Part shown: positions 1-32,011 of the stretch, in pieces
Layout of the letters: each line of letters starts with the position of its first letter
Numbering within the stretch: position 1 is the stretch's first letter
Virus record (IMG/VR): IMGVR_UViG_3300027771_000059
Span: 1 to 32,011 of that record
DNA: 32,011 nucleotides
Direction: 5' to 3' (one strand)
Source: a virus
The notes under the pieces: generated by a model
What the model was told of the DNA's origin: nothing
The model's database searches: none
What the model saw: only the letters and a program-made list of their open reading frames with translations
Position numbers and translations under genes: made by a program

Positions 1-135
1 ATTTACCAAAAAGGAACACCAGCAACAAAGTTTTTTGAAAAGCCTTTTAATGCTGCGTTTAAAAAGTTGCCAAATGAAATAGTGAAAGCGTACGGTTTGA
101 AAGTAGAAAATTTATTTAAAAATGTTTTAGCATGA
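1..135 (+). CDS. Partial gene, possible tail-completion/neck protein (C-terminal end)
   Basis: Only the last 44 residues are present, open from base 1 to the TGA at 133-135. They read as a short basic/hydrophobic tail ending in KVENLFKNVLA. The stop overlaps the ATG of the next gene (ATGA), the tight coupling expected inside a tail operon. Position before tail genes and the small helical C-terminus fit an HK97 gp10-like or tail-terminator protein, but the part seen is too short to prove it. The 5' part lies outside the window. Confidence 0.45.
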   Translation: MYQKGTPATKFFEKPFNAAFKKLPNEIVKAYGLKVENLFKNVLA

Positions 136-1199
136 TTTTAACAAAGTCACCTCATTATATTACCGTACCTTGGTTGTCTCCAAGTAGCGCAACAACGCCA
201 AGTAAATACGTTTTAAAAATTTACGTATGGAGTGGCTCAAAGTCTGCACCACCATCAACGGCGACTTATGAAGAGGAGAATTTAAACCCTTTGGGGCTTA
301 CTGGTTCGATTGATATAAATATCTCACCTTATGTAAATGACGTGTTAACTTTGTCATTAAATACGGCTACAAGTACAACTGTATTGTTTGGCGTATCTGC
401 TTTATGGGTAAAAACTGAGGTTATTTATTATCTTGGAACGGTTGCGCAACCTCCTGAATTTGTTTCTACAAGTTTAGCATCTGCGGGTTATGGTTACGGA
501 ATTGAGGGCAAGAATCCTACGGTACCATCAAATAATGTTCTCGCGAATGGTTCTATTGTAAACGTGTCTAAAAACTCTACTTTTACACTACCATTTTTAA
601 TTAGCGAGTCCGCAACAGTTACGACTACTGTTATTTCTTATCCATCAAATAATATCAATTATACGATAACAGCAGCAGCGACAAATCAGTCGTACCAATT
701 AATCCAAAAGGCGGTGGTCGTAGTATCGGAAGCGTTAACAGATACTTATATCGAAGTTAAGAGAGCAGGTGTTTTAATCCATACTTTAAACATTAAAGAA
801 GAGTTAAGGTACACACCATTTGATTGTTATTTTAAAAATAAGTTTGGGGTATTGCAAAGCATCACTTTCTTTAAGGAGAAAATAACATCTTTAAAAGTAA
901 ACTCAGAAACTTTTGAGAGTTCAAACGGACAAGCGGCAGATGGTGTACATCAAAACAGCGTCTACAATAAAAACGGTGTTACTTCATTTAAGGCGAAAAC
1001 AGGATTTATTTCAGAGACAAACAACGAGATAATTAAACAATTAATTTTATCAGAAAAGGTTTGGATTTTAGAGGGTATTGTGTTCAATCCTGTAAACGTT
1101 GCGAGTTCTTCCATCGAATATAAGAGCAGACAAAAAGACAGGCTTTTAGATTACGAAATAGATTTTACTTTTGCGTACAATGAAATAAATAATCAGTAA
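132..1199 (+). CDS. Phage tail structural protein (adaptor/baseplate-like), unrecognised family
   Basis: A 355-residue protein rich in Thr, Ser, Val and Asn with alternating short hydrophobic stretches, the look of an all-beta virion protein. No signal peptide, membrane segment or catalytic motif is visible. The C-terminal third (from about residue 225, with KFGVLQSITFFKEK) contains an aromatic 'FKNKFGVL..ITFFKEK' pattern that I associate with uncharacterised tail proteins of Bacteroidota phages; that recall is not a search result. It starts inside the stop of the preceding gene and its TAA is followed at once by the methyltransferase ATG, so the three are co-translated. A role near the tail tip is inferred from the tape measure and baseplate-like genes downstream. 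Confidence 0.6.
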   Translation: MILTKSPHYITVPWLSPSSATTPSKYVLKIYVWSGSKSAPPSTATYEEENLNPLGLTGSIDINISPYVNDVLTLSLNTATSTTVLFGVSALWVKTEVIYYLGTVAQPPEFVSTSLASAGYGYGIEGKNPTVPSNNVLANGSIVNVSKNSTFTLPFLISESATVTTTVISYPSNNINYTITAAATNQSYQLIQKAVVVVSEALTDTYIEVKRAGVLIHTLNIKEELRYTPFDCYFKNKFGVLQSITFFKEKITSLKVNSETFESSNGQAADGVHQNSVYNKNGVTSFKAKTGFISETNNEIIKQLILSEKVWILEGIVFNPVNVASSSIEYKSRQKDRLLDYEIDFTFAYNEINNQ

Positions 1200-1940
1200 A
1201 TGATAGATTTAAGAAAAGGAGATTGTTTGGAAATTATGAAGGGTATAGAGTCGGGTTCTATTGATGCAATAATTACAGACCCTCCATATGGAACAACTGC
1301 TTGTAAATGGGATAGTGTTATTGATTTTGAATTGATGTGGGAACAATTAAACAGGATTATAAAACCAAACGGTGCAATAGTATTATTTTCTGCTCAACCT
1401 TTTACAAGTGCATTAATTATGAGTAATATTAAGAATTATAAATATAACTGGGTTTGGGATAAAAAAAGCGCTACTGGCGGTCAGTTTGCAAGAAAGCAAC
1501 CAATGAGAAGAACAGAGGATATTTGTTTGTTCTACGGTAAGCAATGTATTTATAATCCACAATTAGAAGATAAAGAAAAAAAATATATTAGATATATTAA
1601 AAAAGATTATAAAAACAATAGTAAACATATATCTAATATTAAATCTTTTTCCACCAATGCAAATACAAGAACTATACCTGAGGATAAAAAATATCCTGCA
1701 AATATTATTTCCATAAGTAAAGGTAGTAATAAGAAGAAAGTACATCCAACTCAAAAACCTATTGCATTAATGGAATATCTAATAAATACATACACCAAAG
1801 AAAACGAAACCGTTTTAGATTTTACGATGGGTTCTGGAAGTACAGGAGTGGCGTCAAAGAATTTAAACAGAAACTTTATAGGAATAGAGCAAGACGAAAA
1901 CTATTTTAATATAGCAAAAGAACGTATAGGTAAATGGTAA
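1200..1940 (+). CDS. DNA methyltransferase, beta class (DPPY; probably N6-adenine)
   Basis: This 246-residue enzyme should transfer a methyl group from SAM to an exocyclic amino group of DNA. Motif IV is DPPY at residues 27-30, near the N-terminus, and the SAM-binding motif I is the DFTMGSGSTG stretch from residue 207 near the C-terminus. IV-before-I order is that of beta-class amino-methyltransferases. HPTQKP (182-187) before motif I is also typical of the family. DPPY favours N6-adenine, though N4-cytosine cannot be excluded. No separate target-recognition domain or nuclease partner is visible, so it is likely an orphan enzyme protecting phage DNA or marking it. It sits between two tail genes, abutting the gene before and overlapping the next by 7 bp, so it would be made late, with the virion proteins. 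Confidence 0.9.
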   Translation: MIDLRKGDCLEIMKGIESGSIDAIITDPPYGTTACKWDSVIDFELMWEQLNRIIKPNGAIVLFSAQPFTSALIMSNIKNYKYNWVWDKKSATGGQFARKQPMRRTEDICLFYGKQCIYNPQLEDKEKKYIRYIKKDYKNNSKHISNIKSFSTNANTRTIPEDKKYPANIISISKGSNKKKVHPTQKPIALMEYLINTYTKENETVLDFTMGSGSTGVASKNLNRNFIGIEQDENYFNIAKERIGKW

Positions 1941-4030
1941 CAGAAATTTATATTGGCACCAATAAACTAGATTTATTTAAAGATGACAGCATAGTTATCA
2001 AAAGTGCTGTTTCTAAGATTGAAGATATTACAAAAGTTTTTACAGATACTTCAAACGATTTTAGCGTCCCAGCGACAGACAATAATAACGCTACATTTAA
2101 ACATTATTACAATGCATCTGTAAACAATCCATTTGATGCGAGACAGTTAGTTTTAGGTGCGATATATTTGGGAGGTTTGCATCATAAAACGGTAAACTTT
2201 AGACTAAAGAAAGTTATAGTAAAAAATCAAAAAGCCGATAGTTACAGCTTAGAATTTTACGGACTTCTTACAAAATTAAAAGAACTTTTAAAAGACGACA
2301 AACTAAACGCAAAGGATGCGGACGGAAATTATAAATTAGATTTTTCTAGTCTTAACTATAATTTTACAGCAAACAATGTAATATCAAAATTAAATAATAA
2401 TTTCCCTGTTAAAGACATAGCGGCTACAATTCTAACAACAAAAAGGTACATTTACGACAGTAATCAAAATACAAATAATACTGATTCAATAAAGAATTTA
2501 GCGGAAAACAATAGCAGTACAAATAGCGGATTAGATTTTTATGATGTTAATAACTCGATATTAAATATTAGGATTATCGAAGCGATTGAAAGTGCTTACA
2601 ATTTAACGTTTAGCAGGGATTTTTTCGGAAAACAAGCCTTTTCAAGATTGTATCTCTTATTAAATGGTGGTAAGCCTTTTGCAGAATTCTTTGAGCAGAT
2701 GGTTATAACGTCATCTAATGACCCTACAAGAAGCGGAAATACTATTTTAAATAATGTTGTACTACAGAATCAAATAATTTTCTTAGATTTTGATTTAAAA
2801 GCTGGTATTTCTGATTTTGATATAATTGTAAAGTCAGGAAGTACCATTATATCTGAGTTGGTAAACCCAAGTAGGGAGGGAATATATTATAGCAGTTCGT
2901 CTTATAATTCTTTTACTAATTTAACTTTTTATGTTAGGTCGAGGTCTATAATATCTTATAGTGTAAGGATTGTAAGGGAGAACGGAAGTTTCTTAAACAG
3001 GACGACTAGTGTTGTTGCTGAAAGTGAAATATCAGGAGATTTTATCGTATCTGAAAAGTTACCTGATATTAAAATAATTGACTATTTAAAGGGATTGTTT
3101 CAAACTTTTAAATTAATTGTAATTCCTATAGATGAAAATAATTTATTTGTAGATTCGATAGAAAACTATTATAAGAGTGGTAAGACAAGGGAAATAACAA
3201 AATACATTGACTTCTCAAAAACACCCGTAAGTTCTGGAAAACTTTTAAACGAAATAGATTATAAGTTTCAAGAAAGTCAAACCATATTAGGGCAGCAATT
3301 TAAGTCTAATACAGGTTTAGATTATGGCAACTTAGAGTTATCTATAAGAGACAATAATGGTAAATTGATTGAAGGAGAAAAGAAAGTATTTGAAGTGCCT
3401 TTCGAAAATATGGTCTACGAAAAGTTGAGCGATGTTAGTGGAGAAGTAAACGTTAACATAATTTACGGATTAATGGCTAATAGTGCGCTAGAACCTGTAA
3501 CGATAAAACCACATTTACACTACATAAATCAAGTGTATTTAAGTTCTAGAATAAAGGTAATAAAGAGCAGCACGCAAGTAGCTTACATTAATTTATTAAA
3601 TATGCCAAGCCATACTTTAGGTTATGCCGCTCCACAATTTAGCACGGTGTTTGGTAAAGAATTTGATGAATATACAGGGGCAGAAATAACAAATACATTA
3701 TACACTAATTATCACAAGAATTATATTGATGAAAATTTTAATATAAAGAAAAGGAGTTATAATTTTAAGATAAAAAATGCATCAATAGATTTAATAAAGA
3801 ATTTAGAATTAAACGACATTTTAATAATTAAAGGTAAAACTTACAGAATTGACAGTTACGAAACTAATATAATAAAAAGAGAAATAAGTTTAAATTTAAT
3901 AAATTCAGTTAATCCAAGTCTTTCACCATTAGAATATTTGACAGCGGATTTAACGGAAGTTTATGCAAGTTCAGGACTATTAAACGATTTAACAACAGTA
4001 AATAAAGGGTACTCAGAAACACCAGTATAA
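1934..4030 (+). CDS. Large tail/baseplate structural protein
   Basis: At 698 residues this is one of the largest proteins here. The N-terminal region (about 1-130) has the pattern DD.IVIKSAVSKIEDI.KVFTD..NDFSVPAT, then a stretch ending YSLEFYGLLTKLKELLKDD; I associate this layout with tail-tip or baseplate proteins of Bacteroidota siphophages, although I cannot name a formal family. The middle and C-terminal parts are Asn/Ser/Ile-rich and beta-like, with no enzyme motif, signal peptide or membrane helix. Its ATG lies within the last codons of the methyltransferase gene (7-bp overlap), so translation is coupled. It could carry hub or distal-tail functions. Confidence 0.6.
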   Translation: MVTEIYIGTNKLDLFKDDSIVIKSAVSKIEDITKVFTDTSNDFSVPATDNNNATFKHYYNASVNNPFDARQLVLGAIYLGGLHHKTVNFRLKKVIVKNQKADSYSLEFYGLLTKLKELLKDDKLNAKDADGNYKLDFSSLNYNFTANNVISKLNNNFPVKDIAATILTTKRYIYDSNQNTNNTDSIKNLAENNSSTNSGLDFYDVNNSILNIRIIEAIESAYNLTFSRDFFGKQAFSRLYLLLNGGKPFAEFFEQMVITSSNDPTRSGNTILNNVVLQNQIIFLDFDLKAGISDFDIIVKSGSTIISELVNPSREGIYYSSSSYNSFTNLTFYVRSRSIISYSVRIVRENGSFLNRTTSVVAESEISGDFIVSEKLPDIKIIDYLKGLFQTFKLIVIPIDENNLFVDSIENYYKSGKTREITKYIDFSKTPVSSGKLLNEIDYKFQESQTILGQQFKSNTGLDYGNLELSIRDNNGKLIEGEKKVFEVPFENMVYEKLSDVSGEVNVNIIYGLMANSALEPVTIKPHLHYINQVYLSSRIKVIKSSTQVAYINLLNMPSHTLGYAAPQFSTVFGKEFDEYTGAEITNTLYTNYHKNYIDENFNIKKRSYNFKIKNASIDLIKNLELNDILIIKGKTYRIDSYETNIIKREISLNLINSVNPSLSPLEYLTADLTEVYASSGLLNDLTTVNKGYSETPV

Positions 4031-4034
4031 AAAT

Positions 4035-4622
4035 ATGGCACAACAAATTATAGACGTAGGAACATCAGCAGGAGCAGGCAATGGGGATATTATAAGAGCG
4101 GCATTTATAAAAGCGAACGAAAACTTTACAGATATTTACGGTTTTACGAACAAGGTAACAGGAGGCGCACAATACAAAGACAACGCATTGACCTCATTAT
4201 CTCCTTTAGCAGTCGTACAAGGGAGTAGGGCAGCAATTACAAACAATAGAAACGTAATAATCGACGTAAACATCCCTACAGATTTTACTTCTGGTATGTT
4301 AGATTCGTCGGGTAAGTTGTTAGCAGTAAATGCAAAGGATTATTTTTCTACTGAGATTAGATTCAAGGCAAAAAGTAGCGTTATTAGTGGAATTATGGGT
4401 ATACAGATAGATATAGGTGGGTCTTTAAATGTAATAAGAGAAGCACACATAAATTTACATAAAACAGCGAACACAGAAAGCACATTCGCTATTGTAATGA
4501 ACTACTTTACAGGCTCAACGTTTATCACTAATGGTGGTACTTTATATTTAAACGCAATCTCTGGAAATATAAGTTTGTATGATGTGGAGATCATTCCAAT
4601 GCGAGTACATAAAGGGTATTAA
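4035..4622 (+). CDS. Tail-tip/fibre-associated structural protein
   Basis: The 195-residue product begins with a pattern common at the N-terminus of phage tail-fibre and virion decoration proteins: a short polar lead, GNGDIIRAAFIKANENFTDIY (about residues 16-36 in pieces GDIIRAAF and KANENFTDIY). The rest is beta-rich, with repeated small residues and an amphipathic C-terminus ending PMRVHKGY. It follows the 698-residue baseplate-like gene by 4 bp and its stop abuts the ATG of the next small gene. I read it as a small tail-tip or fibre-attachment protein; receptor binding is possible but not shown by any motif. Confidence 0.55.
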   Translation: MAQQIIDVGTSAGAGNGDIIRAAFIKANENFTDIYGFTNKVTGGAQYKDNALTSLSPLAVVQGSRAAITNNRNVIIDVNIPTDFTSGMLDSSGKLLAVNAKDYFSTEIRFKAKSSVISGIMGIQIDIGGSLNVIREAHINLHKTANTESTFAIVMNYFTGSTFITNGGTLYLNAISGNISLYDVEIIPMRVHKGY

Positions 4623-4763
4623 ATGAAAGATATACTAGACTATTTAATCAACAACGATTTAAAAGGCGTGTCAAAAAGTATTGATATTGCTAAGGGAAAA
4701 TACGAATTAGTTACAGATTTTGCAGATATTAAAAACAAGATTATAAGATCATGGAAGAGGTAG
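4623..4763 (+). CDS. Small hypothetical protein (46 aa) before the tape measure gene
   Basis: A short ORF that starts directly after the stop of the previous gene (TAA then ATG) and runs 13 bp into the tape measure gene, so it is part of the same coupled reading chain. The product is 46 residues, mixed charge, with one likely helix (MKDILDYLINNDLKG) and a basic end (SWKR). In many siphophages a short gene precedes the tape measure as part of a frameshifted tail-assembly chaperone pair; here the ORF is separate and I see no obvious slippery sequence, so chaperone function is only a positional guess. Confidence 0.6.
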   Translation: MKDILDYLINNDLKGVSKSIDIAKGKYELVTDFADIKNKIIRSWKR

Positions 4764-6730
4764 TACTTAAAATAGATTTAGATGCTGAAAAAGCGGAAAA
4801 GAATGTAAAAAGCTTAACAAATACGTTCGAACAATTAAAAAAGAAATCCGTAGAAGTTGAAGAAGAATTAAAGAAAACAACAGACCCAGATAAAGTAGTT
4901 TTTCTAAAGAAACAATTAAAAGGACTTAATGAGGAATTAGGAAAAACAGGAACAACCACAGAAAAAGCTGGTAAAAAAGGAAAAAAAGGCGTCGGTTTGT
5001 TGTCTAAGGGTTTTAAAATGTTAGGCACTTCAATGAAAGCCGCTGGAATTGGTTTAATAGTTTCTTTAGTTGTTGGTTTAGGCGCAGCATTTACAAAAAA
5101 TCAGAGGTTTGTCGATGCATTTAGTACAGTAATGGAAACTATCGGAATTGTTTTTAGTCAAGTGGCAACAGCTTTATTTGATGTGTACGATAATGTATCT
5201 AAATCTTCGGAGAATTTTGATGCACTTGGAAAGGTTTTAAAAGGCTTAGTTACAATCGGATTAACACCTCTAAAACTTTCTTTTTTTAATATTAAATTAG
5301 CCTTACAATCTGCACAATTAGTTTGGGAAAAGTCTTTTTTTGGAGGCAACGATAAAAAGAAAATAACTGATTTAATAGTAGGGATCACAGAAACAAAAAC
5401 CGCAATTTTTGACACAGGAAAAGCGGCAGTAGATGCAGGTAAAGATATTGTAACTAATTTTGGTGAGGCTATTACAGAGACCGCAAATATTGCAAGTCAA
5501 GTAGTTAAGAAAGTAGGAGATATAAGTGTAGATGCCGCCATAAAGACAGCGAAAACAAATGTGCAAATAAAAAATAGTGCTTTATTAGCGGTTGCAGAAC
5601 AAGGACGTTTATTAGAAACCTATGATAGATTAGCAGAAAAACAAAGACAAATAAGAGACGACGAAAGTAAATCAATTACAGAGAGACAAATCGCTAACGA
5701 TAAATTAGGCGAGGTTTTAAAGTTACAAGAAAAAGCACAAATAAGACAGGCGGATTTGCAAATCGCAGCAGCACAAGCGGACGCAAATAAGAATAATAAT
5801 ATAGAAGCACAGGTCGCACTAGTCGAAGCCTTAGCAAATAGAGAGGGCGTACTCGCAGCGATAACAGGATTTCAAAGTGAACAAGATGTAAACAGGATTG
5901 CATTAAAAAAGGAGGAAATAGAACTAAATCAAACTATTACTGACGCAGAAAAAGAAAGACGCTTGGCTCAATTAGAATTTGAAGAAAGCCAAACTTTAGA
6001 CCCTTTATTAAAATTAGAAAAAGAAAAAGAAAGATTAGAACTAGAAAATAAAATAATTGCAGACGACTTAGAGCGTAAAAAAGAACTATTTGCAGAAGGT
6101 ACTCAATCTAGAGTTGATGCGGAACAATTATTTTTAACAGAAAAACAGCGTATAGATAATGAAATTTCTATAAACGAAAAAGCGCAAGTATTAGAAAGGT
6201 TTAATTATGAAAAAGAACTAGAAAACGCAAAGAAAAATCTTAAAGAAAACACATTAAGTTTAATCGGTAATTTAGCCGCAAAAGGCAGCGCAGTTGCAAA
6301 GGCTCTGGCAATTCGTGAGATAGTAATGGAGCAGCAGAAGAGTATTGCGGCAACCATATCAGCAACAACAATCGCAAATGCTAAGGCGGTTGCAGCTTCA
6401 CCACTTACAGGAGGTCAGCCATTCGTGGCAATTAACACAATACAAGCAGGTATTGGTATAGCGTCAGGATTAGCACAGGCGGTAAAATCCATAGGTGCGA
6501 TAAATAGTAACAGTAATTCCCCTTCTGGCGGTAGTAGTGGCGGTGGTGGTGGTTCACGTGGCGGTCAATCTGCACCATCATTCAACCTAGTACAAGGAAC
6601 TGACTCCAACCAAATAGCGCAAAGTATTAACGGACAAAATAACCAACCTGTAGAGGCTTATGTAGTAAGTGGTACAATGACAACACAGCAAGAAGCAGAT
6701 AGGAACAAACAGGATACTGGAAGCATTTAA
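4751..6730 (+). CDS. Tail tape measure protein
   Basis: A 659-residue protein that sets tail length and is ejected with the DNA. Residues 1-75 form a charged coiled coil (KAEKNVKSLTNTFEQLKKK), then comes a hydrophobic region at about 85-115 (KAAGIGLIVSLVVGLGAAF) followed by NQRFVDAFSTVMETIG, a layout typical of Bacteroidota phage tape measures. Residues 280-500 are a long Gln/Glu/Lys-rich coiled coil. A second small-residue hydrophobic part precedes a Gly/Ser-rich linker near 600-620. Using the usual rule of about 0.15 nm per residue, it predicts a tail near 100 nm and hence a siphovirus-like virion. A hairpin terminator follows 39 bp after the stop, closing the tail operon. Confidence 0.85.
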   Translation: MEEVVLKIDLDAEKAEKNVKSLTNTFEQLKKKSVEVEEELKKTTDPDKVVFLKKQLKGLNEELGKTGTTTEKAGKKGKKGVGLLSKGFKMLGTSMKAAGIGLIVSLVVGLGAAFTKNQRFVDAFSTVMETIGIVFSQVATALFDVYDNVSKSSENFDALGKVLKGLVTIGLTPLKLSFFNIKLALQSAQLVWEKSFFGGNDKKKITDLIVGITETKTAIFDTGKAAVDAGKDIVTNFGEAITETANIASQVVKKVGDISVDAAIKTAKTNVQIKNSALLAVAEQGRLLETYDRLAEKQRQIRDDESKSITERQIANDKLGEVLKLQEKAQIRQADLQIAAAQADANKNNNIEAQVALVEALANREGVLAAITGFQSEQDVNRIALKKEEIELNQTITDAEKERRLAQLEFEESQTLDPLLKLEKEKERLELENKIIADDLERKKELFAEGTQSRVDAEQLFLTEKQRIDNEISINEKAQVLERFNYEKELENAKKNLKENTLSLIGNLAAKGSAVAKALAIREIVMEQQKSIAATISATTIANAKAVAASPLTGGQPFVAINTIQAGIGIASGLAQAVKSIGAINSNSNSPSGGSSGGGGGSRGGQSAPSFNLVQGTDSNQIAQSINGQNNQPVEAYVVSGTMTTQQEADRNKQDTGSI

Positions 6731-6769
6731 CTAATATATCCGACAAAGATTCGCTACCTTAGGATGTAA

Positions 6770-6798
6770 AAAACCCCTTACGATTTGTAAGGGGTTTT
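6770..6798. terminator. Bidirectional intrinsic terminator after the tape measure gene
   Basis: A perfect 12-bp stem (AAAACCCCTTAC, 6770-6781, with its complement at 6787-6798) around a 5-nt loop. The plus strand ends the stem in TTTT and the minus strand in TTTTTT, so it can stop the tail operon from the left and the convergent 111-residue gene from the right. Confidence 0.85.
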
Positions 6799-6832
6799 AA
6801 TTTAAATTACTTTGCACCGATTAGGTAGTTTT

Positions 6833-7168
6833 TTATCTTTCTTCTATAACCTCTAAAACTAAGTTGTAATTTTCTTCTAAAGTTAAATGATCCCCAAAAT
6901 AAACGTCAGTCATTCCGTAATTAGAACTAGCATTATGATCGCTATATCTAACCGTAATCGTTTCAGAAAAATCATAATCTCCATTTTCATCTAGAAATTC
7001 AATACGGTAATCAATGTATGTAGAAATACTTTTAGAAGAATAATCCAACCTATCCAAATTATAGCCTTTAGAAATCATTAACGTTGAAAAATCAATAATA
7101 CTAACATAAATATCATTATATTCTTTTTTTATTCCTTTTATTTCTAATTTTAAATCCTGAATATTCAT
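6833..7168 (-). CDS. Accessory hypothetical protein (111 aa) opposite to the late operons
   Basis: Function unknown. The product is acidic and soluble-looking, with RIEFLDENGDYDFSETITVRY in the middle (read in pieces RIEFLDENG and FSETITVRY) and a Glu-rich C-terminus. I place the start at 7168 (MNIQDLKLEI) rather than at the upstream ATG at 7228, because the stretch between them holds a good Bacteroidota promoter (TTG at 7226-7228 and TATCTTTA at 7199-7206), and because AAAATATTATG is the start context used across this window. It lies alone on the minus strand between tail and head operons and has its own promoter and terminator, the arrangement of a phage moron gene. Confidence 0.7.
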   Translation of the reverse strand: MNIQDLKLEIKGIKKEYNDIYVSIIDFSTLMISKGYNLDRLDYSSKSISTYIDYRIEFLDENGDYDFSETITVRYSDHNASSNYGMTDVYFGDHLTLEENYNLVLEVIEER

Positions 7169-7198
7169 AATATTTTGTTTTAGTGTTTGTTTCTGGTG

Positions 7199-7228
7199 TA
7201 AAGATACAACCAATAATAACATTATCAA
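7199..7228 (-). promoter_or_regulatory. Host-type promoter for the 111-aa accessory gene
   Basis: On the minus strand a TTG (7226-7228) is followed after exactly 19 bases by TATCTTTA (7199-7206), one mismatch from the Bacteroidota -7 consensus TAnnTTTG. Transcription would begin near 7192, leaving a leader of about 24 nt before the ATG at 7168. Confidence 0.65.
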
Positions 7229-7268
7229 TTACCATTCGTCGAAAAAACCATTTATTTTGAAACAAATA

Positions 7269-7297
7269 AAAACCCTCACCAATTAAGTGAGGGTTTT
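7269..7297 (-). terminator. Intrinsic terminator for the 42-aa minus-strand gene
   Basis: An 11-bp perfect stem (AAAACCCTCAC, 7269-7279, with 7287-7297) and a 7-nt loop. Read on the minus strand it ends in TTTTT, downstream of the small gene at 7415-7543 and upstream of the promoter of the next minus gene. Confidence 0.75.
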
Positions 7298-7414
7298 ACA
7301 GCAAATTAACATATAATTATTATTAATTGTATGTTGTTCTTTCGATCCTGTTAAGGCAATTAGTTCGGTTTATCTCATTTATTTAGTTTTAGTATGGTTT
7401 TAATTATGTTTTTT
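7298..7414. other. Non-coding stretch with an AT-rich hairpin
   Basis: Between the minus-strand terminator and the stop of the 42-residue gene there is no convincing ORF. It holds a hairpin at 7308-7335 (AACATA and AATTA arms with one T-G wobble, 4-nt loop), which would be in the 3' untranslated part of the 42-residue gene's mRNA. Confidence 0.5.
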
Positions 7415-7543
7415 TTAGATAAAATTTTTATTATTTAAGACATTGTAAATACTTTTTATTAAGTCGTATCTTTCACTAACTGTATAATGACCTTTATAAA
7501 AATCTAAATCTATTTCCTTTAAAGTTTCAATTAATTCTTTCAT
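7415..7543 (-). CDS. Small accessory protein (42 aa)
   Basis: A minus-strand ORF of 42 residues starting MKELIETLKEIDLDFYKGHY and ending NNKNFI. It is mostly helical and charged; no domain is recognised. Support comes from context: the ATG has the local ATATATTATG start style, a TAnnTTTG promoter box (TACATTTG) lies 19-26 bp upstream, and an intrinsic terminator lies downstream. It forms, with the 111-residue gene, a two-gene accessory patch inserted between the tail and head operons. Confidence 0.6.
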   Translation of the reverse strand: MKELIETLKEIDLDFYKGHYTVSERYDLIKSIYNVLNNKNFI

Positions 7544-7561
7544 AATATATTTTTGTTTCAA

Positions 7562-7594
7562 CAAATGTACAATATTAATACGTAACAATAACAA
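7562..7594 (-). promoter_or_regulatory. Host-type promoter for the 42-aa gene
   Basis: The minus strand reads TACATTTG at 7562-7569, a perfect match to TAnnTTTG. Two TTG candidates for the -33 box lie 16 bp (7586-7588) and 22 bp (7592-7594) upstream. It overlaps the plus-strand late element at 7582-7621, so the two directions may compete. Confidence 0.55.
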
Positions 7595-7621
7595 TAAAAT
7601 TTAGTTATAATAATAATGAAG
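7582..7621 (+). promoter_or_regulatory. Candidate late promoter element, copy 1
   Basis: This 40-bp stretch ends at the first codons of the protease gene and matches 12149-12188 at 32 of 40 positions without gaps. Shared blocks are GTAACAA at the start, CAA at positions 11-13, TTTAGTTATA in the middle and TAATGAAG at the start codon. No host-type TAnnTTTG box is present on this strand. Because both copies stand before the first gene of a late operon, I read it as the site used by the phage sigma factor encoded at 30778, or as a shared translation leader. Confidence 0.55.
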
Positions 7622-8665
7622 CGATTTAGAGCAAAATTTAATCCAAAAAGGAAGGGGGTGTACGCAGTCTCTTTAGTTGATGAGCCTGCAATGGAGGGTG
7701 ATTTTATACAGTTTTCTAAAAAAGAAGATGTTGTAGAATTTGCCGTTATAGACGAGGGTAGTCACAGGATTATGGGGCTTATCTTAGAGCCTAATAAAAA
7801 CATATTAAGATATGACGCTGTTAATAAAGAACCTTACGAGGTTTTCTTTACAGAACAAGACGTTAAAGATGTTGCTTATAATTTCCAAAAACAAGGGCAT
7901 CAAAACAATTCAACAAAACAACATGACGGCAGACTTATAAAAGACGTGTCTTTCGTTGAAACTTGGATAGTTGAAAACCCTAAAGTGGATAAGTCTACAA
8001 ATTACGGATTTGAATACCCAAAAGGATCATGGGTTGGTGTAATGGAGGTTAAAAATAAAGAAATTGTAAACGATATTAAGTTAGGTAGATACAAAGGGTT
8101 TAGCATTGACGCTATAATGGAGTTTGAACAAGTTAATTTAAAAAAGGTAAATATGAGTGAAATTAAAGAGGATAGTATTTTAGACGCTATTAAAAAAGGC
8201 TTCGCGCAATTGGCAGAAAATCCATTTGCAAAGAAGAAAGATGAAAAGGATATGACTCCCGAAGAAATCGAAAAGGCTAAAAAATTAGCTGAAAAGTTGA
8301 AAGCCGAAAAGGACGGTAAGAAAAAAGAAGACGAAGAAGAAAAAGTTAAAATGGCTAAAATTGAGGCTGATAAATTAGCGCTAGAGGCTGTCAAAGAAGC
8401 TGCTAAGATTGAGTTTAATTCTGAGGACTTCATTAAGTCTATGATTTCAGAGCTTAAAACTATTTTAGAGCCTACAGAAGTAGCACTTGCAAAATTAGAA
8501 AAAGATGTTTTAGAGTTTAAAGCGGAAAACGAAACTTTAAAGTCTGAGAATTTAGAATTAAGCAAATTACCAGCTACTAAGTCTATTGGTAGAGTTCACT
8601 TAAATAAAAACACAAAAGAAACTTCTTACCAGAGATTTAGAAGACATAACAAACAATTTAATTAA
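7616..8665 (+). CDS. Prohead protease, XkdF-like (peptidase S78_2), with scaffold-like C-terminus
   Basis: A 349-residue protein. Residues 1-175 match the XkdF-like phage serine protease pattern: RYDAVNKEPYEVFF, then a histidine in KQHDGR (H103), VETWIVENPKVDKS with E115, YPKGSWVG, and a serine in YKGFSID (S163). H103 and S163 are the likely catalytic pair. Residues about 180-330 are a Lys/Glu-rich coiled coil like a capsid scaffold, so one gene probably provides both the maturation protease and the scaffold that it digests. It lies 9 bp before the major capsid gene, the usual place. The start is the ATG in TAATAATGAAG; no earlier in-frame ATG is present. Confidence 0.85.
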   Translation: MKRFRAKFNPKRKGVYAVSLVDEPAMEGDFIQFSKKEDVVEFAVIDEGSHRIMGLILEPNKNILRYDAVNKEPYEVFFTEQDVKDVAYNFQKQGHQNNSTKQHDGRLIKDVSFVETWIVENPKVDKSTNYGFEYPKGSWVGVMEVKNKEIVNDIKLGRYKGFSIDAIMEFEQVNLKKVNMSEIKEDSILDAIKKGFAQLAENPFAKKKDEKDMTPEEIEKAKKLAEKLKAEKDGKKKEDEEEKVKMAKIEADKLALEAVKEAAKIEFNSEDFIKSMISELKTILEPTEVALAKLEKDVLEFKAENETLKSENLELSKLPATKSIGRVHLNKNTKETSYQRFRRHNKQFN

Positions 8666-8674
8666 TTAATATAT

Positions 8675-9679
8675 ATGAGTGGAATTACTTACACAGGGGC
8701 ACAAATCCCTACAGATTTTAAAGAAGAAATAATTGCAGAGATTCTTTTCAAAAATGATACTGTCGAAAAAGGATTAGTTTCTTTTGAAACAGGTATTAAA
8801 GCAGGAAGGGTTATTACTGAAAACATTAACGCTGTTGAAATGCAAGCTTGGAATGTGAACCCAGCAGGATCAGAAGCAGGAGAAATCGGATTAGAAGACA
8901 CTGTTGTAACACCTATCAAAGTTGAATTTATTGATAAGTTTACGCCAGACGATTTAAGGTCTACACGTTTCAATAGAGATATGAAGGACGGTGCAATCAA
9001 TGATATATCTGATGATTTTAACAGACTTGTTTTAAATGGTGTTGCTCCTTTAATTTCTTTAGATGCAGAGGCAAAGTTTTGGAGTGGCTCAACAGCAGCA
9101 ACAAAGACAGCGGTTGCAGCATTAACAGCAGGTACGGCACAAACCGCAGTAGGCGCAAAAGAAAAAACTTTAGTAAACGCAATGTCGACTACTTTGTTTG
9201 ATTCTTTAACTACTAAGATGATCTATAATAAGGCAGCAGTTGGAAAAAGAGTTAAGGTTTTAGGGGCTGTTTTATCAGTTTCTAATATTGCAACAGAGAT
9301 GGGCAAAGTTTATGACGCTATCCCTGACGCTGTTTTAGCAAGTGCAGATAAGCCATTGATTTACGCACCTAGAAACGTAAAGAAATTAATAAACAACTTT
9401 AATTTAGCACAAACTTATAGAGATACTTTTACGGTTGATTTAGCAACAGGTAAATATTTTTACTTAGATGTAGAAATCGTTTTTGTTCCATTAGCTTTAA
9501 ACGTTATCATTGCAGGTGTACCAGCTAACTTCATGTGGTGTACAGACTTATTAGACGATTACGCAAATATTAATATCGCTCCTTACCCAGCACCTAGGAA
9601 AGATTATTTTTATGATGTAATTTTTACGATTTTCGCACACGTTGTAAATCAGAAATTTAACGTTTTATACGTAGGATAG
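8675..9679 (+). CDS. Major capsid protein
   Basis: A 334-residue protein directly after the protease/scaffold gene. It has the feel of an HK97-fold capsid protein: a polar N-arm, an early segment (residues 40-60, GIKAGRVITENINAVEMQAW), an Ala/Thr-rich middle that could be the A-domain insertion, and a C-terminal strand-rich end (NQKFNVLYVG). No separate cleavage site can be read with certainty. A hairpin with a long T-run begins 20 bp after the stop and may reduce expression of the gene downstream, as expected when capsid protein must be in excess. The call rests on gene order and general composition more than on a signature motif. Confidence 0.75.
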   Translation: MSGITYTGAQIPTDFKEEIIAEILFKNDTVEKGLVSFETGIKAGRVITENINAVEMQAWNVNPAGSEAGEIGLEDTVVTPIKVEFIDKFTPDDLRSTRFNRDMKDGAINDISDDFNRLVLNGVAPLISLDAEAKFWSGSTAATKTAVAALTAGTAQTAVGAKEKTLVNAMSTTLFDSLTTKMIYNKAAVGKRVKVLGAVLSVSNIATEMGKVYDAIPDAVLASADKPLIYAPRNVKKLINNFNLAQTYRDTFTVDLATGKYFYLDVEIVFVPLALNVIIAGVPANFMWCTDLLDDYANINIAPYPAPRKDYFYDVIFTIFAHVVNQKFNVLYVG

Positions 9680-9698
9680 TAATAAATAAATAATAATT

Positions 9699-9734
9699 AA
9701 AAAAGGGTATCGGTTCGCCTTTACCCTTTTTTTT
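9699..9734 (+). terminator. Intrinsic terminator/attenuator between capsid and the next structural gene
   Basis: Stem AAAAAAGGGTA (9699-9709) with its complement (9722-9732), a 12-nt loop and a T-run of 8. The next gene starts only 13 bp further on with no promoter in between, so read-through must supply it. This would lower downstream expression relative to capsid. Confidence 0.8.
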
Positions 9735-9746
9735 ATAAAAAAAAAT

Positions 9747-10259
9747 ATGGCAGATATAGCAGCAGGAAGGTTAAGAACAGATGACAATTTACAAGGGGGT
9801 GTTGAGGAAATTTATTTCTTTAATTACGTAGCAGGCGCATTCACCGTTACGGCAAATGTAGCAACAGCGATAGACTCAGGCTTAACAGCAGTCTACAAGT
9901 ACGAAATTCAAGGAGACGGTAACACGTTTACAGAATCTAACGTAGTAGATAAAAAGACAGGAACAAGTGTAAACACGCAGACATTAGTGGCGCAATTAAA
10001 ACAAGTTAACTCTGCAACAAACGTAGAATTAGATAAGTTATTGCAAGGTAGAAACTCAGCAGTCTACAAAGATTCTAACGATCAGTACCGTTGGATTGCT
10101 TTAAAAGGGTTTAATGTTACATCGACAGGTGAATTAGTAACAGGTGGAGCAAAAGCAGATTTTAACGGTTATAACGTGACACTAGTAGCAGAGCAAAAGG
10201 GATATTCTCCAAGTTTGGACGCTTCGACAGTGACCGCATTACTAGCATTAGTAGCATAA
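9747..10259 (+). CDS. Virion structural protein (170 aa), paralogue of the protein at 14783
   Basis: An Ala/Thr/Val-rich protein without membrane or signal segments. It shares a frame of motifs with the 177-residue protein at 14783-15316: an N-terminal QGG(V/S)E followed by an aromatic strand, a central Lys-Asp-(Ser/Asn) Asp/Gly-Gln/Asn stretch, and a C-terminal TGG..ADFNGYN. The shared ends suggest one fold duplicated. Size, position after the capsid gene and beta-rich composition fit a capsid decoration, head-completion or tail-tube protein; I cannot choose. It is expressed only through the upstream attenuator, and a strong bidirectional terminator follows. Confidence 0.65.
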   Translation: MADIAAGRLRTDDNLQGGVEEIYFFNYVAGAFTVTANVATAIDSGLTAVYKYEIQGDGNTFTESNVVDKKTGTSVNTQTLVAQLKQVNSATNVELDKLLQGRNSAVYKDSNDQYRWIALKGFNVTSTGELVTGGAKADFNGYNVTLVAEQKGYSPSLDASTVTALLALVA

Positions 10260-10274
10260 TTTAACAGTACTTTT

Positions 10275-10308
10275 AAAAACCCTTAGCATTAATTTGCTAG
10301 GGGTTTTT
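10275..10308. terminator. Bidirectional terminator closing the capsid operon and the cassette array
   Basis: A 14-bp stem (10275-10288 with 10295-10308; one T-G wobble) with 6-nt loop TTAATT. AAAAACCC on one arm and GGGGTTTTT on the other give a T-run on either strand, so it can stop the late operon from the left and the minus-strand cassette genes from the right. Confidence 0.85.
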
Positions 10309-10311
10309 CTA

Positions 10312-10359
10312 TAACTTAATATAAAAAGCATTAAAACGGTTTTTATACCTTTGTTAGGC
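10312..10359 (-). repeat. attC-like hairpin 1 (after the 72-aa gene)
   Basis: TAAC (10312-10315) pairs with GTTA (10353-10356); TATAAAAA (10320-10327) pairs with TTTTTATA (10340-10347). Minus strand: TAAC, 4 nt, GTATAA ... TTATAT, 3 nt, GTTA. The outer box extends to GTTAGGC (10353-10359), a full match to the attC R-box consensus. Very similar to the site at 20127-20171. Confidence 0.6.
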
Positions 10360-10667
10360 ACAACTAATAAAAAAGCCGCCAATATTGTGGGATTCTCATC
10401 ATGCTGTTCTAAAATAAATTCTTTCTATAAAATTTAAATCATTTTTTAATTTATTTTTTAACTGTTTTATTTCGTAAAAAATTGATGCATCATTTCCTGT
10501 ACAAAAAATATTATCTCGATTGTTAACGCTATTTAAAGAAATTTTACTTTCAAGTTTTTTTACTTTTTCAGAATGATCTTTAATAATTAATCTTCTTTCT
10601 TCGTGTATTGTTTTCATAATTTAAGGGTTTGGCGTTCGCCACGGCTTTTTTATTAGCAGTGCCTAAC
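10353..10667. repeat. 26-bp inverted repeat flanking the 72-aa gene
   Basis: The left copy at 10353-10378 and the right copy at 10642-10667 are inverted and match at 24 of 26 positions. Each begins at its outer end with GTTAGGCAC and ends at the inside with AAAAAAGCCG. The unit is 315 bp and contains only the 72-residue gene. The outer 7 bp of each copy are also the R boxes of attC-like sites 1 and 6. A 12-bp palindrome TGGCGTTCGCCA (10630-10641) adjoins the right copy. Confidence 0.8.
10399..10617 (-). CDS. Small cassette gene, helical protein (72 aa)
   Basis: The 72-residue product is basic and probably one long helix or coiled coil: an N-terminal KTIHEERRLIIKDHSEKVKKLE, then a second charged helix (YEIKQLKNKLKNDL). 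Residues cover the whole ORF from ATG in AAATTATG to a TGA. Function unknown; small helical proteins of this kind can be antirepressors, DNA-binding or inhibitor proteins, but no family is recognised. It is the only gene between two attC-like sites and inside a 26-bp inverted repeat, so it looks like a self-contained cassette. No promoter of its own is visible. Confidence 0.6.
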   Translation of the reverse strand: MKTIHEERRLIIKDHSEKVKKLESKISLNSVNNRDNIFCTGNDASIFYEIKQLKNKLKNDLNFIERIYFRTA

Positions 10668-10789
10668 AAAATATAAAACTAATTGCTAGTTACTAATTAT
10701 TAAAGTTGGTTATATCATTCATTAAGTGTATTAATAGTTATTAATGCTTGGTTATTCATACAAGCAACAATTTTTATACCCTCAAGTTA
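10664..10789 (-). repeat. attC-like hairpin 6 (long form)
   Basis: TAAC (10664-10667) with GTTA (10786-10789); TATAAAA (10672-10678) with TTTTATA (10772-10778); ATTG (10682-10685) with CAAT (10768-10771). Minus strand: TAAC, 6 nt, GTATAA ... TTATAT, 3 nt, GTTAGGC. At 126 bp it has the same size and spacer as the sites at 12005 and 20765. Confidence 0.5.
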
Positions 10790-10891
10790 TAATTAATGTT
10801 TGTTTTAAGCATAGTTAATATATGTTTTTGCATATAATATTGGTTATTACCATCATTTTATATGTATAAGCATACAAAAAAAAACTAATAA
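10790..10891. other. AT-rich gap inside the cassette array
   Basis: About 100 bp between two attC-like sites with no ORF on either strand. It could be the remnant of a lost cassette. Nothing else is seen. Confidence 0.4.
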
Positions 10892-10939
10892 TAACAACGT
10901 ATAAAGTGCATTGAAACGCACCTTATACAATGCGTTAGC
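10892..10939 (-). repeat. attC-like hairpin 2 (after the adenine methyltransferase)
   Basis: TAAC (10892-10895) with GTTA (10934-10937); GTATAA (10899-10904) with TTATAC (10923-10928); GTGC (10906-10909) with GCAC (10918-10921), separated by a single A/C mismatch. Spacers are 3 and 5 nt. The stop codon of the methyltransferase gene is the TAA of the TAAC box, as is common where cassette genes end in their attC site. Confidence 0.65.
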
Positions 10940-11663
10940 CACAATACACAAATAGCTTCTCGGTACTTAATTTATTGCCTCCGCTTTTTCCGTTTGCACT
11001 TAAGCTACTTTTAGTTTCTTTTTCCCAAACACATTTAAAGTCTTCAGGTGCTTTATACTCACTTACAAATACTTTATGTCCTTGCTTTGTTTTTAATCTT
11101 ACCCATTCCCAAAACTCAATATGGTTAAACTCTTCCCTATCGTTATAACTTGTTGTTCCTTTGTATGGTGGGTCACAATAAATTAAACTATTGTCGGGTA
11201 TTTCTAAGTCATTATATTTTAAGTTGCTAAACTCAACACCGTTTAACTTTGGTACTTGTTTCAATATATTTCTCAACGCTTCTGCTTGGTAGTTTCTTTT
11301 TACTCCTGTTTTAGTATTAACCACACCAGCGCAGCCACCGTTAAAATAATCACCACTAAAAGAGCATCCAAAACCTACCCAACCTAAGTAATCGCTTTTA
11401 TAATCACTTTTGTTATCTCTTATTTTTTTGTAATCATCTTTAGTTATAAAAAAGTCAGGCTTAAACCCCTTGTAAACAAAACTTTTCCACATCTCTATTA
11501 ATTCAAAATGCAAATCGTTTGCAAGTCTTTTACCCGTCACTTTATCAATCATATTCATACCACCTGCAAAAGGTTCAATGTACCATTGCTCAGGTGTTCT
11601 ATCTTTTAATATTATAGGTAACAATTCTTTTGCAAACCTATTTTTACTTCCTATGTATTTCAT
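10935..11663 (-). CDS. DNA adenine methyltransferase, D12 class (Dam-like), in a cassette
   Basis: A 242-residue enzyme expected to methylate adenine N6 using SAM. The N-terminal KYIGSKNR corresponds to the FxGxK start of the D12 family, motif I is EPFAGGMNM (residues 30-38), and catalytic motif IV is CDPPYKGTTSY with DPPY at 164-167, giving alpha-class order. Length is normal for Dam-type enzymes. No restriction partner is encoded, so protection against host restriction or epigenetic signalling is likely; specificity (GATC or other) cannot be read. It runs against the phage late genes, ends within an attC-like site, follows another such site, and has no promoter of its own: all signs of a cassette acquired separately from the phage backbone. 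Confidence 0.92.
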   Translation of the reverse strand: MKYIGSKNRFAKELLPIILKDRTPEQWYIEPFAGGMNMIDKVTGKRLANDLHFELIEMWKSFVYKGFKPDFFITKDDYKKIRDNKSDYKSDYLGWVGFGCSFSGDYFNGGCAGVVNTKTGVKRNYQAEALRNILKQVPKLNGVEFSNLKYNDLEIPDNSLIYCDPPYKGTTSYNDREEFNHIEFWEWVRLKTKQGHKVFVSEYKAPEDFKCVWEKETKSSLSANGKSGGNKLSTEKLFVYCG

Positions 11664-11697
11664 AATATATTTATTTTAATTCGTTAATAGTACTGTG

Positions 11698-11749
11698 GCT
11701 AACAATGTATATAAGCCATAAAAAAACGGCTCATATACTAACCGTTAGC
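11698..11749 (-). repeat. attC-like hairpin 3 (best formed)
   Basis: GCTAAC (11698-11703) with GTTAGC (11744-11749), GTATAT (11707-11712) with ATATAC (11733-11738), AGCC (11714-11717) with GGCT (11728-11731). Spacers are 3 and 5 nt, with one unpaired base on each side between the inner boxes and a 10-nt loop. This is the attC plan of two paired box sets with asymmetric spacers. Confidence 0.7.
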
Positions 11750-11754
11750 ATTAA

Positions 11755-11991
11755 TTATCCCATCCAATGTTCGCCAAAAGTATGTCCATCATAAGTTGAA
11801 GGTTCACTATATTTTTGGTTACTTGACTTAAAGTCATCCCATTCTCGCCAACCCTTACCGTATTTTAAATTTATTTCTTGTCTTGCGGTTTCTACAGCAA
11901 CATTTTCTTTTTTTTTAGAAGTACATACTTTTAACTTTTGCTTAATTAAAATAGCGAGTTCTTTTCTTATTGCTTTTGTGCTTTTTTCCAT
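11755..11991 (-). CDS. Cassette gene, small basic protein (78 aa)
   Basis: The product starts with a Lys-rich helix (MEKSTKAIRKELAILIKQKL) and ends in a Trp- and Gly-containing tail (KYGKGWREWDDFKSSNQKYS... EHWMG). No known domain is recognised. The ATG follows closely after the GTTAGAATTAG end of an attC-like site, and the TAA lies a few bases before the next site, so the gene fills one cassette almost exactly. It would be the first gene read from the TAnnTTTG promoter at 12131-12161. Confidence 0.6.
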   Translation of the reverse strand: MEKSTKAIRKELAILIKQKLKVCTSKKKENVAVETARQEINLKYGKGWREWDDFKSSNQKYSEPSTYDGHTFGEHWMG

Positions 11992-12004
11992 AATTAACTA
12001 ATTC

Positions 12005-12126
12005 TAACAATGTATAAAAAACACACTTTGTCAGTCTTTATTTAAAGGTTATTACTATTTATTTACTTTGTGTTTAATAAAATATTTTCGCTTCTTAAAA
12101 CGTGCGTTGTTTATACTTAGCAGTTA
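12005..12126 (-). repeat. attC-like hairpin 5 (long form, head of the array)
   Basis: TAAC (12005-12008) with GTTA (12123-12126); GTATAAA (12012-12018) with TTTATAC (12110-12116); AAC (12020-12022) with GTT (12106-12108); CAC (12024-12026) with GTG (12102-12104). Spacers are 3 and 6 nt. Total 122 bp. The predicted start of transcription from the adjoining minus promoter falls at its outer edge. Confidence 0.6.
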
Positions 12127-12130
12127 ATCA

Positions 12131-12161
12131 CAAAGATAAAATAAATAAGTAACAAATACAA
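12131..12161 (-). promoter_or_regulatory. Host-type promoter for the cassette array
   Basis: Minus strand TATCTTTG (12131-12138) matches TAnnTTTG exactly. A TTTTG whose TTG is 12159-12161 lies 20 bp upstream. It points into the cassette array in the way the Pc promoter of an integron does, and overlaps the plus-strand late element. Confidence 0.65.
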
Positions 12162-12188
12162 AATTTTTTAGTTATATTATTAATGAAG
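12149..12188 (+). promoter_or_regulatory. Candidate late promoter element, copy 2
   Basis: Matches 7582-7621 at 32 of 40 positions without gaps (shared blocks GTAACAA, CAA, TTTAGTTATA, TAATGAAG). It precedes the portal operon. As at the first copy, a minus-strand TAnnTTTG box lies 10-12 bp to its left. Confidence 0.55.
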
Positions 12189-12488
12189 ATATTGTTACCG
12201 TCGGCAACTAGCCACACTATACCAATGAAGCCACGTATAAACGTTACAGACGTCTTAAGTGTGGTTATTAAAAACGAGGCTAAAGGCACGGTTACAACAG
12301 TTGTACCTACCTATACTTTATCTCACGGTATAATGTTACTAACTTTTACATTGGTAGGTTTAGAGGGTGAAACATTTACGGTCAAATTACTACAAGCAAC
12401 CGAAATAGTGTATAGGTGTAAGTTATTCTTTACTGCGCAACCTGCACAAAATTATAAAATTACAAAAAATAAATATATTTATGCCTAA
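12183..12488 (+). CDS. Small virion-associated protein (101 aa)
   Basis: A beta-rich 101-residue protein whose second half reads as a small domain (LVGLEGETFTVKLL, EIVYRCKLFFT) and ends KITKNKYIYA. I associate this C-terminus with small structural genes of Bacteroidota phages, without a named family. It starts at the ATG within the late element and overlaps the portal gene by 8 bp, so it is the first gene of the portal operon and is translated with it. A head-completion role is a guess from position. Confidence 0.6.
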   Translation: MKILLPSATSHTIPMKPRINVTDVLSVVIKNEAKGTVTTVVPTYTLSHGIMLLTFTLVGLEGETFTVKLLQATEIVYRCKLFFTAQPAQNYKITKNKYIYA

Positions 12489-14289
12489 GAACAATACATC
12501 TGATGTAAGGTACGTAAATTTTAATAAGTATACGCACTTACCTATTTTAGAGAACACGCCTAGAAACTGGGTAATGAATGGAAGAGATAACGGTAATTAT
12601 AAATACGTTATAGATAGATATAATGGAAGCACAACAAATAAGGCTATTAACAACGCCTATATTGATTTAGCTTATGGAAGGGGTTTAGGTATTCACGACC
12701 AAGAAGACGACAGCGCAGAGTTAAAAGGGTTCTTAGAAATAATGTCTAAAAATAATTTGCGAAATGTTTTGGCAGACAATCAAATTTTAGGGGCTTTTTG
12801 TGTTCAGATACACAGGCAAAACGGCAGTAAAAACAAACTTGCTAAAATTGAACACATTACAAAATCAAATGTAATACCCAGTGTAAAAGATGATGAAGGA
12901 CTTATAAAATCTTACTGGTATTCAGAAGATTGGACTAAGAAAGGGCAAGCAAAATATAAACCTGTTGAATATCCTGCGTTTGGATATGCTGAAGATTTCG
13001 ATTATGAACTACCTGAAATTTACGTCGGAAAACCTTACCAAATTGGTCAAGAATATTTTGAAAAGCCTGATTATGATGCAGCTTTACAGTACGCACAAAT
13101 TGAAGAAGAACTAAGCAACTATTACATATCTCACATTTTAAACGGATTATCTTTTGGATCAATTGTAAACATTCCTAATTCTAAATGGTGGACGGATGCT
13201 GAGAAGGACGAGTTTATTAAAAGTTCTGAAAAGAGCCTCACGGGGAGTTCAAACGCTGGGCAAAAAGCCTATAATTTTATGGGAACAGACTCCCAACCAA
13301 CGACCATTACAAATGTAGAAAACAGCACCGCACACAAACAATGGGACTTCCTAGTTAAAGAGGCGTCAAATAAAATTCTTTCGGCTCACAAATGTATGTC
13401 ACCCGCACTAGTTGGTTTAAGTTCTTCTACTGGTTTTTCCTCGGTTGCTGATGAAATGGATGTTATGGAACAACAATTAATGAAACGGATTATTGCGCCT
13501 AAACAAGATTTTGTTTTGAATGGAATTTCCGAAATTTTAGAGTTCTTTGGGATGTCATTTGATTACTACTTTAGACCACTAACCGAAATCGAAGGAGAAA
13601 AAGAGGAAGAAGAAAAGGTTAATAAAGGGTATGTAGAAGAGGGTGTAAAAGATGATTTAGAATTATCAAAATACGGTGCTTGCAACTGCCAAAAAAAAAA
13701 GTCTGATTTAGACGAATTTATATCATTAGGCGAGGACGAAGATTTAGAAAACTTTAATCTAGTTGATGAAATTGAAGTCGATTACGACGAAGAAAATAAA
13801 ATAGAATTAGCAAGTACAGGAGTTGCAAGACCTAATAGTAAGAGTAAACAAGATGGTGAGGATTTTGTAGTTCGTTATAAGTATGTAGGTAAGTCATCCG
13901 CTAAAATGAACCCTAAAACGGATAGAAATTTTTGTATCAAAATGATGGATGCAAAAAAAATATACAGAAAAGAGGATATTTTACAATTAGAAAATAAAAA
14001 AGTAAACGACACTTACACAAATAAAGATGGTAGGATTGTTGGATGGGGACCAAAAGGATCTGCGACCTATGATATTTGGCTGTATAAAGGCGGTGGAAAT
14101 TGTCACCACAAATGGAATAGAGTAATTTATTTGAAAAAAGGTAAAAACGTTGACGTTAACAGCCCATTAGCAGAACTTATAAGTACGTCAGCAGCAAGAA
14201 GAAAGGGTTATAAATTAAAAACAAATGACACTAAAGTAAGTATAGAGCCTAGAAATATGACAAATAAAGGATTTTTAACAGCAAGATAA
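12481..14289 (+). CDS. Portal protein with extra C-terminal Cys/His domain
   Basis: A 602-residue protein. Residues 1-390 look like a phage portal: an N-terminal wing region, NNLRNVLADNQILGAFCVQI, then a helical stem and clip (SAHKCMSPALVGLSSSTGFSS, followed by DEMDVMEQQLMKRIIAPKQ). Next comes an acidic linker with CNCQKKK, and from about 450 a distinct basic domain containing RNFCIKMMDAKKIYRKEDI, VGWGPKGSATYDIWLYKGGG and NCHHKW (540-545). That last domain recurs in Bacteroidota phage portals as I recall it, and its place corresponds to the MuF-type minor head domain in others; the Cys-His-His group could bind metal. The portal is the gateway for DNA packaging and the head-tail joint. The stop overlaps the next ATG. 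Confidence 0.75.
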   Translation: MPKNNTSDVRYVNFNKYTHLPILENTPRNWVMNGRDNGNYKYVIDRYNGSTTNKAINNAYIDLAYGRGLGIHDQEDDSAELKGFLEIMSKNNLRNVLADNQILGAFCVQIHRQNGSKNKLAKIEHITKSNVIPSVKDDEGLIKSYWYSEDWTKKGQAKYKPVEYPAFGYAEDFDYELPEIYVGKPYQIGQEYFEKPDYDAALQYAQIEEELSNYYISHILNGLSFGSIVNIPNSKWWTDAEKDEFIKSSEKSLTGSSNAGQKAYNFMGTDSQPTTITNVENSTAHKQWDFLVKEASNKILSAHKCMSPALVGLSSSTGFSSVADEMDVMEQQLMKRIIAPKQDFVLNGISEILEFFGMSFDYYFRPLTEIEGEKEEEEKVNKGYVEEGVKDDLELSKYGACNCQKKKSDLDEFISLGEDEDLENFNLVDEIEVDYDEENKIELASTGVARPNSKSKQDGEDFVVRYKYVGKSSAKMNPKTDRNFCIKMMDAKKIYRKEDILQLENKKVNDTYTNKDGRIVGWGPKGSATYDIWLYKGGGNCHHKWNRVIYLKKGKNVDVNSPLAELISTSAARRKGYKLKTNDTKVSIEPRNMTNKGFLTAR

Positions 14290-14783
14290 TGGAAACAGTA
14301 CTATTCGCAAGTCCGCAAGAAATAACCATCTCTACTATAGTAGGGGGAAATGTCGATGTTGACAAATACAATATGCATATTTCAGACACTCAGGTATTCA
14401 CAATTAAACCACTACTAGGTAGTTTACTTTATGATAAAATTGTGGCTGATGTAGTTGCAGATACGTTAACAGGTCTTTATTTGGAGCTGGTAAACAACTA
14501 TGTAAAGCCTATAACAAAATATAAATCTGTTTCGACGTTTGTGGCTCTAAATTCTTACTCACTTAATAACGCTGGCTTATTTAAGAACACACCTAAAGAC
14601 GTACAGGTAGTATCTGACCGAGCAACCGAAAACATTTCAGACCGTTATAGCTCAATGGCGCAGATGTATGTAACAAACTTTTATGCATGGATATCTCTAA
14701 ATAAACTAGAAGAATATAAAGAAGATCAAAACGGAATAAAACCCGTAACGATTAACATTAACAACGGTTGGAGATATAGCTAA
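14289..14783 (+). CDS. Head-tail connector protein, DUF6712-like
   Basis: The 164-residue protein has the layout of DUF6712: an N-terminal segment with one helix set (NVDVDKYNMHISDTQ, then KPLLGSLLYDKI), a long central helix (LYLELVNNYVKPITKYKS), a small-residue loop, and a final helix (MYVTNFYAWISLNKLEEY). Such proteins sit between portal and tail as adaptors. Position between portal and a structural paralogue supports this. ATG overlaps the portal stop by one base, and the stop overlaps the next start by one base. No odd composition. Confidence 0.7.
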   Translation: METVLFASPQEITISTIVGGNVDVDKYNMHISDTQVFTIKPLLGSLLYDKIVADVVADTLTGLYLELVNNYVKPITKYKSVSTFVALNSYSLNNAGLFKNTPKDVQVVSDRATENISDRYSSMAQMYVTNFYAWISLNKLEEYKEDQNGIKPVTININNGWRYS

Positions 14784-15316
14784 TGGATTATTCAAGAGCA
14801 ATACAAAACGACAACAGCCAAGGAGGTTCTGAAGTGCTTTATATTTTCCCATTTGTGGAATATAGTAGTTCGCAGATAACCGTGATTAATAACTTTTTAA
14901 CTGTATTTCCATACAATATTATCTATAATTTAGAAGCGTTTAAAATAAATTTTGATGAAGAGGTATCTGAATTTTACGAGCAAAAATGTACTTTTCAGGT
15001 TAAAAAGATTTTAGCAATTGATAAATTTAAGGAATACGCTCAGCAAGATTATAGAATTATTTTAAAAGACAACAACGGCAATTTAAGAATGTTAGGATTA
15101 CATACAGGTGTTCAAGGTAAATTTACAAAATCAACAGGCGGTAATTTGGCAGATTTTAACGGATATAATTTTAATTATGACACCAAAGAAGAAGATACAG
15201 CACCTTTTTTAACAGATTTAAGTTTGTTTAATATAATGCCTTTGAATGGGCTAAATCTACAAGATGGTAACGGTAATTTAATACAAGATAATAACGGTAA
15301 TTTAATAGTAAATTAA
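14783..15316 (+). CDS. Virion structural protein (177 aa), paralogue of the protein at 9747
   Basis: Residues 1-150 follow the 170-residue protein at 9747: SQGGSEVLYIF at the start, then a strand-rich middle (YEQKCTFQVKKILAIDKF), RIILKDNNGNLRMLGLHTG, and TGGNLADFNGYNF near the end. The last 25 residues carry a short tandem repeat of the form LQDGNGNLI, IQDNNGNLI. The protein has no membrane segment. Two divergent members of one structural family in separate operons suggests two rings or a tube and a decoration protein of the same fold. The start codon overlaps the stop of the connector gene. Confidence 0.65.
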   Translation: MDYSRAIQNDNSQGGSEVLYIFPFVEYSSSQITVINNFLTVFPYNIIYNLEAFKINFDEEVSEFYEQKCTFQVKKILAIDKFKEYAQQDYRIILKDNNGNLRMLGLHTGVQGKFTKSTGGNLADFNGYNFNYDTKEEDTAPFLTDLSLFNIMPLNGLNLQDGNGNLIQDNNGNLIVN

Positions 15317-15320
15317 TATA

Positions 15321-18300
15321 ATGGCAGATATAAAAATTAGTGGATTAGCGAAAAAAGCTGATTTAATTTTAACGGATTTATTAGCGGTGTCTAATACGGA
15401 TGGAACACTTTTTAAAAGTGATTTACAAACATTTGCAAATTTATTTAGCACCGTTAGCGGTGTAGGATTTAAGGGGGCGTTAACAATTTCACAGGCAACC
15501 GCAAATGATTTAGCGGACGGCTTTTATTTTCCAAGCGAATCAGGCGACTATGTTTTAGCGAATTCAGAAACTAAAACAGTTGCATTGACTAATAATTTAG
15601 TTATTTTAATAGTAGGCGCAACTCACACTACTTTAGATATTATTGTTAGTCCTGTAACAGTATCAGTATCGACAACTTTTGACGAAACAAACAATACAAT
15701 ACCAGCATCACAAAAAGCTAGTTTTGATAAGTTTAACCCTTTAATTGAAGCTGAAAAAATATCCGTAGCTTTAAGATTTTCAGAACCTATAACCATTTTT
15801 GAAACTAGAGAAAATGCAAAGCTTTCATCCTCTGGAGGCTTTTCTTCAACAAATGACTTCAATGTACTTAAATATCCAGTTACAGAGGGAGATATTGTTT
15901 CTGTTATTGGTCAAATTCAAGGGGTTACTTCGACTGATAAATTATGGGGATTTTATCCCGCAACAAGTTTTGGAGGGGTAATATCTACAAGTTCAGATAT
16001 TGGAACAACTTTAAGAGATATCAATGAAAATATAACTGTTCCTGCAAGTGCTAATTATTTATTTTTAGTAAAATCAGATACTTTAAATATTTCTTTAGTC
16101 AAGAAATCTGAAATTTCTCAAAAATTGGAAAAAGGAGGTTACACTCTAACGGCTAAAGATTTAGATGATAAATTAGATGTAGAGATAACGGCAAGGCAAA
16201 ATTTAGATGTAAGTTTATCTGCTGAAATATTAAGCACTGAGGTAAAGATATCAAATAATATTTCTAATAATATAAACCCATTTACAAGTAATGAGGATAT
16301 TAATAAATTAATAAAAGCGTTTTATTTTGAAGGATTGGATATTTCTGAAAAGTACTACATTCAACGTATAAGACAGGTTTTATCTAATGGATTTTATGAG
16401 TGTCTTATTTTTAAAGAGGTTGCAGGTGGTACAGATGTGGAAGTTTGTAAATACTTGTCAGACAGTCCATTTGATGATAAGTATTTTGAATTTTTAGAAA
16501 GTAATTCCAGTGGTGTTAGTGGTTATGGCTTTATTGATTTAGCTGTTACAGATTATGATTACAATAATTTAACAGAATATTTAAACATTAATCTAATTAC
16601 AACTAGAAACTCTATTTTAATTAACCACTTTGAGCAAGATTACTTAATAAAAGATAATACATCAAGGATTAATAAGTTAAACCCTTTAGATGTAAAGGAA
16701 TTAACAGAGGTTAATTTTTCGGGAAACAGGTTGTTAATTGGGGGAACTTCAAGTGATTTTTTTAATATTACAAAATTATTTCCAATACCTAATGGCGGAA
16801 CTATTACTATTTCAAATGTTAATTTCTTTCAAACATCGGCTTGGATTGTTGACAAGAATAGGAAGATTTTACAAAGAATAGATCATTCTAATGTTAACTC
16901 TGTTAGTGTAACTAATAACAACGGGGTTGATGGCTATTTAATATCTGAATTAAGATATGATAGTGTTAAGAATGGGGAGTACCCACAATTTGAATATGCT
17001 TCTACTGATTCCAGTTATGAGGGATATTTAATTAATACTTTAGTTGAAAATAAAATAGAGGTTATTTTACCTAAAAAAATGTTTTTTTTAAAAGACGATA
17101 TTTCTAATATCTATAAAAAAAACATTTTAAAAGCTAATTCTTTATCGAATGAAAATCACATTGAATTGAATGGTTTAAATGAAGTTGATTCTATAACTTA
17201 TCCAAGGCAAATAAATATAGAGCCGAAATCTAATAAAACGCAAAGCGTAAGTGTTAGGTCTTTAAATAATAGAATGTGTACTTCAAAAATCAGCACGGAT
17301 TTTGAATTTATAACTGCGTTAACATCTGGAACTATTAGTGTTTTACCTCTAGGAGATTCATTTACCGATATTGGGAAATGGGTAAACGCTTGGTATGAGA
17401 AGGCTACAGATGAAGGTTTGACTTTAAATAATATAGGTTTAAAAAGGTCTTTAGCAAGTAAGTTTTCAGAAAATCAAACGGGAGGTACTTTACAAAATTC
17501 ATTCTTAGATTCTCGTGGTTCAGCTTTTATTTTAAGAGGTGTAACTGGTAACACTAATTTATTGCAAGATTTAATGAAGGATGGAGGTTCTCCTGATGAA
17601 TATCAAGATTCTAACTCAAATAATTATTTTTTTGATGGTAGAAAAATAGATTCTTCTGGAAATGGTTTGGTTAGAGTTATCCCCAACGGACACTCTAATA
17701 CACCACCAAGTAATTCTACATTAACCAAAGTGGCAAGTAGCACGAATGTAAATAATGTGCCTACAATTGTGTATACAACTGTAGAGACTATAAATAGGAA
17801 TCCTTTTTTAGACCCATCAAATAATTCAATAAGTGTTCAATATTACTTGCAAAAGTATGGTTTTGAAAGTGAGTTTGATTTAACAAATTCATCTAAAAAA
17901 TTCGTAATTCCTTTACAATTTAGTTGGAATGATAACGCAAGATTTTACGACATTGAAACTTTAAATGATAACATTACAAGTTTTAAAGCATTAATTGATG
18001 TAATTCATACCGAATACCCTCACGCATATATAATTATAGGTATTGAACCTATGGCTTCTAATCTTGGCTCAAGAGTGTACAACACTTTACTAGGTGTCCA
18101 AGTAGGTAGACTAGAGTTTGCAAAATTGATATTTAAAAATTTTGAAGATAACTCCGCTTACAATGATTTTTGTTTTGTAAATGCAGGGTATGCATTTGTC
18201 GATATAGATAATTCTTTTGTAACTGATGATATGGTTTTATCTCCAAGATTACCTAATTTAATCACAAAAAAAGCAAAAGACGGTTTGCATTGTAATGATG

Positions 18301-18362
18301 CTGGGATGTTTCAATTAGGCGATAGTTATTACCCAATTTTACAAAAAATTTTAAGTTTATAA
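15321..18362 (+). CDS. Tail fibre / receptor-binding protein with SGNH (GDSL) hydrolase domain
   Basis: The largest protein of the window (1013 residues). The N-terminus (MADIKISGLAKKADLILTDL) is the short attachment segment common in phage fibres, followed by long Ser/Asn/Thr-rich beta regions. From about residue 670 there is a hydrolase-like part: block I as LPLGDSFTD (GDS at about 678-680) and block V as DGLHCNDAG with D987 and H990. These are the nucleophile Ser and the Asp-x-x-His of SGNH esterases. Such domains on fibres remove acetyl groups from surface polysaccharides. Blocks II and III are not clear to me. It is the last virion gene before the lysis genes. Confidence 0.8.
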   Translation: MADIKISGLAKKADLILTDLLAVSNTDGTLFKSDLQTFANLFSTVSGVGFKGALTISQATANDLADGFYFPSESGDYVLANSETKTVALTNNLVILIVGATHTTLDIIVSPVTVSVSTTFDETNNTIPASQKASFDKFNPLIEAEKISVALRFSEPITIFETRENAKLSSSGGFSSTNDFNVLKYPVTEGDIVSVIGQIQGVTSTDKLWGFYPATSFGGVISTSSDIGTTLRDINENITVPASANYLFLVKSDTLNISLVKKSEISQKLEKGGYTLTAKDLDDKLDVEITARQNLDVSLSAEILSTEVKISNNISNNINPFTSNEDINKLIKAFYFEGLDISEKYYIQRIRQVLSNGFYECLIFKEVAGGTDVEVCKYLSDSPFDDKYFEFLESNSSGVSGYGFIDLAVTDYDYNNLTEYLNINLITTRNSILINHFEQDYLIKDNTSRINKLNPLDVKELTEVNFSGNRLLIGGTSSDFFNITKLFPIPNGGTITISNVNFFQTSAWIVDKNRKILQRIDHSNVNSVSVTNNNGVDGYLISELRYDSVKNGEYPQFEYASTDSSYEGYLINTLVENKIEVILPKKMFFLKDDISNIYKKNILKANSLSNENHIELNGLNEVDSITYPRQINIEPKSNKTQSVSVRSLNNRMCTSKISTDFEFITALTSGTISVLPLGDSFTDIGKWVNAWYEKATDEGLTLNNIGLKRSLASKFSENQTGGTLQNSFLDSRGSAFILRGVTGNTNLLQDLMKDGGSPDEYQDSNSNNYFFDGRKIDSSGNGLVRVIPNGHSNTPPSNSTLTKVASSTNVNNVPTIVYTTVETINRNPFLDPSNNSISVQYYLQKYGFESEFDLTNSSKKFVIPLQFSWNDNARFYDIETLNDNITSFKALIDVIHTEYPHAYIIIGIEPMASNLGSRVYNTLLGVQVGRLEFAKLIFKNFEDNSAYNDFCFVNAGYAFVDIDNSFVTDDMVLSPRLPNLITKKAKDGLHCNDAGMFQLGDSYYPILQKILSL

Positions 18363-18363
18363 T

Positions 18364-18609
18364 ATGAAAAACATAATTACAAATATTTTAGGTTTAGTTT
18401 TTTGGGGAATAGCTGTAAAAGACGCTCTATCTCAAAACCCTAAAATATCATTTATAGTATCGCTTTTAATTATTGGAATCGTTTTATTTTTATTTCAAGT
18501 TAAAACAACAATAGACTTTGCGAAGAAGTTGTTAAATAAAGGTATAGGCGGCTTTAATTTATCGAACACAATTGACCCCGACAGAGAAAACCCCGATATT
18601 CGTGGTTAA
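18364..18609 (+). CDS. Small membrane protein (81 aa), possible holin component
   Basis: Two hydrophobic helices are visible, at about residues 5-20 (NILGLVFWGIAVKDAL is partly amphipathic) and 28-47 (ISFIVSLLIIGIVLFLF), followed by a charged C-terminal tail ending DRENPDIRG. A two-helix protein of this size upstream of an endolysin is consistent with a holin or antiholin, but no family is recognised. It begins 2 bp after the tail fibre stop. Confidence 0.6.
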   Translation: MKNIITNILGLVFWGIAVKDALSQNPKISFIVSLLIIGIVLFLFQVKTTIDFAKKLLNKGIGGFNLSNTIDPDRENPDIRG

Positions 18610-18961
18610 GAAAATACTAATAATATTAGCCATAACTTTATTTGTTTCTAATTATCAAATTTGTGATTATTTCTATTACAATGATGAGGTAAAAGATTTA
18701 AAATTATGGTGGGGCTTAAAGTCGAACATTTACGCTGTCATTATTGCGCTAACTTTTTACGCATCATCAATTAATGAAAAAGGAGTATTAAAGTTAGTGT
18801 TTAATATTGGTGTAGGCTTGGCAATATCAAATGTGATTGATAAATGTTACTTTAATGTACTAGTATTTAATAGCAATGATGTAATAATGGTAATTATAAC
18901 GATTAGTTTATCCCTATTGAACTATTTAAACGAATTGAAGAATGGAAGGAAAAACAAATAA
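18572..18961 (+). CDS. Membrane protein (about 119-129 aa) of the lysis region
   Basis: Three or four hydrophobic helices: about residues 12-25 (KILIILAITLFVS), 50-65 (YAVIIALTFYASS), 75-90 (VFNIGVGLAISNVI) and 100-120 (VIMVIITISLSLLNYL). There is no ATG at the beginning of the frame: the longest version uses TTG at 18572 (38-bp overlap with the gene before), while GTG at 18602 (8-bp overlap, starting MVKKILIIL) seems the more natural start. Function unknown; a holin-related or membrane anchoring role in lysis fits the position. The C-terminus is basic (ELKNGRKNK) and overlaps the next gene by 20 bp. Confidence 0.6.
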   Translation: MTPTEKTPIFVVKKILIILAITLFVSNYQICDYFYYNDEVKDLKLWWGLKSNIYAVIIALTFYASSINEKGVLKLVFNIGVGLAISNVIDKCYFNVLVFNSNDVIMVIITISLSLLNYLNELKNGRKNK

Positions 18962-19256
18962 AGAACTTCTACAAGCGGTGCTTTATCAAACGGAACAAAA
19001 TGCAAAGAATCAATTAACTTTTGCGGGTCAGGTGTCTACGTTTATGAACGACCAAATACTTTTTAATGCTGAAATTAAAGGGCATTTAGAGAGTAACGGT
19101 AAGACAAATCAAAAGGGATTAGTAGAGCAGGTTAAAGAAAACACTAACGGCATTATTAATATGAAATCAGATAGAAAGATAGACAAAACAAAGATAGCTA
19201 TTATTTGGGGTGTGGTCGGCACCGCTGCTGGTGCTGTCGCTAAATTAGTTTTTTAA
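18942..19256 (+). CDS. Holin-like protein, coiled coil plus C-terminal membrane helix (XhlA type)
   Basis: A 104-residue protein with an N-terminal amphipathic coiled coil (residues 1-60, QNAKNQLTFAGQVSTF), a linker and one C-terminal hydrophobic helix (about 85-104, IAIIWGVVGTAAGAVAKLVF). This soluble-coil-then-anchor plan is that of XhlA/hemolysin-type holin accessory proteins. It lies 2 bp before the endolysin gene, supporting a role in membrane permeabilisation. No signal peptide is present. Confidence 0.6.
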   Translation: MEGKTNKELLQAVLYQTEQNAKNQLTFAGQVSTFMNDQILFNAEIKGHLESNGKTNQKGLVEQVKENTNGIINMKSDRKIDKTKIAIIWGVVGTAAGAVAKLVF

Positions 19257-19258
19257 TT

Positions 19259-19585
19259 ATGAGCAAATACTTTAAAGAAATAAAAGAAAATATGCAACCT
19301 CATTTTTTGTTAAAATTAGATGAGGCGAGAGAATACGCAGGAATACCATTTGTAATTAACTCAGCATACAGAAGCCCGAAACACAATAAAAAAGTAGGTG
19401 GTAAACCTAATTCTAGCCACATTAAAGGCTTGGCTGTAGATATAAGGTGTAATACTAGTCGTAATAGGTTTATTATTTTAGATGCTCTTATCGCTGTAGG
19501 GTTTAATCGTATAGGTATTGCGGATTCATTTATACATGTCGATTTAGATTTAAGTAAAAGCGATAATGTAATTTGGACTTACTAA
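19259..19585 (+). CDS. Endolysin, M15-family peptidase
   Basis: A 108-residue zinc peptidase predicted to cut peptidoglycan stem peptides. It carries the family motifs INSAYRSPKHNKKVGG, SSHIKGLAVDI and FIHVDLD; H54, D61 and H93 are the expected zinc ligands. This is the compact M15_3 form that lacks a separate cell-wall-binding domain. There is no signal peptide, so export needs the holin-like membrane proteins just upstream. A minus-strand terminator overlaps its stop codon. Confidence 0.88.
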   Translation: MSKYFKEIKENMQPHFLLKLDEAREYAGIPFVINSAYRSPKHNKKVGGKPNSSHIKGLAVDIRCNTSRNRFIILDALIAVGFNRIGIADSFIHVDLDLSKSDNVIWTY

Positions 19586-19611
19586 AAAACCCCCTCGAAT
19601 AAACGAGAGGG
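19584..19611 (-). terminator. Minus-strand intrinsic terminator
   Basis: In minus-strand RNA an 8-bp stem forms (CCCUCUCG with CGAGGGGG, one U-G pair, 6-nt loop), followed by six U. On the plus strand the same position would have an A/C mismatch and no T-run, so direction is minus. Confidence 0.75.
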
Positions 19612-19656
19612 AAAACAAAATAAAAATTGGGGAATAAAACAAACTCTTTATTACTA
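19584..19656 (-). ncRNA. Candidate small antisense RNA between endolysin and spanin genes
   Basis: A minus-strand promoter (TATATTTG at 19663-19670 with a TTG 18 bp upstream) and the terminator at 19584-19611 bound a stretch of about 73 nt without a gene. The RNA would be complementary to the endolysin-spanin gap and to the last bases of the endolysin gene on the late mRNA. It may tune lysis-gene expression; this is inference from the promoter and terminator pair alone. Confidence 0.5.
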
Positions 19657-19662
19657 ACAATG

Positions 19663-19691
19663 CAAATATACACTAAATTATGAGACTACAA
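19663..19691 (-). promoter_or_regulatory. Minus-strand host-type promoter at the spanin start
   Basis: TATATTTG (19663-19670) with TTG (19689-19691) 18 bp upstream, both exact matches to the Bacteroidota consensus. It reads away from the spanin gene into the endolysin end. Confidence 0.6.
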
Positions 19692-20129
19692 AATAAATCT
19701 TACATTTTTTTATTATTATTTTTTTTTGTTGGTTGTGTGGCTAAAAAATCTACTGTCGAATATAAAGAGCGCATTGCACGAGACACATCGAGCGTGCAAA
19801 CGGTTAAGACCATAATTAAGCCAGTAAAAGAGTACTTGATAGTAGACAACCCTTGCGATGGTTTAGGCTTGTTAAAGTCGTTTGAAAAGACTATTAAAAC
19901 AGAGAAAGCAACGGTTAAATTATACAATGATAAAGGCAGTATTAAAGTTGATATAAATATAGATAGTATTGTAGATTTAGAGGTAAATAAATTTAAAAGA
20001 AATTACAAATCAGAAGTAGAAATAAAAAAGGTAACAGTGGTTAAATTCCGTTACCCCTTGTGGCTTATTATTGGTTTTGGTATTTCTATATTTCTGAACG
20101 TAATTTTATTAAAGTCTAAGTTATTTTAA
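19680..20129 (+). CDS. Candidate unimolecular spanin (lipoprotein with C-terminal membrane helix)
   Basis: 149 residues. The N-terminus is a lipoprotein signal (basic start, hydrophobic run, lipobox FVGC with Cys19), and a second hydrophobic segment at about 126-146 (PLWLIIGFGISIFLNVILL) lies at the C-terminus. The part between is periplasmic and charged (SFEKTIKTEKATVKLYNDKG). A lipoprotein anchored in the outer membrane at one end and in the inner membrane at the other is the plan of u-spanins, which fuse the two membranes in lysis of Gram-negative hosts. It follows the endolysin gene, the expected place. Its stop lies within attC-like site 4. I infer function from topology, not from homology. 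Confidence 0.65.
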   Translation: MRLQNKSYIFLLLFFFVGCVAKKSTVEYKERIARDTSSVQTVKTIIKPVKEYLIVDNPCDGLGLLKSFEKTIKTEKATVKLYNDKGSIKVDINIDSIVDLEVNKFKRNYKSEVEIKKVTVVKFRYPLWLIIGFGISIFLNVILLKSKLF

Positions 20130-20173
20130 CTTTGTATAAAAAACATTAAAACGTTCTTTATACCTTTGTTAGC
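20127..20173 (-). repeat. attC-like hairpin 4 (second locus)
   Basis: TAAC (20127-20130) with GTTA (20168-20171); GTATAAA (20134-20140) with TTTATAC (20157-20163); AAC (20142-20144) with GTT (20053-type partner at 20153-20155). Spacers are 3 and 4 nt, total 45 bp. Close in sequence to site 1. The TAA stop of the 120-residue gene is the TAA of its TAAC box. Confidence 0.6.
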
Positions 20174-20531
20174 AATCATTCCTCAAGAACGCTCCTACTT
20201 GTTTAACGAAATCTCGGTGGCAATTCCAACACAATCTGTAATCACTTTCTTTTCGGCTCTCTATAAATACCTTTTGGTATCCACTACCTTCCTTTATTGC
20301 AGGGTGGCTAAATCCTATCTTTTCATCTCTTCCAAATAGAGCCTCTGTACTGCAACAATCAATACCTATTTCCAACTTAATATGACAAGCACTTTCTTCC
20401 CATCGAGTTAAAAGCGATTTGCCACACTTCGAGCAACAAGAACGATTGATAACACGAGATAAACGTAATTGCTCTATTTCGTGCTGTTTAATAATGTTCT
20501 GTGCTTTTTCTAATTCTTTATTTGTTATCAT
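20169..20531 (-). CDS. Zinc-ribbon-like protein (120 aa), cassette gene
   Basis: An N-terminal helix (LEKAQNIIKQHEIEQLRLSR) is followed by CCSKCGK (about residues 32-38), CH and CC around 49-60, and a final CWNCH motif. Cys pairs spaced CxxC suggest one zinc-binding ribbon. No enzymatic motif is recognised. It stands between the 79-residue gene and attC-like site 4 in minus orientation, and its TAA lies in the site's TAAC box. Role unknown. Confidence 0.65.
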   Translation of the reverse strand: MITNKELEKAQNIIKQHEIEQLRLSRVINRSCCSKCGKSLLTRWEESACHIKLEIGIDCCSTEALFGRDEKIGFSHPAIKEGSGYQKVFIESRKESDYRLCWNCHRDFVKQVGAFLRNDC

Positions 20532-20584
20532 AATTTCTTCTTTTAAGTTCGCAACTACGCTTATTTAAACCGTTGTAAGTAATG

Positions 20585-20824
20585 CTAAATATTTAGCTGT
20601 TCTACACACCACGCTCGGCTTTTTTTATCAATCCAAATACTTCTACAGTTTAAATGGTTTATTTCATCTCCGTGTATATTTCTGGCAAATGTAAAGCCTC
20701 TCTTTTTTGCTTCTTTAATATCAATACTTATAAATAATTGTCTGTACTTATCTCTCACTACAAACAACAATGTATAAAAAAAATTGCTACTTTCTACATT
20801 TTTATAATCTAATTCTTTAAACAT
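20585..20824 (-). CDS. Hypothetical protein (79 aa), start uncertain
   Basis: The ORF begins MFKELDYKNVESSNFFYTLL in the usual TAAATTATG context and ends RAWCVEQLNI. The last 45 residues are charged with conserved-looking Trp and Cys, but no family is recognised. Its first 20 or so codons overlap attC-like site 7 (20765-20889), so either the site is coding DNA or the true start is a later GTG. If the cassette reading is right, the second option is expected. Confidence 0.45.
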   Translation of the reverse strand: MFKELDYKNVESSNFFYTLLFVVRDKYRQLFISIDIKEAKKRGFTFARNIHGDEINHLNCRSIWIDKKSRAWCVEQLNI

Positions 20825-20889
20825 AATTTATTATTTTATTTATTAATTTCATTGTAATTAGACGCAACATTTCTTATACAAATAAGTTA
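20765..20889 (-). repeat. attC-like hairpin 7 (long form)
   Basis: CAAC (20765-20768) with GTTA (20886-20889); GTATAA (20772-20777) with TTATAC (20874-20879); AAAT (20781-20784) with ATTT (20869-20872); TGC (20785-20787) with GCA (20864-20866). Spacers are 3 and 6 nt, total 125 bp, like sites 5 and 6. The TAA of the 55-residue gene is in its TAAC. It overlaps the annotated start of the 79-residue ORF. Confidence 0.45.
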
Positions 20890-21054
20890 TAAAAGAACCC
20901 CAATAATAAAACCAACAAATAAAACAAGTACTATTATTATTAATATAAAATTACTACCTGTATCTTCTCCTAAAACCATAGGGTCATTTACTAAATTATC
21001 CCACGCCATATAATCTTCTTTTTTTAAATTGTCTAAATATTCTTTATCAATCAT
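20887..21054 (-). CDS. Small single-helix membrane protein (55 aa)
   Basis: A soluble, acidic N-terminal half (MIDKEYLDNLKKEDYMAWDN) followed by one hydrophobic helix at residues 35-55 (NFILIIIVLVLFVGFIIGVLL). The stop codon falls in the TAAC box of attC-like site 7. The ATG is in AAATTATG context, 18 bp after the stop of the exonuclease gene. Function unknown; a membrane-exclusion or inhibitor role is possible but not indicated. Confidence 0.6.
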   Translation of the reverse strand: MIDKEYLDNLKKEDYMAWDNLVNDPMVLGEDTGSNFILIIIVLVLFVGFIIGVLL

Positions 21055-21072
21055 AATTTGCTATATTAAGCG

Positions 21073-22020
21073 TTAACTATTAATTATCTTTCTTTGTAAA
21101 AAATCCATATAAGATTTATTAGAAACCTTATATTGATGCTTCGACCCTTCACAGTATAAAATACGTTGTACCGTTCCCTGCTCAGTAAAGATAGTCTTTA
21201 ATAACTTAACATCTACAGAGCCACTAACAGGACACGCCCACTTTGCCAAACCTTGTTTAACTGCGTTATTTGTTACACTTCCAAAGTAAGGTTTTAAAGT
21301 CATATAAAGTTCCTCAGTTGTTACAATATCGCCTTTATTATAGTCTACCATTTTACCTAAATACTCTTTTTGATCCGCTTTACTTCCATACTCTATCATG
21401 TCCCACATATGCATACCTTCGTGCGATTGTTTTAATGTTAAACCAAAATATTTAGCCATGTAAGCCATTGAAAACGATGGTAATCTAAAGTATCTTTTAG
21501 CCATTCTATAGATATCAAAACTTTTTACGTATCTATCGACTCTTAATTTATGCTTTGCGGCTCTAGTATTTATCCATTTATTATCAAATGAATTATTATT
21601 TTGACCGATTACCATTGATGCCTTATTATATTGTTTTAAGAATTTTTCAAGCATCTTTTTGTCGCAGTGGTTTTCGTCCCATGTTAAAGATTTAACAACG
21701 TCCTCACCAACCCATTTCCATGCTACAGATATAATTTTAGGCTCTGTGCGCAATTGTTTATGATTTATGTATTGTTTCCCTGTCCACCATACAGTAGCTT
21801 CTGTACGGCTAGTTTCTATATCGTAGACCATTATTTTCTCATCGACTACATTAGACTGTTTAATAGATAAAAACAATTCTTTTGCGTACCTTCTTATGGT
21901 GCGTTCGGTAACATTTAAAAATTGGCTTAATTCTTCTTGTATTTTCTTCCTTGATTTATTACTAGAATACTGGTCAATTATTAATTGCCTGTTCTTTTTA
22001 CTCAATAGATTTACGCTCAT
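21073..22020 (-). CDS. DEDDy 3'-5' exonuclease (RNase H-like) with N-terminal HTH
   Basis: A 315-residue protein. Residues 1-50 look like a helix-turn-helix (KSRKKIQEELSQFLNVTERT), residues 60-245 an RNase H-like exonuclease: Exo I as MVYDIET (D67, E69), Exo II as NNNSFDNKW (D146), Exo III as YNKGD (Y227, D231), giving the DEDDy set. The C-terminal part holds a CPVSG and an RILYCEGSKHQY stretch that may form another small module. It would degrade DNA or RNA from the 3' end, perhaps in replication or against host or rival DNA. It has its own promoter diverging from the early operon. Its TAA (21073-21075) begins an R-box-like TAACGC. Confidence 0.8.
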   Translation of the reverse strand: MSVNLLSKKNRQLIIDQYSSNKSRKKIQEELSQFLNVTERTIRRYAKELFLSIKQSNVVDEKIMVYDIETSRTEATVWWTGKQYINHKQLRTEPKIISVAWKWVGEDVVKSLTWDENHCDKKMLEKFLKQYNKASMVIGQNNNSFDNKWINTRAAKHKLRVDRYVKSFDIYRMAKRYFRLPSFSMAYMAKYFGLTLKQSHEGMHMWDMIEYGSKADQKEYLGKMVDYNKGDIVTTEELYMTLKPYFGSVTNNAVKQGLAKWACPVSGSVDVKLLKTIFTEQGTVQRILYCEGSKHQYKVSNKSYMDFLQRKIINS

Positions 22021-22094
22021 GTTTATTTTTATTTATTATCGGTTAAATACATTATAATTAACTTTATCCCTTAATTTTCAGATAATTATTTTCA

Positions 22095-22124
22095 CAAATA
22101 TACGTATAATATAGACACCCACAA
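22095..22124 (-). promoter_or_regulatory. Promoter for the exonuclease gene and second accessory cluster
   Basis: Minus strand TTG (22122-22124), 19 bp, TATATTTG (22095-22102): both elements and the spacing fit the Bacteroidota promoter consensus. Confidence 0.7.
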
Positions 22125-22170
22125 CATTTATTTATTTTAAATTAAATAGTGTTTATAACTTTTAATTATG

Positions 22171-22178
22171 TATATTTG
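22171..22178 (+). promoter_or_regulatory. -7 box of the early operon promoter
   Basis: TATATTTG on the plus strand, exact match to TAnnTTTG, 33 bp before the first early ATG. A clear TTG at -33 is lacking. Confidence 0.6.
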
Positions 22179-22210
22179 CCATGTAATTAATTATCACTAA
22201 AACAAACAAA

Positions 22211-22411
22211 ATGAATATTACAAAATTTTACAACAGTTCAGATCAATTAAAAATAGAGTTAAACTATAGCATCCCTAATAACATGACGGCAAATAAATTT
22301 CACAAAACAATTAAGAAATTAGGCGGTGAAATTAAGGGTCGATTAGTTATCTTTGACAATCAAAACATAGAACTATTAAAAGAAACATTAATTAATAACG
22401 GTTTAATATAA
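22211..22411 (+). CDS. Small early protein (66 aa)
   Basis: First gene of the early operon, right after a host-type promoter. The protein has a strand-rich beginning (MNITKFYNSSDQLKIELNYS) and a helix-turn pattern near TANKFHKTIKKLGGEIKGRL, then a strand (VIFDN) and a final helix. The K-rich segment may bind nucleic acid, but no family is recognised. First-expressed small genes often act on the host or as control proteins. Confidence 0.65.
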   Translation: MNITKFYNSSDQLKIELNYSIPNNMTANKFHKTIKKLGGEIKGRLVIFDNQNIELLKETLINNGLI

Positions 22412-22416
22412 AAATT

Positions 22417-22590
22417 ATGGGAAAAAAGAAAAGAAGCAGAAAAATAATTTCTAGACTAATTAGAAATGATTTTGATAAGATAGATCTATCACTAGACTAT
22501 ATATATTGCAAAGCAGATGCACTTATAGAAACCGCTTACCATTACGGATTAATAGAATTAGCAAACGAAATGAAAAACGATAAAAACTAA
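22417..22590 (+). CDS. Small early protein (57 aa), basic N-terminus
   Basis: 57 residues: a strongly basic start (MGKKKRSRKIISRLIRN) then a helix pair ending YHYGLIELANEMKNDKN. AAATTATG start context and 5-bp spacing from the gene before fit the early operon. Unknown function; the basic arm suggests nucleic-acid or membrane-surface contact. Confidence 0.6.
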   Translation: MGKKKRSRKIISRLIRNDFDKIDLSLDYIYCKADALIETAYHYGLIELANEMKNDKN

Positions 22591-22593
22591 ATT

Positions 22594-22707
22594 ATGAAAT
22601 TTAAATTTAAATCAGGAGTACACGTATTAACATTTATAGCACTCGCTTTATTAACTGGATTATTCTGCCTAGCAATATTTTGTATGTTAATTCCAACAAT
22701 AAACTAA
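22594..22707 (+). CDS. Small single-helix membrane protein (37 aa)
   Basis: 37 residues with a basic start (MKFKFKSGVH) and one hydrophobic helix (TFIALALLTGLFCLAIFCML). In line with its neighbours (3 bp gap, ATTATG start). A small inner-membrane protein of unknown role. Confidence 0.55.
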   Translation: MKFKFKSGVHVLTFIALALLTGLFCLAIFCMLIPTIN

Positions 22708-22708
22708 T

Positions 22709-22840
22709 ATGTATAAAGTAACCGAAAAATACAAGTATTTGGAAGCAAAAGAGATCGTTTTAAATGATTTTTACAGCGAGGAAACAAAGGAAAAATACAG
22801 AGAGGTTATTAAACAATATTTAAAAAACAAAAACCAATAA
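22709..22840 (+). CDS. Small early protein (43 aa)
   Basis: 43 residues, charged and helical (KYKYLEAKEIVLNDFYSEE, then KEKYREVIKQYLKN). One base separates it from the preceding stop, which argues it is translated. No family recognised. Confidence 0.55.
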   Translation: MYKVTEKYKYLEAKEIVLNDFYSEETKEKYREVIKQYLKNKNQ

Positions 22841-22842
22841 TT

Positions 22843-23370
22843 ATGAGTACATTTAAAACATTATCAGAAATAAACGTAAACGAAAAGACAGAGAAAAAAG
22901 GTAAATTTACTTATTTATCATGGTCTTTTGCGTGGGCAGAACTTAAAAAGGTTTCACCAACAGCAACAGCAAACGTATATCATGACGAAAACACAAACAT
23001 GCCATACTTCGCATCTAAAGCAGGTGTAATGGTTAAGGTTGGTATTACTGTTGATGGATTAGAACATATTAATTATTTACCTGTAATGGACTTTAGGAAC
23101 GCATCTATACCACCTGAAAAAGTAAATATGATGGATATAAATAACGCAATTCAAAGGTGTACCGTTAAAGCGATTGCGTTGCATGGTCTAGGTCTTTATA
23201 TTTATGCTGGCGAAGATTTACCAGAAGAACCAGAAAAAGAACAACCATCTGTAAGGTTAAATAATTGTAATACTTTATCTGAATTAATAGAAGTTTTTAC
23301 AGGTTTAACAAGAACGGAGAAATTAGCAATGGAAGTATTAAAAAACGAATTAAAAGTAAAACTTAAATAA
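22843..23370 (+). CDS. Single-strand annealing protein, DUF1071 (Sak/Rad52-like)
   Basis: A 175-residue recombinase that would anneal complementary DNA strands in phage recombination. It has the DUF1071 pattern: FTYLSWSFAWAELKKVSP near the N-terminus, then YLPVMDFRNASI, the helix NAIQRCTVKAIALHGLGLYI and AGEDLPEE. The last 40 residues form a separate helical tail (LSELIEVFTGLTRTEKL), possibly for a partner. Its neighbours include SSB-like and NinG genes, a recombination cluster. It overlaps the next gene by one base. Confidence 0.88.
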   Translation: MSTFKTLSEINVNEKTEKKGKFTYLSWSFAWAELKKVSPTATANVYHDENTNMPYFASKAGVMVKVGITVDGLEHINYLPVMDFRNASIPPEKVNMMDINNAIQRCTVKAIALHGLGLYIYAGEDLPEEPEKEQPSVRLNNCNTLSELIEVFTGLTRTEKLAMEVLKNELKVKLK

Positions 23371-23597
23371 TGACCGTAACAATTAACACAACTTTTAAAA
23401 TAGATGTGGAAAGACCTGAGGACGTTTATATCTTTGAAGATGAGTTAAGGCACTTAGAGCATATAAACGTTATAAGATGGCAACACGTGGCGAATACAGA
23501 TAATTTATACGCAACTGATAAGAACTTTAAAAGATTGGTAAAAGCGAAGAAAGACGCTAGTAATCGAGTTTTAGAATATATTAATAAACACAATTAA
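23370..23597 (+). CDS. Hypothetical early protein (75 aa)
   Basis: A small strand-helix protein: TVTINTTFKIDVERPED, then ELRHLEHINVIRWQHV and a C-terminal basic helix (KRLVKAKKDASNRVLEYI). It sits in the recombination operon with a one-base overlap at the front and direct abutment at the back, implying translational coupling. Function unknown. Confidence 0.6.
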   Translation: MTVTINTTFKIDVERPEDVYIFEDELRHLEHINVIRWQHVANTDNLYATDKNFKRLVKAKKDASNRVLEYINKHN

Positions 23598-23912
23598 ATG
23601 GAAATAATACTAATTAAAATAACCGATTTAATTAAATCTTACGAGAGCGGAGAGTGGTTGAGCTTAAATAAACTAACAACCATGCAAAGAGAGTTGTCAT
23701 GTAATATTTACTACTTAACAAAACACAATATAGAAGCATTTAATAAATGGAATAGCATCATTTATAATGAGTCTACAAGCCACGCAAAGGCGGTTGCAAA
23801 GGCAAATTTTGAAGTTCCAGAACTAAGAATGAGCCGTAAAATATTAGAAACGGCTCGTGGTGTAAGTATTGCAATTAATAGCGAATTATCAATTTTAAAA
23901 AAAGAATCATAA
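23598..23912 (+). CDS. Conserved-looking phage protein (104 aa), recombination operon
   Basis: All-helical prediction: an N-terminal helix (IIKITDLIKSYESG-like), EWLSLNKLTTMQRELSCNIYYLT, then an Ala-rich middle (HAKAVAKANFEVPELRMSRK) and an ILETARGVSIAINSELS end. In my recollection, proteins with the VPELR segment accompany single-strand annealing proteins in Bacteroidota phages, suggesting a helper role. Its ATG abuts the stop before it. No catalytic motif. Confidence 0.6.
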   Translation: MEIILIKITDLIKSYESGEWLSLNKLTTMQRELSCNIYYLTKHNIEAFNKWNSIIYNESTSHAKAVAKANFEVPELRMSRKILETARGVSIAINSELSILKKES

Positions 23913-23915
23913 ATT

Positions 23916-24185
23916 ATGAGTGATACAATTACAAGATTTGAAGAAATGAACGAAGAAAGACAGCGAATAGTGGAGCAAAACGGAAACGATGGTCTCCATT
24001 ACCAAACACCAGCACATTACAACAATGAAAACGGAAGTCTTTACAAGATAGCAGAAGAAAGAGGATGGAATGCGTACCAATTTGATGCAATTAAACGAAT
24101 AGATCGTGTAAATAAGAAGGGAAATTTTGTGGAGGACATAAAAAAAACTATATTTGTTCTAGAATTAATGTTAATTAATAAATAA
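23916..24185 (+). CDS. DUF3310-like protein (89 aa)
   Basis: The N-terminal half contains DGLHYQTPAHYNNENGSLYKIAEE, the second half WNAYQFDAIKRIDRVNKKGNFVEDIKKTIFVLEL. The latter follows the DUF3310 pattern (a helix with Lys-rich R/K..Kgn..DikKt), a family found in phage early regions and sometimes annotated as nucleotide-kinase related, without proven function. Short gaps to neighbours place it in the same operon. Confidence 0.55.
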   Translation: MSDTITRFEEMNEERQRIVEQNGNDGLHYQTPAHYNNENGSLYKIAEERGWNAYQFDAIKRIDRVNKKGNFVEDIKKTIFVLELMLINK

Positions 24186-24190
24186 GTAAT

Positions 24191-24544
24191 ATGGAGGTAA
24201 TAGGTAAAGTAAAAGTAATTGGCGAATTAGAAACTTTCGCAAGTGGATTCACAAAAAAATCATTAGTAGTAACAACAGATGAGCAATATCCGCAGCACAT
24301 CGCAATTGAGTTCTTAAAAGATAAAATCGATTTATTATCGAAATACAAAGTAAATGACGACGTAAAAGTCTCTATTAATTTAGGTGGTCGGGAATGGGTT
24401 AATCCGCAAGGTGTAGCGAAGTACTTTAATTCTATTACAGGTTGGCGAGTTGAAAAAGTAGACGCTACAAGTTCAGAATCATTACCACCTGTACCAAATG
24501 AAAAGTTTGTGCCACAAGAAGAACCAGACGATTTACCATTTTAA
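24191..24544 (+). CDS. SSB-like OB-fold protein, DUF3127
   Basis: A 117-residue protein with the DUF3127 layout: EVIGKVKVIGELETFASGFTKK, then a basic strand and TDEQYPQHIAIEFLKDKI, VSINLGGREWVNPQG and FNSITGWRVEKV. The C-terminal tail is acidic and ends DDLPF, the SSB tip that recruits host repair and replication proteins. So it should coat single-stranded DNA and present partners to it. Placement next to the annealing protein supports a recombination and replication role. Confidence 0.8.
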   Translation: MEVIGKVKVIGELETFASGFTKKSLVVTTDEQYPQHIAIEFLKDKIDLLSKYKVNDDVKVSINLGGREWVNPQGVAKYFNSITGWRVEKVDATSSESLPPVPNEKFVPQEEPDDLPF

Positions 24545-24547
24545 AAA

Positions 24548-24772
24548 GTGGTTACACTTAAATTAATTAAAACGTTCTTTGATAATTACAAATTTGATAA
24601 GAACGTTTTAAAATTAGACGAATGTACGACTATTACAGACGTTAAAAGATATGTTAATACAAACATTAACTATTTAGAAAGCAACACAGGAAATAAAAGA
24701 TTTTTACCCTATTTTGACAGATTAAAAAGGGTTTACTTAAAAATAAAACAAGATGAAGAAACAATTAACTGA
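24548..24772 (+). CDS. Hypothetical early protein (74 aa), GTG start
   Basis: The frame begins with GTG, 3 bp after the SSB-like gene, and overlaps the next gene by 20 bp. The protein is charged and helical (KLIKTFFDNYKFDKNVLKLDE, then RFLPYFDRLKRVYLKIK). No family recognised. A later in-frame ATG is absent, so GTG is the likely start. Confidence 0.55.
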   Translation: MVTLKLIKTFFDNYKFDKNVLKLDECTTITDVKRYVNTNINYLESNTGNKRFLPYFDRLKRVYLKIKQDEETIN

Positions 24773-25247
24773 ATTTCAAAAAAACAATTTAGATAGAGTT
24801 TATAATTATTTGCTACATGAAAAAAATATAGATATTTCTATAAATCGAAGGGTTACGGATATTGTAGAATATAGATCTTTATTTAATACAATTTGTAACA
24901 AGAAATATAAAGTAGGTAGTTCTATGATTGCAAGATATTACCAATCAAAAGGTAAATCAATGACTCATGCCTCAGTAATACATTCTATTGATAAATTTAA
25001 AACTTATAAAGAATATGTACCCGACTTAACGGAAATATACAATGAGTTAAATATGTTATATTTTACTAAAAAATTTAATAATGTTGAGGTTAAATACGTA
25101 CATACAAAGAAATTAACTAAAGTACAAAAATCTGTATCTGATTTAACTGAAGACCAACAAATCGAACTCTTAGAAATGATTGAACTTAGAAAAAAATCAT
25201 GGGCTTGGAAGAATAAAGATAGAATAACAATAATAGAAGGGTGTTAA
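24753..25247 (+). CDS. DnaA-domain-IV-like DNA-binding protein
   Basis: 164 residues. The centre (residues 30-82) resembles DnaA domain IV, the HTH that recognises DnaA boxes: RRVTDIVEYRSLF, then SMIARYYQSKGKSMTHASVIHSIDKF, in which T71-H72 and VIH correspond to the HsTVl..i signature. The N- and C-terminal parts are helical and Lys-rich. No AAA+ domain is present, so it would bind origin-like DNA or compete with host DnaA and not unwind DNA itself. Position between SSB-like and methyltransferase genes supports a replication role. Confidence 0.7.
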   Translation: MKKQLTEFQKNNLDRVYNYLLHEKNIDISINRRVTDIVEYRSLFNTICNKKYKVGSSMIARYYQSKGKSMTHASVIHSIDKFKTYKEYVPDLTEIYNELNMLYFTKKFNNVEVKYVHTKKLTKVQKSVSDLTEDQQIELLEMIELRKKSWAWKNKDRITIIEGC

Positions 25248-25248
25248 G

Positions 25249-25632
25249 ATGAGGAAATTAAATAAAGAACAAGTAGACAATGTAAGTGGTGGTATTTTAA
25301 CAGGTTTTGAGTTCCTCCACTATTTAGAAGAATGTGTACGTTTAGGAGTTTTTGAACCAGCAGCGTTAAAAAGAGTAAAGGCGACAATTAAACATCTACA
25401 ATTTATTGAAGAACACTTTTACAACCAAGTGGAAGAAATGGACGAGGAAAATATTAGTGATAAATTAATGTCGAATAAATTAGATTATGTAAAATGGATG
25501 TTAGACGAATTCCCTCACAGCCAATACGCAAAATTACAAGAGGTAAACATTGCTTTTAGTTTGGACGCTCGTAGGCTTTGCGGAATCTCTGACAAAATAC
25601 ACTTAGAAAATAACGCAATTAAAATATTATGA
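25249..25632 (+). CDS. Hypothetical early protein (127 aa)
   Basis: A soluble helical protein: an N-terminal KLNKEQVDNVSGGILTG, a middle CVRLGVFEPAALKRVKATI and a charged helix (FIEEHFYNQVEEMDEE). The first 16 residues resemble a double-glycine leader of peptide bacteriocins by chance or descent, but the remaining 110 residues are not a bacteriocin core. It starts 1 bp after the DnaA-like gene and overlaps the methyltransferase by 4 bp, so it is an ordinary member of the early operon. Function unknown. Confidence 0.55.
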   Translation: MRKLNKEQVDNVSGGILTGFEFLHYLEECVRLGVFEPAALKRVKATIKHLQFIEEHFYNQVEEMDEENISDKLMSNKLDYVKWMLDEFPHSQYAKLQEVNIAFSLDARRLCGISDKIHLENNAIKIL

Positions 25633-26270
25633 TAAACATTACAAACGAAGACAATATGCTTTTAATGGCAAGATATCCAGATAATCATTTCGATTTAGCA
25701 ATAGTTGACCCACCTTATGGGATTGATATTTCTAAAACAGGAAATGTAGGTGGTAATAATTTAGGTAAGACAAAGGATTACGGGAAAAAAGAATGGGATT
25801 CTGTTATACCTACCGCAGGTTATTTTAAAGAACTAAAAAGAGTAAGTAAAAATCAAATTATTTTTGGTGGAAACTATATGATTGAGCATTTAGAAAACAC
25901 GCCTTGTTTTTTGATATGGGATAAAAATAATAGTGGCAATTTTGCAGATGCAGAATTGGCTTGGACTTCTTTTCAAACTGCTACAAGGATTTTTAAATCT
26001 ACTTGGAATGGAATGTTACAACACGATATGAAGAACAAAGAAATAAGAATACATCCAACGCAAAAACCTGTAAGATTGTATGAATGGATTTTAGATAATT
26101 ATACAGAAAAAGGGTTTAAAGTTTTAGATACTCATTTAGGAAGTGGTAGTATTGCTTTAGCGTGCCATAATAGAGAGTTTGATTTAACCGCTTGCGAATT
26201 AGATAAAGATTACTATATTGCAGCGATGAAAAGATTAAAAATACACCAACAACAATTAACAATGTTTTAA
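25629..26270 (+). CDS. DNA adenine methyltransferase, beta class (DPPY)
   Basis: A 213-residue amino-methyltransferase. DPPY is at residues 27-30, HPTQKP at 142-147, and the SAM-binding motif I VLDTHLGSGS from 165. The IV-before-I order is beta class. It is short and has no separate recognition domain. It shares the plan, but not close sequence, with the tail-module enzyme at 1200, so the two probably have different targets or timing (early here, late there). It abuts the ninG gene (stop then ATG). Role: modify phage DNA against host restriction, or influence replication. Confidence 0.9.
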   Translation: MINITNEDNMLLMARYPDNHFDLAIVDPPYGIDISKTGNVGGNNLGKTKDYGKKEWDSVIPTAGYFKELKRVSKNQIIFGGNYMIEHLENTPCFLIWDKNNSGNFADAELAWTSFQTATRIFKSTWNGMLQHDMKNKEIRIHPTQKPVRLYEWILDNYTEKGFKVLDTHLGSGSIALACHNREFDLTACELDKDYYIAAMKRLKIHQQQLTMF

Positions 26271-26885
26271 ATGATTAATAAAAAAAAGAAGTGTAAAGGG
26301 ATAGGCAAGGCAAATAAATACAGTGGTTGTAATCGTTTAACATTATATCGTAAATACGGACTATGCACCGATGGCGGTAAATCTTGCTACGCTTCTTTTT
26401 TATTAGATAGTTTAGTAGGTGGTAATTTAACATCTAAGGCAATTATTCAGGCAAAGAAGCCCCGTAAAGACTACAACGATATGGTAAAATCTACCAAGGA
26501 GAATAAATCTTTAGAAGCGCTAAAAAAGACCGTAGTAAATTTGTGCCATAAATACATCCGGTTAAGAGACACCGGTAAACCTTGCGCAAGTTGTAAGACC
26601 GGTTATAAAAGTGATTTTGATGCCGGACACTATTACTCTGCCGGTAAATACTCTAATCTTAAATTTAACGAATATAATATACATGCACAATGTATACAAT
26701 GTAACCGGTATAAAGAGGGGAATTTAGAAAGTTACCGGTTAAACATGCCTAATATAGTAGGTCCGGACCGGTTAAAAGAGTTGGACCAATTAGCGGACCG
26801 GTATAAAAAAGAGGTATTTAAATGGGATCGACAAGAATTAATTAATTTAGGTAATTATTATAAAAAACTAATTAAAACATTGTAG
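26271..26885 (+). CDS. ninG: NinG-like recombination protein
   Basis: A 204-residue protein of the lambda NinG/Rap family, Holliday-junction endonucleases acting in phage recombination. The N-terminus has CKGIGKANKYSGC and CTDGGKSC. The core is CHKYIRLRDTGKPCASC (C105, C108), DFDAGHYYSAGKYSNLKFNE with H120, and HAQCIQCNRYKEGN (C141, C144), the zinc-finger/HNH-like centre of the family. Codon use within 26558-26801 is odd: ten CCGG tetramers, Arg written as CGG, while the rest of the window has only one CCGG. The start abuts the methyltransferase stop. Confidence 0.85.
   Translation: MINKKKKCKGIGKANKYSGCNRLTLYRKYGLCTDGGKSCYASFLLDSLVGGNLTSKAIIQAKKPRKDYNDMVKSTKENKSLEALKKTVVNLCHKYIRLRDTGKPCASCKTGYKSDFDAGHYYSAGKYSNLKFNEYNIHAQCIQCNRYKEGNLESYRLNMPNIVGPDRLKELDQLADRYKKEVFKWDRQELINLGNYYKKLIKTL
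26558..26801. repeat. Dense CCGG cluster inside ninG
   Basis: CCGG occurs at 26558, 26572, 26599, 26623, 26641, 26705, 26735, 26763, 26768 and 26798; six are ACCGGT. Most are followed by T and A-rich sequence (pattern ACCGGTTWAAA). All three codon phases are used. The only other CCGG I found by scanning the whole window is at 29640. Confidence 0.8.
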
Positions 26886-26908
26886 AACAAAATAAAAGAC
26901 TATATTTG
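26880..26908 (+). promoter_or_regulatory. Promoter of the candidate small RNA
   Basis: TTG (26880-26882), 18 bp, TATATTTG (26901-26908). Both boxes fit the consensus; it overlaps the last codons of ninG. Confidence 0.7.
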
Positions 26909-26913
26909 CGTAA

Positions 26914-26993
26914 GACGAGTGCAGAACGTCACACATAAAAACATACATAAACCTTATGGGGATTCGCTGCACCGATGAACCATAAGGTTTTTT
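26914..26993 (+). ncRNA. Candidate structured small RNA with complementary hairpin loops
   Basis: About 80 nt from the predicted start to the end of a T-run. Hairpin 1: GACG (26914-26917) with CGTC (26927-26930), 9-nt loop containing GTGCAG (26919-26924). Hairpin 2: 11-bp stem AAACCTTATGG (26949-26959) with 26980-26990, then T6; inside its 20-nt loop a 3-bp TCG/CGA stem presents the hexaloop CTGCAC (26967-26972), the exact complement of GTGCAG. A loop-loop pairing is thus possible. It may be a regulatory RNA or a leader that controls the YopX operon by termination. Confidence 0.6.
26949..26993 (+). terminator. Intrinsic terminator of the small RNA
   Basis: 11-bp perfect stem, 20-nt loop and six T in the plus direction. 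It stands 20 bp before the YopX gene, which must be served by read-through. Confidence 0.75.
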
Positions 26994-27012
26994 AATACAA
27001 AAAATATAAATT

Positions 27013-27339
27013 ATGAGAGAAATAAAATTTAGAGCTTGGAACGATGGTAAGATGTTGTTTTCACTACTACAAAATAACTTTGGATTATCTCGATTTTTCG
27101 GTTACTTACGTGAAGATGCTTTATTAATGCAGTTCACAGGTTTAAAAGACAAGAACGGTAAAGATATTTATGAGGGGGATATTGTAACAGAGTCAACTAA
27201 ATATGGTTGGAAGAATGAAATAGTTTCAATTAGAAGTGTAGGCGCTTCTGACGATATGGGAATTGATATGTATGGATATCCTGATTTTGACCATACAGTA
27301 AAAGTAATAGGAAACATTCACGAAAACACAGCAAAATAA
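27013..27339 (+). CDS. YopX-family phage protein
   Basis: A 108-residue protein with the YopX signature: MREIKFRAWNDGKM at the start, then LMQFTGLKDKNGKDIYEGDIV, and VKVIGNIHEN at the end. The fold is a small beta-barrel-like domain of unknown role, frequent in phage early regions. It follows the candidate RNA and terminator and overlaps the next gene by one base, so it opens a second block of the early operon. Confidence 0.88.
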   Translation: MREIKFRAWNDGKMLFSLLQNNFGLSRFFGYLREDALLMQFTGLKDKNGKDIYEGDIVTESTKYGWKNEIVSIRSVGASDDMGIDMYGYPDFDHTVKVIGNIHENTAK

Positions 27340-28088
27340 TGGCAGAAGGTAAAAAAGGATTTATTCTTTATGCTGATTTATTAACAGTAGTTGAAAAGTT
27401 AGTAAGTAAAGATCGAGAGAATAAAACTAACTACGCAGGAGAGTTATTTTTGTGCGTTCTCCTGTACGTAAATGATAAAGACCCTGTGCCTATAGACTTT
27501 ATTGTAGAAATGGCATTTGAGCCTATTAAATTAAGCTTAAAGAGGGATTTAATTAAGTTTGATGCGGTAAAAGTTAAAAGAAGTGAAGCGGGTAAGAAGT
27601 CAGCAGAACTAAGAGCGTTGAAAAAGGCTAAACAAAATTCAACAAATTCAACAAGTGTTGAAAGTGTTGAAATTATTTCAACAAATCCAACTGTAAGTGT
27701 TAATGAGAATGTTAATGAGAGTGTTAGTGTAACAGATAATACTATGTATATTTCTAATGAACAAAAACACACACAAAATTTTACAGAAGAATATTTTTTG
27801 CAGCGTTGGAGAGATGCGCGCAATAGATTTGATAAACAACCAACTTTATTTAAAAAACTAATTCAAAGCGAAAAGATAGATTTCGCAGAATTAAAAAAAG
27901 ATTACGGCAAAAAAGAATTCGATCAAGCAATGCAGGGATTGTTTCAGCAAAAAACATTTCCAACAATTAGATTAAGACCCTCGCATTTTCTAAGAAGAGA
28001 GAATTTTGAAACTTATCTAACTTGTTTTGTAACAAAAGAAAAACTATTTGAAGATAATAAATATAAAAAAGCACCTGAAAGATTATGA
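27339..28088 (+). CDS. DUF6291-like protein, possible replication initiator
   Basis: 249 residues. The N-terminal 100 residues follow the DUF6291 plan (FILYADLLTVVEKLVSKDRE, LFLCVLLYVNDKDPVPIDFIVEMAF, LKRDLIKFDAVKVKRSEAGKKSAE). A Ser/Thr/Asn/Val linker (about 100-145) follows, then a helical C-terminal domain (LQRWRDARNRFDKQPTLFKKL, and a basic RLRPSHFLRREN). The linker DNA carries TTCAACA repeats at 9-bp steps (see repeat at 27638). Such two-domain proteins in Bacteroidota phages sit among replication genes; initiator function is inference. The stop overlaps the next gene by 4 bp. Confidence 0.65.
   Translation: MAEGKKGFILYADLLTVVEKLVSKDRENKTNYAGELFLCVLLYVNDKDPVPIDFIVEMAFEPIKLSLKRDLIKFDAVKVKRSEAGKKSAELRALKKAKQNSTNSTSVESVEIISTNPTVSVNENVNESVSVTDNTMYISNEQKHTQNFTEEYFLQRWRDARNRFDKQPTLFKKLIQSEKIDFAELKKDYGKKEFDQAMQGLFQQKTFPTIRLRPSHFLRRENFETYLTCFVTKEKLFEDNKYKKAPERL
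27638..27683. repeat. Iteron-like TTCAACA/TGTTGAA array in the DUF6291 linker
   Basis: TTCAACA at 27638 and 27647, then inverted TGTTGAA at 27656 and 27665, all 9 bp apart, and TTCAACA at 27677. The middle forms a 16-bp palindrome TTCAACAAGTGTTGAA (27647-27662). Confidence 0.7.
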
Positions 28089-28597
28089 CACAAAACGAAA
28101 CTAAAATAAAACACTCTAAGGAGTATTGGGATGTTAAAAACAGCGGTAAAAGACTGTTTTATAAAATGAAGCCTAAGCAAAACGGTGAGTATGTCGATTT
28201 TAAACTATGTGAGGACGATTTTAACGCACTTAAAAGTCTTTTAGGATATATCAATAGGGTAGAGAAAAAAACTATCTTAAACAATCAATTATTTGCTAAG
28301 CTTTATATTAGAGAATTAGTATTTAAAGTTCGTTCAAGCGGTACAACTATTTTTAATCAATATGTTTTTAATGAAATATCTAATTTATTATCCATACCTT
28401 TGGAAACTTACTACGAGCAATTATATGAAGATCTTGCAGGTAATCAACTAAATGGAATGACTCAGGAAAATATTTCTAACGTAGAAATGCAAGAGTATAT
28501 CTTGGATTATAACAGATTTAAAGAAAATTTTAAAATAGAAAAAATGAAAAGTGAGGTTGATGAAATGATGAATAGAACTTTACATAGACGAAGTTAA
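28085..28597 (+). CDS. Hypothetical early protein (170 aa)
   Basis: A charged protein: a basic N-terminal region (KHSKEYWDVKNSGKRLFYK), a helical centre (YINRVEKKTILNNQLFAKLYIRELVFKVR) and a Glu/Met-rich C-terminal helix. It shares its operon with the DUF6291 gene (4-bp overlap, ATGA). No known domain is recognised; partner or loader for the replication protein is possible from position. Confidence 0.6.
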   Translation: MTQNETKIKHSKEYWDVKNSGKRLFYKMKPKQNGEYVDFKLCEDDFNALKSLLGYINRVEKKTILNNQLFAKLYIRELVFKVRSSGTTIFNQYVFNEISNLLSIPLETYYEQLYEDLAGNQLNGMTQENISNVEMQEYILDYNRFKENFKIEKMKSEVDEMMNRTLHRRS

Positions 28598-28608
28598 AAA
28601 ATAAATTG

Positions 28609-28616
28609 TATATTTG
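28609..28616 (+). promoter_or_regulatory. -7 box before the cytosine methyltransferase
   Basis: TATATTTG, an exact TAnnTTTG, 45 bp before the ATG. I see no clear TTG at -33. Confidence 0.5.
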
Positions 28617-28661
28617 TGGTTAACGTGTTACAGATAGTATTAATTAATTAAAAATAAAAAC

Positions 28662-29735
28662 ATGAAAAATACAAAACATAAATTTCCGTATAAATGGACT
28701 TTAAAAGATGCAAATTTTACAAAAGATAAAGGGACTGTATTTAGTTGCTTTGCTTGTGGAGGTGGTTCTACTATGGGTTATAAGTTAGCAGGGTTTGACG
28801 TGATAGGATGCAATGAGATAGACCCTAAAATGATGGACGCTTACAGGACTAACCATAAACCAAAGTTATCTTATTTAGAACCAATACAAACTTTTAAACT
28901 AAGAAAAGATTTACCAAAAGAACTTTATAATTTAGATGTTTTGGATGGTTCGCCCCCTTGCAGCAGTTTCTCAATGTCTGGGAATAGAGAAAAAGATTGG
29001 GGAAAAGAAAAAAAGTTTAGAGAAGGACAAGCAGAACAAGTTTTAGATAATCTATTTTTTGATTTTATAGATTTAGCAAAAGAATTACAACCTAAAGTAG
29101 TTGTTGCTGAAAACGTAAAAGGATTACTACAAGGTGATGCAAAAGAATATGTAAGAAATATTTATATAGATTTTGATAAGGCTGGTTATTACTGCCAACA
29201 CTTTCTTTTGAATGCTTCTAAAATGGGTGTACCTCAAAGACGTGAAAGGGTGTTTTTTGTTTGTTTACGTAAAGATTTAGCAAAAGATTTTTTATATTTT
29301 AAAGATATGTTTACTGAATTACCAAAAATTGAAATGGGATTTAATGAGCCATTAATAACATATAAAGAAATAAGACAATTAAAAGGAAATGAAAGTGCTG
29401 AGGGGCTTTCTCCAATGATTAAAAAATTTTGGTTGTTATGTAAAGCTGGTGATGCTTTTAGTAGTATACACCCTAAAGGAAGTTATTTTAATGAAATAAA
29501 AACACATCCAGACAAAGTATTACCTACTATTAGAGCAAATGGATTACCTTATGATTATGAGTTTGAAAGAACTTTGTATAATGATGAATGTAAAAAAGCA
29601 GGGAGTTACCCCTCAGATTATAATTTTGTGTCTAACAAGCCGGTTTATTTAATAGGAATGAGTGTACCACCTGTAATGACTGCACAGGTAGCAAGCAGAA
29701 TATATGAACAATGGTTAGTTAATATAAAAGTATAA
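28662..29735 (+). CDS. dcm: DNA cytosine-C5 methyltransferase
   Basis: A 357-residue Dcm-type enzyme that makes 5-methylcytosine. Motif I is FSCFACGGGSTMGY (from 27), IV is GSPPCSSFSMSG with catalytic C100, VI is ENV (150-152) and VIII is QRRERVFF (192-199). The variable region with the target-recognition domain spans about 205-310, and the C-terminal GMSVPPVMTAQVAS helix closes the fold. The length is normal. It has its own TAnnTTTG box. No nuclease gene accompanies it. It could protect phage DNA or modify host genes; its target, which could include CCGG, cannot be read from sequence. The symbol marks family type only. Confidence 0.92.
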   Translation: MKNTKHKFPYKWTLKDANFTKDKGTVFSCFACGGGSTMGYKLAGFDVIGCNEIDPKMMDAYRTNHKPKLSYLEPIQTFKLRKDLPKELYNLDVLDGSPPCSSFSMSGNREKDWGKEKKFREGQAEQVLDNLFFDFIDLAKELQPKVVVAENVKGLLQGDAKEYVRNIYIDFDKAGYYCQHFLLNASKMGVPQRRERVFFVCLRKDLAKDFLYFKDMFTELPKIEMGFNEPLITYKEIRQLKGNESAEGLSPMIKKFWLLCKAGDAFSSIHPKGSYFNEIKTHPDKVLPTIRANGLPYDYEFERTLYNDECKKAGSYPSDYNFVSNKPVYLIGMSVPPVMTAQVASRIYEQWLVNIKV

Positions 29736-29744
29736 ACAAAAAAT

Positions 29745-30710
29745 ATGTTTGATTTAAACACACCAAAAGAAGACCACGAGGAAGAGATTTTACAAGAAGA
29801 TTTAAACGACTATAGTAGTTTATTAACTGAGTGTATTGTAGATCTAGAAAAAGAGTTGCCACCAATAGAAACAATTGTTTACGTAGGAAATGATTACAAA
29901 GGGCGCAAAGTGTCTGCTATTACTAAATTTGAATTGAGTTGTATTTACGCACCATCTAAGGCGAAGAAATCATTTGCGAAATCATTAATTGAGGCTGCTT
30001 ATATTGGTGGTAATACATCAGCATACACAAAACACTTTGTAGGCACTAATCGAAAAGATAGGTATATTATCTCAATAGACACAGAACAAGGTGAGTTTTA
30101 CGCACAAAGAAGTTTTAGAAGGGTTGGTAAAATGGTAGGCGAAAACTATAAAAATTACATCCCTATTCAATTACGTAAACAAAGTATTGCGGATAGATTA
30201 GGCTTAATTAGATGGATGATTTACAAATCTGAATACGCTGGTAAGATTGATTTAATTACAATTGATGGTTTAGCCGATTTGGTAGTTAATACAAATGATA
30301 TTGTAACAGCCTCAGAACTAGCCGAGGAGGTTATGAGATGGACTGCTGAGGGTTTACATGTGTGTTTTATTCTACATAAGAATACAGGATCACAGAAAGC
30401 TAGAGGTCATCTTGGTACAGTCTCCACAATTAAAGCAGAATCTTTAATATCTATTGATTTGATTACAGATGATAATGGAAACGTTTTGGAGAAAAACACC
30501 GTAAAAATAAGCCACTCACATAGTAGGGGAATACCTTTTGATGACTTTTATTTAACTGTAAATGATGAGGGTTTACCGTTTACGCATACAGAACTAACAG
30601 ATAATATTTTTCAATCCAATACGGATAATTTCGAGGAAGAAAAAAAGCCGTTACCTATGATGTCTTTGGACGATGCTTTTTCTAATGATGATAACGAGGT
30701 TCTTTTTTAA
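29745..30710 (+). CDS. RecA/DnaB-like ATPase with altered Walker A
   Basis: 321 residues. The nucleotide-binding loop reads IYAPSKAKKS (69-76), in which the usual GK[ST] Gly is Lys, keeping K75 and S76. Walker B is LITIDG with D174, and IISIDTEQ (109-116) is another RecA-type strand. The following HKNTGSQKARGHLGTV resembles motif H3 and the DNA-binding loop region. The acidic C-terminal 45 residues (DDAFSNDDNEVLF) resemble partner-binding tails. RepA/DnaB-type helicase or recombinase loader is the likely role. It is the last early gene before the sigma factor. Confidence 0.7.
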   Translation: MFDLNTPKEDHEEEILQEDLNDYSSLLTECIVDLEKELPPIETIVYVGNDYKGRKVSAITKFELSCIYAPSKAKKSFAKSLIEAAYIGGNTSAYTKHFVGTNRKDRYIISIDTEQGEFYAQRSFRRVGKMVGENYKNYIPIQLRKQSIADRLGLIRWMIYKSEYAGKIDLITIDGLADLVVNTNDIVTASELAEEVMRWTAEGLHVCFILHKNTGSQKARGHLGTVSTIKAESLISIDLITDDNGNVLEKNTVKISHSHSRGIPFDDFYLTVNDEGLPFTHTELTDNIFQSNTDNFEEEKKPLPMMSLDDAFSNDDNEVLF

Positions 30711-30749
30711 TTGTTTATAAAAAATATAGGTTTATTAAATAATTAAGTG

Positions 30750-30757
30750 TACATTTG
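30750..30757 (+). promoter_or_regulatory. -7 box before the sigma factor gene
   Basis: TACATTTG, an exact TAnnTTTG, 20 bp before the ATG. Host polymerase would therefore make the phage sigma factor. No good TTG at -33. Confidence 0.55.
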
Positions 30758-30777
30758 ACAAACGTTAAAACGTAAAC

Positions 30778-31251
30778 ATGTTAGAAGAACTAGCTAAAAA
30801 AGATAAACTTTGGCGTGAAATTGCTTTCATGATCACAAATAATCATGATGATGCTGATGAGTTGGTGCAAGAGATGTATATGAGAATCCCAAAGTATAAG
30901 AAGCACATCGAAGATATAACTACTGGATTTATAAAGGTGGTTTTAGTTAACATGTTTATCGACTCAAAGAAGCAACCAAACTATAAAAAAGAACATTGCG
31001 AAGACTTTGAGCAGATCGGAAGGTATGCTAAATTAGTAACAGAACAGCCGAAAAGCGGTTATAGTGATAGGGAGTTAACTATAATGAAAAGAATTGATAA
31101 TTTACCTTACAAAGACAAGAACCTCTTAGAATTAAGTTACGCCCACTCTTTACGAGATATTGAAAAGATAACTGGTATTAATTATGTTAAAGTAAGTAGA
31201 GATTTAGATTGGATCAAAATAAGAATTTTAGGTAGCAAACAAAAAAGATAA
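30778..31251 (+). CDS. Sigma-70-family (ECF-like) RNA polymerase sigma factor
   Basis: 157 residues, the size of minimal ECF-like factors. Region 2 is seen as DDADELVQEMYMRIPKY (about 24-40, matching the A.DlvQe.f.r. pattern), and region 4 as NLLELSYAHSLRDIEKI then TGINYVKVSRDLDWIKIRI, a helix-turn-helix for the promoter. It stands between the early operon and the small terminase gene and has a host-type promoter, so I infer that it turns on late genes. The 40-bp element shared at 7582 and 12149 is the best candidate target. Overlaps the next ORF by one base. Confidence 0.75.
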   Translation: MLEELAKKDKLWREIAFMITNNHDDADELVQEMYMRIPKYKKHIEDITTGFIKVVLVNMFIDSKKQPNYKKEHCEDFEQIGRYAKLVTEQPKSGYSDRELTIMKRIDNLPYKDKNLLELSYAHSLRDIEKITGINYVKVSRDLDWIKIRILGSKQKR

Positions 31252-31481
31252 TGGAAGATTTCGGAAACATTGAAGGCATTGAAGATATTACAGAAGACTT
31301 AAAAAGTGATGAAATAGTAAAACATGCTATTGATTTTATATTAAACTATGAAAATGAGTTACTCTCTTTAGATGAGTTAAGTGCTCTTAAGGATGAGTTT
31401 GTAGAGATGGAGATGTATAATTATGCTGAAAGTGTTACAAGAACTTTAAAGGCTATAGAGGTAATATTTAAAACGAAATAA
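31251..31481 (+). CDS. Hypothetical acidic protein (76 aa)
   Basis: A helical, Glu-rich protein (IEGIEDITEDLKSDEIVKHA, and DELSALKDEFVEMEMYNYAE). It overlaps the sigma gene by one base and is followed by a lipoprotein gene one base on. A partner or anti-sigma of the factor is possible from coupling, yet no family is recognised. Confidence 0.6.
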   Translation: MEDFGNIEGIEDITEDLKSDEIVKHAIDFILNYENELLSLDELSALKDEFVEMEMYNYAESVTRTLKAIEVIFKTK

Positions 31482-31482
31482 G

Positions 31483-31725
31483 ATGAAAAAATTTATATTA
31501 ATATTAGGAATAGGGTTATCAATGATTTCTTGTAGTGAAACAGAATTAATCGAAGACGAATGCGGATGTCTTAAGGAGGTGTTTAGGTCTTGGGAATCCG
31601 TAAGCCCTGAGGGGTTAGATTTAATTAATAGTGAAAAGCTTTCAGAAACAAGTGTAGAGTGTCAAGATGAGGCTTATAGTTATACTGAGACGGTAGGGGG
31701 TTACTTTACTATAACGTGTGAGTAA
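31483..31725 (+). CDS. Small phage lipoprotein (80 aa)
   Basis: Signal peptide of lipoprotein type: MKKFILILGIGLSMISC with the lipidated Cys at 17, then a short mature part with four further cysteines (CGC, C, C). Probably exported and anchored to a membrane facing the periplasm. Phage lipoproteins of this size often block superinfection; this is a role by analogy only. Confidence 0.65.
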   Translation: MKKFILILGIGLSMISCSETELIEDECGCLKEVFRSWESVSPEGLDLINSEKLSETSVECQDEAYSYTETVGGYFTITCE

Positions 31726-31776
31726 CACGATAAAAGCTAAATAAATAATTTGAATAAACAATACTAAATTCAAAGA

Positions 31777-32011
31777 ATGAAAGAAACTAGAGGAGGTAAA
31801 CGTGAGGGTGCTGGTAGACCTAGCAAGGTAGATGAGAAGAAAGCCAATGCAATAATGTTAACTGCGTTGTCAGAACTACATAAGACATCGAGCGACGACA
31901 AAACAAAGATAGCATTCGCAAAAGATTTGCTAGAATTTGAACGTGGTAAAATGTTTATTGCTGAGCATGTATTTGGCAAACCTAAAGATGTTGTAGAAAA
32001 TACTCACAATG
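31777..32011 (+). CDS. Terminase small subunit (partial, N-terminal 78 residues)
   Basis: The frame is open to the right end of the window. The start MKETRGGKREGAGRPSKVDE is the RGGxR.GAGRP opening of many small terminases, and the last part (AEHVFGKPKDVVENT) corresponds to the YGKP..V segment of the family. The protein would bind the packaging site and recruit the large subunit, whose gene should follow outside. This places the packaging genes after the sigma factor, and the tail end of the window's left side further along the genome. Confidence 0.72.
   Translation, partial: MKETRGGKREGAGRPSKVDEKKANAIMLTALSELHKTSSDDKTKIAFAKDLLEFERGKMFIAEHVFGKPKDVVENTHN

Follow-up and report, generated by a model that had tools for sequence, protein, structure and literature searches.

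Putative late promoters before two virion operons of a flavophage-like phage and their candidate reader, a phage-encoded ECF-type sigma factor

The window, that is, the whole stretch of 32,011 nucleotides that was analysed, contains two plus-strand late operons of virion genes that are each preceded by a copy of the same short element, with minus-strand genes on the left in both cases: small ORFs at copy 1, and a group including a D12-class methyltransferase at copy 2. The relevant features are as follows.

6833..7228, minus strand: ORF without a family assignment, to the left of copy 1; its true start is uncertain
7415..7543, minus strand: small ORF left of copy 1, 42 aa (MKELIETL...)
7562..7569, minus strand: host-type -7 box TACATTTG (plus-strand letters CAAATGTA), which would serve the small minus-strand ORF 7543-7415 (consensus from PMC6847099)
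7582..7609, plus strand: putative late promoter copy 1 (GTAACAA 7582-7588, 14-bp spacer, AGTTATA 7603-7609; protease ATG at 7616)
7616..8665, plus strand: XkdF-like prohead protease (Pfam PF14550), first gene of a late operon
10935..11663, minus strand: cargo, D12-class adenine DNA methyltransferase
11755..11991, minus strand: cargo, 78-aa ORF of unknown function
12131..12138, minus strand: host-type -7 box TATCTTTG (plus-strand letters CAAAGATA), in front of the cargo operon 11991-10935, also on the minus strand
12149..12176, plus strand: putative late promoter copy 2 (GTAACAA 12149-12155, 14-bp spacer, AGTTATA 12170-12176; ATG of the 101-aa gene at 12183)
12183..12488, plus strand: conserved 101-aa protein, first gene of a late operon, directly before the portal gene
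12481..14289, plus strand: portal protein (phrog_33693, 6.5e-95)
30750..30757, plus strand: host-type -7 box TACATTTG, upstream of the sigma gene
30778..31251, plus strand: candidate reader of both late promoters, a 157-aa sigma factor of ECF type with regions 2 and 4

A probable capsid gene comes next after the prohead protease, and the 101-aa gene overlaps the portal gene. As for gene content, this small phage genome has four separate DNA methyltransferase genes (N4/N6 at 1200-1940, D12 at 10935-11663, a partial N4/N6 at 25629-26270 and C5 at 28662-29735), and the genes at 9747-10259 and 14783-15316, which flank the portal gene, belong to one family (phrog_19091), a pair that we read as an ancient duplication of what is probably a virion gene.

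The original prediction had described two places at which a 40-bp element, 32/40 identical, ends at a start codon with a minus-strand TAnnTTTG box 10-12 bp to its left, and recomputing coordinates and identity returned exactly this: positions 7582-7621 and 12149-12188 share 32 of 40 bases on the plus strand, both copies end just inside the plus-strand start codon and the boxes lie 12 bp (copy 1) and 10 bp (copy 2) away. The second-best match to copy 1 across the window reaches 26/40 and, when start-codon-anchored 40-mers of 35 plus-strand genes are compared in all pairs, copy 1 and copy 2 rank first (32; next 26). The shared part is bipartite, GTAACAA-N14-AGTTATA (which can equivalently be written GTAACA-N16-GTTATA), and in both copies the ATG is found 6 nt past AGTTATA. 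The boxes are identical (14/14), versus 8/14 for the spacer and 24/60 and 18/60 for the flanks; since identity is confined to the two boxes, the copies, judged by their letters, are a shared binding motif and not evidence of a duplicated segment. Upon scanning the window with a weight matrix built from relatives' sites only (the window's own two being left out), the two copies came 1st and 2nd with 27.6 and 26.6 bits (next 10.7), and the best score among 25 simulated windows was 19.7.

Two other identities for the element were rejected, (i) a plus-strand TAnnTTTG host promoter, no such box being found on the plus strand of either copy, and (ii) a palindromic operator with GTAAC...GTTAT as inverted half-sites, the symmetry of which breaks in relatives with GTTTTA or CGTTTATA.

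Many related loci, among them L002, L003, L004, L005, L006, L007 and L016, have the element immediately upstream of their protease or 101-aa orthologue. L003-L006 have their late genes in the same order as the window, with most or all of the minus-strand cargo missing, and because the element is kept before the same genes in such cargo-less relatives, it belongs to the late genes. Over a larger set of gene starts, a strict motif – the pattern of which was written after the first relatives had been seen – occurs at 16/25 protease starts and 17/25 starts of the 101-aa gene, that is, at 33/50 late operon starts versus 4/153 internal late gene starts (Fisher p 4e-21), the latter including the capsid (0/32), the next gene (0/43), the portal (1/30) and the gene following it (2/31). 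The original prediction had also suggested looking for further copies before the terminase and tail genes. These exist in relatives, in which a third site lies directly after the terminase gene and before the tail genes, a region beyond the ends of the window, the last genes of which (sigma, 31251, 31483) sit just before terminase in relatives.

An out-of-sample set was then composed of the best 80 of 394 sigma loci, picked by the sigma alone, from which one already-seen phage was omitted to leave 79. Here, 32/35 unique regions upstream of the gene after terminase contain the motif (shuffled control: mean 3.4, max 9), a -10 GTTW beginning 11 nt before the ATG in 26 of these sites, 12 in 4 and 13 in 2, and the protease has it in 11/13 cases (control genes: 1/43, 3/34 and 0/11). 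Absence of the element before late operons of close relatives, which the original prediction had named as refuting it, is thus contradicted by these counts. L090-L092, which encode the sigmas closest to that of the window (55% identity), carry the exact window-type GTAACA-N16-GTTATA. Cellulophaga phage phi46:1, whose capsid gene is related but which lacks both the sigma and the motif, was rejected as a relative and serves as a weak negative control.

In five loci (L010:7663, L013, L014, L034 and L035), the -35 box upstream of the 101-aa gene lies in the loop of the terminator-like hairpin of the preceding gene, and the promoter spacer is made up of the T-run of this hairpin (e.g. AAACCCTTTTTGAAACATAAAAGGGTTTTTTTCGTTATA), as though terminator and late promoter were fused.

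The original prediction left unnamed the second polymerase form that it invoked, for which there is now a candidate, the ECF-type sigma encoded at 30778-31251. This protein matches NCBIfam ECF models (NF058625, 3.7e-10; TIGR02937, 7e-7), over a stretch extending to residue 144, as well as a phage sigma PHROG. Because it scores below the curated cut-offs (29.0 vs 42.9 bits for TIGR02937 and 39.8 vs 130 for NF058625), the former of which is exceeded by the sigmas of three relatives, it is best called a divergent ECF-type sigma, in no named ECF group. Regions 1 and 3 are lacking, and its length of 157 aa compares with an expectation of about 150-200 aa for group 4 (ECF) sigmas. In region 2 (core binding and -10 recognition), the ADDLVQE-type motif is found as A-D-E-L-V-Q-E at residues 26-32, with A26 invariant and V30/Q31 nearly so across 11 sigma sequences, and after a short disordered linker (69-92), the region 4 helix-turn-helix (-35 box) is modelled as helices 97-107, 111-122, 125-132 and 136-151 with a pLDDT of about 90. 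The AlphaFold model, which is of moderate quality overall (pLDDT 75, pTM 0.40), consists of two helical domains and a disordered linker, and its top structural matches in Foldseek are ECF sigmas.

Sigma homologues were found in 11/25 related records, the rest being mostly short fragments, and in nearly all of the longer related records expected to cover the end of the early region, and an alignment-based search brought the number of viral loci encoding sigma relatives to 394. Single-query scans for relatives, using the 101-aa protein alone or the sigma alone, returned nothing, a scan of bacterial genomes returned only two MAG loci, and tblastn of the window sigma against a phage collection gave no match, so there is no close homology to gp36 or gp47, the phage sigmas of phiEco32 and 7-11. 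In several phages, the sigma gene has a host-type box upstream.

Inside the sigma gene, a late-promoter-like GTAACA-N16-GTTATA is present at 31036-31063 in the window, and in the same linker part in several window-clade phages (L090:3536, L094:1425, L095:472 and L074:1486, with GTTACA in L095 and L074); it is absent in L049 and L093. When codons are redrawn for the same protein, a match this good is rare (P 0.003 to 0.09 each). Such a site could act as a late promoter towards the terminase side, or simply reflect protein conservation.

Promoter and sigma also vary together. Within one genome, the -10 blocks of different late genes are more alike than those of the same gene between genomes (identity 0.765 vs 0.644, for sites gathered by eye), and permutation of genomes, which gave 0.626, reached the observed 0.765 in 0/2000 rounds. 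Among 31 non-redundant phages, the promoter follows the sigma given the adjacent gene (partial Mantel r 0.33, p 0.0003), versus 0.06 (p 0.13) for the adjacent gene given the sigma, in tests that can be too liberal and overstate significance. The tracking signal comes from the -10 block (partial r 0.44); the -35 block alone does not track the sigma (partial r -0.12). The -10 type differs, e.g. AGTTATA in the window versus CGTTAATA in Nonlabens phage P12024S.

As for the minus-strand boxes, TAnnTTTG occurs 26 times on the minus strand of the window (about 0.8 per kb), and since such boxes are common here, each one alone is weak evidence; the two in question have the -7 element, with a weak -33. 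A host -7 box is found near the late -35 at 14/19 sites with a minus-strand left neighbour versus 10/88 with a plus-strand one (p 1e-7), which argues that the host promoter belongs to the cargo and arrives with it. The overlap is literal in P12024S, in which one sequence, AAAACAAATATA, contains the late -35 AAACAA as well as a minus-strand TATATTTG at each of genes 5412 and 23961. The earlier claim that host-type boxes accompany minus-strand cargo and overlap the late footprint therefore holds, and because the footprints must overlap, the two forms of polymerase are not expected to occupy these promoters at the same time. Elsewhere in the window, near-identical copies of TTTATACCTTTGTTAG lie on the plus strand at 10340-10356 and 20155-20171, with variants TATACATTGTTAG before the minus-strand genes 11663 and 11991, and all of these are probably host-type promoters that have spread with cargo.

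Where transcription would start can be estimated from the spacing. A start at or near the ATG is expected because the -10 box lies 11-13 nt before it in nearly every case and, in phages 7-11 and phiEco32, starts are located 6-9 bp from the promoter element (PMC8948821), a distance that applied here would place the start at the A of the ATG or no more than a few bases from it. The late mRNAs are probably leaderless, which fits the near-invariant distance, as leaders of unconstrained length would allow variation, with the counterpoint that leaderless transcripts are not the norm in F. johnsoniae, in which 87% of predicted transcripts have leaders >10 nt (PMC6847099).

The computed evidence – the element, its conservation and position, the homology of the sigma, and the co-occurrence and covariation of sigma and element – makes it highly probable, in our view, that both copies are late promoters read by the phage's own ECF-type sigma on the host core polymerase, and comparison between genomes thus favours the earlier idea of a plus-strand late promoter for a different polymerase form. 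That this particular sigma reads the element, as well as timing, start site, leaderlessness and mutual exclusion, we infer along the following lines. In what would be a Bacteroidota (flavophage-like) phage, (i) the sigma gene would be expressed early from its host-type -7 box, (ii) its product would bind the host core RNA polymerase through regions 2 and 4, (iii) the resulting holoenzyme would recognise GTAACAA (-35) and AGTTATA (-10) across a fixed 14-bp spacer and start the head, portal and tail operons, (iv) transcription would begin at the start codon or no more than a few bases away, leaving little or no leader on the mRNA from which the opening gene of each late operon is read and (v) accessory minus-strand genes inserted left of the late promoters would bring their own host-type promoter, the footprint of which would overlap the late -35 region and make occupancy by the two polymerase forms mutually exclusive.

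Could the element instead be a translation-initiation signal, an A/T-rich Bacteroidota substitute for Shine-Dalgarno common to two highly expressed genes? It does end at the start codon, and an A-rich upstream context is favoured in Bacteroidota (PMC6847099), but the element is absent before the major capsid, the portal and other internal late genes that need the same translation (4/153), its -35 box is located some 30 nt upstream with constant spacing, and its sequence is specific to each genome. The internal-gene controls largely refute this reading, to which we give very little credence. It is also hardly believable that one segment with a host and a late promoter was copied to two places, the duplicated divergent module that had been proposed. 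Two similar copies 4.5 kb apart, each having a minus-strand box 10-12 bp away on its left, would be accounted for, but the copies share two boxes only, with flanks near background, orthologous sites exist in relatives without cargo, where the minus box is usually missing (10/88, versus 14/19 next to minus-strand neighbours), and in P12024S and L016 this box is found at distances other than those in the window.

A late promoter read via a host alternative ECF sigma, or via the host primary sigma with a phage activator, would suit a -35 half that does not covary with the phage sigma, and binding of the element by the phage sigma is something that we infer. Nevertheless, we consider such a reader improbable since (i) the phage sigma is present in nearly all longer related records that should extend over the end of the early region, (ii) loci picked by this sigma alone carry the element, (iii) the promoters diverge in step with the sigma to a degree that the neighbouring gene does not explain and (iv) there is no TAnnTTTG within the element. 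Recognition by the phage sigma thus remains our preferred explanation, and the original proposal that cargo is expressed by host polymerase and late genes by another form, from overlapping DNA, survives as the best reading, stripped of its duplicated module.

This arrangement of promoters and sigma, which recurs in dozens of relatives that are uncultured and in one that has been cultured, would provide a concrete late-gene switch for widespread Bacteroidota phages known mostly from metagenomes, with one sigma family (394 viral loci found) and promoters that are predictable genome by genome. Dozens of natural sigma-promoter pairs that appear to have diverged together could be useful for understanding how sigma factors change specificity. 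The proposed switch also predicts leaderless late mRNAs in a phylum without Shine-Dalgarno signals, and suggests where accessory genes get inserted and how they are expressed. A broader picture, in which a large and almost wholly uncultured group of Bacteroidota phages has its own fast-diverging ECF-type sigma, leaderless late operons, and promoters acting as cargo docking sites with interlocking host-type promoters, the late sigma switching cargo off, is put forward tentatively, as possible rather than probable. The cultured Nonlabens phage P12024S makes these predictions testable.

P12024S, a member of Inhavirus like P12024L, has the gene order of the window, six elements ending CGTTA(A/C)TA just before an ATG and, four genes before terminase, gp33, annotated as sigma-70 region 2 (PF04542); this annotation is of the domain only, and we found no paper describing the promoters of this phage. 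Our literature search, which included few subscription journals, found no paper describing a phage late sigma in this phage group. Both the minus-strand boxes and the one upstream of the sigma gene agree with the -7 element of the Bacteroidota primary promoter (TTTG / TAnnTTTG; PMC6847099), from which the late element differs by having no TAnnTTTG. A phage sigma for late genes is a known principle, from phiEco32 and 7-11, and the likeness to this type is a dedicated motif that is found before late operons and is absent elsewhere. A sigma is encoded in the window, with a host-type box upstream from which it would be expressed before the late genes. The gp36 protein of phiEco32 is similarly a phage sigma for middle and late genes, its homologue in SU10 is annotated as ECF-type and a host-type promoter lies ahead of the SU10 sigma gene; however, gp36 promoters are a single element, tAATGTAtA, without a -35 box, whereas the flavophage element has both boxes (PMC4281155, PMC8948821). 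In 7-11 (phiEco32-like, Salmonella), gp47 is a known phage sigma with late promoters (PMC8948821), and the layout here is GTAACA-(16)-GTTATA. The two belong to unrelated phage groups and host phyla, their -10 sequences differ and the system described here is a computational prediction; unlike in 7-11, the start codon appears to sit where transcription should start, and host-type cargo promoters overlap the late promoter.

Follow-up and report, generated by a model that had tools for sequence, protein, structure and literature searches.

The window (the whole stretch of DNA that was analysed, 32,011 bp) is a linear virus record from a phage of marine Flavobacteria-type bacteria, and, judged by the portal protein, the isolated phage nearest to it is Nonlabens phage P12024S, at 33% amino acid identity. 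The virion-gene (head-gene) region contains an array of five attC-like sites at 12126-10312, all on the minus strand, that bound four cassettes. A Bacteroidetes-type promoter (TTTG-N20-TATCTTTG, minus strand, 12162-12131) reads into the array from directly before the first site, as the first-pass annotation of this DNA had proposed. Continuing along the minus strand, the array consists of a long site of 122 nt (S1, 12126-12005), a gene for a 78-aa protein without a family match in Pfam or PHROG (11991-11755), a short site of 48 nt (S2, 11747-11700), a gene for a 242-aa D12-class adenine DNA methyltransferase (11663-10935; Pfam PF02086, MethyltransfD12, E 1.1e-16; PHROG 56, 1.5e-40), a short site of 46 nt (S3, 10937-10892), a cassette interval without an ORF (10891-10790), a second long site of 126 nt (S4, 10789-10664), a gene for a 72-aa protein without a family match above cut-off (10617-10399), and a final short site of 45 nt with a 4-nt left spacer (S5, 10356-10312). 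The methyltransferase stop codon is the TAA of a TAAC box, and a terminator-like hairpin lies 3' of S5, where the array ends. Three more methyltransferase-like genes, recognized by sequence motifs only, lie outside the arrays (1200-1940, 25629-26270 and 28662-29735), and PHROG family 19091 occurs twice, at 9747-10259 and 14783-15316, flanking the portal gene on either side.

The first-pass annotation had placed five hairpins at these positions and described them all by a single rule of boxes and spacers. Scans with the rule and for pairing arms recovered the five sites, all on the minus strand; the rule itself holds less strictly than claimed, in that S2 deviates from it by one base, but its matches go well beyond chance: the window has six, each of them on the minus strand, whereas dinucleotide shuffles of the whole window would give 0.005. 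The two length forms (short sites of 45, 46 and 48 nt, long sites of 122 and 126 nt) and the 3-nt spacer on the R' side, present in five of five sites, are as that annotation had them. The core boxes TAAC and GTTR occur in all window sites, while the outer positions are partly off the consensus RYYYAAC / GTTRRRY. A cassette array is expected to have at least two co-oriented attC sites over a few kb; the window has five in 1.8 kb, all on the minus strand, plus two at 20127-20889.

These last two sites form a second array (20889-20127), missed in the earlier inventory, which accounts for two of the six rule matches and lies beside an exonuclease gene. Its features are also on the minus strand: a long site of 125 nt (20889-20765), found by both the rule and arm scans and poorly scored by the covariance model described below, overlaps the start of a 79-aa ORF (20824-20585) whose true start may be downstream of the site, and is followed by a 120-aa ORF (20531-20169) and a short site of 45 nt with a 4-nt left spacer (20171-20127) that is 89% identical to S5. 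The sole other IMG/VR copy of the 120-aa ORF that was found is from the same virus. A contig carrying a site identical to 20171-20127 (L087) first looked, with L299, like a separate virus sharing an identical cassette; it proved to be the same virus (100% identity over 8720 bp) and was excluded as evidence of exchange.

Several lines of evidence argue that the sites form a real family. A short-site pattern (GTATAA..CGTTTTAATG..TTATAY-N3-GTTA) used to search IMG/VR contigs gave at least 118 matching stretches, and the sites are co-oriented within contigs; a site scanner run on 205 kb of shuffled sequence found none. Many different viral contigs carry near-identical copies of S2 or S3, e.g. S2 in L069, L071 and L074, and S3 in L054 (identical over 48 nt) and in L016, L057 and L135 (98%). 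In the site alignment, 9 of 14 predicted pairs are changed on both sides. The window sites were scored with models built in this analysis. A scan of Rfam at a permissive threshold returned nothing relevant. The covariance model R1 was trained on 39 external short sites, taken from other contigs only and with sites near-identical to those of the window excluded. On the minus strand of the window it scores S3 at 56.4 bits, the 20171-20127 site at 53.0, S2 at 51.8, S5 at 44.4 and the long site S1 at 22.1, and the next match, at 20 bits, is the opposite strand of one of these same five sites. S4 and the long site at 20889 score poorly (S4 at 10.7 bits over 10661-10727), and this weighs somewhat against the interpretation favored below. 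When folded as single strands, the short sites that were tested (gene strand) are more stable than shuffled sequences; the arms of the long sites do pair, yet their overall folding is no better than that of shuffles.

A unit can circularize through its site only if its two inner ends are complementary to each other. The own-end pairing of the four units is 12, 13, 11 and 12 of 14 positions (11 for the interval without an ORF), no other combination of ends exceeds 10, and about 0.6% of random GTTR/TAAC pairs score at least 11. The pairing is longer, 26-29 nt, for two of the units; the ends of the cassette with the 72-aa gene (10350-10378 and 10642-10670) pair over 29 nt. Ends that are mutually complementary in this way would allow each unit to close to a circle in which a full site is re-formed. 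The same property is found in viral and chromosomal arrays at large, and, read from the sequence, the own-end pairing is the signature of excisable circles.

The comparison with related phages that the first-pass annotation had suggested did reveal different cargo at the position of the array. Five relatives have the flanking gene at 84-85% amino acid identity. Three of these (L008, L009 and L012) have retained the flanks together with the promoter region, and in them the locus holds one HNH-type gene and no sites; two others (L010 and L011) have different cassettes followed by a homologous last site, 85% identical to S5. Another contig, L074, has the S2-like site and the methyltransferase start in common with the window as one block. 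Relatives that carry the same genes without hairpins, or with hairpins that do not exchange, were sought as a counterexample and were not found. The near-identical copies of S2 and S3 in many viral contigs, together with the differing content of the relatives, suggest that exchange at the locus may still be going on. No convincing array is seen at the locus in more distant portal relatives (L282-L298), which is absence rather than exchange. The HNH-like gene of L008 (7565-8416) has many lysine-rich repeats and an HNH-like end. Homologues of the cassette methyltransferase (53-55% amino acid identity) were also found in five Winogradskyella species (L022-L026) and were considered as cassette relatives; they are chromosomal, and in L022, the one read in detail, the gene lies between two transporter-like genes with no adjacent site.

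The existence of such arrays in phages is not new. The first-pass annotation had taken integrons to be only chromosomal or plasmid-borne, a view already superseded by a published set of 17 attC clusters without an integrase (CALINs) in phages, including one with two methyltransferases in Polaribacter phage P12002L (Qi 2023, PMC9892861). Recombination of phage sites by IntI1 is known as well, and includes that of the P12002L attC2 site in the laboratory, on the bottom strand only; the attC directions in this phage are described as divergent, and homologous or illegitimate recombination was proposed as the route by which CALINs enter phages (PMC9892861). The P12002L cluster resembles the window array in being an integrase-less attC cluster with methyltransferase cargo and the same gene-to-site direction, and its sites belong to the same family, two of them (in L007) scoring 41 and 54 bits with R1, although both are in the R1 training set. 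The window array differs from it: it belongs to another phage, is located among the head genes, has four cassettes and is accompanied by a second array. It works like a CALIN and not like a complete integron, and it is a variant in gene direction.

Sites of this family are also present on flavobacterial chromosomes, as the first-pass annotation had anticipated, but the recombinase gene beside them is not of the expected kind. R1 finds matches in 16 of 196 Flavobacteriales genomes and 31 of 395 Bacteroidia genomes, and in several of the best chromosomal matches the arrays adjoin a gene for a recombinase of 366-376 aa. A profile search for this recombinase followed by a site scan yielded 46 loci, and the 3' side has sites in most of those with enough sequence. 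The full-length recombinase loci have no sites on the 5' side, and their 3'-side sites are all of one polarity; 5'-side sites number only four, all at core-only relatives of the recombinase. Three of the loci with core-only relatives (L266, L267 and L276) hold all of these 5'-side sites, which are mostly reversed and may belong to neighboring elements. The recombinase core is nearest to XerA (PDB 4a8e, 217 bits; 5hxy, 193 bits; NCBIfam NF040815, 218-237 bits), and the protein differs from XerA-type recombinases in having an N-terminal extension of about 85-105 aa and in adjoining cassette arrays. Residues 181-239 of IntI (PDB 2a3v), which hold the integron-specific patch, have almost no counterpart in it, and integron-integrase models score it at 201-228 against a cut-off of 265. 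Complete integrons have been regarded as rare in Bacteroidetes, a single case, from Salinibacter ruber, being named by IntegronFinder 2.0 (PMC9024848). A search with TIGR02249 at E<=1e-60, run with no positive control, had no match in any of 396 Flavobacteriales genomes, and the site model was preferred as the marker.

This patch-less Xer-like recombinase, judged by its gene neighborhood, is the likely mover of the cassettes, and such a cassette system with its atypical recombinase seems to be common in Flavobacteriales, with its sites common in phages. No tyrosine recombinase was noted among the window ORFs, part of which were covered by family scans, and among 50 site-bearing viral records eight have a TIGR02249 match at E<=1e-5, none of them over the cut-off. 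The earlier statement that the array lacks an integrase and would depend on a host integron holds in its first half; its second half needs amending, as the host system differs from a textbook integron. Since the 32-kb linear record may be incomplete, a phage-encoded recombinase elsewhere in the genome is also possible. With regard to an attI, four chromosomal loci have plain junctions ahead of their first site, and none was identified in the window.

The sites have a polarity that allows gene direction to be compared between the two kinds of arrays. The left spacer is 4-6 nt and the right spacer 2-4 nt (3 nt in all window sites), and the strand read in this way folds better in 127 of 144 viral and 145 of 165 chromosomal long sites. 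All 142 of 142 non-redundant cassettes of viral contigs have the gene on the site strand, whereas in Flavobacteriales chromosomes it lies on the opposite strand in 96 of 98, and in a class-wide sample in 12 of 12. Isolated phages are likewise parallel (P12002L, Tenacibaculum phage JQ and Cellulophaga phi17:1), and phage JQ has six sites with two methyltransferases. The trait of chromosomal arrays, a gene followed by its site with the gene opposite the stably folding strand, is absent from the phage arrays. In the viral arrays, lone plain junctions are found beyond the last site in 21 cases and upstream in 11, several of the latter resembling half sites; the junctions beyond the last site are suggestive of cutting on the same side in the phage and chromosomal kinds. 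An L-box-like motif at the lone junctions was set aside as chosen after the data were seen. A phage cassette is most likely a site followed by a gene, the mirror image of the chromosomal gene followed by a site. Since moving a cassette into an array of the other kind would leave its gene antisense, the phage pool would be kept apart from the chromosomal pool.

In the comparison with IntI integrons (class 1, Vibrio), the likenesses include cassettes bounded by hairpin sites, G/TT cores, own-end complementarity, and chromosomal arrays that adjoin a tyrosine recombinase; the differences are that the phage window has no integrase, the chromosomal partner has no IntI patch region, and the phage genes are inverted. 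Read in gene direction, the spacers are 5 and 6 nt in a class 1 site of the aadA7 type, about 3 and 5-6 nt in chromosomal Flavobacteriales sites, and 4-6 and 3 nt in phage sites, so that the class 1 site resembles the chromosomal direction. The main text of PMC9892861 has no mention of an inversion across phages or of a Bacteroidota recombinase, and in the literature covered, which leaves aside preprints and most subscription journals, the patch-less system and the inversion are nowhere described; both appear to be new.

The cargo of the two kinds of arrays also differs. Among the 149 phage cassette proteins, DNA methyltransferase families account for 16 matches and Mom for 4. SUKH-type proteins are the commonest among 96 chromosomal cassette proteins, which also include peptidases and one each of Fic, CDI-immunity and restriction-type proteins, and DNA methyltransferases are absent from the 25 families listed for this set. 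In one viral contig (L017, IMGVR_UViG_3300020017_000211, 1-5470) there are seven sites; four of its methyltransferase-like genes have a site at either end, and a fifth lies 3' of the last site. Judging from gene direction and cargo, phages seem to keep their own, inverted pool of counter-defence cassettes.

The locus is best accounted for as an integrase-less integron-type cassette array of the gene-inverted variety that would be moved by a host recombinase, an explanation that is quite probable. A host recombinase would excise and insert cassettes at the sites as folded single strands during infection, the phage promoter at 12162-12131 would transcribe any inserted cassette, and selection would retain genes that help the phage, in this case a DNA methyltransferase that could protect phage DNA from restriction. 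Both ends of the first array are whole sites with no plain junction, and the founding insertion is not readable, which counts to some extent against this model. A broader proposal, which we hold to be reasonably probable though with less confidence, is that Bacteroidota have a widespread integron-like system with a patch-less Xer-type recombinase, and that phages share its machinery while keeping an inverted pool for swapping counter-defence genes such as methyltransferases and Mom. The first-pass interpretation of an integrase-less integron-type array in a virion-gene region is retained here, and its ideas of novelty in phages and of a host integron of the usual type are not; nor is the array a sample of a host array. 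An ordinary CALIN, in other words a now inert fragment of a host's chromosomal integron acquired through homologous or illegitimate recombination, would fit the published phage CALINs, for which just such an entry route was proposed (PMC9892861), as well as the lack of a noted integrase in the window and the sites of the same family on chromosomes. The opposite gene direction in 142 of 142 viral cassettes and the different cargo argue that phage arrays are not random pieces of chromosomal arrays. The near-identical copies of S2 and S3 in many viral contigs and the varying locus content among relatives are further evidence against inertness, and this explanation is unlikely.

Mechanisms unrelated to cassette recombination fare less well. 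The HNH-type gene that occupies the locus without any sites in L008, L009 and L012 could be taken to mean that homing endonucleases or general phage mosaicism drive the exchange, with the sites as passengers; the regular sites, their own-end pairing and the near-identical sites in many contigs would then be left unexplained, and the idea is very improbable. Regulatory or terminator-like hairpins between small accessory genes might well share one orientation and an intergenic position, and the terminator-like hairpin after S5 and the unexceptional stability of the long sites are in keeping with such a role. It is nonetheless extremely unlikely that the hairpins are of this kind, given the own-end pairing of every unit, the conservation of core boxes that are unpaired, the recombinase adjoining the chromosomal sites, and the experimental recombination of a phage site of the same family (PMC9892861). 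If phages do borrow the cassette system for anti-restriction genes, the host-recombinase model would provide a concrete mechanism for site-specific shuffling of counter-defence functions. The strictly opposite gene direction has to be accounted for by any model of traffic between integrons and phages.

Short sites with a 4-nt left spacer, such as S5 and the 20171-20127 site, tend to be the last in their array (11 of 20, against 62 of 267 for the others, p 0.006, in viral loci L032-L148 with redundant loci removed), which hints that this kind of site might be an attI-like anchor, or attachment point, in phages. Cellulophaga phage phi17:1 (L281) has exact duplicates of a short site with a 4-nt left spacer, at 1516-1561 and 2490-2535, each 3' of a long site, and phi19:1 has a site nearly the same as this duplicated one.

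Follow-up and report, generated by a model that had tools for sequence, protein, structure and literature searches.

A probable block of integron-like gene cassettes, with genes antisense to their attC-like sites, in a marine-type phage

The viral DNA analysed here (IMG/VR record IMGVR_UViG_3300027771_000059, positions 1 to 32,011; the whole 32,011-nt stretch is called the window) raises the question of how a series of short minus-strand genes and attC-like sites came to lie between a gene in the spanin position and an exonuclease gene. We consider it very likely (probability about 0.86) that integron-like gene cassettes, inserted as a block, make up this second locus. This reading rests on sequence comparison; recombination is inferred, there are no recombination data, and no attI was identified. 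More generally, small genes were very probably inserted at two places in this marine-type phage as cassettes, each with a hairpin site, their excision being an inference.

The window contains seven attC-like sites in two clusters, all on the minus strand. A strict pattern (TAAC N3 [GA]TATA...TATA[CT] N4-6 GTTA) matched six of the seven, at 10312, 10664, 10892, 11700, 12005 and 20127, and gave 0 matches in 200 dinucleotide shuffles; these sites are not due to chance. A relaxed finder, requiring at least 9 of 11 arm pairs and allowing a CAAC box, recovered all seven, with no site in 94 of 100 shuffles. Four window sites were also detected (E ≤1.3e-11) by a covariance model for which 51 short sites served as input, the minus strand always scoring higher. 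On that strand the sites read TAAC-(4-7 nt)-GTATA...TATAC-(3 nt)-GTT[A/G]. In the second locus, the site at 20127..20171 (minus; structural strand minus) scored 53.7 bits with model R1 (E 2.4e-13) on the minus strand versus 32.3 bits on the plus strand, the minus strand being the better fold, and the long site at 20765..20889 (minus, 125 nt) has 10 of 11 arm pairs in the relaxed finder; on the plus strand both read box-3 nt-GTATAA...TTATAC-4 to 6 nt-GTTA. The first-pass annotation had placed both sites at these positions, had assigned them the boxes and 3-nt spacers of the first array, and had likened site 20127 to site 10312. All of this held (the latter two are 89% identical over 46 nt), except that CAAC replaces TAAC at 20765, and in the seven-site comparison that it proposed the sites from both loci form one covarying family. 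The CALIN criterion of two or more attC sites close together without an integrase is met by the seven sites in two clusters, as located with our own finders and not with IntegronFinder. An Rfam search of the window gave no match. Two further candidates were rejected: a loose-pattern hit at 24896 is a chance match within a coding gene, and a D2 repeat member at 26862 is ordinary and was not picked up by the site finder.

The second locus is flanked by native genes. On the left, a 149-aa protein (19680..20129, plus strand) occupies the spanin position after an M15 endolysin; on the right is a homologue of a DNA polymerase exonuclease subunit (21073..22020, minus strand; phrog_403, E 3.7e-52; 37 viral relatives). 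The empty version of this locus, in which the spanin gene runs straight to the exonuclease gene, had been suggested as a check and was found in two related contigs, L015 and L016, where a 65% identical homologue of the 149-aa protein is encoded directly beside the exonuclease gene, 50 nt away. With the flanks of the insert fused at G20120^TTA21073, the window sequence aligned with the empty locus of L016 with only a 1-nt internal gap; therefore 20121..21072 (952 nt, with G^TTA at both ends) is an insertion. The alternative join TTTTAA^C was rejected, since it requires a 10-nt gap versus 1 for G^TTA. The exact boundary nevertheless rests on parsimony, because the relatives with an empty locus are only 65-88% identical in the flanking proteins. 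By sequence comparison, the insertion and cassette boundaries lie at G^TT, and each cassette has the form TT...gene...attC...G; the boundaries of the first locus are excluded from this statement. These boundaries agree with the G^TT of the integron crossover G^TTRRRY; the RRRY part fits in some sites only, and the R' boxes match GTTRRRY only partially.

Four units make up the insert. K1 (20121..20168), inferred from the sequence and the G^TTA rule, is geneless and consists of 10 nt plus the attC-like site. K2 (20169..20572, minus) carries a gene at 20169-20531 for a 120-aa protein with two CxxC pairs and no confident family, for which no phage relative was found; its own site has decayed to a half (~20558-20575). 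K3 (20573..20886, minus) contains a 79-aa gene (20585-20824) and its own 5' attC-like site. K4 (20887..21072, minus), which is absent from L016, carries a gene (20887-21054) for a 55-aa protein that is hydrophobic in a C-terminal segment, and a decayed half-site (21060-21075) where the exonuclease gene has its stop codon. Both half-sites fall at predicted boundaries, and with two of the four units having decayed sites the locus is possibly partly immobile now. Two of the minus-strand genes had been described as ending in the TAAC box, which held for 20169-20531 at site 20127 and for 20887-21054 at site 20765. In this phage and most of its relatives the site lies 5' of the gene, the gene being antisense, as sequence comparison establishes. 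The travelling attC is the one 5' of the gene, because the unit spans from the C of one TAAC box to the TAA of the next. This arrangement, unlike that of ordinary host-integron cassettes, had escaped the first-pass annotation.

The 79-aa cassette was also found elsewhere. It measures 314 nt in the window and 313 nt in each of the phage contigs L368 and L369, with different surroundings in each; identity is 77-84% inside the unit, 32-41% upstream and 41-55% downstream, and homology ends at the predicted G^TT points. In Nekkels the 79-aa gene is present and the left arm of the site is missing. A conserved 79-residue protein overlapping the seventh site in relatives had been named in advance as an observation that would refute the cassette reading. 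It is literally met in three relatives, but is outweighed: the hairpin is kept in two of the three, and the whole unit moves with its edges at crossover points. One correction is needed: site 20765 and the ORF 20585-20824 overlap, the left arm of the site being part of the ORF and the start codon of the ORF falling in the terminal spacer of the site. The protein overlaps its site because long phage sites often hold the ATG of the ORF. A spacer ATG that opens an ORF of at least 40 codons through the crossover was present in 17 of 35 long phage sites, as well as in window site 20765, and in none of 24 bacterial long sites; shuffled spacers gave 4.8 on average at a laxer threshold of 20 codons. 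Separately, we observed that proteins starting in a long site (in the phage loci L118 and L298, and at L368:2157-2456) carry YTLL, encoded by the L'/R' boxes, and that YTLL falls in an apparent lipoprotein signal peptide, e.g. YTLLCLVLFSC and YTLLVVVLFTGC. That the long site encodes part of a signal sequence is a possibility inferred from sequence alone.

The five minus-strand sites of the first array lie at 10312..10356, 10892..10937 and 11700..11747 (sites 1, 3 and 4, supported by the strict pattern and the covariance model) and at 10664..10789 and 12005..12126 (the long sites 2 and 5, supported by the strict pattern and the relaxed finder). The minus-strand cassette genes of this array encode a 72-aa protein (10399..10617) with no confident family, an orphan D12-class adenine DNA methyltransferase (10935..11663; PF02086, E 1.1e-16) with relatives inside the arrays of Polaribacter phage P12002L and of contigs L124 and L174, and a 78-aa protein (11755..11991) of no family. 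This locus is empty in L045, L048, L049, L050 and L052: the flanking genes are 99 nt apart in L045, close together in the other four and 1.9 kb apart in the window. The phage therefore has at least two insertion points, and the earlier proposal of repeated capture at separate places is supported, both loci being empty in relatives. The exact boundaries of the first array are unresolved, divergence in the intergenic DNA beside it being too great to fix them. A 29-nt inverted repeat (10350-10378 / 10642-10670, 93% complementary) encloses the 72-aa cassette gene and represents an extreme form of the cassette-end complementarity past the R boxes described below.

A pattern scan of IMG/VR returned at least 119 stretches, many of them carrying 2 to 7 sites in an array. 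A genome scan with the site pattern returned 23 contigs, nearly all from Bacteroidota, and the covariance model had matches in 40 of 120 Flavobacteriaceae genomes. Arrays of the same sites thus occur both in chromosomes of Bacteroidota and in numerous viral contigs, with the caveats that IMG/VR contigs are predicted viruses and that contigs are not fully independent. Stem covariation was 0.330 versus 0.118 in shuffles (0/500), and slide controls gave at most 0.112. The sites meet the attC criteria of an imperfect hairpin with R and L boxes and of structure conserved rather than sequence, as well as that of asymmetric arms (a 5' spacer of 4-7 nt versus one of 3 nt), the structural strand being the AA^C crossover (bottom) strand; the 5'-AAC-3' crossover is the sole conserved sequence of attC bottom strands (PMC4792948). 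Conservation of the R and L boxes is partly due to selection, because the search pattern fixed them. Single-sequence folding of the long site was no better than that of shuffles, and support for long sites is comparative. On the strand reading TAAC-(4-7 nt), G.T outnumbered A.C by 90:0 in phage and 42:0 in bacterial long sites, and by 40:2 and 10:3, respectively, in short sites, with filters that make no distinction between G.T and A.C. The integron 'bottom strand' is thus the folded strand in phages and bacteria alike, and the strand-specific wobble probably reflects a substrate of single-stranded DNA, as attC bottom strands are, although this last step is inferred.

Past the R boxes, the two ends of a segment were complementary at 4.5 of 8 positions in phages (versus 2.7; shuffled maximum 3.07) and at 5.08 of 8 in bacteria (versus 2.8; shuffled maximum 3.8), while complementarity of the flanks across a site was at chance (2.7 and 3.0). 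The ends pair within segments and not across sites, as would be expected of units once closed around one site.

Gene polarity and cargo distinguish the phage arrays from the bacterial ones. The longest inter-site ORF lies on the structural strand, antisense to the site, in 43 of 44 phage segments, all four window segments and 12 of 13 segments at phage-integrase loci, amounting to 59 of 61 on the phage side. In bacteria the gene lies on the other strand, sense to the site, in 26 of 26 segments (Fisher 4e-20 for the split, with contigs not fully independent; the finder used for these counts accepts G.T, not A.C, as a pair). The usual cassette criterion of a gene co-oriented with its attC is accordingly met in 26 of 26 bacterial segments and not met in phage and window segments. 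Orphan DNA methyltransferases are the commonest recognisable cargo of phage cassettes, DNA methyltransferases of four Pfam families accounting for 11 of 49, compared with 0 of 26 bacterial cassettes. Because polarity is fixed within a cassette, phage and bacterial cassettes look like separate pools; this separation is likely, though inferred, and the difference in cargo agrees with it.

The arrays adjoin a tyrosine recombinase in Polaribacter, Aquimarina, Crocinitomicaceae, Labilibacter and Tenacibaculum, as identified in TIGR02249 and A4 searches. These enzymes are related to integron integrases and lack the IntI-specific additional domain (the patch): nine of nine aligned array or phage integrases have a 31-residue gap relative to IntI1 in the patch region and retain the catalytic residues and an SPLD-like C-terminus, and every array or phage integrase scored below the TIGR02249 cut-off. 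In ten Flavobacteriaceae genomes (own count) with array and integrase on one contig, the array follows the 3' end of the integrase gene, and the sites have their 3-nt end turned towards it. A phage-encoded clade of 264-269 aa is present in at least 175 viral contigs. Sites were found at 35 of the 80 phage-integrase loci fetched (0-1 in shuffles), 52 of 54 being upstream of the integrase and all having the 3-nt end towards it. In a quick tree, with IntI1 on a long branch, the phage enzymes form one strongly supported branch, including one member from a bacterial genome, inside the Bacteroidota enzymes. The window itself has no integrase in its ORF list and no tblastn match to the L224 and L228 integrases. 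The Ingeline and Leef temperate-phage integrases (31-39% identical) have no convincing site nearby, so not every integrase of the superfamily goes with arrays. Three minor features were noted in passing. Most bacterial array integrases (L224, L225, L228, L229, L230) have an extra N-terminal domain of ~90 aa without a confident Pfam match (DUF5710 weakly in L229); a 684-aa Labilibacter integrase (L227:6651-8705) has an apparent duplicated, degenerate recombinase half before the intact one; and in many draft Flavobacteriaceae genomes the integrase is ~1-2 kb from a contig end, as though neighbouring repeat arrays interrupted the assembly.

In the mechanism that we propose, a cassette would circularise or be released via its folded bottom strand, and a tyrosine recombinase from the IntI/Xer branch, without the IntI patch, would insert it; both steps are inferred. 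Because the window encodes no such recombinase, the host or a co-infecting phage would have to supply it, and genes of both kinds exist. The first attC at each locus may serve as a landing pad for later cassettes, which may confer small accessory functions, including DNA methylation, and exchange would take place mainly among phages. From comparison with relatives, phages likely share an integron-like cassette system with reversed genes and, in some, a recombinase of their own, recombination again being inferred. A bolder version, in which Bacteroidota phages run their own integron system with a patch-less integrase clade, a private antisense pool kept apart by polarity, and long sites that donate a start codon and N-terminal leader, is one we favour by a narrow margin only.

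An alternative is that ordinary host-integron cassettes were picked up from a shared bacterial pool with the phage as vehicle, as for published phage CALINs. The occurrence of the same site family beside an integrase in Bacteroidota chromosomes, and the methyltransferase CALINs reported in the flavobacterial phage P12002L, speak for it. We nevertheless regard it as unlikely, given the opposite polarity (antisense:sense 43:1 in phages, 4:0 in the window, 12:1 at phage-integrase loci and 0:26 in bacteria) and the different methyltransferase content of the two sets (11/49 versus 0/26).

Two other explanations dispense with integron-type recombination and seem very unlikely. The hairpins could function at the RNA level (as terminators, or as processing or regulatory elements), with genes moving by homologous recombination; in favour, the sites are at gene ends, the TAAC box often contains the stop codon, and in phages the structured strand is the coding strand. 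Since bacterial genes lie opposite relative to the site, however, this account would predict the opposite structured strand in bacteria, where the strand is unchanged (42 G.T to 0 A.C in long sites). Against it also stand the complementarity within segments and not across sites, the lack of an Rfam match and the sharp cassette edges. Single-strand hairpins with small cargo also recall HUH elements, and another mobile element with hairpin ends (IS200/IS605, REP type or a homing element) could have inserted the genes. But no such enzyme is in the window ORF list or consistently beside the arrays, where a tyrosine recombinase is, and the insertion and cassette boundaries lie at G^TT, as for integrons.

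The preferred reading, integron-like cassettes, shares with integrons and CALINs (PMC8618304, PMC4792948) the folded bottom-strand hairpins, R and L boxes, AA^C bottom and G^TT top crossover, arrays beside a tyrosine recombinase, and cassette ends split between the two sides of one site. It differs in a recombinase without the IntI additional domain, in antisense phage genes with attC 5' of the gene, and in the absence of a recognised attI. As in the Treponema chromosomal integrons (PMC3607928), the integrase in Flavobacteriaceae arrays is transcribed toward the array, in the direction of the cassette genes, but the Treponema enzyme is classed as a true intI and the Bacteroidota enzymes lack the patch. 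Most array integrases score best to the XerA model NF040815 among XerA/XerC/XerD (NF040815, TIGR02224, TIGR02225), yet differ from these in their array association, a C-terminal SPLD-like motif as in IntI1 and, mostly, the extra N-terminal domain. Published work already describes phage CALINs, one of them flavobacterial and carrying methyltransferases, as well as activity of IntI1 on phage attC sites (PMC9892861). Like the arrays here, those of Qi et al. 2023 (PMC9892861) are integrase-less, occur in virulent phages and carry methyltransferases. In the related isolate P12002L the same site type surrounds gp54, a D12 methyltransferase; in an E. coli assay, IntI1 recombined one attC of P12002L with attI1 (PMC9892861), the identity of that attC with the sites found here not being established. 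The relevant passages of that paper go no further than 'divergent directions' in P12002L; they contain no account of a systematic antisense orientation, of a patch-less integrase clade encoded by phages, of empty loci or of start codons within sites. In the open-access literature searched (subscription journals and preprints were outside the scope), no paper was found that describes attC-like arrays with patch-less integrases in Bacteroidota, or phage cassettes with antisense genes.

The patch-less, integron-like branch of Bacteroidota was present in most of 60 Flavobacteriaceae genomes sampled. Surveys recognise IntI by its additional domain (PMC9668308), and this branch would be missed by integron searches because they require that domain. 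Because patch-less enzymes adjoin attC-like arrays, the role of the IntI patch becomes directly testable. If active, the system would let phages gain and rearrange accessory genes (orphan methyltransferases, for example) in modular fashion, and would offer a natural setting in which to test how two gene pools are partitioned by cassette polarity. Outside the arrays, three more ORFs with DNA methyltransferase-like motifs lie in the window, at 1200-1940, 25629-26270 and 28662-29735.
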